Shown: positions 1-64,000 of the stretch, in pieces
How positions within the stretch are numbered: position 1 is the first letter of the stretch
Layout: each line of letters starts with the position of its first letter
NCBI RefSeq assembly: GCF_020520425.1
Contig: NC_079487.1
Coordinates: forward strand, 125,014,385-125,078,384
Origin: Spinacia oleracea
Taxonomy: Eukaryota; Streptophyta; Magnoliopsida; Caryophyllales; Amaranthaceae
DNA length: 64,000 nt
Reading direction: 5' to 3'
Notes under the pieces: generated by a model
Databases searched by the model: none
Seen by the model: the letters and a program-made list of their open reading frames with translations, nothing else
Told to the model about the DNA's origin: nothing
Translations under genes and position numbers: made by a program

Positions 1-179
1 ATTATTTAGTCAACTCCGTCTATCCCCTTAGTTTAGCAGAGGGAGTAATAAAAATAAAAAGTATAATATGAAGTACTCTGTCGTTTCATTTCTCATTAAA
101 TCATCTTCAATAACTTGGTAGGACAAAAAGGAAGTATTAATCTGACATTATCAAATAAATATGCCAAAGTTATTCCAAA

Positions 180-2153
180 TTAGTGTGGATCTAAATTTAT
201 CAAGAAACTTTCAGAAGATGAAGAAGCTGCATTTCTGAGAAAAGGATGTCCCAACAGCTGAATAGCAGTAGGGCGATCTTGAGGGTTTCGCTGCAAACAT
301 TGCTGAACAAAGTCCTTTCCTTCCTCTGAGAGATTATCAGGGACTACAGGAAGTTCGTTGCTGGTCGCAATTTTGAAGACAGCTGCAACCTTCACAACAA
401 CCCAAAACAAGAACGACAATTAAACTCATAAATTAAGAAAGCCATGCACAAGAACTTGTGTCTCATTCGTTATAGGACGGGAGGTATTATGAACAAGATC
501 ATAATAGTTCAGAGATGAAACATCGATTATACATTTAACACCTGAAACCACTCACCTGTTCATATTGACTCCACGGAGGCTGTGTAGTTGCCATCTCTAT
601 TACAGTACACCCTAGACTCCATATATCAGCAGCAAGGTTACACCCGTTTGAGTCTCTAATTACCTGAACAACTCAAATTAATACTGATGACTGATCTGGA
701 AAGCCAAGCTCAAATAAAACACCAAAGCAAAAGCGCAAGTGTGCTAACCTCAGGTGCCATCCAGTATGCATTTCCTCTGAAAGAGATTGGATGTAACTGC
801 CCACGGATCTGCAAGATTGTCAAATAAGTTCTTCTACTCTATAGTTTATGTACAGATAACACATGTACAATAGAATTATACAAGTATTCACACAAGAAAG
901 AAGTTAAAGGAAATGTGGACAGTGGTGACTACTTACATGCTTCGCTATGCCAAAATCCGCCAGTTTAACCTGCCCACTTGGGTCCACAAGTATATTGGCT
1001 CCTCTAATGTCACTGCACAACACCATACATACCATCGAGTCATCGACATAATACACAAATGAGAGAAAGCTTATACAAATTTGACATAACCAAGGAAGTA
1101 CAAGCTAATAAAGGCAACAACTTTTAGCAACATTAATTAACCTGTGAGCAGTGTTTTCAGAGTGCAAATATGCAAGTCCTGACAATATTTGCTGTGTATA
1201 GCTACGGATAGCTGATTCGCCAAGCTCACCGTTCTCCCGGAGAATTTTACAAATAGAACCACCAGAGACATATTCTAAACATATGTACAGATTGTTGTTA
1301 ACCTACAAAAGGTTGGAGCCTCATAGATTGTTAATACAGAACATAATGATAGCTTAGCCAAATATTAAAAATAAGCACAAATACTCTTGAAATGATTTCG
1401 AGCAGAAACACACTTTTAGCAACATCTTTAAAAAAAGCACAGAATGCCTTACTATCTCAGAATCACGGTAGTGCACAATATTTGGATGTCTTAAGCGGCT
1501 CAGCAGAGTGATTTCCTGCCATGGTATCAACAACCACAAAATGAAACCTAACGGGGAAGAAGAACAGGGCATAACTCACACAAATATTAAGGGTTAGAGA
1601 CCGGTCTAATTTTCAGTAAATAAAAAGTGCAAGAAACTATTTTGTTAACCGGTGAAATTTTCAACAATCATATAGGATTTTTCATTGTTTTTTTTTCCGA
1701 TAAGTTTCAACATACCATAACATACTGAAGACATACTTGTCTAAATTGATGTGAGAACGTAACTTCCTTCATCGCACACGTCTCACCAGTTTCACTGAAA
1801 ATCAAGAAATGAAGCATCAGATGAAAAAAAAAAAACTCTAAGAAGTCAGATTAAACGTTAAACCTACGAGTTGAGCAGAATATAAGGAAAACCAAGCTGG
1901 AAAAATTGTATATTATGAATGATCAGAAAGGTTCAACAGGCTTCAGGGACGGGGGGTGAAAAATGGATTACAGATTCAAAGAATTCAGCATAGAGTTGGT
2001 AGAATTCAAAAGGCTAGAACTACAAAACAGACTAACAAAGCAATACATGGAAGTTCTTTTAACAAACCTGTTGATGCCCACGTAGACCAAACCGAATGTG
2101 CCCCTTCCTATAAGACGTCCCTTTTCCCAGCATGAGACAGGTCTTGTTGACAT
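180..2153 (-). CDS. MAPKKK (MEKK-type) kinase-domain protein, divergent
   Basis: Serine/threonine kinase of the plant MEKK-like MAPKKK group (YODA/MAPKKK3/5 type), which normally phosphorylates MAPKKs. Exons read on the minus strand: 2153-2068, 1794-1737, 1515-1453, 1302-1142, 1012-937, 808-749, 663-556 and 389-180, all GT-AG with consistent phase, giving about 273 residues. Visible: the glycine loop IGRGTFG, the beta-3 lysine in [16 protein letters not shown], the DFG aspartate in [23 protein letters not shown], and PPWSQYE near the end. Odd points: the catalytic loop reads HSDIRGAN where the family has HRDIKGAN; the segment between the beta-3 strand and QEI is about a dozen residues shorter than usual, trimming helix C; the activation segment has GNAYWMAPE for GSPYWMAPE; and the usual long N-terminal region is missing (an in-frame stop lies 8 codons upstream, unless an acceptor just before the ATG joins an unseen exon). 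Either a divergent or weakened paralog or a decaying copy; the family call is firm, activity is not. Confidence 0.75.
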
Positions 2154-2321
2154 TTCTGGTCGAAGATGGATTAATCACACATGTAAGGTTGACAAAATTT
2201 GTGAAATGGCCTTCAAATAAAACAAAATTTTAGAGCTTCTATACTAGAAATAAGATTCACACAATTAAGAAAAACCGAAATATATCCAGTGGTTAAGACC
2301 CTCAAATCCTAGCAAGAAGTA

Positions 2322-3215
2322 TTGTTGGAATTAAGAGATTCGGATAACTGATGAAATGGGCCTGGGCAACCCATGAGGATGAGTAGAGTTTGGACCACTT
2401 ATAAGTTCAATAGAGGTTCCACACTAAACCAATTGGCAATAGTGGGAGTGACTCTACAGGCTTATAAGGTGGTATTTCCTCTCCTCTTTCTCCAACGTGG
2501 GACAACTCACATGTGGACAATAGGAGTTTCAACAAGTCTTCATGCACTCTTAAACAAGTTCAATACAGAGTACTTGGGTTTGTGGCCCAAATTTCAAGGC
2601 CCATATTTGATGGTACTTATCCATATTAACTATTTAGTGTATGTGCTATTGGAGATGGAAATATTATCTTTTGTTTTCCAGAGAGTTCGAACTTGTTTCA
2701 CTTAGGTAGATTATCTACAGAAAATGCTCAACAATTCTAGAAAGTTATCACTTGCAATATCAAGCTATTTGCCTCCTATTTTAAATGACATACATCCACT
2801 ATAAATAGAAGGGTTGGGCAACATTTTGGTACATAAAAAAAACACCTGCCAAACACATCCACCTCCGATCAATATACATACATATTCGATTTCTTCCTAT
2901 TTCACTCTTCTATTTTACATAGTTGTAATATTATCATTTACCCTAATTATTTAGGGTCTTGTACTCTCATCATCCATGGGTTTTCTGCCTCGATTTGAGA
3001 ACTTTTCTCGTATTAATCTTGTACGGAATATCTATTTTTTTTTTAATTTCTTTTTACGATTATTTCTCGATTATTTCACTTCCGCTACGTCTCACACCAC
3101 TATACACAACAATAAAGGAACCCTAATTAACTTATATAGAGAACCTAAATATCTAATTCAACAAACATTCTCTCAGTTATTATGCATATCATCAATAAAC
3201 CCAATTTCAACAATC
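2322..3215. mobile_element. LTR-like fossil, possible solo LTR
   Basis: Starts with TGTTGGAATTAAG and ends near TTTCAACA, which resemble inverted LTR tips. It contains a TATA-like stretch followed by a pyrimidine-rich leader-like segment around 2800-2960. No coding domain is visible and no clear target duplication was found. A stretch near 2405-2510 (GGTTCCACACTAAACCAAT onward) resembles 28575-28680. Old and incomplete; the boundaries are tentative. Confidence 0.35.
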
Positions 3216-5036
3216 TAATTACATTTCCATCTATTTTCAGCAGAAAGTGAAATGGATTCCTTAAGTGACTAATGATGTATTATTAAATATCATAGCTATT
3301 CTCATGGAAATGGTTAAATACTTGTTTCATTCCCTTCAACAAAACAAATACATGTTTTATACACACCACGTGTCTGTAACCAAATACACCCAACCAGCCG
3401 GTGCGCTTCAGTGGTTCATTAAGTTCTATAGTATTGGGTGTGTTTCGCTGGTTAAGATAGTACGGAAATTGAATAATTTTTTAAATTTTGGTTTAGCACT
3501 TTTCTATTTTATTACCGAAATCACCCTGAAACAATGTTAATAGTCCAATATTCCATTATTTCTATAACTTTCTAAGTTAATTTAGTTTTTTAGTTAAAAA
3601 GTTGTAATATTTTAAGAATAGTTTAAATAGAATAAAAAATTTCACTACATTAATTTATCCCGTAAACCAGTTTGAATGAGTAATATTTTTTTTAACTCCT
3701 GCAGGTAATATTTTACCAAAATGCAGATAACTTAATACTATTTGAATATTATTTTTTCTAAATTGCCCTTTTTCTAATCTAATCCTATTCCCAGCCAAAA
3801 GTTATAATCACTCTTGTATTTAATAACTTGTAAATTAACAACTTTAAAAAGTGTTTAACATTCACCTACTCTACGAATCGGTGGACAACAACGATGAACA
3901 CCTGATAATCTGATATGCTTGACAACTTGAGTGATAATAGCAGATTTCGGTATTCAAGTTTGTGAGAAATTTACTCTCAATTGCGCATAAAGGACAATAT
4001 TCTTGAAGGTAAACCCTATATTCTTTCCAGTTTCCATCTTCCACCTAATATTCTAGCCCAACGTTTTCACCAGAGTTTTACTATAAAACGAATGAGCGTA
4101 AGAAAAACCAGACCAACTGTAACTCCGACGAGTTATTCCAGTAGCTTAAGTATACCTCCAGACATATAACGCAGCGTCCTAAACCACCTGCCGGAAAAAC
4201 AATCCGTTAGTTTATTTCTACCGCCGGACGCTTTAACCGACAGTAGATAAGTACTGCCGGAAGGTGTTACCGGCAGCCTCTTCCGCCCTCCGACAAACTT
4301 AGCCGACACCCTAGCTATTCGACCAGAAATTGTTGAACTTAGCCGACATACCTTCAACAGCCACAAGGGAGCATGTATAAAGTCCGAAAGGTGAAAACCC
4401 AAGGAAGAAGATGGATGAGAAGTAATAGCTACGAGCAGTGTACTGAAGCAAGCAAAGGGTTTTTTTTTTTTGTTTGGTTTGGAGTTTTATTAAAATTTAA
4501 ATAGGTGTTTTTGTCTTTATATTATCTTTAAAGTTATTAAAGATTTCTGCATTTAGCGTTTTTTGTACTGCATTTAGTAACTGCGTATTAGCAGTATCCG
4601 ACTATTAGCCCCCAATTTTAAAAAATCATGACTTCGCCCTGTCCCAATTTTGAATATGTACAACATGATTAAATTCATTTTTCTGAAATTCTACTTCAAT
4701 AGTTCATCTTTTATTCAGCAATCTTCAAAACAACTCGTATCTTCATTCCCGAAAACCATTCCGATAAAAACAACCGTTTAAACATCATGTGAATTAACCC
4801 AAAATCGACAAGCAAACCAAGTGAAAACAAAATTACATTAACAATAACAATACCATTAGCTTAATTTCTAATCAAACAAACATCAAAGTAAAACAACACC
4901 ACATTCATAGTTTTTTTACTCAAATATCAAAGATTAACTCGATCAAACACTTTAAAATTCCAACATTTCTACCATTAATTTACAAATAAAAACCTCAATT
5001 TAAATCAAATTTAAAGAGTAGTGAAGAACAAGTTAC
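3216..5036. other. Intergenic, no gene recognised
   Basis: AT-rich sequence. A minus-strand open frame of 89 codons at 4133-4402 lies in a locally GC-richer patch with repeated CCGGC/GCCGG words. It matches no family I recognise and has no clear splice context. The rest shows no coding or RNA signal. Confidence 0.4.
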
Positions 5037-5155
5037 CTGGTGACGATGCTAGAGGAGAGAGAAAATGGATGTGGTTTTTCGAATTGAAAGAAGGATGACA
5101 GGGATTCAACTTCGGATCCACCACAAGAAATTTTCGATTTGAAAGAAGGATTCAT
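5037..5155 (-). CDS. Possible orphan first exon, unknown protein
   Basis: On the minus strand an ATG at 5155 opens 39 codons (MNPSFKSKISCGG..., serine-rich) that run into a good donor, CAG|GTAACT, at 5037. It could be the first exon of a minus-strand gene, even an upstream exon of the MAPKKK-like gene. However, its phase (2) does not match the only visible acceptor before that kinase's ATG, so no join is proposed. No domain is visible. It may be a gene fragment only. Confidence 0.22.
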
Positions 5156-5281
5156 GATTTTATGATTAAATAGAAATCGAATTGTAGTTTCACATTGAAA
5201 CTTCGATTGAATTTTCTGAGCAACTCAGGGGTCACCACCCTATGTCAAGTGTCAACATAGATGGTGGGGTACACTACTGCA

Positions 5282-5521
5282 TACTTCCTTCCGTTCTTTT
5301 TAAATGACACAATTATTTAGGCACATTTGCTAATGCACGATTTTAATCATTAATATCTCTAATTGTGGATCGAAAAAAATTATAAAAAGTTGATATTAAA
5401 ATAATATTTACTGACGCGAATCTAATAAGACCCCAAACGACTATGTTTAGGAAGTCAAAGGTATTTGTGTGAATAGTGTCTAAAATCTCATTGTGTCATG
5501 TAAATAAGAACAAAGGAAGTA
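5282..5521. mobile_element. Stowaway-type MITE
   Basis: About 240 bp with imperfect terminal inverted repeats: TACTTCCTTCCGTTCTTTTT at the left and its near complement (AAGAACAAAGGAAGTA) at the right, flanked by TA. This is the Tc1/mariner Stowaway signature. No coding capacity. Confidence 0.8.
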
Positions 5522-5597
5522 TTACATACCACCCGGATGCACCACATGTTCGTAATTTGCTACAAGTACCAGGCCATATAATGTAATTTTCCTTTCC

Positions 5598-5647
5598 AAA
5601 TCACTCAATCTCCTTCACAACTAAATCACTCAATCTCCTTCACAACT
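5598..5647. repeat. 25-bp direct tandem duplication
   Basis: The unit AAATCACTCAATCTCCTTCA plus CAACT occurs twice head to tail without change. Just downstream, at 5716, an ATG opens 15 codons (MEDFDSIHNNLQINK) before a possible GT donor; this could be the 5' piece of a lost gene but is too short to call. Confidence 0.7.
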
Positions 5648-6054
5648 CAATGCCGCAAATAACACAAAAGTCATCCCCAAATCACATTCTCTCCCTTCAA
5701 AACCCACCTCATCGATGGAGGATTTTGATTCGATCCATAATAATCTGCAAATCAACAAGGTCGTTCATTGCGTAGATTTATGAATTTTAAGCTCGTTCAT
5801 AATACGAGTTTAAACTGCATAAGTGTATACCGTAGTCGAAGCTAAAAAAAATTATAAGCATGTACGTACAAGCTAAAAATGTATAAGTCTCCGAAATTTT
5901 TCTTGACAAAAAAAAACTCTACTAGGGGTAAATAAAGGAGGGTATATGGTAAAATAGTAAGACGGTTTTGAGTAATATGGGGCGATAAAATAATTAACCC
6001 CTTTAACAAAAAAAAATAGTTCACTGTCAATTACTATCTAATAAATCTATCTAA

Positions 6055-6782
6055 TCTATACCTAGTATATACCTAGCAACACCATAGATTATTAGAAGTC
6101 ATGTGGCATCTCATTATTAGAAGTCATGTGGCATCTCTCCTTTCATCCATCATTTTGTTTTGTTTTATTTTAATTTTTCTTTATTGTTTCTATGATTTAC
6201 AACTTCTAATGCCTCTTCCACTCAATTTTCCTATTCGACATCAAGTTATTAATAGTCTAATATACTCATTACTTCATTAGTCTATTCCACTCCACCTCTT
6301 TATTTATTCAACATATAATTTTTATATTTTTCCAACCTTCAAATTACACCTCTATTTAATTCATATACTCACTCCGTCCCAGATTAGTTGTTACACATTC
6401 CTTTTTCGTCCATCACAGATTAGTTGTTACACTTCTAAATTAGGAATAACCCCACAATTATTATATTGTATCTCTCTTTCAACTAACTTTTTTTTTGTCC
6501 CCACACCCTCTCCACTAACTTTTTTTTGTCCCCACACCCTCTCTCATTCAATTAAAAAAATACCCCACTAACTCCTATCACATCTACTTTTTCAATAAAA
6601 TAACAATTGATAACCAAACAACCACTTATCACCTAAAACTTTGTGCAAAGGTAAGTGTAACAACTAATTTGGGATGGAGGGAGTATTACCAAAAATCACA
6701 AGTACTCACTAATTAAAACTCCAAAAAACATCTGAACAACCACTATTCAACCACCCGTTCTATGAACGGGCTCAAAAGCTAG
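6055..6782 (+). mobile_element. Non-autonomous Helitron with nested MITE
   Basis: Begins with TC after an A (TCTATACCTAGTATATACC). It ends with a short hairpin, CCCGTTCTATGAACGGG, followed about 7 nt later by CTAG, then T. These are the Helitron hallmarks (5' TC, 3' hairpin plus CTRR, insertion between A and T). No replicase/helicase coding. Related sequence recurs at 24300-24955 and, on the minus strand, at 62044-62415. Confidence 0.75.
6366..6685. mobile_element. Stowaway MITE nested in Helitron
   Basis: Left end TACTCACTCCGTCCCAGATT and right end GGGATGGAGGGAGTA form an inverted pair, and AGTTGTTACAC is mirrored inside. It carries an internal direct repeat (AACTTTTTTTTTGTCCCCAC-like, near 6484-6545). 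It lies wholly within the Helitron, so it inserted later. Confidence 0.78.
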
Positions 6783-7650
6783 TGTATATATATAAAGGAG
6801 GCATATTTGCTGAAATATTAGAGCGCCACGTAGGATTACTATTGGTTCGGCCAATGAAAAATAAGATTTTCAATTTATTTTTGAATTAAAAAAATCAAGT
6901 GCCACGTAGATAATTAATTAGGTGCCATGTAGACATTTTAATTAGTTAATTACTAATATATACAACTCCATCCAAAATCAAACACTCTAATAATTAAAAA
7001 ATAAATTTAAAATAAAATTCATCCAAAATCAAACACTAATCTAAAATAAAACTCATCCAAAATCAAACAGTAATCTAAACTAAATTCAATGTAAAATCAA
7101 ACACTAATCTAATATTAGAGCACCAGGTAAGAAATCTAATAATTTCGGCCAATGAAAAATAATATTTTGAATAAAAAAAAGCTGAGTGTCACGTAGATAA
7201 ATAATTAGGCGCCACATAAATATTTTTATTAATTAATTCTTAATCTTGAAATATTAGAGTGCCACCTAGGATTACTATTAGTTTCGGCCAATGAAAAATA
7301 AGATTTCTAATTTATTTTTGAATTAAAAAAATCAAGTGTCACGTAGATAATTAATTAGGTGTCACGTGTATATTATATGCCACATAGATATCTTAATTAT
7401 GTTATCCCACTTTAAGTCCACTTTAAGTTAGATTCCACTTTTAATTAGTGTTGTAATTCTATAAGGAGTGCACTCCTTAAACACGGTGAAGTTTATGATG
7501 TACGGTTATCAAATAGGTGCAGTAGTAGTATTATTAAATATTTAATGTAAAGTAAAGATCAAGTATACAATTCAAAGTTTAGAAAGTATACAATTACTAC
7601 CACGTAGCATATAGAATTTACTATTTAAACTAACTAACTAATAATAATAA

Positions 7651-8324
<674 letters not shown>

Positions 8325-9191
8325 TAATAATAATAATTAAGTGATAATGTATATATAAATCATGAAAGTTTTAATCAACGCAATGTACTTACTAATACAC
8401 GGTAACTCTTCAAGATATGAGTCTAATCAAATCATGATTTCAAGTTACTCTTCAAGATAGATATTGAAAGTTCTAATCATATCCAAATTTATAATTGATT
8501 AAGTCCTATAAATTGATCAATAACCCATACACGATCACATCTTTGACTTTTAATTTTGGTTATCAGTGGCTACTTCTTTAATCTATGATTTAAATTCCAC
8601 TAGAAACGGTTGAAAAATAAAACATCCTTGATCCATGATTTAAATTCCACTAGGAACGATTGAAAAATAAAAGTTCGTGTTTCGCGCTTGATTGATGTAG
8701 TGAACTTCCGGAAACAAAATAGTTTAATTAGTTTGGACACGGTCCTCATCGACGAAGAGGTATATAGTTCTCTAATTAATATTTACTTTATGATTTCAGT
8801 GGTTGTTCTCTTGCTTATGATTTCTCAATACAACTATGTTAAACCAATTGGAAGCGACCTCACACCAAGTTGTGCTATGCACGGCTACTAAATGTGGACG
8901 ACCTTCATGAGAATCATAATCTCAATGTCAATAAATTATTACCTCACCCAGACGATCTCATGTAAGAATAAGACAAGTTTTTTACAAATTGGACCAGTAT
9001 TTTGGGATTTTTGGCCATAACCCATTAATCCCATTATGATAAATTTATCAATTATGAGCAATTCATTTTAACTTAATCTAACATAAATACGAAACCGTTA
9101 CTAAAAAGAAAAAATAAACCGAAACCCGTGCATCGCACAGGCTTCAAAACTAGTTAATACGGAGTAAATAAATTAAATTGTCTAAAACTAT

Positions 9192-9860
9192 ATGTTGGTC
9201 AAAGTGGGGCGAACATTACCCGACCCGAAAACCCGACCCGAAAACCCGACATGTACATACCAAACCCGTAACCCACCATGACTCGAAATTTTGGTAAAAA
9301 AGGTAACCCGAAATCCGACCTGAACCCGACCCGAAAAAACCGATAACCGATTTTAACCCGATGTTGTATGACCCGAACCCGACCCAACCGAAAGATGACC
9401 GATAATCGAACTGACCCGACTGAACAACGATCCAAATCCGATTCGATAGCCGACAATGACCTTGACCTGATTTTTACCACATAACCTGTTAGTGACTCGA
9501 CCTGTGCAGTAAATATATTTTACACTTGAATATTTTGTGATGACCAAATTAGTTATTGACGCAATCCTAACCCGTGTCCGAGAGTGTACCCGACCTGAAT
9601 TTTAACCCACTCGAAAATTATCCGATCTGAACTTGACTCAAACCCGAGATTAACTACTACAAACCCAACTATATAAGACCAAAACCCGAAATTGTACCCG
9701 ATCCGAACCCGGCTTGTACCTGAAATGGAAATACACCCGACATGACCGACCGAAAACAAACCCGACCAAACTCAACTTGCACCCGAATGATAAAGTTACC
9801 CGATCTGATCATGACCCGAGATCCGAAATGATTCGACCTGATGATCTGTTTTGACAGCTA
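9192..9860. repeat. ACCCGA-rich degenerate repeat, likely hAT-type MITE relic
   Basis: Dozens of imperfect ACCCGA/GACCCGAAA words, the reverse strand of the GGGTCG words in the complete element at 29996-30882. The right end reads TTTTGACAGCTA, like that element's tip (TTTTTGACAGCTCTA); the left tip (TATGTTGGTCAAA) is weak and no 8-bp duplication is evident. Open frames here are artefacts of the repeat. Confidence 0.6.
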
Positions 9861-9990
9861 TTGTGACTTTGTGAGGGATAAGACTACTCATGAGAGTATC
9901 TAAAGACTTGTCAATAAAACGTCAACAATTTAAAACCCAAGTCCATTTCTATTTGGCATTGTCTTATTTAAAAATAATCCTCATTCTTTC

Positions 9991-9999
9991 TTTATAAAA
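9991..9999 (+). promoter_or_regulatory. Putative TATA box of the caprin-like gene
   Basis: TTTATAAAA about 145 bp upstream of the ATG at 10143, followed by a CT-rich leader typical of plant 5' UTRs. Confidence 0.45.
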
Positions 10000-10142
10000 T
10001 CTCACTAGTGAGGCCATCCGTATCCCTCCCCCCTCTCATTTCCACTACCATCAAACCCCCCGCAACGCCGCTACCTCCCGAGGGCAAACCCTAAAACTCT
10101 CTCTCCCCCTCCCGCCGACCACCACCGTCTCCACCTCTTCTA

Positions 10143-13100
10143 ATGGCGGCGACATCAATCTCCTCTGACCCCGCCGCCGCCGAGGGTCCCGTCCTCAGCG
10201 TAATCAGCAAACGCATCCGCGCTCTCCGCAAGAAACTTAACCGTATCGCTCAAATGGAAGACTCTGTTTCTCAAGGCAAAACCCTCAACAAAGAACAACA
10301 GGACGTTCTCCGCTCTAAATCCTCCGTTGTCGCTCTCATCGATGAGTTTGAGAAGCTTCGCGCTCCTCTCTCCTCCGCCGTTGAAGAAGAACACTCCATT
10401 GCTCTCTCCTCCACACCTCCGCCTTCTTCAGCGGAGGAACAACAACCTTCATCGGAGAATAACGATGAAATTTGTAACAACGATGAAGATGTTGCTGTGA
10501 AGGATCTGCTGGATTTGATGTATTTTGGGAGCTTGTTCGATGTGAAACCTCAGAGTGACTTCACTTCATTGATGTTGACTCGTACTCATGAGCGTGGTTG
10601 CTGCTTGACTTACGATTATGTTACTGATGATGCTACTGATCTACTTGTCGAGCGCGATTTGGATTTGATTTCGGCGTTGCAAGGGCTGATGATATCTCGT
10701 CCGGTGAATTCGTCTTTGTCACATCAGAATGCGTTGGAGAGGTGCATTCACCATGCTAAGCTCTGGCTTTCCAACTCTGACCAGCCTATCGATCATCAAG
10801 CGAGTATTACATGTAATTGCCGGGTTTAATTTTCAATTTGATTCATTAATTTAATTTTATGAGAAATTGAAGTTTGATAATGTTTTTTAATTGGTCCAGA
10901 TGCTGGATTGAGGGAGAAATTGAAAAAGATTATTGCTTCCGATTACTTCACTGCTACACCGCAGATGAAGGGGCCGGGGGAGGTTGCGGCTGCAGCTGCA
11001 GTTGGGAATTTTGGGTCTTTTCAGGTTCCGATGCACGAGTCTATGGTGCCCGTTGAAGTGCCGGTGCAAATAGAGGGATCTGCTGAGCAATACCCGGATT
11101 CGGTAATTAACTAATAATATTTTTTGATTCTTTTGATGTGATATGTTCAACCAATGTGGATGATATATTGCCGAATTGAGGATATCCAGAACATGTAAAA
11201 TTAGTACACACCCCGTACTCACTAGAGCTACCAAAGGAATCAGAAAGCAAATAATGTTTTTGTTTGTGCTTGAGAGAATTCTATGATTAGAGTTAGTGTT
11301 TGATAATCTAGTGTCATAGGTTGTGTGTGTGAGTTTGATTTGATTGTGGTTATTTTATTAATCTCATCGCTGCCAAATGGGAAGAAGGTATTTTACAAAA
11401 ACATGGATATATGGGTTATTACTGTAACTTTTTTTAACACGCTAAGGGCTAGTAATAGTTAGGCCATTGTCTCAAAGAGTTTTGCAGAAAATAGATATGG
11501 CCCTTTCTTTTCAGTCCAAACGTTCCAGGCTGGTCTCCCACGACAGACATACTCAAACTTTCGCTCCAAATGAGCAATGGGTTGGTAATAACTTTCCTTA
11601 GTCCCGAATTCGATTAGCGCGTACCCTAGGAAACCATCCGTAGACCACATAAGATTGACTTTCTTCACCTTGTAGCCCATGCTTTGTAGACAATCCCTCA
11701 GCCACGCATAGCTCCGGCTAATATGTCTTCCAGCTTCGTCGTACTTGACAGGAAGATTCCTAAATACTTTGAAGTTGTTTCTGCCATGGGGTATTTTTAT
11801 TTGAGGGAGGAAGGAAAGGGAAAGGGGTTTTAGATAGGAATGTTAGGAATAGACACCAGTTCCTAAGAATTTATTTTGATTAAAAGTTTCAAAATGTGAT
11901 AAATTGTAAGAGGAGTTTTAGAAGTCCTTTTGCTACAAACGCTAAATAGTTCTAAGAGTTAGTATTTGTAATTTTAGGAGTTAGCAGAACTGATTATTCT
12001 ATAATTCTGCCTTGCTTAACCGGTGATGGTTCAAACTAACGAAATCATCAGTAGTCTTAAGAATTTAATATATTAAACGGATTATCTAATTTAACGTACA
12101 ATAGGTTGTTCGAACACATTTTATTTGCTCCGCTTGAGACAGTGCACCTCTTGGACCATACAGTAGGTCGTTTGAATACGTTTTATTTGCCCTCCGCGTG
12201 AGACAATGCACCTATTGGAGCTGATTTGACCAATGGGAAATAAGTGATGGGCATGTGAAACGATGTCATTTAATTGCATAATCAAAACACTCCAAAACCG
12301 TTGTGCCATTTCGTCTTCCCTATTTACTTGATTACTTCTCTCCGTTCAGTTTCCTTTTCCCCCTTCAAACGGCTGGTAGAGGCCAATTTAAAGGCAACTC
12401 AACAATTTTAAAGGCCTCTTTTTCTGGTGTCCATTCCTCCATAATTTCTTTGCTATAAATACCGGTGTCTATTCCTCACACTTCTATCCTATAAATACTT
12501 CTATCCTATAAATACTGGTGCCTATTCCTCTTTTCCTCTACCAACAACGTAACCCCTTTTCTTCCTCCCTCAATTCCCATCCAAATACACCATGCCATAT
12601 ATAACATCAGAATATGTTTGCCCATTCATATTAATAATCAGGAATTTTCCTGCCAAGTGCAATGTCAAGCTTCATCTTCCTGCCAAGTACAATGTCAAGT
12701 ACGATGAAGCTAGAAGATCTATTAGCCAGAGCTATGAGATTGTCTATAAAGCATGGGCTAGAAGGTGAAGAAAGTCAATCCTATGTGGTTTCCTAGGGTA
12801 TGCGCTGATCGAATCCGGGACTAAGGAAAGTGATTACCAATCCACCGCTCCAAACAGTTTGAGTATGCCTGTCATGGAAGACTAGCCTAGAATGTTTGGA
12901 CTGGAAAGAAAGGGCCATATCTATGGCTAGCCAAGCGGATGGATCTACCTCTGTTTAGGGGGCTCATGTTGATTTCATTACTATTGAGCATTCTTCATAC
13001 AATAAATCAATGAACAAAACGGGAAAGATAATTGAAGCAAAAATAGTTGAACGAATAATGAACATATAATACCCGTGTAAATAATCCATGTAACTTGGGG

Positions 13101-15456
13101 GACAGATTATTTACACGGGTATTATACGTTAGCGGACCATCCAACAACTAGTAGTGTTAAAAGTCAATTGTGTCAACTAAGAGAGAACGTAGGAAATGTT
13201 ATGATAAGTTTAGGTAGGTTAAGAAAAGATCAGAAATGAGCCACTACTAGTTCTGATAAGTTTTAGGTTTAAATAATCCAGGAAAGGAAAGTTTTTATTG
13301 GGTTAAGATTCGGGGATTTGGAAAATCCTACTGGTGTACTAGCAATCAAGGACTTATTTTCATAGTCGTAGAGGATTGTTTACACGGATATTATACGTTA
13401 GCGGGCCGTCCAACAACTAGTAGTGTTAAAAGTCAAGTTGCGTCAACTAAGAGAGAACGTAGGAAATGTTATGATAAGTTTAGGTAGGTTAAGAAAAGAT
13501 CAGAAATGAGCCACTGCCTGTTCTGATAAGTTTTTGGTTTAAATAATCCAGAAAAGGGAAGTTTTTATTGGGTTAAGATTCGGGGATTTGGAAAATCCTA
13601 TCAGTGTACTAGCAATCAAGGACTTATTTTCATAGTCGTAGAGGAGACTTGTTATTTATCTGAGTTTTGTTGGGATAACTGACATACCAGTAGTCAACTA
13701 CTAATGAAAGCCGATCATCACGTCACAAGTATGCCACAATCCTTCTGTTATTTTGTGTAATTATTTGTTCTAGCATGTAGACTGTTTTTGGCTACTAATG
13801 TAGTGAATTCTGAATGATATAAATTATGGGTAGAGATAGAGATCTACATCTTTGTTGGATAGTCATTGCCTTCTCAAGATGAATACAGTTTCTAGAAGCT
13901 GGCTGCAAATGCCAATGCCAGCTGTCAAAATATTTCTTTTGTTGAGAGGAGACTATGTAGATTGTACTGGTGCTGATAATTGTGAGATAGGTGAAATATT
14001 TCTTTTGAAGCAAGTATTGTCTCGGAGCAGGAAAACTAAACACGGCTAGTTTGGTATTGGTTCCTTGGTCTTTTAACCTTATGATCAGCATTGTTGTTAT
14101 TGCTAGTTGTCCCTGAGTAGTTAACTAGTGGTTAGTCTTGATTTTTGCCTTCTGGAATTAGGCATATTAGCCGTATTAGGGGACTGCTTTATAGACAGAT
14201 AGGAAATGCCTGTCAGTAAGGGTAAGCTAGGAGCAGGAAAACTAAGCACGGCTAGTTTGGTATTGGTTCCTTGGCCTTTTAATCTTATGATCAGCATGGT
14301 TGACATTGCTAGTTGTCCTTGAGTAGTTAACTAATGGTTAGTCTTACCTTGTGGAATCAGGCATACGAGCCATATTTGGGGACTACTTTATAGGCATAGG
14401 TAGGAAATGTCTTTCATGTTCAGCTAACAGGATTACTGGTAAAAAGATGTTTCTTCCGTTATTTCCTTTTTTGGGGTGAAGGTTTGGGGGTTGATATGCT
14501 TGGGGGTAAAGGATTCAGGGTACCAGTAGAAGTGAGGTTGCTTGCATTATGTATTTTTATTCCTGACTAGCTGCATTTGTGTTCTAGATTGTACCTAAAA
14601 ATTTATCAGGACTTGCTTTTTTTAATCAAGAGTTTCAGGGTATTGGCACATCTATGTTGGGTTTGGGGATGTTTAAGCAGGTGTATGACTTGATATTTCA
14701 GTTTCAGTACCACTAGTTTGTTTCACATATGTGGTTAATGTTGGAGCACTCCTTGTGTCTCCCAAAAAAAATCTGACGTTAGTAGCCTGGCATTTATTTT
14801 GGAAAAGGGGGGTGGGGAAGCGAAAGGCAGATGAGGTTATGTTGACAGAAATGTTATACGCACAAGCTTTTCATATTTAGCTTTTCTGACCTTTTTCTGT
14901 TGAACAATCACAGGAGGAGAATTTGGCTAATTATGAAGGATATGAAACAGGGGAACAACAAATTGGTGGTGCCGAGGAATTTCAAAAGGTATATTTTTTT
15001 GGCTTAGCAAGTCCTAGTTGTTTCTGTTTCACTGTATTCAGAGGATATAATATTTGGTTTTTTGGTTTTTAGGATGACTTAGAAGGAGAAAATCCCCCAG
15101 AAGCAGTCTCAGCTCAAACAGAACAAGAACAATTACAGGCTGAAGAAGAGCATGGCTATAGAAATGCAGACTTCAAGGAGCAGCAGTACTTTCCTAGACG
15201 AGGTTCAAGAGGTGGCCGTGGTGGTGGTCGTAGAGGTTACCCTAATGGCCGAGGAGGCAGGGGTACTGGTAGGGGAGGTGGACCTTACCAGAATGGGCGC
15301 GGTCAGTATTACGACAATTACATCCCTAGAAACTACTACGCTAAAAGAGGTGGCAGGGGAGGAGGAGCTGGTGGTAATGGTGGGAACACGTACCACAACT
15401 CTCCATCTGCAGCCGAAGGCAACCACACTCAAGCAAATATGGGGGTTGCATCGTAA
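10143..15456 (+). CDS. Caprin-like coiled-coil RGG-box protein
   Basis: Four exons, 10143-10812, 10900-11102, 14914-14988 and 15073-15456, with GT-AG joins and consistent phase, give about 443 residues. Residues about 17-75 (VLSVISKRIRALRKKLNRI... GKTLNKEQQDVL) strongly resemble the caprin-1 dimerisation/coiled-coil segment, including the motif G-K/E-x-LN-x-[DE]Q. A central acidic/Ser part, an Ala-rich stretch and a Val/Pro stretch (PMHESMVPVEVPVQIEG) follow. The C-terminus (about 359-415) is an arginine-glycine domain (RRGSRGGRGGGRRG...) with Tyr/Asn. Animal caprin-1 is a cytoplasmic RNA-binding stress-granule protein; an RNA-binding or condensate role here is inference from that family and the RGG domain. 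The ATG is the first in the CT-rich leader and begins MAATSISS. Intron 2 is 3.8 kb, much longer than the others (87 and 84 bp), because it holds duplications and gene-fragment repeats. Confidence 0.8.
11459..11840 (-). pseudogene. XS-domain gene fragment, inverted arm 1
   Basis: On the minus strand, within intron 2 of the caprin-like gene. An open frame (start about 11790, stop near 11459) contains MGYKVKKVNLMWSTDGFLGY, then ALIEFG, HLERKFEYVCRGRPAW and TEKKGPYL. The spacing G-[FY]-x-V-x-K-V ... G-x-x-G-x-A-x-[IV]-E-F ... E-[KR]-x-F-E ... G resembles the XS domain of SGS3/FDM-type RNA-silencing proteins. A pyrimidine-rich, UTR-like stretch and an ATG (near 11785) precede it. Only this fragment is present. 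It pairs with the inverted copy at 12540-12935. The family assignment is by eye. Confidence 0.5.
12540..12935 (+). pseudogene. XS-domain gene fragment, inverted arm 2
   Basis: Plus-strand copy of the 11459-11840 fragment, facing it. Shared blocks include AAGTACGATGAAGCTAGAAG, AGCATGGGCTAGAAGGTGAA, GTTTCCTAGGGTATGCGCTG and GGACTAAGGAAAGTGATTAC, plus the upstream CCTTTTCTTCCTCCCTCAAT leader-like stretch. Compared with arm 1 it has several small deletions and stops, so it does not encode the domain. Together the arms can fold into a hairpin of roughly 300 bp with a loop of about 700 nt in the host pre-mRNA. Confidence 0.6.
13061..13130. repeat. 26-bp foldback hairpin
   Basis: AACATATAATACCCGTGTAA plus ATAATC (13061-13086) is mirrored at 13105-13130 (GATTATTTACACGGGTATTA plus TACGTT) with a single mismatch and an 18-nt loop. 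The right arm is the start of the duplicated unit 13105-13373. Confidence 0.75.
13105..13643 (+). repeat. Two-copy tandem duplication, 269-bp unit
   Basis: 13105-13373 and 13374-13643 are near-identical head-to-tail copies with only scattered substitutions and small length changes, inside intron 2 of the caprin-like gene. No coding sequence. Confidence 0.88.
14025..14425 (+). repeat. Two-copy tandem duplication, about 206-bp unit
   Basis: GAGCAGGAAAACTAAACACGG at 14025 recurs at 14231 and the similarity continues for about 190 bp with more divergence than the 269-bp pair. Same intron, non-coding. Confidence 0.8.
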
Positions 15457-15783
15457 CATGAGCAAAATGGAATGTATTTTGGTTAGTGGCTCGTTGTTGG
15501 TGGGTTCTGGTGATGTTTTTGCTGTGCAATAGGCGTAGTAGCATTACTGCATTTGTAGGTCTATTTATGAATTCACCAAAAGTTCTGTGAATGGGTTGGT
15601 TTTTCACTAAACCTTCTAATATAGCCTTTATTTGCTGGTTGATAATATATCTTGTGCATTTTGTTAAAACTAAAAACTTGCATTCTGAATTTGACAATCA
15701 AAAGAATTGGCGTGCTTCCTAAGTTTACTATTGCGGAGTTAAAGAAAGAATATTGAAATTCCAATCATCTACGACTCTATGCA

Positions 15784-16020
15784 GTACTTCCTCCGTTTCT
15801 TAATAGATGCATCGCTTTGACTTAGAAGTGGATGTTATATTTACGTTGTACCAAGTTGCATGTTTTTAGTTCAAGCACGCGGTTAACTTGTTCACGTCTT
15901 TTGTCCTTTTGTGCCTTGCACCCAAAACAAATACTACATGGAATAGATTCTTCAGATGAGATTTAAAATTATAATAGTAGCATGTGTCAATATTAAACTT
16001 TATTTACGATTCTAATATGG
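15784..16020. mobile_element. Possible truncated Stowaway MITE
   Basis: TACTTCCTCCGTTTCTTAAT at 15784 looks like a Stowaway left end, but no matching right end is visible. The rest of 15457-16557 is 3' UTR and spacer. Confidence 0.35.
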
Positions 16021-16557
16021 CTTATTATCCATGATTTGAGTAAACAAATTTCTAAGCTTCAAAGTGGATTCTAAGTAAACAAGAGTGGGTTGGCCTTTTA
16101 AAGTTTTTCAAAGATGCCTCAACTGAATTTTTTTTTTCTTCAAGGGCATCATTTGATAGAGTATGCTATAAGCTTATGACTTATGTGCACTTAACAATTC
16201 TTTTTGTTTTAATTTCTCGGTATTACCCTACTCAATTACTCATAACATCAGTAGAATTTTCTGAGTTTTCCCGGTCAGAAGACCCTATTTCATGACTAAC
16301 AGCAAGGTTATATTCTTTCCAGTGATTGATTTCATTCAGAAGTAAGTACATATATTCCAAACCAACATTTCAACTCTCTTTCATCTTAAACTATTATATA
16401 TGTCAACTTCAGAAATGAAAGCATCTGATACCAGGTTGCAGAAGGGGAATCTACAATGATCATAATCAAATTTACCTATTATATAAGTTCCTTCTTTAAG
16501 CTGATAATTCAGCAAGCAATACAGACTTCCAAACTTAGCTTCCATCTGCTTCTTGAA

Positions 16558-17108
16558 ATGGGAATCCGTCTTTCTCGTGGCATTCCACCAGCAGTCATCG
16601 AAATTCATTCGACAGATCAATGGAACTCTCATTTAGAATCCTCAAAACATTCTGCCAAACTCGTAAGTTATGCTTACTATAATCCTTTGATTTTGTAGCT
16701 GCTTCATTATATGCTCTAGTTTTTCTTAAATTTTGAGCAAAGTTTCTGTTCTTTTTGGAAAACGATAGATGGTGGTCGACTTCTCAGCTTCATGGTGTGG
16801 ACCATGTCAATACATGGAGCCGATTGTCAAAGATTTCTCGACAAAGTATAGAGATATCGAATTTGTGAAAATCGATGTGGATGAGCTTGCGGTATTACTA
16901 CACATTCCTAAACAATGTTCTTTCTTCTGAATTGCTAAAGAGTTTTTATATTCATACAACCCCTAATTTGTTGCAGGATGTTGCTAGTGAATTCGGGGTT
17001 GATGCGATGCCAACCTTCGTGTTTTTTAGGAAGGGGAAAGAAGTTGACAGGCTTATTGGTGCTAATAAGGGTGAACTTAGGGAGAGAATCACAAAACACA
17101 GAGTTTAA
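16558..17108 (+). CDS. Thioredoxin h (subgroup II-like)
   Basis: Cytosolic/membrane-associated disulfide reductase. Exons 16558-16662, 16769-16891 and 16977-17108 give 119 residues. The active site WCGPC lies in VVDFSASWCGPCQYMEP; KIDVDEL and the cis-proline motif MPTF follow, with the usual Trx C-terminal helix (ELRERITKHRV). Length is normal for Trx h. The start was chosen at MGIRLSRG because Gly2 and Ser6 fit an N-myristoylation motif known in this subgroup; the frame is open upstream, so a longer N-terminus or a 5' exon is possible. Introns fall after ...HSAKL and ...VDELA, the same places as in the paralogs at 33350 and 38145. It is the least extended and most canonical of the three copies. 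Confidence 0.88.
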
Positions 17109-17893
17109 GTCCTTTCAATTCCGAGGTTCCAAAAGGTCTTTTTAAAGTTACAAGTTCTGTAAACTTTGTGTAAACCTTATTTAACTGATCACACTATTGT
17201 ATTGTGTACCCTTAAATTCCAGAAATGAAATCACTGGCACAACTGCATGAGTCTTCTGCAGGGAAGTTTTTCTTTTTTTCTTTCTCAAGTTATAAATTCT
17301 AGTTGATTTCGGTTTAAACAGAATTACTGAATGCTTAGTTGTTAATTGAACTCTGGCTTGCTGTTTTTGAAGTTGTCATTGATATACGGATATACCTAGT
17401 CCAGAAGCTAAATCAATGGAAAATCATAATCTCCAATCAGGTTTCTTTCGTTTGGCCACTTTGGTGAAAGCCTGAAAGGGGATCTAATGTATGACAAAAT
17501 TTATAATATACTTATCCAGAATTGTTAATCACATGTACCTGAGTTATTTTTGGATGTCTGGACAAATTTGTAGGATTTCCAAGTATAGTAAGAGTTTATG
17601 ATTAGATTTCCTAATGTGGTACATGATGGGAAATTAAAGAAATGCTTTGCCTAATCGGATTCACCATCAAATTAACTAGTCCAATTGTATGGCGATGGGA
17701 TTGTTTGTCCTAAGCTTTTTCTCAGGAGAAACCGTCTTTCTCGTGGCATATGAATTACTTCATTTGCTTAATAATCTTAAACTACGACTCTATGTACAAG
17801 TATGCTACTGTCAGTCGAACTGTTTGTTTGTCCTTAAGCACAAAAGTATGTTCACTCCTGTGATTTTAAAAAAAAAGGGAATCTAAAAAAAGA
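17109..17893. other. 3' UTR and spacer, nothing else seen
   Basis: Downstream of the thioredoxin gene; AT-rich, with no coding or repeat signal supported. A 65-codon frame at 17689-17886 is not convincing. Confidence 0.5.
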
Positions 17894-17966
17894 TGGAGAT
17901 GCGGGGGATCGAACCCCGTGCCTCTCGCATGCAAAGCGAGCGCTCTACCATTTGAGCTACATCCCC
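17894..17966 (-). tRNA. tRNA-Ala (UGC)
   Basis: On the minus strand: acceptor GGGGATG pairing with CATCTCC (including a G-U-type pair), D arm GCTC...GAGC, anticodon stem CTCGC/GCGAG around TTTGCAT (anticodon TGC), T arm CGGGG-TTCGATC-CCCCG, discriminator A. 73 nt, no intron. A and B box promoters are intact and a run of seven T follows a few bases downstream as a Pol III terminator. Confidence 0.95.
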
Positions 17967-18529
17967 TTTTTGGTTAAAATTTGCGTTAGATATCAAAAAA
18001 ATAATAAAATGTAATCTGAACAAACCTGTGACAAATAACTGGAAATGATTATTCGAATCACAGTGCCTAGCCTAATGCCTTAATATAACCTAACTAAACA
18101 TCTTTATTTTGCCGTTAATATATATGGGCCAACTACAAATTATAGAATCCAAGTAGCATATCAAAACGGACAAGAATCATCTCCAAGATAATCAACCAAA
18201 AAATACAATCACATTTCGCCAAATATAATTCATCAAGCAAACCAATGATGGACCGCAATAATAATCAACAAGGAAGAATTAACTGTACTCATCACACGAG
18301 AATTATACGTGAAAAACTAATTCATTGTGAAGAGTAAAAACTATGGGACTTAAGCCCACCATTTGTTCTTCTTTTGCTGGATAAAATTTAGGCTGAAATG
18401 AACCCAAATCAAGTTCACAAAGATCACAATACACCAAATAGGCAAATTTTCTATAAATTTGGTAGAATAAAAAAATGGATTTGGAAAACCCAATAAAGGG
18501 AGGACATTAAGATCCACTTACAAGCTCAA
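17967..18529. other. Spacer, no feature supported
   Basis: AT-rich sequence between the first tRNA gene and the copia-type fossil; no open frame or repeat I can support. Confidence 0.5.
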
Positions 18530-21500
18530 AAGAGGTATAATGCCAAAGTTAGCTATTTGGTAATAGTATGCATAACTCCGCTATTAAGAAGTTCAGCCTC
18601 AGAAGCAAGCCCATTTTCAATGTAAGGCCTTTGTAATGTCTTTTCTTTTGGCTAATTTGTTGTTGTATTTTTCTGCCTTGTAAGCAAAGTTACTTTGGTC
18701 GTTTATAGTACTAGGTTAGCCACCACATATGATTGGCATTGTGGTATTTAAGGCAAATGGTGTAAGGGCAGCAGTCAAGTTGAATAACAAAAATACTCGA
18801 GCTACAAGTTTCAATCTTTCTCTTCCTCTCTTTTCTCAAAACAAATTCTGCAACTTTCTACATTCATTGATGAAAGTTTATATGGTATCCGAGCTGTAGG
18901 AGTTCAGAACATCAGAATCAGAGTGAAGTTTGTAAGAGTAAGTTATTTGTAAGAAATCACCTCGGAGTTTCCATCTTTATAGCTGCAAGTGAGTGAATAT
19001 GAGTGATAACACCTTCAGTAGCTATTGGATCGAGGTTTACAATTTTAGATATGCAGAATCCATTGTTCCTTCATCATCTGATGGACCTCTCTCTATTAGT
19101 GTGGCTAAGTTACAAGGTGTTGCTAACTATAGAACACGGAGGAGGTCATTTGAGATACAACTCTCATCCAAAAGAAAGCTCGAATTTGTCAAAGGCGCTG
19201 TAACAAGGAGCATTGAGGATGAAACCAATGCAACTCAGTGGGACACCTGCACCAATGTGGTAACTTGTTGGCTTCATACTAATGTTTGTGAATCTATTAA
19301 AAAATCTACTCTGTTTATTAAGAATGCACACAAGGAATGAAAACAGTTATAAAAAAGGTTTATGCTTTCTAATGGATCTAGAAATTATAAGCCCAACAAA
19401 GATTTTTTTAACCTGAAACAAAATGTTAGAAAAATAGATGAATACTACACTGCAATGAGTAGGCTTTGGGATGAAATTGAATCAATGAATATGATGCATG
19501 TGCTCACAACTGTTGCACAAGATGTCTCAGTTGTAACAAAAGCTGTTGAAACTTAGAAAGAACAAGCTAAACTGTTTCAGTTCCTAAATGGTCTTGATGA
19601 TGTCTATAGTCCACAAAGAAGTCAGTTACTTATGAAGTCACCTTACCATTTGTTGAGTCTGCATGTGCTGTGATACAACAAGAAGAATCTCAAAGAGATG
19701 TGTTGGGTCAAAACCGACAGTGACACCTCTTCTATGTATAGGCAAGGGTAGTGTAAGCACAAAGAGATATGGAACCTGCACTACTTGTGGTATCAAAGGA
19801 CACAATAGTGAAAGGTATGAGATTGTTGTGGGATATCCTAAATGGCATTACAAATACAACAAGAAATCTGGGAACAAAACTGAAAACAAAAGTCAACCTT
19901 CTGGAACAAGGTGGACAGAAAACAAGGGAGCCCCCTCAAGTGGGTTGAAATCAGCTAATAATGCTCAAGGGATGAGTGAGAAAGATGACGAGATTGTCTT
20001 CTCAAGCCATCAATTGGAAAAATTACTCAAGTTAATGCCTTCAAGTGCAGTATCAACACTCAATGCCATGAAATATTCAGAAACTGATGATGAACTGGAT
20101 AGTGCTTTCTCTGGAATGATGACCTGTTTCAATGCAAGGTGTGAAGAGTGGATAATGGACTCTGGTGCATCTAATCACATGACAGGAACTCTAAACTTAC
20201 TCACAAATGTGAGAAAGGCACCATCAAATCTCACAATCAATTTTCCAACCGGTCCAAGTGCAATGATAACTCATTATGGAGATATCACCCTCTCCAATGG
20301 TTTAGAGATGATAAATGTGTTGTATGTACCTCAATTCAAACATAACTTGATGTTATTCATAAATTGGCCAAAGACAATCTATGTGATGTATTTTTCTGCC
20401 CTAGGACATGCACCATTGTGGATTCTTTGACAAGGGAACTCGGAGGTGAAGGTGAAATGAAGCATGGTCTGTATTATTTGAAAAACTAAAAGGAAGAAAC
20501 AATGAGGATGATTGGGAATGCAAGCTCTGGAACTGAATTAAATGATCTCTGGCACCACAGATTGGGGCATGCACCTAAGTCAAAATATATATATATATAT
20601 CCCTTGTGTGCAACCCTATGTGAAAGAAAAAACTCATACCTGTATAACTTGCCCTATGTCCAAGTTTACCAAGATACCTTATTCTTTGAGTGACTCACAT
20701 GCTGCAAAGCCTTTTGAGTTGATCCATGTTGATCTATAGGGACCGTGCAGAGTAGTAGCAAGAGAAAAGCACATATATTTTATGACAATTGTGGATGATT
20801 TCTCAAGAATGACCTGCCTGTATTTGCAGAAACTCAAATCTGAGTCATTTGGAACAATAGAAATGTTCAACAATTATGCAAATACTCAGTACAACAAGAA
20901 AATCAAAAAAATCAGGTCAAAGAATGCTCTTGAGTTTGATGATGATGATTGTAAGCTGTTCTTTGCAAGGATGGGAATCATTCATCAAACTTCATGTGTA
21001 AACCTCAACAAAATTCAAGGGTTGAACAAAGCATAGACATGCTTTGGAGGTGAACAGAGCTCTAAGATTTCAAGCAAGCTTACCACTGAAATACTGGAGT
21101 GAATGTGCATTGACTGATGTTCACCTGATAAACAGACTTCCCACACCAGTTCTGCAGAATAGAACTCCTTATGAAGTTCTGAACAACACTCCTCAAGAAT
21201 ATGATTACTTGAGAGTCTTTGGTTGTTTGATTTTTGCCTCAAACCCATACCAAATTGGTGACAAATTTGAAGCAAGGGGTGTACCTTGTGTTTCTTAGGG
21301 TATCCTACAACCTAGAAGGGATACAGGTTGTTGAACCTCTTGAACATGTCACAGTTTGTCTCAAGGGATGTAAAATTTCATGAGAACATTTTCCCTTGAG
21401 AAAATTTGTGTGACTACCTATATGAAACCTCTCCTTGTCCCAATGTCCAGTCAACATGAATTCTCAGATGATGTCATTGAGTACAATATTGACCATGATG

Positions 21501-22085
21501 ATGACTTTGAACCAAATCCAAACACAAAATCAAACAACAACCCAAACACAGAGGCCTAGATACAATCCTCAAGTCCACAAACACACCAGCCCAATGAACC
21601 CTTGACTCAACCACCTCTGAAAAGGTCCATAAGACCAACAAAACCACCTACATGGATAAAATAATATATGAATCCATATGTAAGACCTTATGCAAATGTC
21701 ATAACTGTGACACAGTTCCCTTTGGACAAACAGTTTAGTTGTTTCTTGTCCACAATGAGCAGAACAACTGATCTTGTGCATTTCAAGCATGCAATTGCTC
21801 ACAAGCACGGGGTAGATGCCATGAATACAAAATTGGAAGCACTAGAACTGAATGACACTTGGGAAATAACAACCTTGCCTCTTGGAAAACATGTGACTGG
21901 GTGCAAGTGGCTATACAAAATAAAGCGCAAGAAGTATGGTAACATTGAGAGGCATAAATCCAGGGTTGTTGTCCTTGAAAACAAACAAATTCATGGGATT
22001 GATTACAGCGAAACATTTGCATCAGTGGCTAAAATGATAACAGTAATAGCTGTAATAGCAGTGACTGCAATGTTTGAATAGTTCA
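18530..22085 (+). mobile_element. Ty1/copia LTR retrotransposon fossil, 3'-truncated
   Basis: A decayed copia-type element. A probable 5' LTR piece ends near 18880, followed by a primer-binding-like site (TGGTATCCGAGC, 18883-18894) complementary in style to initiator tRNA-Met. In order along the plus strand come gag-like sequence with a zinc-knuckle-like region, an aspartic protease motif (DSGAS), the GAG pre-integrase histidine motif, an integrase core piece and the start of reverse transcriptase. The remaining RT, RNase H and 3' LTR are absent. It is clearly broken, with many interruptions (of the order of ten). No LTR pair is available for dating; it looks old. Confidence 0.85.
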
Positions 22086-22342
22086 ATAAGCTCAATAAAC
22101 TCAATCAATACAGACTTGATATTTGAAATCAACAACATAATACTATAATACATAGTACGGAGTAGTAGACTAGTAGTACGTACTAGTAAGCATTTTATTG
22201 GTATAAGAAATATTAATTAGTTGGTAAGATTTAGCCAAAGTCTTACTACTCTTATTAAAAAGAACATTACTTTTTCTTTGTTGCTTTTAATAAAAGGAAA
22301 CAAAGTGATGAAAATGCAACTATAAGAAGATTAAAAAACAAA

Positions 22343-22415
22343 TGGAGATGCGGGGGATCGAACCCCGTGCCTCTCGCATGCAAAGCGAGCGCTCTACCAT
22401 TTGAGCTACATCCCC
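22343..22415 (-). tRNA. tRNA-Ala (UGC), second copy
   Basis: Reads the same as the gene at 17894-17966 over all 73 nt (anticodon TGC, intact A and B boxes). A run of six T lies just beyond its 3' end. Flanks outside the tRNA do not match those of the first copy, so this is not a recent large duplication. Confidence 0.95.
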
Positions 22416-22907
22416 TCGTTGACTTAATGTTAATTAAAGTCTTTATATATCGCGCATGTTGCATTTACACTTCCACTTTTCGTACTAGTGTACTACGTAT
22501 TACCGGAATGGCTTGACTTAAGTATGGACTATGGAGTAATAATAACAGATGATTGGATTTTCATACTTTCGTATAATTCACTACCGGTACGGAGTACATG
22601 CTAATGACGTGACGGTACAACTACAATTTTAGAAACAAGCATTATATATACCATATACGAAGTAGGTCATGAGAAAGGGGTTCCTAAACTCGATGAAAAA
22701 TAACTTTAGGGTTGAGAATTGAATTACTATGTAAATTAAACGACAGTACGTGCAAATCTGATAGACAATAATCAATACGTACGATTTTAGTGGGACACTA
22801 ATCATTACGTACGTATGTTCATGAACAGACAAGAGAAATTTTCCAATATCACAATATTTTTAGCATAATTAACGTGGGTAGATTAAGATGCGACTACGTG
22901 ATCTAGC
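22416..22907. other. Spacer, no feature supported
   Basis: AT-rich with recurrent CGTACG/GTACG words; no gene seen. Confidence 0.45.
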
Positions 22908-23477
22908 GAGGGAGGCTACATCGCTGGTTACCAGCGGCTTTTTTGCCCATACCCAGGGGCAAAATCGTCTTTTCACTCAATTAGTTGAAAAGTCAAACAA
23001 AGTACTAAGTATCGGAAATAAATGACAGTATTCAATATAACAATGACAGTATTCAATACAACAATGACAGTATTCAATACAACAATGACAATATTTATAC
23101 AAACAATGACATAGTATATGTAACACGTTTATCCAGTCATTTAAGTGGTCCCTTTACTATTTTTGTTTCATTTCGTTTTCTTCTTTTTGGATGATTAATT
23201 GATTATGACAGAGAGTATATGTAACACGTTTATCCAGTCATTTAAGTGGTCCCTTTACTATTTTTGTTTCATTTCGTTTTCTTCTCTTTAGATGATTATG
23301 ACAAATTTTAATACAACAATGACAGTATATACACAATAATGACAGTATTTATCTAACCTTTGACAGTATATAACAAGTTCGCAATATTTTTACCATTTAT
23401 TTAAGGGGTGGGCAATCATTGCAATTTATTTTCTTTTCACTTTTTTTTAGTGGATATGGGGCAGATTTGCCTCCCTC
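22908..23477. mobile_element. Mutator-type MITE with 10-bp target duplication
   Basis: Ends GAGGGAGGC and GCCTCCCTC are inverted, and the flanks GTGATCTAGC (22898-22907 and 23478-23487) are identical. A 9-10 bp duplication is typical of Mutator-like elements. The inside is non-coding: several copies of CAATGACAGTATTCAATACA around 23020-23110, and a roughly 80-bp direct repeat (GTATATGTAACACGTTTATC...) at 23117-23198 and 23215-23288. Confidence 0.78.
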
Positions 23478-23869
23478 GTGATCTAGCATCTTGCATCAAT
23501 AATAGCTAGCAAAGACGTCAAATCAAAACTCCCAAAGTGAGAAATTGGACTTACTTTTATATAAAGAAATAAAACACTGTAATATTTGTAGATTTGCTAA
23601 GAGTTGGTGTTATTGGTGCACACTCCTCCTTTTAAAAAGTAAACAGTAATATTATACTTTTATTTGAGAATCTGAGATAACTCTGGAATGAATTCCAAAC
23701 AGGATATCAGAATGTTAAATCTTCTCTCTTTATCAATCAATTTTATGCTCATTGGTTTGATTCAGTTGATGAGTATATTTGTCAATACAAAATTTTGATA
23801 TTTTTACAAATTTGATATTTCTAAGACGAATCTAACCATCAATTTACATAATATTGTTTTATGACGTAC

Positions 23870-24161
23870 TACTTCAGTCTTGATCATAAAGATTTACAGT
23901 TACTATTTGCACAAATATTAAGACAAAATGAAAAAGTGTGTGAATATAATAAAGTATGAAAGAAGAGTACGTAAAAAGTGAGCGATGATAAAAAGAATGA
24001 ATAAAGTCAGAGAAAGTGGATGTAAAATTGTAAATGTTGTGGGGTAATTGGGGTAAGGTATTAAATTTTCATGTCTTAAAATAGTATAAAACACAATGTA
24101 AAGAAAATTATGAAACAAATTAAAACGAAAATTGTAAAGATCATTTTGAAACGGAGTAGTA
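23870..24161. mobile_element. Stowaway-like MITE (family shared with 26425)
   Basis: Left TACTTCAGTCTTGATCATAAAGA and right AAAGATCATTTTGAAACGGAGTA are roughly inverted. The body (ACAAATATTAAGACAAAATG..., GTGAATATAATAAAGTATG) matches the copy at 26425-26737. Confidence 0.65.
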
Positions 24162-24299
24162 TGTAACTCATGTAAAAGTCAAACTGTTGCAATTTTATGG
24201 AAAAAAAATACATTTAATTATTGTACTCAGATGAAATGAGCATTTTTTTTTTTTAATCTTTTTTAAAGGAGAACATGCAAATCATGTGATTAATTATTA

Positions 24300-24955
24300 C
24301 TAAAAGTTAAACCCTATCAATCTATAGTATACTAACATTCCTATTACAATGTCACCTATTACAAATGTCAAGAAATATAATCTATATCTCGTAGTCCTTC
24401 AAAAGGAAGACCATAGATTATTAGATGACATGTGTTATCCCCATCTTTCATCCATTACACTATAAAAATTTGTATCTTTTATGACAACCTAATAACGACA
24501 GGTAAAAATCTCGTCGCAAAAGGACTTTTGCGACGGGATAACAACCCAACAGAGACGGGAACAACCGTCGCAAATGTCTTTTACGACGGGTTAACGACGA
24601 GATTTTCCATTAACGACAGCCCCTTTTATGACGGGTTCGCGACGGAAAATCCCGTCGTTAATCAACAATTATTAACCTTTAGCGACGGAATTTCCCGTCG
24701 TTAATAGTACAATTTCTTGTAGTGTTAATTTGTTAATTTTTTTAATTTTTCCTTTTGTTGTTTGTTATATGAAGTATTTTATAGCTTCAACACATTTTTC
24801 ACTTCATCTTCCTCATTCAACATCACATCATTTAATTCATATAACATTTTCCACCTCATCTCCGTATTTAATACTCAATATTAATCCACCATCTAATTTA
24901 TATATTTTGTCAACTTTCAAATTTCACCTCTAACTGATATGACCTCTGGGAATCA
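24300..24955 (+). mobile_element. Helitron fragment with nested CACTA MITE
   Basis: Contains AAGGAAGACCATAGATTATT, AGATGACATGTGTTATCC and, after the nested MITE, TCAACATCACATCATTTAAT and TTTCAAATTTCACCTCTAA, which match the minus-strand copy at 62044-62415 and partly the Helitron at 6055. The 3' hairpin and CTAG end are not seen, so it is 3'-truncated. Confidence 0.55.
24458..24724 (-). mobile_element. CACTA-type MITE, copy 1
   Basis: CACTATAAAAATTTG at the left and CAATTTCTTGTAGTG at the right are inverted tips; flanking TTA on both sides is a 3-bp target duplication. The body holds repeated GACGGG/CCCGTC and TAACGAC words. Same family as 57141-57419, and as 57576-57843 in the opposite orientation. 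Confidence 0.85.
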
Positions 24956-25568
24956 AGAAGCATGAGAGACGAGACGAGGAGGGATCGTGGAAAGGGAAAA
25001 ACGAGTTATTAAGCAATGGAAGGGGCAGACTGATGCCTGATGGATGTATACAAATTAAATAGAAAGAACTGAAGCTAGAGAATGTCAAGGAATTTCAAAT
25101 TGGCCAACCACAAATTAAAGGCGACTTTTTTTTATGGATTAGTTAAATCGAATTGTTGTTACACATTACAAAGTGAACAAGAAGTAAATTTAATTAGTAT
25201 GAGAATTTATTTATTTTTGGCATCGACTAGGAGAAAATTAGAGAAAATTATTTTTGACATAAAGAAAGCCAAAATTAATAAACGTAGACATAATTCTAAA
25301 AAGGTAATACTTCATATGTGTTTGATAAAGCGCACTGATAAATTATCGAATTTAATTTTTGGAAATTAAAATTACTTTGTTTTTGTCCGAGTTCGTGAGT
25401 ATGTTATTGGATTATTTTTATTTGTCCACGTAGTACTGTAGTACGTAGTATATCAAACAAATTTCTTTTATTAGAAACAACGCCTTAACCTAGTTACAAG
25501 CATAGATAAAACATGGTTTGAAAGTTTGAATCTATGTAATTGAGTAGGTGTATGTAGCTCTCTGTTCT
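24956..25568. other. Spacer, no gene recognised
   Basis: A 95-codon plus frame at 25082-25369 (MSRNFKLANHKLK..., Lys-rich C-terminal half) has no recognisable motif and no splice or promoter support. Left as unassigned. Confidence 0.4.
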
Positions 25569-25772
25569 CTAGTGATAATTCTCGATTATGTACGAGCTAT
25601 TGCTTTCTATAATTTTAAGACTTCTAGGTGGTGAATATGGTGCCAAGTCTATCCCTTTGAGGGATTCTTTTGGCCGTTTTGTCTCTTTGTAGTACGTGTT
25701 GTATCTCCTGTTTTTGTTGGCTCGTGAAGCCTTAATAAAAATTCTTACTGATAAAAAAAAAAAAAAAAAAAA
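25569..25772 (+). mobile_element. Possible non-LTR (LINE-like) 3' tail
   Basis: A non-coding stretch ending in TTTTTGTTGGCTCGTGAAGC, CTTAATAAAAATTCTTACTG and a 20-nt poly(A) (25753-25772), a layout common at LINE 3' ends. No ORF or target duplication was established. Confidence 0.3.
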
Positions 25773-25843
25773 CAACTTAACCTAACTTCAGAGAGTTGAC
25801 TACTATTTTGGTATGTTGTAAACTAGCGATGGCAAGCTAAGCC

Positions 25844-26109
25844 GGGTTCGTTTTTTTGCATATCTGATATGTGTGGAAACACACATATCAACTAAAAGAC
25901 AAATAGCTAAAAGACAAAAAAGGAAGTACCATTCATGTAAAAAAAAGTACCATTCTGTAAAAAAAAGTACCATTCTGTAAAAAAAAATATACCATTTGTA
26001 TTTAGAAAAGTACCATTTAATTATTTTTTTGTCCTTAATTTTTCCTATTTTATCTTATATTCTGATATGTATTTTCCCATACATATCTAATATGTATTTG
26101 TACTTCCTT
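25844..26109. mobile_element. Mutator-type MITE, arm A of an inverted pair
   Basis: Flanked by an exact 9-bp duplication AGCTAAGCC (25835-25843, 26110-26118). Subterminal inverted repeats: CATATCTGATATGTGTGGAA at the left corresponds to CATATTAGATATGTATGGGA read from the right. Inside, GTACCATT recurs at about 20-bp spacing next to A-runs. The copy at 27068-27640 is inverted to this one. Confidence 0.75.
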
Positions 26110-26118
26110 AGCTAAGCC

Positions 26119-26377
26119 ACACATTTGTATATAAAAAGAATCCGCTTCTTAAAGTTCCAAACATGGTCATTTCCTTCTCTCTCGATCGTTCACTTTTCTT
26201 GTTCCACACTTCCACGTCCAAGAAATAAGTTGGTCCAATGTTGTTGAGGTGTTGAATGTTAAGGACCTTGATCGAGGTATCCGGATCCAAAGATGTTCCA
26301 TCTTCACGAGTACAATAGAGATATATTAGTTTTTGTATTATTGAGGATTCATCGTATCTTAAAGTTGGTGTATGCAA
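26119..26377 (-). other. Unassigned open frame (possible gene fragment)
   Basis: A minus frame of 89 codons running 26377 to 26108 (MHTPTLRYDESSIIQKLIYL...) includes a well-composed stretch, VLNIQHLNNIGPTYFLDVEV. No family recognised. Its end runs into the target duplication of MITE arm A, so if it was ever a coding exon, the MITE inserted at its edge. Confidence 0.2.
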
Positions 26378-26424
26378 ACTATTTTATAAATATCATCAAA
26401 TATTGAGAAGTACGAAGTAGTAGC

Positions 26425-26737
26425 TACCTCCGTTTCATACAGATCTTTATGGTTAGTATTTACACAAATATTAAAACAAAAGTAGAAGAATGGTTGAATA
26501 TAATAAAATATGGATAAAGTAAGTAATGTGTAAAAAGATGGGTGAGTGTAAGAAAAAAAAAAATGAATAAAGTAAGAGCAAGTGAGTGGAAAATTGTAAA
26601 TATTGTGAAATAAAAATTGAAGGGTACGTAAGATAGTAAATTTTTATGTCCAAAAATAGAATAAAATCAAATGCAAAGAACATTATGAAATAGATTAAAA
26701 CAAAAAGTATAAAGATTTTTTTAAAACAGAGAACGTA
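26425..26737. mobile_element. Stowaway-like MITE (family shared with 23870)
   Basis: TACCTCCGTTTCATACAGAT and the right end GATTTTTTTAAAACAGAGAACGTA are loosely inverted. The internal GTATTTACACAAATATTAAA and GAATATAATAAAATATGG match the 23870 element. Confidence 0.65.
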
Positions 26738-26762
26738 CTATACTACTCTGTATTTCTAATAA

Positions 26763-27016
26763 TTCCTCCGTTTCGGAAATATCGCACCATTTGTTTTTTA
26801 CACTATTCACACTACGACCTAGGCCACTTTTTGTGATTCGTACGTAAGGAAATTTTAATCATGTGGGGTCATGTTAGATTCGTGTCGATATATATTTTCT
26901 AAATATTAATTTTTTATGATTTTCACTTGCACACAATTTGAGATATTAAGAGTCAAAGTAATGGTTAGAGGAGTAAAAGTCAATCATGATACGATATTTC
27001 CGGAACGGGGAAAGTA
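26763..27016. mobile_element. Stowaway MITE
   Basis: TTCCTCCGTTTCGGAAATAT at the left and ATATTTCCGGAACGGGGAAA at the right are inverted; TA-rich insertion site. Non-coding. Confidence 0.75.
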
Positions 27017-27067
27017 TTAGAAATAAAGGAGTATGTACGAGTGTGCGAAGGACTCCGATTGGCGAGG

Positions 27068-27640
27068 AAGTACAAATACATACTCCCTCCGTCCCATAAT
27101 ATAGTGCCTGTTTTCCTAAAATGGTGTCCCTAAATGATGTGCCTATTTCTATTTTAAACCATTAATTTTTACTTTGAAAATTGTACTTTTTGACTTTTAT
27201 TCAACCCATGTGCTTGATTTTTGTCCTTTTTAGGCCTATTTATTATGTACACACCTTTAATCTATAATTTATCTCTCCATTTTTGCCAACTAACATGTAC
27301 TTTATCTTGAAAGTACAAATCATTATTGTTTTTATTATCAATGTTATTCTTTACCTTAATAACCGTGATTTTGGTCAAACGGGCACTATATTATGGGACG
27401 GAGGGAGTATCAGATATGTATGGGGAAATACATATCAAAACAAAAGACAAAATAGAAAAAAGGACAAAAAAATAATTAAATGGTACTCCGTACTTTTCTA
27501 AACACAAATGGTACTTTTTTTTTATAGAGTGGTACTTTTTTTTACATGAATGGTACTTTCTTTTTTTTGTCTTTTACTTATTTGTCTTTTAGTTGATATG
27601 TGTGTTTCCACACATATCAGATATGCGAAAAAACGAACCC
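27068..27640. mobile_element. Mutator-type MITE, arm B, split by a Stowaway
   Basis: Reverse orientation copy of 25844-26109: begins GAAGTACAAATACATA, is interrupted at 27081-27409, resumes TCAGATATGTATGGGG..., and ends ATGCGAAAAAACGAACCC. Flanks GGCGAGGA and GGAGAGGAG may be a decayed 9-bp duplication. Confidence 0.72.
27081..27409. mobile_element. Stowaway MITE nested in MITE arm B
   Basis: TA-flanked, with strong inverted ends CTCCCTCCGTCCCATAATAT and ATATTATGGGACGGAGGGAG. Low divergence of the tips suggests a fairly recent insertion. Confidence 0.88.
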
Positions 27641-28299
27641 GGAGAGGAGACAATAGTTGCATTTTGCAAACAATTAAGTGAAGAAATTAAAACAAAAAGA
27701 TTCTGGAAATTAATGACCCTAGATATGCTTCCCAATTACGGAGAACATCACTTTTGTTCGCATTATTTCTGTCGTTCTTCGGTTTAAAAAGTTTACATCC
27801 CATGAAAATTTGATTCGTATATGAAAATTTGAAAACACGTAATATATCATCTCTTTTTTTTTAAAAGAAAAAAACACGTAGAATATATCTCCCAATACCT
27901 TAATTTTAAGTTCTTCGTATATGTTAAAAATAAATTGTGCAAACGAGCCATACAAATTATAAATAGATCGAGGGACCGATCAAAACATGTGATAAAAGGG
28001 TTTTGTTCTAATTTATTTGAAGTTCGTTGTCCGATCTTGATCTATTGGGAACAAATATTGACTTATTCCATTTATCAACATTTGTGATTGCATTGTACTT
28101 GATAAATTCATTGGGTCGTACACAAGCCTATATATGAAAAGAGATTAAGCATTTATAAATTCTACCAGAGTTCTATCATAAAATTAATCAATTAATGATT
28201 GGTGGAGTAACTTATTAATCTTATATGTTAGTCAATCTCTCTCATACTGATTTTTTCCATGTATCCATATTTGTGATTGTATCATATATGATACAAACA
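27641..28299. other. Spacer, no feature supported
   Basis: A short plus frame (27593-27787) begins inside MITE arm B and has no recognisable domain. The rest is AT-rich. Confidence 0.4.
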
Positions 28300-28760
28300 C
28301 ATACAAGAGAAGATATTGACCACATATGATCCTAGGTCACACCGTCCTTACTAGACCCTCTTAACTTGAGGTTAAGCCCCTACTTGGGACATTCACTTCT
28401 GTTGGGCAACTTGCTCCAAACAGAACTTCGACTCTTCTCCAAATTGCAAACTCTTCAACATCGGTGGCCCCTCCGCTTTTTGAGACAAACAATCGGCCAA
28501 GACCGATAGCTCTTATACCATGATAAACTCATCATGCTATATACAAATCCATACAATATAAGTCTAGCGGGGTTCCATACTAAAACCAATATACTGGTGA
28601 TAGATGGGGTAGCCCACCATTCTTATACTTTGTATATGTTAGTTAATATCTTTCTATTTTTTCAACGTGGAAAAATTATTCTAATAATCACATGTGAATC
28701 ATACTCTTAACAATATCCATACTTCAATAAGTAGATGTTTGAAAGCCCTTATATATTATT
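28300..28760 (-). mobile_element. LTR-element fossil remnant
   Basis: GCTCTTATACCATGAT (near 28510) read on the minus strand gives a primer-binding-like TGGTATAAGAGC, with LTR-like sequence on its right side. Part of that (28575-28680) resembles 2405-2510. No coding domains. Old, fragmentary. Confidence 0.35.
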
Positions 28761-29995
28761 AAACATATTTTTAGGGGAATCGATAACATACTATGCCAAG
28801 GTTATCAGGTTGAGATTCCACGTACTTTGGGTCGGTGTAAGGGGTAGCTAGGATCAAATCATAGGATCATAGAACCCTACTGAATTGCAAAAAAGGATAA
28901 TAAAAATGTTACTAATTGACTAAATACACATCTTTTAAACAATATGGATGCTAAATAAAAATTCTCACATGATATTGATGTTTTAAAGTCAATATGGCTT
29001 CGGAAGAGTGAGATAGATTAGAGAAGAAGAATTCATGCGTTCATGAAGTTAGTTTTTTTAATTTTTTTTTGGTTTAGAGAAAATATATATAGTTAGTTGC
29101 TTTTACGGATCATTTAATAAGTAAAAAACTATGATCACCCGATTCGAACCAATCTTGCACGATCCTGAGCGATTCTGCAATGACCCCGCAGGTGAAATGT
29201 AGGATTGACCGATCCTATACATACGACGTTGATAACTGATCTTGCTACAATCACACCAGTCTTGCAATTATGCTTGTCATATATATGCATCGTTTTTGCT
29301 AAAATTAAATCGTAGCATCGGCTATGATCCGGATCGTTGTGGATTTAATTTCTTATCATGCAAAAGACACTATAGTATTATTATTTAACTTTTTGAGGGA
29401 ATTTAAAGAGTGGTTCTCAATTATGAAGCCAACCACTTTGTAAACCACTAGGTTATTAGTGATTTGACATTAATAATATTCGTTGTGAACAACAATTTGC
29501 TTTTAAAAGCTATAATTTTTATTTTTTTTCTAAGGAGCTATAATATGTTGTCCACTTTATAACTCCAAATAGCAATTCAAGTAATGGTATATTTACGTAT
29601 ACATTTTAGACGGTACGTACCGCATACGATCTTTGACTAGCTTGATTTTTTCATTATTTTAAGGAGTATATTAGTCGATCATGAAATAGTGGATTCCTCT
29701 GTTAATAAATAATTTATTTTTGATAAAAAGTCTTAGGTAAGGAGCCCATTTGTGCGCAGCAAACTTGCTTCTCGATTACAAGATGTCCTTAAATTATTTG
29801 GAGTTCGGTTTCAGACAATAACTTGTGTTGTGGGTTGGGTTTGACACAACTTGTACTGAATCATGTGGTTGGACTCATTTATGATACATGACATAATACG
29901 CCCGATTTAGATATTTTCTTGATGTGTCATGAACTCATGGGTGGAGATTTTCCAACACAATCCATTTCGATCCACCCCACTTGACCCGTCACAAC
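28761..29995. other. Intergenic, no gene recognised
   Basis: AT-rich. 29130-29350 holds GATCC/GATTC-type repeats (ACGATCCTGAGCGATTCTGC) reminiscent of the tract at 42580-42985. Nothing else supportable. Confidence 0.4.
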
Positions 29996-30882
29996 TAGAG
30001 CTGTCAAAATAGGTCATCGGGTCGGGTTTGGGTCGGGTCATCTCGGGTTTCGGGGTCATGATCAGGCCGGGTCGTGTCGGGTTAATATTTCATTCGGGTT
30101 GAGTTCAGGTTCGGTCGGGTCGATTTAAGGTCGGGTCATATTGGGTTTTTTCTATCCCGGATTCAGGTCGGGTTCGAGTCGGTTCACATTTCGGTCAGGT
30201 TTGATTTCGGGTTAGGGTCTTATCGGGTCGGGTTTAAGTCGGTTTGTAGCAGATAATTTCGGGTTCGGGTCTTATCGAGTCGGGTTTAAGTCGGTTTGCA
30301 ACACAGTTATTTTCGGGTTCGGATCTTAGTTTGGATCGGATAATAATCAGATCAAATAGAATTCAGATCGGGTCACTCTCAAGGACGGGTCAAACTCGGG
30401 TATGATAATTAACCTATACATTTTAAGGATTTTATATTCTAAAAATTTTTGTTTAACTTATTTTAGAGTTAAATTTTTCAATATTTAGCAATAAATAATT
30501 AAAATAGATATATCAATGAAGTTAATATTTGGTCGTGTCATTGATAACTCGGGTAAATCGAGTAGCGGGTTCTCACAGGTCGGGTCTATAGCAGGTTTCA
30601 TCGAGTTACAATCGGTTTCGGGTTGACATCGGGTCGGGTATCAAATCGGGTTCGGGTCATTGTTCGGTCGGGTCAGTTCGGTTATCGGTCATTTTCGGGT
30701 CGGATGTCGGGTTCGGGTTCTGGTGTTACAACATCGGGTTAAAATCGGTTATCGGTTTTTTCGGGTCGGGTACAGGTCGGGTTTCGGGTTACCTGTTTTA
30801 CCGTAATTTCGGGTCATGGTCGGTTACGGGTTCGGTCGGTTCAGGTCGGGTTTTCGGGTCGGGTCAGTTTTTGACAGCTCTA
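29996..30882. mobile_element. hAT-type non-autonomous element built of GGGTCG repeats
   Basis: Inverted tips TAGAGCTGTCAAAA / TTTTTGACAGCTCTA and an exact 8-bp target duplication GTCACAAC (29988-29995, 30883-30890) fit the hAT superfamily. The body is mostly degenerate GGGTCGGGTT/TCGGGTC words with a central AT-rich segment (30405-30540). No transposase. Confidence 0.88.
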
Positions 30883-30890
30883 GTCACAAC

Positions 30891-31525
30891 CCACCACGGC
30901 ACACCTGCCCTTCCCAAACAAACCAACGAAATAAAGCTCAGCTAACACACGAACCTAGTCCACTCGACACACGAACCATGTCCACCCGACACACGAACCT
31001 AGCCCACGACCTTGTGACCCACCCGACGCGCTATCCTAATTTACACTATTTTGTATGTCTAAAATGCTAATAAGTATTTTAATTTTAATGTTTAAATATA
31101 CATTCACAGATTATGTCATTAGTATAACAATTCATTAATTTAATTTAATATGAATTTTGTAGTTTCTTTTACGCTTAAGTAATCGTCCAAATTCGCTGGA
31201 TCCACATGACCCAAATCATCCCCCAAAGCCCGACTAAGCTCACCAAACACGACAAAACTACATCAGCCTTCAAAACCCAACCCACAAAACCTATCGGACC
31301 CACTCGATCCATATAACCCACCATGACCCTGTAATGATCCAACACGTATTGTGTTTAATTTTCTCGACACAGCCCACGATCAGACCCACCTGACCTATAC
31401 GGTGTCAGTCGTGTGTCAACCGTTCCCGATCCATGACCCACCAAACCACCCATGATCCACCCAACTCGCCTCGTTGGCCATCTCTACTTGTGGATAAGGG
31501 TGCACTCTCTTTACATCAAAAGTTA
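30891..31525. other. ACCCGAC/CCACC-rich spacer
   Basis: Contains weak CCCACCCGACAC-like and GACCCACC-like words at 30895-31040 and 31190-31480, probably older repeat debris. No gene. Confidence 0.4.
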
Positions 31526-31739
31526 GGGATCGTTCGGTATCACTGTAAGTTTTCAATTTTTGGTTGTTTTGTTCTGAAAGTCATGAACTAAAAACTAGGT
31601 CATACTTATAGTAATCATGTTGATTTTGAAAACTAACAACAAAAATTTGGAAACTACTTTTTGTGATTTTCATATTTTGGTTTTTAGTTTTATGAAAAAC
31701 ATAAAACTGGAAATAAAAAAAACGATACCGAACAGGACC
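31526..31739. mobile_element. Tourist (PIF/Harbinger-type) MITE
   Basis: TTA on both sides; the tips GGGATCGTTCGGTATC and GATACCGAACAGGACC are inverted with few mismatches. 214 bp, non-coding. Confidence 0.82.
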
Positions 31740-32443
31740 TTAGGTTTTGGATTTAATAATTTCCTTTAAGTTTTAGTTAGCTAGAGGTCTAATAATTAAA
31801 TCTACTCTTGTGGAATAGGGTACAATTAGTCAATTGGGTATGTACAACAAGATCTAATAAGTTCAGGTCCAATTAAGTCTAATGTTAATCACTAATGTGA
31901 ATCCTAGCATTAAGCTTAATTATATATTGGTGAGATTTCCTACTCACTTTATTCCAAATTCATTCAACTAAGTCGATAAAGAGAAATGATCTTTCACTTT
32001 ATTTATGAGAAGAATACAGAGTATCAATATCTATTACTCTGATGATTAGCAATAATGGCATGTGTACAATGTATCAAAGGTTCAAACCTCTCACTTATGG
32101 CTAATTTCCACCTTAAAATAAAATAAGAAGATTGATAAATTTGCTTTGTTTTGGCGACATACTGTTAGAGTGTTAGGTGATTGTATTAGTTGTTTGATTA
32201 TATTTACATTAGCTGGTTTAGCTAGATGGTTTCATGAGCTTTTTATGTATCAGAGTATGAAATAACCAATAAGCTAAAAGTTCTTTCAAAAGCTCCTTAC
32301 ATAAGCTTTTTAAATACTTGTAGCTTTTAGGCTAAAAAAAATCTTTTGAACAACTTCTATCTAAACACCACAATTGACTTTTTGATATGATCAATGTTAA
32401 AATCTGACTTATAAAACATCACGTATAACGGTATACACAAATT
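31740..32443. other. Intergenic, no gene recognised
   Basis: AT-rich. A tRNA-B-box-like AAAGGTTCAAACC at 32076 might be SINE debris, but no A box is in place. Confidence 0.35.
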
Positions 32444-32755
32444 CTTGTTTACAAGGGTTGTACAATAAATATTGTACACCAGAGTAAAAGTTAACTCAAA
32501 ATGTTTAAAAGTTAAGCTTATATATGTAAAAGTTATCCATTTTTTAGTGATAAATTTTTTCATTTTAATAAAACTTATTTCTTCAAAATCATTAATAATG
32601 TATAAAATTAATCATTTAACTATTTAAAATGTTTATCTATCAACGTGTTTTTTTATGAATATAAAAGTTAATCCAAACTATGTTAAAGTTACAAAAAAAT
32701 GGGTAAAAGTTATTTTGGTGTACAATAAATTTATTGTGCACCTAGTGCGCGCAAG
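32444..32755. mobile_element. MITE with GTACAATAAAT inverted ends, copy 1
   Basis: Left TTGTACAATAAATATTGTAC and right GTACAATAAATTTATTGTGC form inverted subterminal repeats, followed inward by AGTAAAAGTTA / TAAAAGTTATTTT. The 54597-54865 copy shares ends and the TTTAGTGATAAATTT body. Superfamily unknown. Confidence 0.65.
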
Positions 32756-33236
32756 ACCTTTTGAACTGTATAAGGGTCTTGATAAAAGAAGAAAGAGGTA
32801 TTTGCTTATTAAGTTTGAGGGATTACTCCCCTTATCGCTACTAATTTTAAGATGAAACTTCATTTGACCGTGTGAAGCACATTCTCTCGTGATGGCATGC
32901 AGATGTTGACCTAGGCATGTATTTAACGATCAACAATCTTTTTTTTTCTGGACAGATGTTGACATAGACCTATATTTAATTTAACGATCACAATTTTTGT
33001 TTTCTTCTCCAATAAGCTTCTAACTAAACAGAGCCAGTATAAACGACCCTTCACTTCCTTTATGAGAAGAATCGACGTAATTTAGAAAGATGGTCGTAAG
33101 GTGGTTATGACATTAAAGTTGACATCAAATTAGCAGAATAAAGCAACAATAATGGAATAATATATAGTAGTACATGCTAACATCAAAGTTATTCTGTTCG
33201 ATCAGCAGACAGCAGTTCATGTGGTAGAATCTCACC
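32756..33236. other. Upstream region of the thioredoxin gene at 33350
   Basis: AT-rich, no coding sequence. A short direct repeat GATGTTGACCTAGGCATGTA / AGATGTTGACATAGACCTAT lies near 32902-32975. Confidence 0.4.
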
Positions 33237-33243
33237 TATAAAA
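33237..33243 (+). promoter_or_regulatory. Putative TATA box
   Basis: CTATAAA about 110 bp before the ATG at 33350, in a leader ending ...AAGAAATTAAAATG. Confidence 0.5.
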
Positions 33244-33349
33244 CCTGCCACTCCTTACCCCCAATTCATCAACCAAAAACAATTCAAAAAACATACTCTG
33301 TACAATATAAGTCCAAAATCCATATCCAAAAAAAGTGTAAGAAATTAAA

Positions 33350-34753
33350 ATGGGTGCAAGATTGTCTACAATCCCAGAGAACAGAGGGCCTTTGGTGAGT
33401 GCCACCGCAGGGCCGGGTTCATACCCATCGGGGTATAATAAACCCGCCGCCAGCCGTGACCGGTACAACTGGTCTAACAGCTTTCCAGCTGAGAATAAGG
33501 CACCTGCTGCTCCTGTTTGTGCTGCATTCCCCTTTCCCCCTGCTAATTCTAACCCCTCTAATAATTATCCTGCTGCCACCACTACTAAGTCATCATCTGT
33601 TGCCGCTGGCTGCGGTGGTGATGTTGCTGGTGGCGGCCGCGGTGGTGCTTTTCCTGTTAATGTTAAACCCGCCAATACTAAGGAAGTTATTGTCTTCCAT
33701 TCCTCAACCAAGTGGAAGGAATACTTTGAAGCCTCAAAGCAATCCAACAAACTGGTATTCGTATTCATCTTGTCGCTTGTTTTTGCTATAATATAAATTA
33801 AAGTTGCCTAACAGAACTTTTTATGAAAATAAAACAGAAAATTATTGGTAAGAGCAAGATTAAGGGGGGTTTTGTCTTGAGACTTTCTTCAATTGCTCAA
33901 ATAAATTTAGCTCTTCACCCATCAAATTCATTTAAGATTTGTAATTCATGTACAATATTAAATTTATTATTTAATTTAACTCACACACCAAGTTTTAATG
34001 ATTTTTAGTTTTTCAAGACTCAAATTAAGACTTGTCTACTTCAATGCTACAATTTTTATGTGCATTATCTTAAAACTGATGAGTCATATGTCACTTCAGT
34101 ACAATTCAAGTCTTAAAACTTAGGGTTGATCATGCTCTTATATAGTGTTAATGTTCTGTATTTATCGACAAAATCAAAATATTATGCCATTTTAAAAAAA
34201 AATCCCCATTGAACTCGAAATCTGAATAATCACCATACACTGTACATAAGCAAAAAAAAAAAAAAAAATTGGTTGCATGGTTGCATGTACAACGAAAATT
34301 GGCACAAGCTAATACGTACGTACGTAGTTACTGATATATTTGTCGGTGTAATTCAGGTGGTAATATATTTTACGGCGACATGGTGTGGGCCGTGTCGTTA
34401 CATGGAGCCAAGCATCAAAGAAATAGCGGCTAAACACACTGATATCGACCTGGTCAAGATTGACGTGGACGAGTTATTTGTACGACTTTTTGCTTCTTTC
34501 TTACCAAATCTTTTTACTACAAATAATTCCATGCTAATTTAATTTTGAGGAATCCATTTATTTTTATTTTTAAAAAATTATTGCTAACATAAAATTAATA
34601 ATATGGTTGGGATGAAAACAGAATGTGTCGCGGGAGTATGGAGTACAAGCAATGCCTACATTCTTGTTCATGAAGAAGGGAAAGCAAATTGACAAGGTTG
34701 TTGGAGCAAGAAAGGAAGAGCTTCAAAGGAAGGTTGAGAAGCACAAGGCTTAA
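33350..34753 (+). CDS. Thioredoxin h paralog with long N-terminal extension
   Basis: Disulfide reductase. Exons 33350-33754, 34357-34479 and 34622-34753 give about 219 residues, roughly 100 more than ordinary Trx h. The extra part (about 1-108) is low-complexity Ala/Pro/Asn/Gly (PVCAAFPFPPANSNPSNN..., GCGGDVAGGGRGG). The Trx fold begins at EVIVFHSSTKWKEYF; the active site is WCGPC in VVIYFTATWCGPCRYMEP, then KIDVDEL, and MPTFLF with the cis-proline. The N-terminus MGARLST has Gly2 and Ser6 in an N-myristoylation-like motif. Intron positions match the 16558 and 38145 genes. A motif YNWSNSFP in the extension is shared as SSWSNNFP with the 38145 gene, so those two are closest relatives. The long N-terminus is probably disordered; its role is unknown. 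Confidence 0.85.
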
Positions 34754-36414
34754 TTCACTTGTAGTACGTGCTAGCGTGTTTTTAGACTAGTATTAAGGCT
34801 TTTTAGTTAAGTTTAGTATCTAAATAATTATGTACGCAGTATGCGTGATTAACGGAACGGGTGTACGTTTTCATTACCATAATATATATGTACTTGCATC
34901 AATTGCCGGTGTACGTAGCTTAATTATTAGCTTGAAGTCTTGAACGTAGGTCACGTCTCCTTACCGAGAACTCGAAAATTAAGTACACCTTGTAAACTTC
35001 CGATTTTATAATATACGTAATATAGTACTTTGTGAGCATATATATGTAAACGTCTTGTTTTTAACATCCTTTAATTTGAGCACGAGCACATATTTAAACG
35101 TCTTCTTTTAAACATCTTTGAGCATATGTAAACGTTCTTTTTTAACAAATCGATCTAGTACTAGTGCTTCGTATGTGAATAATCCTAATACTAATCTATA
35201 AATATATATAATTGTGTCCCTCGACTTATAACGAACCTAGTTATATTACCCGGCCTCCATAGTATTAAGTGAAAGATGATAATTTATATGTACAATTATG
35301 TTTCTTAAACACTTTATCCGTTCCGTAAAGATGGTTTCAAATTACTATTCATATATTTTACTAACGCAAGAACTCCAATACGTAGATGGAATAAACACAT
35401 CTTTACCATGAATGTATAAATGTCGTGACAGTGAGTCAATGACAACACATGCATGATGCATGGTCAAAACTCGAAACTTAAACTTCTTTACACATAAATA
35501 ACTACGAATGTTAGTGCAATAGTCACAATATTGCCTATCAATCATCCGAATATTAGCCCAAGTTTAGTGTGGTCAATAAGCTAGCTAAGGTGCTAGAATC
35601 TAGATGGTCCATAAATCATGAGCGGTTTACATATAAAGTCTGGAGTAGGATTTCTGTAATTGACAAGAAATGATCACTAAGGATCTTTTACATGCTCATT
35701 TTAACAACTTTATAGTACATATTTGATGCATTTCTAAAAAGTTGAAGGTATTTTGTTTATTTCGTTAAATTATATTCCATGGGTAAAATACACACAGTTT
35801 ATATCTTGTGTACATAATTTGACGGTTCTCTAAAATCCATAAAAGAATTTACATGCGATTTTGCCGGCTCTAATTAAAAAGATGAAAGGTGTTTTTTTTA
35901 AAGAAAAAGCAACATTGCCTATATAGTTATATGGAATAATTCGTACATGGCAACGTATGTTACATATGGTGATATGGCCCGAAGAATAGATGCACACTAT
36001 GCTAAATTGTAAAATTGGTAATAGTCTAATAGAGCGTGTACCAATGTATGAGGACTAATGGATTACCAACTTTATATCAATATATCTAACATGCATTTTT
36101 AATATGTTACAAAATTTGTCAACTTTTATATATAAAACAATTACGACGACTTATTATTAATTTTTCGAAAAAGTATTTTATAAATGGGTGTTTGGCTATA
36201 AGAAGTTTTGGGAAAAGAGGTGAATTACAGGTTTGACCATTTCAAAAGCTAAAGTAAGAATTTGATTATAAGAGGTTTGGAAGAAAAAATTGGGACGAAA
36301 AAGCTTAAGATGATACGAGCTTTTGTAATTAGAGGTTTAAAGAGGTGGCTGTAAAATATCCATCTTATTTTATTATTGAATAAAAGATTCATCTTTAGAT
36401 ACCTACCTATATCT
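34754..36414. other. Intergenic, no gene recognised
   Basis: 3' UTR then AT-rich spacer with recurring short GTAAACGTCTT / ATATGTAAACGTTCTT repeats near 35040-35140. A minus 66-codon frame at 35345-35545 has no family signal. Confidence 0.45.
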
Positions 36415-36738
36415 AAAGATGGTTGTGGATCGGGCCGGCCTGAGCCTCAGACCCGATGCGGCATGAACAATCTTGGCCCAACACGAGCACGAAGTCGTGT
36501 GCCTTGGGCCTGAGCCTTCTTTTTTTTGAAAAAGTACAACAAGGCACGACACGACAAAACATGCTAAATTTAGTAAAATTAGGCTTAGACATGACGGCTC
36601 AACCTGCCATGACAGCCCGTGGGCCTAGCCCTGTTTTGGGCCCTATTTGAACTTTTCAGCTCGGCCTGACACGATGCAGAACGGGTCTGGTGTGGGCCAA
36701 ACCCATTTAGGCCCAGTCCGACTCACAACCATCTTTTG
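36415..36738. mobile_element. TIR element with GGGCC/GGCCC-rich body
   Basis: AAGATGGTTGTGGATCGGGC at the left and CACAACCATCTT at the right are inverted; the body is rich in GGGCC, GGCCC and GACACGAC words. It resembles, in style, the hAT-type elements at 29996 and 60577. No clear target duplication. Confidence 0.5.
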
Positions 36739-36990
36739 CTACATCATTTTATGCCACTGTCCTTAATGGTAATTTTGCACATTGGACCGCTAACAACTAA
36801 TTTACCAAACAATTTAAACATACAGGTAATTAATTCAATCAGTCAATCAAACCAACTAATACAAACTGCTAACATCTAACGACTAGTCAAAAAAAAGCTA
36901 TACATTAATTGCCAAACAAGCCCAAAATATATTAGCTTTTTCTTATACTTCGTATTAGAATATGTCACTCCCTCGGTTGCTAATTAAATA
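36739..36990. other. Spacer, no feature supported
   Basis: AT-rich sequence between two mobile elements. Confidence 0.4.
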
Positions 36991-37230
36991 CACTACAAAA
37001 AAACACTTAATTCCCGATTGATAAAATAATAGTTGGTAAAATTGATATTACCGACCATATTTAAAGTAGTCGGTAAAAATATAAAATACCGACTAAGAAA
37101 AAGTAGTCGGTATTTTTACGACTATATTTTAATTTTACCGACTACTTTTGAGTAGGTAAAACCCCGACTAAAAAAAATTCCAAAAAAATTTACCGACCAA
37201 ATCTCTGTAATTTCCGACTAACATTTTGAA
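36991..37230. mobile_element. CACTA-type MITE remnant
   Basis: CACTACAAAAAAACAC tip followed by alternating GGTAAAA / TTACCGACTA / AGTCGGTA words that can fold extensively. The opposite TAGTG end with matching 3-bp duplication was not found, so the right boundary is uncertain. Confidence 0.5.
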
Positions 37231-38000
37231 CGTTAAAATCTAACTAAAAAAATAAAATCCAAAAAAATTCTCCAACCAATTTTGTAGTAATTGAGGGGAG
37301 GAAAATGAGATGCTCTCTTTGTCTTATAACTAAATTGATTAGAGGGTGGACTAAAATTGATTAAAGACTTCACTTCCAATGCACTGTAGTTGTTTCCTAA
37401 ATTTTTAGTGGAAATACTCATAAATTTGATGCGGACTTTTTGGGCAAAAAATGTCATATTTTAGGCTATTCAAATCCACACTTTTTGGGACGTGTTGGGT
37501 CAGCGGGCCAATTTATAGTTGATCGGGTTGAGTAGAATCTAAAGACTTAACGATCCAATTTTAACAAGTCCTTCAGATCTAAAGTGGAATCGCAATTTTA
37601 ATAACGATGGTAAGAGAGGATATGTTACATTCTTACACATGCATGCATAATGCTAGGAAAACACCATATACTGATAATCTGATATACATATGTATCCTGC
37701 ATTGTAGCTGTGAATCTTGCAATAAACAATGTATCATGATCCCAATTCCCAAGGCATCAAATTAAAGTCTAATTAAACACGAAAAGATGGCGCCGAGTTG
37801 AAAACATGTGCTTAATTAGAAGATTTAGATGTAATTATAAGTAGGGTCTTGCATGTGTCAATTAATTTGAAGTAATACCCATATTTAACACGAGGGAATC
37901 TGCTCTAATGCACAACAATTAAGCGCGTCTAATAAAAAACTAAAATACTTGGTGTATGGAAGCGGAATATTGTGCATAACGTACTGTAGATTGTCTGCAT
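37231..38000. other. Spacer and promoter of the thioredoxin gene at 38145
   Basis: No coding sequence. ATGCATGCATAA and CATGCATGCA-type (RY-like) words are present near 37638-37650; their function is unknown. Confidence 0.4.
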
Positions 38001-38009
38001 CTATATAAA
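38001..38009 (+). promoter_or_regulatory. Putative TATA box
   Basis: CTATATAAA 144 bp upstream of the ATG at 38145, a normal distance in plants. Confidence 0.6.
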
Positions 38010-38144
38010 ACCCTCCTCTGCATTTCGTTTTTTCACAAAAAAAGAACAAAACAAACATATATACTCTGACTACTATATATTGATTGATTTGAATCAGTCT
38101 TATTCGAGTTTAATCATCAAAAGACGATAAAAACAGAAGCAGAA

Positions 38145-39132
38145 ATGTATTCCCTTCCAGAAAATTTTAGAATTGCTAATAATGCAGCTCCTGTTACATT
38201 TCCTGCTGCTGATAGTAACAGGCATACTGCGAGTAGCTGGTCAAATAACTTCCCAGAAAGTAGGAGGGTTTTTATAGATGCAGGTGCTGCTTCATCTTCA
38301 AAAATGGCCAAGTTGAAAGAGGTTATTTCCATCCACTCATCCGCCAAATGGAGGGAATATTTTCAAGCTTCTAAGAAGTCCAATAAGCTGGTTAGTGTAA
38401 TGAAAAATAATAATCATGTTAGTTAATAGTGTAATTTGAATTTCTATAGTAACATAAAATCCGGACATAGGTAGGGAGTATGTAAGGCTTTGTTCTGTTC
38501 ACCTTATTTCCACTTATTTCAGGAAAAATAAGTTCAAATAAGTTCAGATAATTCAGATAAGATAAGTTCTGGAAATATAAGGGTTAACCAAGTACAATTT
38601 ATAAATAAAATAAGTTTTGATAAGTTTTAAGTTCAGTTAAGTTCATATAAGTTCAGATAAATTCAGATAAGATAATCAGGTGAATAGAACGCAGCCTAAC
38701 TAGTTTATTATATGTATACTTAGTACTAACTTGTTGTTTCTAACTTGTTTAAGATTGTGATATACTTCACGGCGACATGGTGTGTACCTTGCCGGGCAAT
38801 GGAGCCAACTATCAAAGAATTGGCTGCAAATTACATTGATGTCGACTGGGTCAAGATCGATGTAGATGAGTTATTTGTAAGCCTTCAACCCTTTTCATTC
38901 TTCATAATTAGCATATCTTGAATTAAATAGTTTTTCATTCTTCATTATTATTTCAATTTTTGCTAATCTATTAAGTTTTTTGGATGGTAACAAACAGAAT
39001 GTATCTTGCGAGTATGGAATACAAACAATGCCAACATTCATGTTCATGAAGAATGGAAATGTGATCGATAAAGTTGCTGGTGCAAGAAAGGAACAACTTC
39101 AGAGGAAGATTGAGAAATACAGGGCACATTAA
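38145..39132 (+). CDS. Thioredoxin h paralog with WCVPC active site
   Basis: Exons 38145-38390, 38754-38876 and 38998-39132 give about 167 residues. An N-terminal extension of about 55 residues (MYSLPENFRIANNAAP..., SSWSNNFPES) precedes the Trx fold (KEVISIHSSAKWREYF). The redox site reads WCVPC (IVIYFTATWCVPCRAMEP), glycine replaced by valine, while both cysteines, KIDVDEL and the cis-proline of MPTFMF are kept. A change in the residue between the cysteines and proline usually shifts redox potential or partner choice, so this copy may have changed function; that is inference. It lacks the MG start of the other two copies, so it is unlikely to be myristoylated. Intron 1 carries a Tourist MITE (38486-38696). 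Intron positions are shared with the paralogs. Confidence 0.85.
38486..38696. mobile_element. Tourist MITE in thioredoxin intron 1
   Basis: TAA on both sides; GGCTTTGTTCTGTTCACCTT and GGTGAATAGAACGCAGCC are inverted ends. The body repeats AAGTTCAGATAA-like words. 211 bp. Relatives at 43950, 48409 (part), 48811 (part) and 52809. Confidence 0.85.
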
Positions 39133-39434
39133 CATATATTATTAATTAGACTACTACTACGTGGTACTAAAATAATACTCTACTTCCTATAAAAGAATAA
39201 TTATCGCCAAAAAGATGAATTAGGTTGGTCTCTAATTTCGTTAATACTTTTGTAGGGGATTCTTTTTGTCGATTACTTGCTAGAGTGTTGTGATTCAGTA
39301 ATTCCTAGATTAGTTCAAATATTAGATGTTTGAACTTCAGTTGATCTAAAAATAAAATTTGAGGCTTAGGAATTTCTTTCAAATTACCCCACTCGGAGGT
39401 CCAATATTTGTGGTGTACTCTGTATTTCTATTGT
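39133..39434. other. 3' UTR and spacer
   Basis: Nothing beyond the probable 3' UTR of the thioredoxin gene. Confidence 0.5.
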
Positions 39435-39735
39435 ATACTCGCCCCGTCTCAGATTATTTGTTACACTTTTCTTTTTTGTCTGTCCCAACTTAGTTGTTGC
39501 ATTTCTAAATGATAAATGACGCCACATTATTATATTTTTTTGAGGGGAACGCCACATTATTATATTGTCTCCCTCTTACCACTATTTTTTTTTTTTGTCT
39601 CCGATGCCCTCTCTCGTTCAATTAAAAAGTTACCCCACTAACCCGTATCACATTTAAATTTTCAATAAAAATAACAATTGATAACCAAACAATCACTTAT
39701 CACCTAAAACTACAAGTGTATTGTTATAGAGGAAA
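39435..39735. mobile_element. Degraded Stowaway MITE
   Basis: TACTCGCCCCGTCTCAGATT at the left and TATAGAGGAAAGTATTA at the right, with TTGTTACAC and CCCCACTAAC... internal words, match the 6366-6685 element. The right tip is worn and it has a small internal direct repeat (GCCACATTATTATATT). Confidence 0.6.
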
Positions 39736-39772
39736 GTATTAGTTAAATTAGAGAGACAATCACCAATAAGGT

Positions 39773-39868
39773 TGGTCTAGTTGATAACATCGAAGACCTC
39801 TTTATGTTAGGTTGTAGGTTTGAATCCACGCTCTAATAATTTGTGTTATTCTTGTGACTCATTTAGAC
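39773..39868 (+). mobile_element. tRNA-derived SINE fragment
   Basis: A-box-like TGGTCTAGTTGATAACATC and B-box-like GTAGGTTTGAATCCA about 40 bp apart, followed by unrelated sequence. Resembles a Pol III SINE head; no tail or target duplication defined. Confidence 0.45.
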
Positions 39869-42350
39869 AAAAAAAGTCAAAGACCCTAGAAAAAGAGAGA
39901 AGCTTGATTATTGTTACATTTTTTGTCCCTAAATCCCTAATCCAACACAAAGTCCACAATGTTACAAGTTGAAGTAAAAGCTACAAAACATTTGCAATCT
40001 AGTTGAGTTGATTACTACCGGTCATTGGGAGGTGTCAAAAGTTGACGCGAGTCGCGATCTTATCACAATTTGACAAAATTCGAAGTGACCGGAAAAAAAT
40101 GTTTACACATCCAATCTGTATGAACAAACTAACCTTGTATACCCAGTTAACCACTTGTCGACGATGGCAGGTTGAGCCTTGAGAGTTGAGCCTCTGCATG
40201 AGAGGTTTGGGCTTTAAAGCAAATAAATCATATAATGGGCCTTCAAACAGGCCCAAACTGTTCAGCCCTACAATTTAGTTAATGTCTATCTTCCTTACAC
40301 CAAAGTACGGATTTTAGGATGTTAGGGCTCGTAAAGTGGATACATTAGGTAAGTGTGGATACTGGATACCAAAATAGGTGATGAGATAGTGATATTTGGA
40401 TTTGTATGCATCAAGAATTTAACATGAGATATTATTGTACCGTCTATGAGTGAAGGGGCGAGGATGAGTCGAAAGGTGAGAATAAAGAGGGAGGGACCAA
40501 CATCTGTATCTGACCCGTCCAGACAACCTTAATCTGTAAATTGGGCTAAATGGTTTAATCAAGACTAAAAGAAGAAAAAGAAGTTACTTCGTTTAATATA
40601 AAGAACCGGATATGATGAAATTGAATTTGGATTCAAGAAAAAGGTTAAGATGGGATTGAAATCATCTCCACTTTGTATGTAGTTTATTTTAGTCTAACAA
40701 ACTTAGGACCATACAATTATATATGAACATTAGCTGAGTTCAATCCATATCATTCCAATATAAGAGTAAACCCATATTTGGCAAAGTTTGAGTATAAAGG
40801 AAACTTTTTTATAGGAAGGATGTTTTGAATACTCCAAATTTTCTGTTTTAAAAATAAAAAGGATGTAACGTTATAAGAAATACCTTATTTAGTTGGACAA
40901 TCTCTAACCAAATCTCACACTAGCTTCATTTTCTTTTTAAGTAAAATTCATCTCAGTAATAAATAATAAGTAAAATCGTACGTCACCTACAATATCCCGT
41001 TGAACAAATCATAATTAGCTTCCTCTGTTCCATTTGCATATGTGAATTATTTGATCAAATTATTGCCAACTCTAATTACATTTGTAACCATTTAGATTGT
41101 GTGGTGAAATATAGACCACGTCATACCATTCAAAATATCATGCATTCATGCATGTTAGATGTATGAGATCTCATTCACAACAAAATTGAAGATTTTTGCA
41201 TGTTAAAGGAACCCAATTATATCAAATCCACTCATGTTCAAGTGTTGAAAATAGTGATATTTGGACTCTAATGGGGAAAAATATCCCAATATGATGTGGT
41301 ATCTCTAAGTAATGGCAGAAGATAAAATGTCACCTCAATTCCATTCAAGTTAGCCATAAATTAGAATAACCCTTGGAAAATATATTATTGCAATAGATTG
41401 TAACATGAGTTACCAGTCTATGTATCTTTCTATATGGCGTGAGAAATTGAGGGTATCTTATCGTTTCAGGAACGGAAATTTGTTGCAACAAGTGTTAAAA
41501 TATGATAATAGAAATAAGTGGTTTCATTTTCGACTTAGGCATCATTTCATAAACTTGAATAATTTGTTGCTAACTTATTAAAAACAAAACAATTATTCTA
41601 TGATTTGGGTTTAAATTGTGTTATGATTGTGGATTAAGTTTGTAATTCTATTTTTTATTTTAGTTCTTTATCCAAAAATGTGTGTGGATCTTTTATCATT
41701 TGAGCTTAAATACAGGTAACCACCAGTTAGAAATGAGACCAATACTTATTGCAGCAAGTTTTCAAATTTGTTACCCCGAACCTAATCCTGCATCACAAAT
41801 TACGATTCTCGAGTGGTTTTTTTTTTGCTCACCCTTATCTACTCACCATTTCTCATGTATCTCTTTTTTTTAGAAAACATTTTGATCTCCTTATTTTTGT
41901 TAGTTAAGAGTAAATTTTAGCAAACAAGATATTTTTAATATGTTGCTACCTTTATCATTTTCGTTTTAATAATTATGATAATTGATACACAATAAGTTAA
42001 ATCGAAAAGCGATTTGATCATTCAGCGTAATTTCATTGTTCGAGTCTGTGTCACGTAATTAAGGTTGGGACAAGTCTCATCATAAGTGCAATTCAATCCA
42101 AATCGAACTAAGGAAGTGGGACATTACACCAACATCCTATCAATATAAATATTAATAATATTATACATTTATACTTCCTATATCATGTAATCTTGATGAA
42201 AGAGATACGGACCAAGTACCTTAATTGGCCTCTCTTACGACCATTCAAGTATATCCTAGGCTTCGTTTTCTTTTTCTCAATCACATATTATTCACTATAC
42301 AATTAAGACATACACACCCAACTTCTTGCTACCCGCTATCACCAAATAAA
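39869..42350. other. Intergenic, no gene recognised
   Basis: AT-rich spacer with no supported coding, RNA or terminal-repeat signal in either strand. Confidence 0.5.
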
Positions 42351-43083
42351 TGGCTTTAATTGATGCATCATTTCCTACCATTATACTGATTTATTGTATT
42401 AGATGATTCTACTCGGACTGAAGATTCAAACATGTGCCTTATCATATACAAGCATGCACGGTCTTGCTACTAGGTCCAAACCTCATTATTTGACCCGAAA
42501 GAAATGGCTTTGATCGATGCATCAATGTCCTACCATTATGTCGAGCATGTATGTCGAGCATGGTTATTAAAATCGCGATTCAAATCATAGAATCTTACGA
42601 TTTTACGATTCAAATATGTCTTACGATTCGATTTAGGATTGTACACGATTCTACACTTTTTCTCGACTAGCGAAAACCTCGTAAATTTGAAACATGTAGA
42701 GAAAGTAATTAATAGAAATATATTGTTAATTATTGCTTATTTAACTATTTAACAACTATATATTTCAATTATTAAGTTTTTTCCTATAATATAAGCACTT
42801 TAAATGAAATTTGAGAATAGAATCTTGATTATATTTGTTTGTAGAATCTTACGATTCTACGATTCGATTTTACGATTCGATTCTAAGAATCTCTTCCGAT
42901 TCAAAGTAGAATCACTATTCGATTATAAAAATCTCTTCCGATTCAAAGTAGAATCACGATTTGATTCTAAGAATCCCTTCCGAGTACTATCTTAGATGAC
43001 TCTACTCAAACTAAAGATTTGAACAAATGACTTATCTTACACAATCTTTGCTATCAGGTCAAGACCTCGTTGAGTGACCTGAA
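42351..43083 (-). repeat. Two tandem SINE-like units, one split by a GATTC-rich insert
   Basis: Unit 1 (42351-42505) and unit 2 (42506-42540 plus 42987-43083) share AAATGGCTTT-AT-GATGCATCA, TACCATTAT, TAGATGA-TCTACTC and the reverse of a B-box-like GTTCAAATC. The insert 42540-42986 is made of ACGATTC/GATTCGATTTT words (TTACGATTCTACGATTCGAT) repeated many times. Confidence 0.55.
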
Positions 43084-43949
43084 AACTAATAATAACAAGT
43101 TGATATAAAATTATCCAAAATGAGAAAATACACTCGACTTTCTCTTTCATCTACCTCGCTTCCCTCCATCCTCTTCCTTGTCCTAGCTCGTCCTCTATTA
43201 ACCCCACAATAAAGAAGTTACTTTTTATTAATAATTGGTAATCTATTTTTATTGAAATAACCAAAAAAATTAGGGGGGAATGGAAGTTTGAATAAACAAA
43301 AGTTCCAAGTGACCCAAGTAAAGTTAGAAGATGTTAATGATGTAGATTGAGACACCCAATGAGAGTACTAATAAGAATTATGCAACCATGTGGTTCATAG
43401 ATTTCATGGACATGGAAGCAAGATACTCTTTTGTTTGTTTTTGGTGCAACTAGCATTTTACTTCCCTAATTATCAATAATTAGCCGACATAGGATTGAAC
43501 AAGTTTCTGTCACAAGATTTTGCTAACATTATTTCCTCTCTGAGATTTCTATGACTATTTTTTTTGTAAGATAAGTACAGTGTTTATATGTACGATGTTA
43601 TGTCCTCCTCAACTTATTCAAATACAAAACAAAATAAGTCAAAGTTTAACAAAAATAAGTTAAACACTTGAGAAGAACCGAATATGAGTATTTTCATAAT
43701 GAACTTGCAAAGTATGAAGTGACATTTTGTGTCGTGGTAGAATTTGTCGTTTGATAATAAGCACATGGGTTTTCATTATTTTGTTATCAAGTTAAGAATG
43801 AAGGGAAAATTGGTTAACAGCCCAGTTCTGGTTAACAACGATGGCAAAATGGAAAAACGGCGAAATTTGGTAACTAGACATCCTAATTCAAAGTAAGAAT
43901 GAAGGGGAAATGAATAAACCGCCAAATTTGGTAAGCTAGACATCCTTAA
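43084..43949. other. Intergenic, no gene recognised
   Basis: AT-rich. GAAGGGAAAATGAA- and AACCGCCAAATTTGG-type words recur around 43800-43935, a minor diverged duplication also touching 44125-44150. Confidence 0.45.
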
Positions 43950-44116
43950 GGCTCTGTTCTGCTCACCTTATTTCCACTTATTTCAGGAAAAATAAGTTCA
44001 GATAAGTTCAGGAAAAATAAGGGTTGATCAAATACAATTTATAACTAAAATAAGTTTTGATAAGTTCTAATAAGTTCAGAAAAAATAAGTGAAAATCAGG
44101 TGAATAGAACGCAGCT
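43950..44116. mobile_element. Tourist MITE
   Basis: GGCTCTGTTCTGCTCACCTT and GGTGAATAGAACGCAGCT inverted ends with TAA flanks. A shorter copy (167 bp) of the 38486 element. A copy of the short flanking duplication lies downstream of it. Confidence 0.82.
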
Positions 44117-44580
44117 TAATTCAAGTTTAAAATGAAGGGAAAATGAAGAAACCCCAAATTTTAGAATTCGAGAACAAAAAAAGATACAATATTGCTAAAT
44201 GGGCCATTAAAGAAATGTAACCCAAACTTAGCATTACATTGTTAGCATTTTCCAAGCAAAAATAAACACAAGAAAGCGTAAAACAAAAGACTAGAGTACC
44301 GATATACAAAGTTTCGGATAATTAACAGAGGAGATGAAGCTCAAAGATGCCTCCTTCTCTGATCTCACTACGCTAAATTGCTGTAAATATTGGTTGCTAT
44401 TCGCAACTGTAAACCTGCAAACTGCCCTAGTATGCACAGTTATAAAGAAACCCCTCCCAAAAATAAAGTTTCCAAACAAAACACTTGCCCAACTATTTAC
44501 ATTTTAGTGTCAGTGTTAATTAAATATACTTAATTGCGTAGATAAACCCAGTTTTTATACTTATATAAATAAACACCAGA

Positions 44581-47500
44581 TCATGAGCTTCTTCCTAGTA
44601 CCCTTCTTAGATCACTTTTCTGATCTGCAGATAGCCTGGATGGGAACTTAACATCGAACTTGATTCTCAAGTTTCCTCGTGTTTTAGGTTCCTTGGATAT
44701 TGGCATTCCTTCACCTGAGATGACGACTTCATGTCCTGGTTTCACAATATCTGAGACTTCAATGTCCAGATTTCTTCCATCCAATGTCTTCAGAGTAACT
44801 GTCTTACCAGTGAGAGCCTCCAAGAGTGACACTTTCAGGTTGACAAGAAGATCATTCCCGTCTCTCTTGAAAGTCGGGTGAGGTTTCTCATCAATAACAA
44901 AGATAAGATCACCAGCCAAGAGGCCTGGTTCTTGGTTTCCCTTCTCTGGGAATGTGATTTTAGTACCTTTCTTCCAACCAGGCCTGATCTCAATTGCCAG
45001 TACTTCATCCACAGTCGTAGCCTTGCTGCAAGATGGTTAGACGATGAGTCAATTCATGTTTTAAACAGAGACAAAATAGTCAAATTTCAAATAGTTGATC
45101 TTGCCTACAAAACTTTAACACATCAAGGACCAATAAATGACATGCCGACAGTCACTATTTTTGAAAGGATGGAACCTATGGCAAATAATACCAGACAACC
45201 AAATACGAGTCTCACGTATACATTCAGAAAAACAAATCAGCCACAAGGGCAGGGATGAGAATCGATCCCAGGATCACCTGGAACCGGGATGAAAGCTCTA
45301 ACCAACTGAGCTATCCATCACTCTCAAACAAATCACAATCTGCTTACACAAAACTAACAAAACTGTTAAAACATCCCAATTTGAAAGCACAACCCATAGC
45401 ATGGAAGACTAAACAGGGCACAATTACTCCATCAGTAATCAACATTTTAGCGCAGATTCATAACAAGTTAACTACTTTAATCAAACAAGTTTGCAAGTTT
45501 TTTACGCTCTATTCTGAACTCGCTTCAACCACTGATTTACTTGTTTTAACAGCATCTTAATTTTTCCTTTTACTGGGAAAGTTATCTAAATCAGATGAGT
45601 AAGTATGGTTTACTCCATTAGAATCCATTTAACTTTCGTAATGTAGACAGTTGACCAACTACAAGATACTAGTAACCCACTTGGCCACTTTGATCTACCA
45701 AGTACGGAAATCATCAATGACCAGTCAACAGAAATAACCACCCATAAACGTGAGTTTCACTCCTTGCTTGGAAAAACAACAAGGTCACCATGTCAAAAAG
45801 ATAATTGCATCCCACCACTTTGATTCTTCAGTTTTCTTTTCGAGTTTGGTTATTTACCAAATACGAGTACGGAATAATAATTCGCCAAATACTGGAATGA
45901 CAAAATTGCCCTTTGATTTAACATACTTTGTATTCTCTTCTGTATGTAAAATTGTTCGTTTTAACTTTTAACTAACTATAGAAACAATGATGTCTTGACC
46001 TGTAGTTAAGATTGAGAGTTAATAATTTAAATCTTCGTTTGTAACTAAAATGGTTTGCTTTAACTAATGATTAGTAATAATGATATCTCAATCAGTGATT
46101 AAGACCGATAGTTTGTAATTTAAATTGTTTTAAAAAAAACAACAACTCCATAACAGTTTACGACTTCCTTTCGCTAAGGGGTCACCAACATTTATACAAT
46201 TATACTCCCTCGTATCAAAAATTATATGCATGATCTTTTTTCTAAATAGGAACTTATTCTATAATTTGATACGTATAAAATTTATTTAATGCATTGTCTT
46301 GCATAATTTTGACAACTTTTTTAGCATTTCTACCGCATTACAAAAATAATTCATATGAATATTTTCATCATATTATATGATTTTTGTCCTTTTCAAATTG
46401 ACATAGCTCATTTTAAAACAGGGTAATAATAGAAAATAACATTAAAATTAAAAAATTTATAAACCAATAACCCAAACATGTGATCCGAGCCAGTCCATTT
46501 CACATGGCCCGATGTCCATATTCTGACTCAAATTTAAATCGCCCACCAACTCAAACCATTTTTTAAAAAGGACCTTTTATAACCCAAATTTTGCGAGAAA
46601 GGACCTTATATAATTTTTTTTGTGAAATAACACCTTAATGTAAATTTTTTTGCGAGAAAGGACCTTATATAATTTATTTTTTGTGAAATCACACGTTAAT
46701 GTAATTTTTTTTTGCGAAAGACAACCAAAAGTAAATTTCCGGCATTGACTGAGCTTTTCCGGCCATTGACTTGCACGTGAGAAGCACGTGTGGCATTATT
46801 TTGCTTATCACACCCAATTTTCCTCCAAAATTCTAAGCTTTAAAACCTAAAGTTGAAAAAAAAAACCGAAATAAAATCAAGTTTGAAAATTCAAGAGTCG
46901 GGAAAATCATTGTCTTTAGCTAACGTAAGCCACACGTGCTGCTCACGTGCAAGTTAATGGCCGGAAAAGCTCAGTCAATGCTATAAACTTTCCTTAGGTC
47001 CTTTCTCGCAAAAAAAATTACTTTAAGGTGTGTTTTCACAAAAAAAATTATATAAGGTCCTTTCTTGCAAATTTGAGTTATAAAAGGTCCTTTTTGACAA
47101 ATTTGCCTAAAATCAAATAAATTCTCAAAATTAAATTTTATTTGCAGAACCAATCATTAATCACTACACCAACACTTTCTACCTAAAACCAAAAAAAATT
47201 ACGGAGTAATTATTTAATTTTTTGCCAAAACTAAAAGTCTAAAACCCATTTTTAATTTCAACCACAAAACATCAAAGATGGAATAAAAGCAGCTAAAAAA
47301 ACGAAGACCTAAAATCAAATCTCGTTTTCATCACTGATTACTCTACGAGTCCACCCTCGGTAACCCCCTTTCCATGACACAGTCAAACACAGCCACAATA
47401 CAAACAAAAATACCAAAATCCTAATACAGATAACCTCCAAAATTATACCAATAATAATCAAATAATTTCGAAAAAGGAAATAATAATTTATAAAAAAAAA

Positions 47501-48071
47501 AAAAAAAAACTAACCCAGAAAAATCAGGAACCAGACGAGCAATCTTCATCTTACGCTTAGAACCCTTAAACAACTCCTCCAAGCTACAAACCAATTTAGT
47601 CTCTAGTGGCTCCGCCTTCTTCTCCGCCGTATCACTCCGACCCATCTTCCGGTTACCATTTTCACTATACTTTTTCGGGTTATCCGATTTCGGGGGTGAA
47701 CCGATATCATCAAAAAACCCATCAAAAATATCATCATTCACCACCCTAGAATTCCCATACTTAAACGAAGCACCCTTACCAACACCACGTCCACCACCGC
47801 GAGTAGCAGCGGCAGCAGCAGAAGGAGAAGAGACGTCGTATTTAAGCCCATCTTCTCCGTAGAGATCGTAGATCTGCCGCTTCTGAGCGTCGCTTAAAAC
47901 ATCATAAGCTTCACAGATCTGCTTGAACTTGGCCTCCGCTAATCCTTTAGCGCCACTTGGGTGTTTGTCAGGGTGCCACCTCATCGCTAGCTTCTTGTAT
48001 GCTCTTCTCAGTTCTTCCTCATTTGCTGCTGACGAGACTTTGAGTACTTCGTAGTAGTCCGCCATTCCCAT
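44581..48071 (-). CDS. Type II (class B) J-domain co-chaperone
   Basis: HSP40 partner of cytosolic HSP70. Two exons on the minus strand, 48071-47515 and 45025-44581, give about 333 residues; the join GG|C restores glycine in DFSGKATTVDE. The J domain occupies residues about 4-71 with the HPD motif at 33-35 (MRWHPDKHP). A linker with Ala/Gly-rich sequence and FDGFFDDIG (a degenerate G/F region) follows, then the C-terminal substrate-binding domains ([60 protein letters not shown]) and the end [10 protein letters not shown]...RRVLGRSS. There is no zinc finger, so it is class B (DNAJB1/Sis1-like). A second in-frame Met (MADYYEVL) is an alternative start. The 2.5-kb intron carries a SINE-like piece and a Mutator-type element. 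A G-box-like CACGTG lies near 48332 in the probable promoter. Confidence 0.88.
45247..45325 (-). mobile_element. tRNA-like SINE head in intron
   Basis: On the minus strand, ATGGATAGCTCAGTTGGTTA plus GAGC is a perfect A-box-style D arm, and GGGATCGATTC is B-box-like about 40 bp later. The cloverleaf does not close as a real tRNA. No 3' tail defined. Confidence 0.45.
45560..46540. other. Intron sequence; Stowaway-like debris
   Basis: Inside the J-protein intron. TACTCCCTCGTATCAAAAATTATA at 46204 looks like a MITE left end without a matching right end. Otherwise AT-rich and uninformative. Confidence 0.4.
46548..47107. mobile_element. Long-TIR Mutator-type element in J-protein intron
   Basis: A foldback element: AAGGACCTTTTATAACCCAA... 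at the left mirrors GTTATAAAAGGTCCTTTTTGACAAATTTGCC at the right, and GCGAGAAAGGACC / GGTCCTTTCTCGC are mirrored inside. The centre carries GCACGTGAGAAGCACGTG and the mirrored CACGTGCTGCTCACGTGC. It matches 57946-58738 in inverted orientation. The left tip is worn. Confidence 0.7.
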
Positions 48072-48408
48072 TTTTATTTTCTCTTACTTTTTTTCTTTTA
48101 AATTTGTTTCTTTTTTTTTTGGAGGTGGGGAAAATAAAGGAGAGAGAAAGAATGAGAGGGGGATATATAGGAAGGGGGGAGGAGAAGGGGAAGAGATGAG
48201 AGGGGATTTATTACGTGTTATTTTGTTTTTCTTTTTTCTTTAAATGAGAGTGGGGTTTTCGAGGAAGACAGGGCGGTTATTTTGGGGAAAGTGAAAGAGG
48301 GTTGGGATTGGTTGAGGGTGTACACGTGGGGAGAGTTGGTTGGAGGAAAAGAGAAGGAAATGTTGCTGTGAGGTAAGAAAATACTCTCTCATATTTTAGT
48401 AAGGCTCT
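48072..48408 (-). promoter_or_regulatory. Probable promoter/5' UTR of the J-protein gene
   Basis: Immediately upstream (right) of the start. Contains GAGAGAGAA / GAGAGGGGGA purine tracts that read CT-rich on the coding strand, as in plant leaders, and ACACGTGG (G-box core) near 48331. No clear heat-shock element was found. Confidence 0.4.
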
Positions 48409-48520
48409 GTTTTATTCGACTTATTTTGACTTATTTTAAAATAAAAAAGTTCGAATAATTCAGTTAACTTCAAACAAAATAAGTCACACGAAATAGAATG
48501 AGTTGATTTTATTAAAATAT
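48409..48520. mobile_element. Tourist-family fragment
   Basis: AAGGCTCTGTTTTATTCGAC and ATAAGTCACACGAAATAGAA are loosely inverted with GTTCGAATAATTCAG inside. Same family as 52809-53047 (GCTCTCTTCTGTTTGAC). Boundaries uncertain. Confidence 0.45.
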
Positions 48521-48810
48521 AAGATACATTTTGAATATGATAATAAACAATTACAGTAATACTCTATAAAAGATAATTAGAGTATCAAATTATTCAAAAA
48601 CTTGGGAAATTGGAGTATTTTTGTTTTATAAAGTGAATAGGCTCCATGGATATTAGAAATTATAAACGGGTATGGGAAATTGAACATGTGACCGTCAAAA
48701 CCTCATTGATACTGAGTTAGTAATGTGATATTGTTACATGAGAATTGTTTTAATTTACTCGATAACATTCAGCTTTTCATGCGTCTCCTTATGATATGTG
48801 ACGTAAAGCT

Positions 48811-48949
48811 CGGTTCTATCACCTTATTTAAGGAAATTAGTTAAATAAGCTCAAATGAAAAATTTCAAAAAAATAAGGATTAACAAGTATAATTTATAAC
48901 TTAAATTAGTTTTGATAAGTTCAAAAAAAACAAGTGAAAATCTGGTGAA
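48811..48949. mobile_element. Tourist MITE split by Helitron
   Basis: GCTCGGTTCTATCACCTTAT through AAAAATCTGGTGAA matches the 38486 family up to GGTGAA. The expected continuation TAGAACGCAGCC resumes only as TAGGAC at 52709, after the Helitron. The remaining right tip is lost. Confidence 0.65.
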
Positions 48950-51900
48950 TCTCTATTATATAAAGGAACAGCTGAGGGCATAATAGTAAAATAACTTTTC
49001 GTGTCCCCCTGCGAATTGTCGAAATTACCCCCTAAGTAAACCCCCAGCCTTTCACTCAACCTTTCACTCTCACCCTCTCACTGACTCTCACACATACCTC
49101 TCTTTCTCTCTCCTAGGTCTTCGGCGTCCCTCAACCTCCCTCCCGTTTTCTCTCTCCTTCCTCTTCATCTTCTTCGATCTTCTTCCTCTAATCCTCTTCC
49201 ACCAAACCCTCCGCCTTTCGCCTTTCGCCTTCGCCGCCGCCACCGCCACCGCCATCACCATCACCATCAACGTCTAATCTTCTGGAGATCTGGGTGAGAT
49301 AACTCGCCGCTTTTCAGTTCTATTCTCTTAAAGATTTGGTAAATTCGGATTAAAACTTATGTTCTTATTCGTTTGATCTTTGTGTTATTGAGGTTTTTTA
49401 ATCATCAATTGGTTGAGATGGAGATGGAGAAGGAGGCGGCATCGGTCGGCCCTTTTCACGTTGAATCTCTTCAAAAATCAAAACCCTCATCATCATCTAA
49501 CCAGTTAAGTTCCCCAATGTTTTGTTTTCGATTAATTAGGGTTTCTATTTGGCTGTACTTATGTCAATTTCGTGTAATTTTCGATTAACCAGAAGGAGGC
49601 GGCATCGGTCGATTAATTAGGGTTTCAAAACCCTCACGTTGATTTTTTTTTTGGGTGAAGTTTTTACTGAGGCGATGGCTTCTTCATCAGGTATGAAACT
49701 ATGAATATCCTCTTACCATTTTGTTTAATTGCTAATTTGATTGAAAAATACAATCTTTTGTCAATCAATTGAAAAAAAAACATTCTTATTTCTAATTCTT
49801 CATGTATTTGGTCAATTTGACTCATTTTCTCATTTGGGTATGTCTTGAAAAAACGCCAATTACTTTGAGTTTATGATTTTTTAGTTGATCGCTATGAAAT
49901 TTGGATATACAATTTGTAAAATTAATGGTATTTTGTGTATTGCAGACTTGAATTCCCAATTGTGTCGGAGTTAGAGGGTCAGATCCAATACGCTGAGAAT
50001 TACTTTGATGATACTTACGAATACAGGTATGGATTTTGAATTTGAATAATAAAATATTTGGGAATTTTTTTTCTGTTTTGATAATTATTAGGATTTTTAA
50101 TAGAGATGAATGTTCTCTTACCATTTTTGTCAATCAATTGAAAAATACAATATTTTGATGCAGAAAATTGATTGATTCAGCATCTGAGAGTTTTAAATAA
50201 CTGAAAATAACTGAAAAATAAAATAACTGAAAAATACAATCAATTGATACAGAAAATAATTGTAAATAATTTTCAGTTATTATCCAAATTACAGTTATTT
50301 AGCAACTCAAAAGATTGTATCATTTTGATTTATTTCCCAATACTTCCATGGTGATTTATTTCTTCCATACATTTTTTGTTACTCATTTTGATTAATTATT
50401 GTTTCTGAAATACTTTAATGGAAAATCATTGTAAAAAGTTCCATATAAGATTAAAAAAAAAACAGTGAAGCCAATTCTGGTAGAACTGTTCAAGTTTAGA
50501 GGTTTCAAATTTAAATATGGACGTTTAGGATTCCATTATTTTCGATCAACCCTAAAATCATTAGGAAGGCTTAATCGAAATTCAAAGTAATTATTTCTTA
50601 TTTCTATTTTCTGTGTTTTATTTCAGTTTTAAGGTTTTAGTTCCAATTCCAATTTTAATTTTTTATTTCAGTAATTGGAAGCAGAGGTTTCAGGGGTTTA
50701 TTTCAGTAATTTCAGTCAACTCCATCAATTCCATGGAAGTAGCCAACAACTCCATCAATTCCTCTCCACCAAACCAAAGGTACATAATCGATTCATCGTC
50801 TAATTTCAACTTAATTTCATCATTAATTCGTTCTTAGTTCATGTTAATTTAATCAAGTAATTCATGTTTGAATGTTCGATAATGATGATGAACTGTAAGT
50901 AAGGTTTGTATCGATGATGGTCTAAATCGAGTTGCTTTTAATTAATTACTTCCTATTTGTGGGATTTCCCGAATTTCAATCATAAAATTTGTGGATTCAT
51001 TGATGTACAAGGGTTTCAGGTGGACATAGCTATTACGAGTTCTATTTTGTTCTAGGGTCATCCAAATTGAACGCAAACTTCTATTGTCTATTGTCGATAA
51101 AACCCTAAAACCCAGAATTGAGCTTCTTCAGGGCATAAGGCATAGGACTTTCTGGGTCTGATATATCTAGCGCTATATCAGCGTGTCCTGCATTATTATG
51201 CATTCGCTTGAATCCTATAATTCAAACTCTATTTTTCTTAACATTTTACATTTGTTAAGGTTAGTTTAAATGCATTTCGGCTGCTATTTCCACATCAACA
51301 TTTCCTGATCCCTCAAATACAGAAACTTCTTATTGCTTTATGGTGTTGTTGTATGTTTAACCTAATATAAATTGTAATCTTTTAACCACAAAAATTGGTG
51401 GTTAAACTGCACTAAGGTGAGATCTTAATGAAATACCATTATTGATAAACCTAGCCTATCTAGAAGGCAATGTGTTTTAGTTTTGGCGACTTGCTAAACA
51501 AAGCATAATTTGATTACTGCTGCATGATTTAAGATGGGTTTCAATTGGGGTTTTTCATGGAGAACTGTGGTTAATAGTTGTTTCTGAATTTATGAGTTAA
51601 TTTATGATTGTTGGGTTGTTCGTCAATGGACTATATGCACTCATAATTACTGTTGTTTATGCGATTTGGGCACTCATAGCTCACTGTTACTGCTATTATT
51701 TATTGTACAGGATCAGCGGGTACACCATTAAGTCCTCTTCTCACTGTTTCTGTTGTTTTTTATGGTACAGGATCAACGGGTGCAGCATTAAGTCTTCTTG
51801 ATGCTGGTAATTGAAACCCTAATTGTTGGCCTTCTATTTTCACGCTTGGTAATAACATAGACCAGTGACATTCTCGAGAGGAAGCAATCTCATAATCCAC

Positions 51901-52708
51901 AACACACACAAGGTCTTCTTGCTCTTAAGTTAGTGTAATATTTTGACTGAGTAAAGTCTGATTGTCTGATTTTCTTGGTATAGAACCAAATAACACATTT
52001 TTGTCAGCAATTTTGTGAATGTTGATTCCATTTTTGGTCCAGTGTGTATTTTATCTTCAATTCAATTTCGTATTAACTTATTTGCAAGTTTCTTGAAGTT
52101 TGATGTCGCATATATTTCTTCGTTGTCATTTCTGTATATTTGTAGTTGATTGTGATCTTCCAGCCAAACCTATGATTAAGGCTGTGTTACTGTGTAAATT
52201 GACCTAAATCTATGATTTCATGCTTGCTGATTTTTTTTATTATACTGTACTCAATTTTTTCACCACTTTTTGTGTCTCAATAAGTGTAGTAAGATCTTCC
52301 TTTAGTTGATGAGATTTGTGCTACAGTTATCATTATGAATAGTTATATATTTTCCCCAACTTTTGAGGATAGGAAATTGTGCAGAATTTGCAAAACCTGA
52401 CTTCTCTTGAGCTTGGGTTATATAATCATGTTAAGTTTCTATCACTGTATGCTACATAATTCATTCTTATCTGTTTTTTTTTGTCTCTTCTGAGACATCT
52501 AGAATTAAGAACATTATATTGTGTAATTTAATATAATTCCATTTTTATTTCAAAATGTTACTACTTTGTAAACATTTTTTTTATCTAATATTTATATTTA
52601 GTGGTTGTAATACAATTTTAAGTTTTATCTAATATTTATATTTAGTGGTTGTAATACAATTTTAAGTTTTTATATAATCCCGCACGCATCGCGTGCATAT
52701 AAGACTAG
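48950..52708 (+). mobile_element. 3.76-kb Helitron carrying captured gene pieces
   Basis: Starts TC after A (TCTCTATTATATAAAGGAAC) and ends with the perfect hairpin GCACGCATCGCGTGC, then ATATAAGACTAG, before T (52709). It has no Rep/helicase sequence. Inside are gene-like pieces: a CT-rich leader (49060-49270) with CGCCGCCGCCACCGCC; an ATG exon 49418-49501 (MEMEKEAASVGPF..., ending at CCAACCAG); a CKS exon (49946-50026); an ATG exon starting 50739 (MEVANNSINSSPPNQ) ending at AAAG|GTACAT; and short acceptor-flanked pieces at 51711 and 51771 (ACAGGATCAGCGGG / ACAGGATCAACGGG). GGAGGCGGCATCGGTCG is duplicated at 49433 and 49596. Confidence 0.82.
49946..50026 (+). pseudogene. Captured CKS (cyclin-dependent kinase subunit) exon
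   Basis: Between an acceptor (ATTGCAG) and a donor (ACAG|GTATGG) the frame reads LEFPIVSEL, then EGQIQYAENYFDDTYEYR. The second part matches the conserved N-terminus of CKS1-type proteins (GQIQYSEKYFDDTFEYR), which bind CDKs through a small conserved fold. The original start codon position holds GAG, and upstream residues come from other sequence, so this is an exon fused into a chimeric context. The rest of CKS (HVVLPPE...) was not seen downstream. Non-functional as CKS. Confidence 0.8.
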
Positions 52709-52808
52709 TAGGACATATATGAAGTACGAAGTATGTTGTATTCCATTTAAAATAACAACTATCTATAATATTTTGTTAAAGCAAGTAACGTACTGTTATA
52801 TTTACTTA

Positions 52809-53047
52809 AGCTCTCTTCTGTTTGACGTACTTTGACTTATTTCAGACAAAATAAGTTTAAATAAGTCTAATCAAGTTCAGATAGTATAAATTCAGACAAA
52901 ATCATTAATAATTGTAGTTTTTGTTATTTAAATCTTAATTATGAAAAATCAGATCATATCAGATAAGAAAAAAAAGTAAGTTTAGATCAGGTCAGAAAAA
53001 ATAAGTTCAGATTAGATAAGGAGAAATGAGATGAACTAAACAGGGCC
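52809..53047. mobile_element. Tourist MITE
   Basis: TAA flanks on both sides; the tips GCTCTCTTCTGTTTGAC and ATGAACTAAACAGGGCC are roughly inverted; ATAAGTTTAAATAAGT-type internal words. A diverged subfamily of the 38486 element. Confidence 0.68.
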
Positions 53048-54408
53048 TAAGTGTCAAATAAAATGTCGATGATATGATATATGGCCTGACAGTTAGTTAG
53101 TGAATGAGTTAGAGAAATTTGTTTTGTTTTGTAACAAAAAATAAATAAATTAAATTAAATTAAAGTTAATTTATGAATGTTGTTGTTGAGAGAGTGGAAG
53201 AAGGTTTGTTTTGGGGCAGAAGAGAACGTGGGGGGAGTAATGAATGAGTGAGGAAAGAGAATCTTGAAAGAGAAGGGTGTCTACTGTCTACTATCTGAGG
53301 GGAATGCGCGTATGATAACAGAATCTGCCGTTGTGGCGTCCATCAGGCGGCAAATATTACTCCTTTTCTGTTTAGTTATAGCATAACCGTTAATGTAGGT
53401 TAGTTATACGGCGTCGTACTATTTTACTCAAGTCGGCTAATTTTCTGGCCACTTAATTGACTAGTTCATTTTTGCTTTTGCTATTTTATCGCTAAAAGGT
53501 TGGGTAGTGTGAATTGGAAGTTGTTAGCCTTCTCTTTTCAAATCGCAATTGAACTCTTAACTCCGTAATAAGTAAGGAGTAATCATGAGAGTTCATATTG
53601 CAATTTGCAAACTAGCGTCACATAATATAAGCTGATTACTGTGTAACGTTATTTTACGAAATAATAATTGAAGTAGTTGTGTTGAGATTGTTTCAGAAGA
53701 GTTGGCTTTGTGTCGTGTCAGGTTAAGTCCACGTGCTTTGAAGCTAATTAAATTCAGACAACGCCCAACTATAAAACTACATGTCCAACGGTGCTAATTA
53801 GAAAAATTGAAAGTTTTGAGCCAATTCATACCACTATCTCATTTCATGTTTATGAGATTAAGCGCAAATTTCACTCAAATTAAAGTGTTTTGTCGTATTA
53901 GGACGATATTGAGTCATGCTTATCATTATTTTCTCTGTAAAATACAATATGACCTAGCTAGTAAGGTCGCAACTTCATGATCGTTTCATGTCAGGGTCAT
54001 TAGTCTGCCTCGTATCATGATATCACAAGAATTCACATAATTTTTTAGTTGTAGATCAACCATGCTAGCTCAAGCGCGATGGATGCCCATCATGAATGTG
54101 TTGAACTACGCGTAGTATGAATGTATGATCTATAGCTTGCAACTTTTTTAATGGAGACTCGTGCTAGCATGACCGATTGCTATCTTAATTTATAATTAAA
54201 TCCATAAATATTAAAATAGAAGAGGTTATTCTTCTCTTAGTTTTGTGTTGTACTGTATGGAAGAACATAGGCTCTTTATTTCATTTTCTAAAAGAATAAA
54301 GGTATTAACAAAATGACATCATTTTTAACCCCTTTAACCCGGTCCACCCTTAATTAGGGCTAATCCGGCTTCAAAGCGAATTATGGGTGGATAGGTTCCA
54401 ATTTCCTC
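53048..54408. other. Intergenic, no gene recognised
   Basis: Purine-rich patch 53180-53300 (GAGAGAGTGGAAGAAGG) resembles 48120-48200, so it may be former promoter sequence of the J-protein gene displaced by the Helitron; only a suggestion. The rest is uninformative. Confidence 0.35.
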
Positions 54409-54492
54409 CAATTATTAATTATTGCAGGGATCGAACACGGGTCTTCCCTACCAAGTTCAGCCTCAATCACCACTGAACCAACAAACAATTGG
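54409..54492 (-). mobile_element. tRNA-derived SINE fragment
   Basis: On the minus strand: TGTTGGTTCAGTGGTGATTGAG (A box of Gly/Asp-tRNA style) and GTGTTCGATCCCTGCA (B box) spaced as in a tRNA. Not a foldable tRNA. The 3' part is not delimited. Confidence 0.55.
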
Positions 54493-54596
54493 TACATCAT
54501 TTTCAACCCTTGATATATCTAAAATTCTAAACCACCTTGCCCATAATAATTTGACAATGAAACACCGAGTAATAACTGATGTTTTCCACTGGTTAA

Positions 54597-54865
54597 GCAC
54601 AAAGTTTGTGGTGTACAATAAATATATTGTACATCATAGTAAAAGTTAAATCAAAACGATTAAAGTTATCTATTTTTTTAGTGATAAATTTCTCTCTTTC
54701 TTGAAAAATTATCAATTCAAAATCACTAATAATGTACAGTATAAAGCCATAAAGGTAACAATGTAACAAGTATAAAATTTAATCAAAATATGTTAAAAGT
54801 TACAAAAAGTGAGTAGAACTTATCCCGATATACAATAAATTTATTGTACACCTAATGTGTACAAG
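54597..54865. mobile_element. MITE with GTACAATAAAT inverted ends, copy 2
   Basis: GGTGTACAATAAATATATTG at the left and CAATAAATTTATTGTACACC at the right are inverted; the body TTTTTAGTGATAAATTTCTC matches 32444-32755. Confidence 0.68.
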
Positions 54866-55544
54866 ATCTTTTACTAATTAAGACTGAGCACCCGTATAAG
54901 ATAAATTATAATTTCGAACCTTCACTTTGCCGTTTGCAATTTATATCATCCTCCTATATCGGTCACAATAAAATAAATAAATAAATAAAGGATTTTGATT
55001 GGTGAACCATAAACTACGAACCCATAAACTCTTAAGAGGATATACATGAACTTCCTCCCAAAATAAAAATCAACGTCTCTAACACCATCTTAAATGTAAA
55101 AGTTAGTGAATCAAGATCATATCCCCCCTTGATGTTGATACATGCTATTGCTAAGAATCCAATCCCCCAAATTTAATTAATTACAATACTTAAAAGCTAC
55201 ACCAATAATTACATGCCATTTGGAGGCTAAATATAAAAAGGTTCAAAATTTTGTTACTTAACTAGTTGACTTTACGTTTAGGACTAAAACTAGTTAGAAG
55301 CTGCTTAACCACTTCCATAATTCATGCATACATATTTCTAATTAAACACTGTTTGGTAGGCCGACATTTAACGTATAAAATTATATAATTGGTGGGCTAT
55401 GGCCGGGTATGGGATGATTAAACTATATATAAATTAAATGTTAATTTAATTTATAAACAAAAATTATAAAATATTATAATGTATGTACTTGATTTAGTGG
55501 AAATGATTGTATTTCTTAATCAAAAGGCGGTTGTTGTTTGAGCG
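54866..55544. other. Intergenic, no gene recognised
   Basis: AT-rich, with a short (AAAT)n run near 54970. No coding signal. Confidence 0.45.
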
Positions 55545-55870
55545 ACATTTTAGAGGTGGAGGTTTCCTTAGACACCCTTCTTTTTCTTAAGGACCGTTAG
55601 CCTGGATTAGCGGACATGTATAAGGTTTTGGCCCATACCTCTTATATGTAAGTATAAAGATAATAATGCATAGTTATTGGTGAAATTTGAGGGAATCATT
55701 ATAGATTAATTTTAAGTTTTAAGTAGTTTTGCTCGTAACCTGGATTAGATTGACCTGTATGACTGTGTAGGACGTTTCGCCCTCGTATATAAGTATTGTA
55801 GTAATATAATTATAGAGATAAAGATGATTGTTGGGTGCGATTTTAGGGAATCATTCAAGATTAAGTTTTG
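55545..55870. repeat. Diverged direct duplication
   Basis: TAGCCTGGATTAGCGGACATGTATAAGG...GGGAATCATTATAGATTAA and, about 150 bp later, TAACCTGGATTAGATTGACC...GGGAATCATTCAAGATTAAG run in parallel. An old two-copy repeat of unknown origin. Confidence 0.5.
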
Positions 55871-57140
55871 GATATTCATTATCTATCGAAGGTACTAAAA
55901 AGCAAAAGGCTACAGCCTAGCAAATTAAGAAAAAAGGCGGTACTTTTTTTCAATTTTTAAAAATTAATGTTTTAATGTTATTGATCTCATTATAAGTTTT
56001 GCTTTGCTGTTAATGTTGTACCATTGTTTGACTAAATACATATGAAGTTTCTTCCTAGCTACCTAGCTTTCCTTTAATTAGTTATTAAGCCTTCTTTCCT
56101 ACTTTTGGTTTCGCTCGTATTTTGTTTGTTTCTTCACATTGTTTATAATCAATAATATCCTAAATCTATTTAAGTAAACTACATACACCACAAATGTCTG
56201 GTATAATTGACAATTTGATATTATAGTATTTCACCGTTCATAATTAATAGTCACATATTAAATCCAGCTTAATCGTCATAAGAATTGTAATTAAAGAAAA
56301 GATTTGATTTCATAGAAAACCATGTGGAAATAAATAAGTCATTTTTATCATACTTTGTTAATGTCATGTTATGTTCCTTTTTTTATCACATATTACAAAA
56401 AAAGAAAAATCAGTTCAAATAATAAAAATAAAGACTAGTAAAATTCAATTTATAACGAAAGAAAATTTAAGTTCACGTATAAGTTCAATCTTTATATATT
56501 GTTCTGTTAAGTTAAGATAAATCATGTACTCCGTGAAACAAAATAATGAGTACTAAAAAATCAAAGGAGTAAACACATTGCACGATAAATTATACTTGTA
56601 AATTCTGAAATAATACTTCTACATGTGGCTATTGGATGATTAGATCTAAAATTGATAATCCGTATTTGTTTTTCGGGTTGCAAGATTTTATGTTATTCTA
56701 AACTTCAAATCATTTTTGTTGGTTTTTCTTCACATTTTCAGTTGTAGATGTGCTTCAACTTCTCCTTTCTCAAGCTAAGGTTTCATCAATTTTCATACTC
56801 TTTTGTCATTATACTCATTTAATAAACAAGAAAATATGATTAACCAACTAACACAAATATAATAAATTATCTTTGTACGTTATTCCTTTTTTTTAGGTAG
56901 ATCAAGTGATAATTAAATTAGCTACCACTCCAGTATTCATACAACATACAATTATTAAGTTTTCAAATAAATACACGAGAATTTTAAAATCATAGATATG
57001 AAGATATTGCAATCAAAATAAACAAAAAAGGGCTTCTTAATTATGAAAAGGCCTTGCCCAAAAAATAAAAAAAATATGAAAAGACAATTTGCAACTAACG
57101 TTATGATTGCACATAAAAAAATTATAACATGGGCAACATT
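55871..57140. other. Intergenic, no gene recognised
   Basis: AT-rich; no supported feature. Confidence 0.45.
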
Positions 57141-57419
57141 CACTACAAAAAACTATATCTTTTAATTGACTTTTATGATAACCTAATAACGACGGGTAAA
57201 AATCCTGTCGCAAAAGGGCTTTTGCGACGGGCATAACAATCCAACAAAGACGGGAACAACCGTCGCAAATGTTTTCCACGACGGGTTAACGACGGGATTT
57301 TCCATTAACGACGACCCCCTTTTATGACGGGTTTGCGACGGAAAATTCCGTCGTTAATCAACAATATTGGTCTTTAGCGACGGGATTTCCCGTCGTTAAT
57401 AGTACAGTTTTTTGTAGTG
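57141..57419 (-). mobile_element. CACTA-type MITE, copy 2
   Basis: CACTACAAAAAACTATA at the left and ACAGTTTTTTGTAGTG at the right; 3-bp duplication ATT on both sides. Body of GACGGG/TAACGAC words as in copy 1. Confidence 0.87.
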
Positions 57420-57575
57420 ATTGTAACTAGAGTGAAAAAAAGTTTTCCTCACCTGCTATTACGACCCGAACTTAACTCAAAAATAGTGGGTTAAGATAAA
57501 GATTTAACTTGCATGTGAAAATTAGGTATCTAAAAACGAGAGCTTTTCTCAAATAAAACAAAAAGTTAAATCGAT

Positions 57576-57843
57576 CACTACAAGAAATTGTACTATTAAC
57601 GACGGGAAATCCCGTCGCGAAAGGCCAATAATCGTTGATTAACGACTGGATTTCCTGTCGCGAACCCATCATAAAAGAGAGCCGTCGTTAATAGAAAATC
57701 CCGTCGTAAACCCGTCGTAAAAGACATTTGCGACGGTTGTTCCCGTCATGTTTGGTTGTTAGCCCCATTGCAAAAGGCTTTTGCGACGGGATTTTTCACT
57801 CGTCGTAATTAGGTTGTCGTTAAAGATACAAATTATCGTAGTG
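57576..57843 (+). mobile_element. CACTA-type MITE, copy 3, inverted
   Basis: CACTACAAGAAATTGTACTA at the left and AATTATCGTAGTG at the right. It faces copy 2, so the two form a 700-bp inverted pair with a 156-bp gap. Flanks GAT/AAT are an imperfect 3-bp duplication. Confidence 0.83.
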
Positions 57844-57945
57844 AATGAATCTACCTAGTAACATATACGGGATCAATAATTATTTTCGCTAAATTTACAT
57901 CGTATATATTAGTGAAATCATTTTATATCCAACTTATTTAAATTT

Positions 57946-58738
57946 GGCAAATTTGCCAAAAATGACCTTTTATAACTCAAATTTTGTGAGAAAGGACATT
58001 ATATAATTTTTTTTGTGAAAACACACCTTAAAGTAATTTTTTTTGCGAGAAAGGACCTAAGAGAAGTTTCCGGCATTGACTGAGCTTTTCCGGCCATTGA
58101 CTTGCACGTGAGCAGCACCTGTGGCTTACGTTGGCTAAAGACACTGATTTTCCCGACTCTTGAATTTTCAAACTTGATTTTATTTCGATTTTTTTTTTCA
58201 ACTTTAGGTTTTAAATCTTAGAATTTTGGAGGAAAATTGGATGTGATTAGCAAAATAAAGCCACACGTGCTTCTCACGTGCAAGTCAATGGGCGGAAATT
58301 TACTTTTGGTTGTCTTTCGCAAAAAAATATTACATTAATGTGTGATTTCACAAAAAAAAATTATATAAGGTCATTTCTCGCAAAAAAATTTACATTAAGG
58401 TGTTCTTTCACAAAAAAAATTATACTTCCTCCATTTTTTAATAATTTCACCATCTTGGTTTTATCACTATTCACATATTCTTATATAGTTAATTTTTGTG
58501 ATTTATATGTAAGGAAAAATATATTCATGTGGGATCTTGTTAGATTCGTCTCGAAATATACTTTCGAATGATCAAATTTTTATAATTTTTTAAAAGGTAT
58601 AATGAGAGATATTAGTGATTAAAATAGTGCATTGGCAAGCGTGAAATCCCAGATGGTGCAATTAAAAAAAATGGAGGAAGTATAAGGTCATTTCTCGCAA
58701 AATTTGGGTTATAAAAAGTCATTTTTAACAAATTTGCC
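57946..58738. mobile_element. Long-TIR Mutator-type element with nested Stowaway
   Basis: GGCAAATTTGCC at the left and ACAAATTTGCC at the right; exact 9-bp target duplication TTTAAATTT (57937-57945, 58739-58747). The inner GGCATTGACTGAGCTTTTCC and CACGTGAGCAGCACCTGTGG match 46548-47107. Contains a Stowaway at 58423-58682. Confidence 0.85.
58423..58682. mobile_element. Stowaway MITE nested in Mutator-type element
   Basis: TA flanks; CTTCCTCCATTTTTTAATAA and AATTAAAAAAAATGGAGGAAG inverted ends. Confidence 0.85.
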
Positions 58739-58794
58739 TTTAAATTTAGATATTTTAACCATTATGTGAAGTTAACAATATCAATTTCATACCA

Positions 58795-58918
58795 ATGATC
58801 TCTTAGCCTAGTGGTTAAGACTGAGGGCATGTGTACAATAGGTCTCAGGTTCAAATCCCCTCGCCCCTTTTGTATTTATATTTCCCTCATGGCTCATTTA
58901 CACCCACAACAAAAAAAA
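58795..58918 (+). mobile_element. tRNA-derived SINE with target duplication
   Basis: A box CTTAGCCTAGTGGTTAAGAC and B box CAGGTTCAAATCCCC, an AT/CT body and a short A-rich tail. The 20-bp flanks ACAATATCAATTTCATACCA (58775-58794 and about 58920-58939) are identical: a clean retroposition target duplication, so the insertion is recent. Confidence 0.88.
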
Positions 58919-58939
58919 AACAATATCAATTTCATACCA

Positions 58940-59639
58940 CATCATGTCCACATACAATGACCCGAAGTATTACCCTGACCCGTAAAGAACATAGAGAGCA
59001 TACGGGATTTTGATAGTGGCAGCACATCATAGATGAATCTAGAATTCTAGATCCATCTTAATTAAGATATTTGTTGTACTTGTCAATGCTTATCTATCTT
59101 TATTCAAAGAAATGTAAACCAATTAGTCAATTGTTACGAAATAGTACGTTTTCCATTATAATAAAAGATATTTTGCTTAAAATGAGGTTTTATACTTAAT
59201 AGTTGACGTCATAATCCAACTAGGGAAACAAGATAAGTACTAAGAAATCAACTGTACGTATGTATGGAACAAAAGTGAAACACACTTGCCAAATATATGT
59301 AGCTTTATTGGCAAACCACTCAATTTCCATAATACAAGCCTTAATTAATTATATTAACAAATGTTTGGTTTGCCATTTTTCATATTTCCCTTATTCAAGA
59401 TTTCTGGATTTGGGCAATTATGTTAGGAAACCCACTTTTTAAGGGACCATACACAATTTTTTTTTTTTTATGCATGGTCTCATTTTTGTTGGTTTTCTCC
59501 CTTTACTTGTTTTTTGTCTCCTTGACATTAACTATATAGCTAACTTAGCTACTTTTTTAAAAGTAAGTTTAAGGGTTATATCGGACTGAAATCTTTCTCG
59601 GATTTTTTATGTGGGTTAGTTGGAAGAAGAGATTTTCTG
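58940..59639. other. Intergenic, no gene recognised
   Basis: AT-rich, no supported feature. Confidence 0.45.
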
Positions 59640-59745
59640 AAAGCATCTTTAAAATGGAGATCGAACCTCCAACGTTGAGATTGAAATGAATTGAAGCCAA
59701 AATCTTTTTCACTAGGTCAATCTTAGCTAGGTATAACGTTGACTA
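59640..59745 (-). mobile_element. Possible tRNA-derived SINE fragment
   Basis: On the minus strand, AAGATTGACCTAGTGAAAAAGA (A-box-like) precedes GGAGGTTCGATCTCCA (B box) by about 40 bp. Weak A box, no tail. Confidence 0.4.
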
Positions 59746-60576
59746 CTTAAACAGACTCAATCAAATGTAGAAGTATATAGATAGACTACCAGCCATGATA
59801 GTACTGATTTCGATTTTGAGGTAATTTGACTAATTCGGGCAATTCCTCGTGCAAAAGTCACCTAATGTTATACGAAGTATTAAATTGTACGGAGTACACT
59901 ACGTGAGTACAATATAAGGACTTAAACCATATACAAAGTATATGAACGTTGCTCCCCAAACGAAAATTTTGAGTTCAAAGCATGCTACAGTATGAGTTAC
60001 TCGTATTTTAAAAAATTCAGCTCCTTAAGCAATTCAAAAAAGTAATTCTACCATTAAACTGATTCAATAAGTAAAATTATTAATTTTTCAATTTAAGCTA
60101 ACATATCAGTTTTATCTCATTTTTCAACTAGTGTTCTCAAATAGAGCCTAAAACCCTAATTCTTTGTGATTGATCATTGATGGTACTAAGAATAGCGCTT
60201 TGCTTGAGATGTAAGGGAGTCAGAAATGGTAAATGCAAGGGTACACTTAGGTTGCGGGAAAAGGAGGAAATAAAAAGATGATAATGATTAAAATTAAGGT
60301 TATGGTGTTAATGATTTTCCAACTTGTGAAGCATGCATGAGTTTAGGTCTAGCTCTATTTGAGATTAATCATTACATTTACTAGCTTAGCCATCATGTCT
60401 TAATGCGCTCTCCTATTCGATCTTAAGGGTTAATTATCATGCTTACTTATTCATGAAAGTGAGGTAATTAATACTTGTAATTAACTTTGTCGAGGGAAAT
60501 AATCACCCATTTCCTTCATTTTATAGTAGTATGTAGTACTTGATTAACATTATTAACTTGTCTCCCAATCATTTCC
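59746..60576. other. Intergenic, no gene recognised
   Basis: AT-rich spacer without coding or repeat signal that I can support. Confidence 0.45.
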
Positions 60577-61131
60577 TAGAGCTGGCAATGGGTTGGGTTG
60601 GGTCGAAATCAGGTCGACCCATTTATAAACGGGTTGAGATTTTCCCAACCCAACCCGACCTGTTTAATTAAACGGGTTGAGATTTTCAACCCAACCCAAC
60701 CCAACTATAAACGGGTTGACCTGAAGTTGACCCGCTTAATTTTTTTTCCCACTTTTAAGTGTAAATTGATTTGACTATAGAATTGCGAGGTGATTTTGTT
60801 ATGGCATATCTCATAGCAAAAAGTAATACTCCAATATGTATTTGACATGAATCAAAACGTCAAATAATTATTCAATGTTGAAGAGAAAATGAGAAATAAA
60901 ATCTTTCAAATCACATTCTACAGATCTATATTACATACTTGCTTGAACTTAAACGGGTTAGGCGGGTTGTTTTCGGGTTGAAAATTTCAACCTGACCCAA
61001 CCCATTTAATTAAACGGGTTGGGTTGGGTTGACCCATTTAATTAAACGGGTTGAAAATCTTGACCCAACCTTTTATTATTGGGTTGGGTTCGAGTTGGGT
61101 TGGTGGGTTGGGTCAATTTTTGCCAGCTCTA
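60577..61131. mobile_element. hAT-type non-autonomous element, GGGTTGGGTT-rich
   Basis: Tips TAGAGCTGGCAA and TTGCCAGCTCTA are inverted; exact 8-bp duplication TCATTTCC (60569-60576, 61132-61139). Body rich in GGGTTGGGTTG, AACGGGTTGA and CCCAACCC at both ends with an AT-rich middle. A sister family to 29996-30882. Confidence 0.88.
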
Positions 61132-62043
61132 TCATTTCCTGGCCTGTTTAACCAACTAGTAATATTAATAGTTTGTATTGATGATTGTCTAGGTAGATGT
61201 ATAGAAGGATGTCCAGTCGTTACTCCGCTACATACCAATTGGTTTAAGAATGACTTTGTTGAGCTATATGTGGTTAAATTTTCTTTTTAGCTCTGATCTA
61301 TGTTTTTTTTTTTGATAAATGTCAATTTGTAAATGACAGGATCATAAAGATAAATAAATAAATAAAACAACAACATATTCGAAAGATACTCTCTTGGTAC
61401 TTATATATATTTTTTTTTATGAAAAGTTATCTTCAACTAGCTAAAAAAGTCAATCATAGTTGTTTCATACTTTCATCACATAAAAAAAAATCCAAATTCA
61501 ATTCGGTTAAATGGCCAAAAGCCACTTGTTAAACAAGAGTCCAAGATTATAAGACTTTGATTGACAACACTAATTTAAATAGATATGAAACTAACTATCT
61601 GGCTAAAATTATTGAATATGTACCGAAGCTAGTGAGTTGTTTGGTGAAGTTAATTTTGTAAGGAGCTGATTTTAATAATTATCATAGATAAAAGTTAAGG
61701 TAAATTACATGAAAATTTAAGTATCTTAAATTGAGACGGTAATCAACGTATAATCTCAATTTAAGTCCATTTCATGGTTTTAAACTCTAAACTTCTCTAA
61801 TTTGTATTGAAAGTGACTTAATATTTCATCACCTTATTATTTCAAGTCTCCAAAATGACTTGCATAACAAAGCCCAAGTCTTAGAACAAGTTTATGGGGA
61901 GTCTTGTCTTAAGACATTTGTATATTTCACGTCACATTTTCATTATTATTTAATAAATAAATTATTGTTAAGACTACTTCAGATTTAAATAAATTTAGTT
62001 CATCACCCTTAAAACTCATTTAAGACCTCTAAATTAGATATAA
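61132..62043. other. Intergenic, no gene recognised
   Basis: No supported feature. Confidence 0.45.
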
Positions 62044-62415
62044 CTAGCTTCTAAGCCCATAGTGGTTGTTAAATTAAGCGGACTTTTAAAGTACTAATTT
62101 TGTCGAGTGCTTGTAATTTTAGTGGAAATATATGTTTTATATAAAGGTAAAATTTGAAAGTTGAAAAAAATATATAAATTAGATGGTTAATTAATATCAA
62201 GTGTTAAAGAGGGAGATAGAATGGAAGAGGTTATATGAATTAAATGATGAGTTAATGTTGAATGAGGAAGATGAACTAGTAGTGTTGAAACGGAAAATAC
62301 TTCGTATAATAAATAGCAAAAGGAAAATTTGAAAAAAAGAACAATTTAATGGATGAGAGATGAGGATGACACATGTCATCTAAAAATCCATGGTCTTCCT
62401 TTTTAAAGACTAGGT
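62044..62415 (-). mobile_element. Non-autonomous Helitron, minus strand
   Basis: Read on the minus strand it runs TACCTAGTCTTTAAAAAGGA, GATGACATGTGTCATCC, TCAACATTAACTCATCATTT and TTTCAAATTTTACC, and ends near ACTATGGGCTTAGAAG then CTAG before T. Same family as 24300-24955; the 5' TC end is not clear. Confidence 0.5.
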
Positions 62416-63314
62416 ATATATGTTATTTTATTCAACTACACATTGAGTTTTAAGTCGACTGTTGATTGTTCAAGACTCGATTTAAGATTTTGTCAAAAGA
62501 CCCACCCAATTCAATGTTACAAATTATATTATCTTATTTTAAAATTAGGCGGGGGCATATGCCATGTTAGCAAAATCTAAATTTTAAGACTTAGAACTGA
62601 CCTTGCTCCAATGAATAATATTTACTCCTTTGAATTGCAACAACCTAAAACTTGCTCCATTCACACATTAGTTATATTAAGTTGTTTAAATAAAAATAAA
62701 TGTTATCGCATAAAATGTTGCTAGACTAATTAAAAAGTAAGTACTAATAAATATAAGGATTAAAATTGAAATTTAGAAGTAGAAAAGAATCTCACATGCA
62801 AAAGGTTTACTGAAGTTGTCAAAGTGGAAGATAAAGTTTTGGTGTGCAAAGGTAAAAGCAGATTAGTAGTAACATGGGCCGGCCTTTATCTTGCATGCGT
62901 TGGGCTTTTACACAAAATGGATTCACTCAATCGTAAGAATATACGATTAACCAATGAAAAACTTTTTTTTATACGGAGTATCTCTCAAGATAAATTTACT
63001 GAAATGCCGCTTGGTAGTAACCTGGCTCAAACAAGGATTCATTAATATCTCAAATACCATATATTTTATTCACCTAATTTTCACTCAATTATTCTCTTAT
63101 TATTCCACCTTTTAAAAAAAAAATTCTCTAATTATTTTATAAAAATATGTAACTTTTACTTATCTAAAACTAAAAATCAACTTTTTAGGTGATTAGCAAA
63201 TTAGTTGACTCCAGCAAAAGTACGAGTAAGTTTTAAGTCTAAATACCTCATACTACGTATTAGTTTTTTGTAAGATGTATAAAATCATCTCTAAAGAAAC
63301 AAATGTCAATACCG

Positions 63315-63315
<1 letters not shown>
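62416..63315. other. Intergenic, no gene recognised
   Basis: A 73-codon plus frame at 62824-63045 has no family signal. AT-rich otherwise. Confidence 0.4.

Positions 63316-63347
<32 letters not shown>
63316..63347. repeat. (TTA)n microsatellite
   Basis: About ten uninterrupted TTA units. Confidence 0.95.
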
Positions 63348-63349
<2 letters not shown>

Positions 63350-63762
63350 ATATGATTTCACGATAAGTTATTGGTGTATTCAACATTCTAATTTTACTTG
63401 TTGTTTGTCTTCTTTGTAAAAAAAAAAAAAAAAATTCTAATTCCAAATGTATAGAATATTGAGTTGGACTACAATATGAGGTGTAATGACCTTTTGACTG
63501 AATTCAAATTTGTATAGTAATAGAAAAAGAAAGAAAGAAATTGAGCAAGATGGTGAATAAGGCTATCTAAAAATTTTAGTCTTAATCAAATTGTCAAAAT
63601 TTGTCATTGAAAACCTGTCAATTTTCTAAAATTCCAACTAGGATAAGACTACTTGTCTACTTGTAAAAAGGCTATGACCTCATAAAATACTTCATCAACA
63701 CTTGATAAATACGCATTCTAGTGGAAAATAAATGGATATTTGCCATTTGGCAAATGATAATT

Positions 63763-63766
<4 letters not shown>

Positions 63767-63839
<73 letters not shown>
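63767..63839. repeat. (AT)n microsatellite
   Basis: About 73 bp of alternating T and A. Confidence 0.95.
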
Positions 63840-63842
<3 letters not shown>

Positions 63843-63902
63843 CTTTTGGACAACCTCTAATTAGTTTCTCTTATTAAAATTGAAAAAAAAAATGGAGAAA
63901 AA

Positions 63903-64000
63903 ATGGACCGGACCGGACCGACCCAGACCGGACCAAAGACAATCGGTCCGGTCATCGGGTCGAGAAATATCAATTTCCGGTCTTCGGTCCGGTCCAGTCT
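63903..64000. repeat. GGACCGGACC-type repeat, cut by the window edge
   Basis: GGACCGGACCGGACCGACCC and TCCGGTC words, compositionally like the hAT-type elements at 29996 and 60577. Only the left part is in view, so ends cannot be checked. Confidence 0.5.

Follow-up and report, generated by a model that had tools for sequence, protein, structure and literature searches.

The window, the whole 64,000-nucleotide stretch of Spinacia oleracea DNA analysed here, contains a plus-strand gene in whose second intron two copies of part of an XS-domain gene lie in inverted orientation. The features are as follows, with coordinates counted from the first base of the window.

10143..15456, plus strand: host gene, 443 amino acids, four exons with GT-AG introns, based on a splice model
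11103..14913, plus strand: second intron of the host gene (3,811 bases), containing the inverted copies and two tandem duplications
11491..11860, minus strand: arm 1, a truncated XS gene copy with a 5' untranslated-like part and most of the XS domain
11861..12460, no strand: spacer (hairpin loop) separating the 5' ends of the copies; includes a short stretch duplicated in tandem (12097-12219)
12454..12514 (61 bases), plus strand: three TATAAATA boxes upstream of the former ATG of arm 2 (12592)
12461..12924, plus strand: arm 2, a second XS gene copy with several frame breaks; compared with arm 1 it has a short internal duplication and three deletions
12925..13060 (end approximate), plus strand: decayed C-terminal coding remainder of arm 2, based on translations and DNA similarity

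In the splice model, the host exons (10143-10812, 10900-11102, 14914-14988 and 15073-15456) join, with GT-AG introns between them, to encode a 443-residue protein with a glycine/arginine-rich C-terminus; intron 2 in this model extends from 11103 to 14913. An initial annotation of this DNA had labelled the protein caprin-like; as Pfam gives no match to the protein at E 0.1, that label is unverified. A genome search with the first 316 residues found no second copy of the gene and returned only its own three exons. Downstream, at about 16550-17110, exons read by eye like a thioredoxin-type protein, and we take a WCGPC motif there as a sign of this type.

The initial annotation had described two copies of one fragment facing each other in the 3.8-kb intron, composed of untranslated-like and coding sequence. 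We confirm the make-up and the inverted order of the copies, which are imperfect, with arm 1 on the minus and arm 2 on the plus strand. The edges given for them need correction: the outer positions, 11459 and 12935, lie a little outside the shared sequence, whose outer edge is at 11491 and 12924, and on the inner side the similarity reaches 11860 and 12461, further than stated. The main similarity consists of ungapped inverted pieces of 69, 65, 59 and 44 nt with 89-90% complementarity (11491-11750 versus 12693-12924), and two shorter pieces, one of 20 nt at 95% (11801-11820/12554-12573) and one of 28 nt at 86% (11833-11860/12461-12488), extend it into the 5' untranslated-like part. Aligned with gaps, the main stretch is 79% identical over 261 columns, and two genome searches gave the arm-to-arm match E-values of 1.7e-60 and 8.6e-60, far beyond chance. 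The gene copies are thus arranged head to head, ~600 bases apart. In the alignment, 22 bases are missing close to the start of arm 1, and arm 2 has three gaps of ~7 to 11 bases as well as 42 additional bases, which include the short internal duplication. The remainder at 12925-13060 is absent from arm 1 and by eye resembles the C-terminal part of other XS-only proteins; the DNA similarity of arm 2 to two loci elsewhere in the genome (L043 and L044) extends to about 12985-12987. The TATAAATA boxes upstream of arm 2 could possibly be a promoter relic, although with 14 such boxes in the window versus 11.5 expected only their clustering near arm 2 is suggestive.

Intron 2 holds two further two-copy duplications, one in which 13105-13375 is repeated as 13374-13645 (272 bp, 94%) and one in which 14021-14215 is repeated as 14227-14416 (~197 bp, 85%), suggesting that local duplication is a habit of this intron. 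A 26-nt inverted pair lies beside them at 13061-13130.

The assignment of the fragment to the XS domain, made at first from the reading of the letters, holds for arm 1, whose peptide matches Pfam XS (PF03468) with 42.2 bits against a curated cut-off of 25; XS is the sole Pfam match of this 108-residue peptide. In a scan of the genome with the same profile, the match lies on the minus strand at 11501-11767 (41 bits, E 1.5e-7). In arm 1 the match spans positions 11-98 of the 113-position profile, and the C-terminal end of the domain is lost. The 53 XS matches of the genome scan do not include arm 2, whose open piece at 12592-12768 has no Pfam match; arm 2 is assigned to XS by its DNA similarity to arm 1 and by tblastn. 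Elsewhere in that scan, XS matches form sets of identical score (C4:100681467, C4:100728898 and C90:11341; also C3:60576711 and C3:112701343), which suggests that a stretch was duplicated recently or has unplaced copies.

Both arms are frame-broken, arm 2 at several places. The XS frame of arm 1 is open for 127 codons from stop to stop (11459-11842), and this opening together with the 42-bit XS match would fit a reading in which arm 1 is a living small minus-strand gene within the intron and arm 2 its dead copy. We regard this as exceedingly improbable: the ATG of arm 1 is out of frame with its XS frame, the 22 bases missing relative to arm 2 lie near its start, the C-terminal part of the domain is gone and, as detailed below, the differences between the arms show no excess at third codon positions.

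The initial annotation had supposed a parent XS gene in the RNA-silencing machinery. The SGS3/FDM/IDN2 group comprises XS-domain proteins that combine this domain with a zinc finger-XS part, a coiled coil and an XH part. We searched the 894-Mb assembly for a parent at the DNA and protein levels; the searches scored the best candidates and skipped very common words, and absence is bounded by that. With arm 1 as DNA query, three matches were obtained: arm 1 itself, arm 2 (79%) and C4:100099172 (67%); querying with the larger region also gave C5:18292371 (71% over about 200 bases). The C4:100099172 frame carries one stop and the C5:18292371 fragment several, and the inverted repeat as such is single copy in the genome. 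The protein search with arm 1 gave 49 matches, of which the best by E-value after arm 1 itself were C4:100099161 (47%, one TAG), C4:90395759 (44%) and C4:105050843 (46%). The last two are open XS-only frames and, at 44-46% protein identity, the nearest open relatives. Arm 2 appeared lower, in two pieces (54% and 56%) interrupted by stops; a dispersed repeat contributed numerous copies at about 30-41%, below the C4 relatives, and two long XS proteins were returned at 31-32%. Within the reach of these searches, a close parent XS gene in the assembly is therefore rejected, the DNA relatives (67-71%) having stops and the open relatives being only 44-46% identical in protein, and the expected intact parent was found neither by DNA nor by protein search.

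We also built a tree from 12 chosen rows, namely arm 1, L044-L046, four dispersed-repeat members and four long XS proteins of this genome, which we take to be SGS3/FDM-like. In it, arm 1 falls together with L044-L046, small XS-only frames (C4 proteins; support 96/93), of which L045 and L046 are open for 184 and 197 residues from stop to stop. The four dispersed-repeat rows (95/94) and the four long XS proteins (100/100) stand apart; within these 12 rows, arm 1 falls outside the group formed by the genome's long XS proteins. Based on the tree and the search identities, the arms derive from a small XS-only gene rather than from a gene for a long XS protein. Thus, while the XS domain PF03468 is common to arm 1 and the SGS3/FDM/IDN2 group, a parent within the silencing machinery is not borne out, the nearest relatives being XS-only genes (44-47%).

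The same searches bear on an origin from a mobile element. Because a dispersed repeat with an XS-only open frame exists in this genome, the arms might be the remains of an XS-gene-carrying transposable element that inserted into the intron. On the other hand, region 11001-13700 has no blastn match to 20 fetched repeat loci at E 1e-5 or E 1e-3, a blastn comparison of the whole window with these loci gave no match of more than 150 bases in the intron, and the similarity to the repeat is found only at the protein level. Moreover, arm 1 falls outside the four sampled repeat members in the tree, and the inverted repeat has no second copy in the genome. We consider a transposable element highly improbable as the source, and derivation of the arms from this dispersed XS-carrying repeat in particular is rejected, given the missing blastn match and the separation in the tree.

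Next, we compared the arms with each other and with their relatives by codon position (positions 1/2/3; arm 1 XS frame), as raw counts. Between arm 1 and arm 2, differences are even (8/80, 11/81 and 10/81). Against L011, a dispersed-repeat XS frame, the counts are 37/89, 39/88 and 56/89 for arm 1 and 31/79, 32/79 and 53/80 for arm 2; against L044, they are 23/87, 28/87 and 38/87 for arm 1 and 26/80, 24/81 and 35/81 for arm 2. Against L043, which is itself broken, the third-position excess is slight (30/80, 31/80 and 35/81 for arm 1; 26/71, 29/71 and 30/72 for arm 2). These counts point to constraint on the coding sequence along the older branches but not between the arms. Because the third-position excess on the longer branches is missing between the arms, the gene seems to have been duplicated when its function was lost or afterwards, and coding constraint since the duplication is rejected on present evidence.

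To ask the corresponding question about base pairing, we examined six ungapped blocks comprising 285 sites, of which 255 form Watson-Crick pairs, 11 G-U pairs, 14 A-C mispairs and 5 other mispairs. Among the 25 transition-type mispairs, G-U is thus not favoured over A-C (11 versus 14, p 0.69), and selection for pairing in the host-sense transcript is likewise rejected on present evidence. Both tests rest on 25-29 differences and have little power.

In five of these six ungapped blocks, we counted 22 transitions (6 in CG context) and 4 transversions, giving a K2P distance of 0.111 over 257 sites, a value that understates the total divergence because the blocks are the best-conserved pieces. At a rate of ~7e-9 per site per year, this distance would correspond to about 8 million years. 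The CpG observed/expected ratio is 0.66 in arm 1, 0.42 in 12461-13060 and 0.50 in the whole of intron 2. We considered CpG content and the transition excess as a sign of methylation and found them of no use for this: of the two tandem repeats of intron 2, which served as controls, one has the same excess (transitions to transversions 12 to 2 in one repeat, 8 to 10 in the other).

The initial annotation had further proposed that a transcript of the intron could fold into a long hairpin and give rise to siRNAs against the parent gene, in effect a self-silencing loop. The first part is right. The predicted fold of the plus strand at 11441-12960 has an energy of -609 kcal/mol versus -369 (sd 9) for 40 shuffles (z about -26) and includes 301 arm-to-arm pairs and, with G-U pairs counted, one uninterrupted helix of 35 bp. 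This fold is strong because the sequence is an inverted repeat and says nothing on use. When arm 1 was cut into 21-mers, 201/350 matched arm 2 with 1-4 mismatches, 45 of them with one and none exactly. With so strong a fold and so many matching 21-mers, a transcript could physically be diced. Imperfect pairing by itself does not exclude this, as hairpin transgenes with mismatches are reported to retain silencing activity in plants (PMC9263138).

As for targets, the 21-mer comparison took in the fetched XS loci except L036 and L037, which are the arms themselves. The best arm-1 21-mers have 1 mismatch to L044/L038, one and the same place that carries a stop. Two overlapping arm-2 21-mers have 2 mismatches to the open frame L045, the best among four further loci. 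An arm-1 21-mer with 2 mismatches to L024 was set aside as chance; it lies on the strand opposite to the L024 XS frame. Searched through the genome at <=3 mismatches, one 26-mer from the best-paired stem matched only the two arms and C4:100099172 (L044; 2 mismatches). In region 10000-18000, Rfam at gathering scores gave no microRNA family match, only a tRNA; this tRNA gene lies at 17894-17966 on the minus strand (67.5 bits).

Together, the predicted pairing, the long helix and the few-mismatch windows in L044 and L045 are compatible with a young hairpin or proto-microRNA locus, in which the intron hairpin would be diced into siRNAs acting on their own locus or, in trans, on distant XS-only genes, and inverted pseudogene duplication has been reported to give rise to microRNA genes in plants (PMC3237417). 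We judge this unlikely. The genome searches gave no close target gene, nothing points to a bias towards keeping pairs, and the Rfam search of 10000-18000 gave no microRNA match. The few-mismatch windows fall within conserved parts of the domain and are explained by shared ancestry. The transition excess between the arms (22 to 4), a possible trace of methylation, recurs in one of the two tandem repeats, and 6/22 of the transitions between the arms are in CG context. The narrower version, that the hairpin is transcribed with the host gene, diced, and its small RNAs act on XS-only genes such as the open L045, is very unlikely, and the self-silencing loop on a parent gene found no support. Were the narrower version true, the locus would be an intron-borne proto-microRNA derived from a relative of silencing proteins, and if small RNAs were found, the origin of a hairpin RNA would be tied to a relative of the silencing machinery.

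We conclude that a dying XS-only gene was very probably duplicated here long ago, locally and in inverted orientation, and that the copies now drift as non-coding sequence in the host intron; this reading is favoured because the arms closely match only each other genome-wide and both frames are broken. Specifically, a small XS-only gene from a clade distinct from the long XS proteins would have resided in host intron 2 and been duplicated locally within it, inverted and head to head. The reading frames of both copies would have been lost, with the copies drifting since as non-coding sequence of the intron; the capacity to form a hairpin would be a by-product of the inverted duplication and probably not kept by selection. 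The order of events, with local duplication of a resident gene, its age and the absence of function are what we infer from the sequence. Counted against decay are the strong fold, the 21-mer matches, the windows with 2 mismatches to L045, the slight third-position excess against L043 and the 127-codon opening of arm 1.

Known systems help to place this decaying duplication. GmIRCHS, at the soybean I locus, is an inverted repeat of a chalcone synthase pseudogene reported to be linked to CHS gene silencing and a seed-coat phenotype (PMC13051633; PMC3804491). In both cases, a pseudogene fragment from a gene family forms an inverted repeat and a read-through transcript could be double-stranded. 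GmIRCHS is tied to CHS gene silencing, whereas for the intronic XS repeat the genome searches gave no closely matching target gene, and the relatives at 67-71% DNA identity both have stops. Pseudogene-related plant microRNA genes have been ascribed to inverted duplication (PMC3237417); there too an inverted coding duplication yields a long hairpin, but the XS hairpin lacks an Rfam microRNA match and a convincing target. The SGS3/FDM/IDN2 proteins have the domain in common with arm 1, but the arms come from a small XS-only gene, and arm 1 is 31-32% identical to two long proteins. Among the titles listed by our searches of the XS-domain literature, none describes this locus. Inverted gene duplications provide the starting material for hairpin RNAs and microRNAs in plants, and the locus is a clear intronic example that mainly shows how such structures decay.

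The dispersed repeat, which is about 5 kb long and lies outside the window on contigs C1-C6 (L009-L028), was sampled at the 20 fetched loci and has an XS-only open frame of about 161 codons. An intact XS frame passed our filter in 11/20 loci, and 10/20 have a common 3' terminal sequence. A 211-base probe ending at the 3' terminus had at least 40 matches in the genome, the best 40 of 157 candidates. Neither the 20 loci nor four pieces of upstream sequence contained a terminal inverted repeat, and four joined loci showed short matches only and no convincing target-site duplication. The four repeat copies to which upstream sequence was added resemble each other in stretches spread over about 5 kb. 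For the 11 intact frames, differences at codon positions 1/2/3 number 559, 534 and 591, and the median dN/dS is 0.56 over 55 pairs, a value biased by the choice of intact frames. If this repeat is a mobile element, one carrying a relative of silencing proteins would deserve a study of its own.
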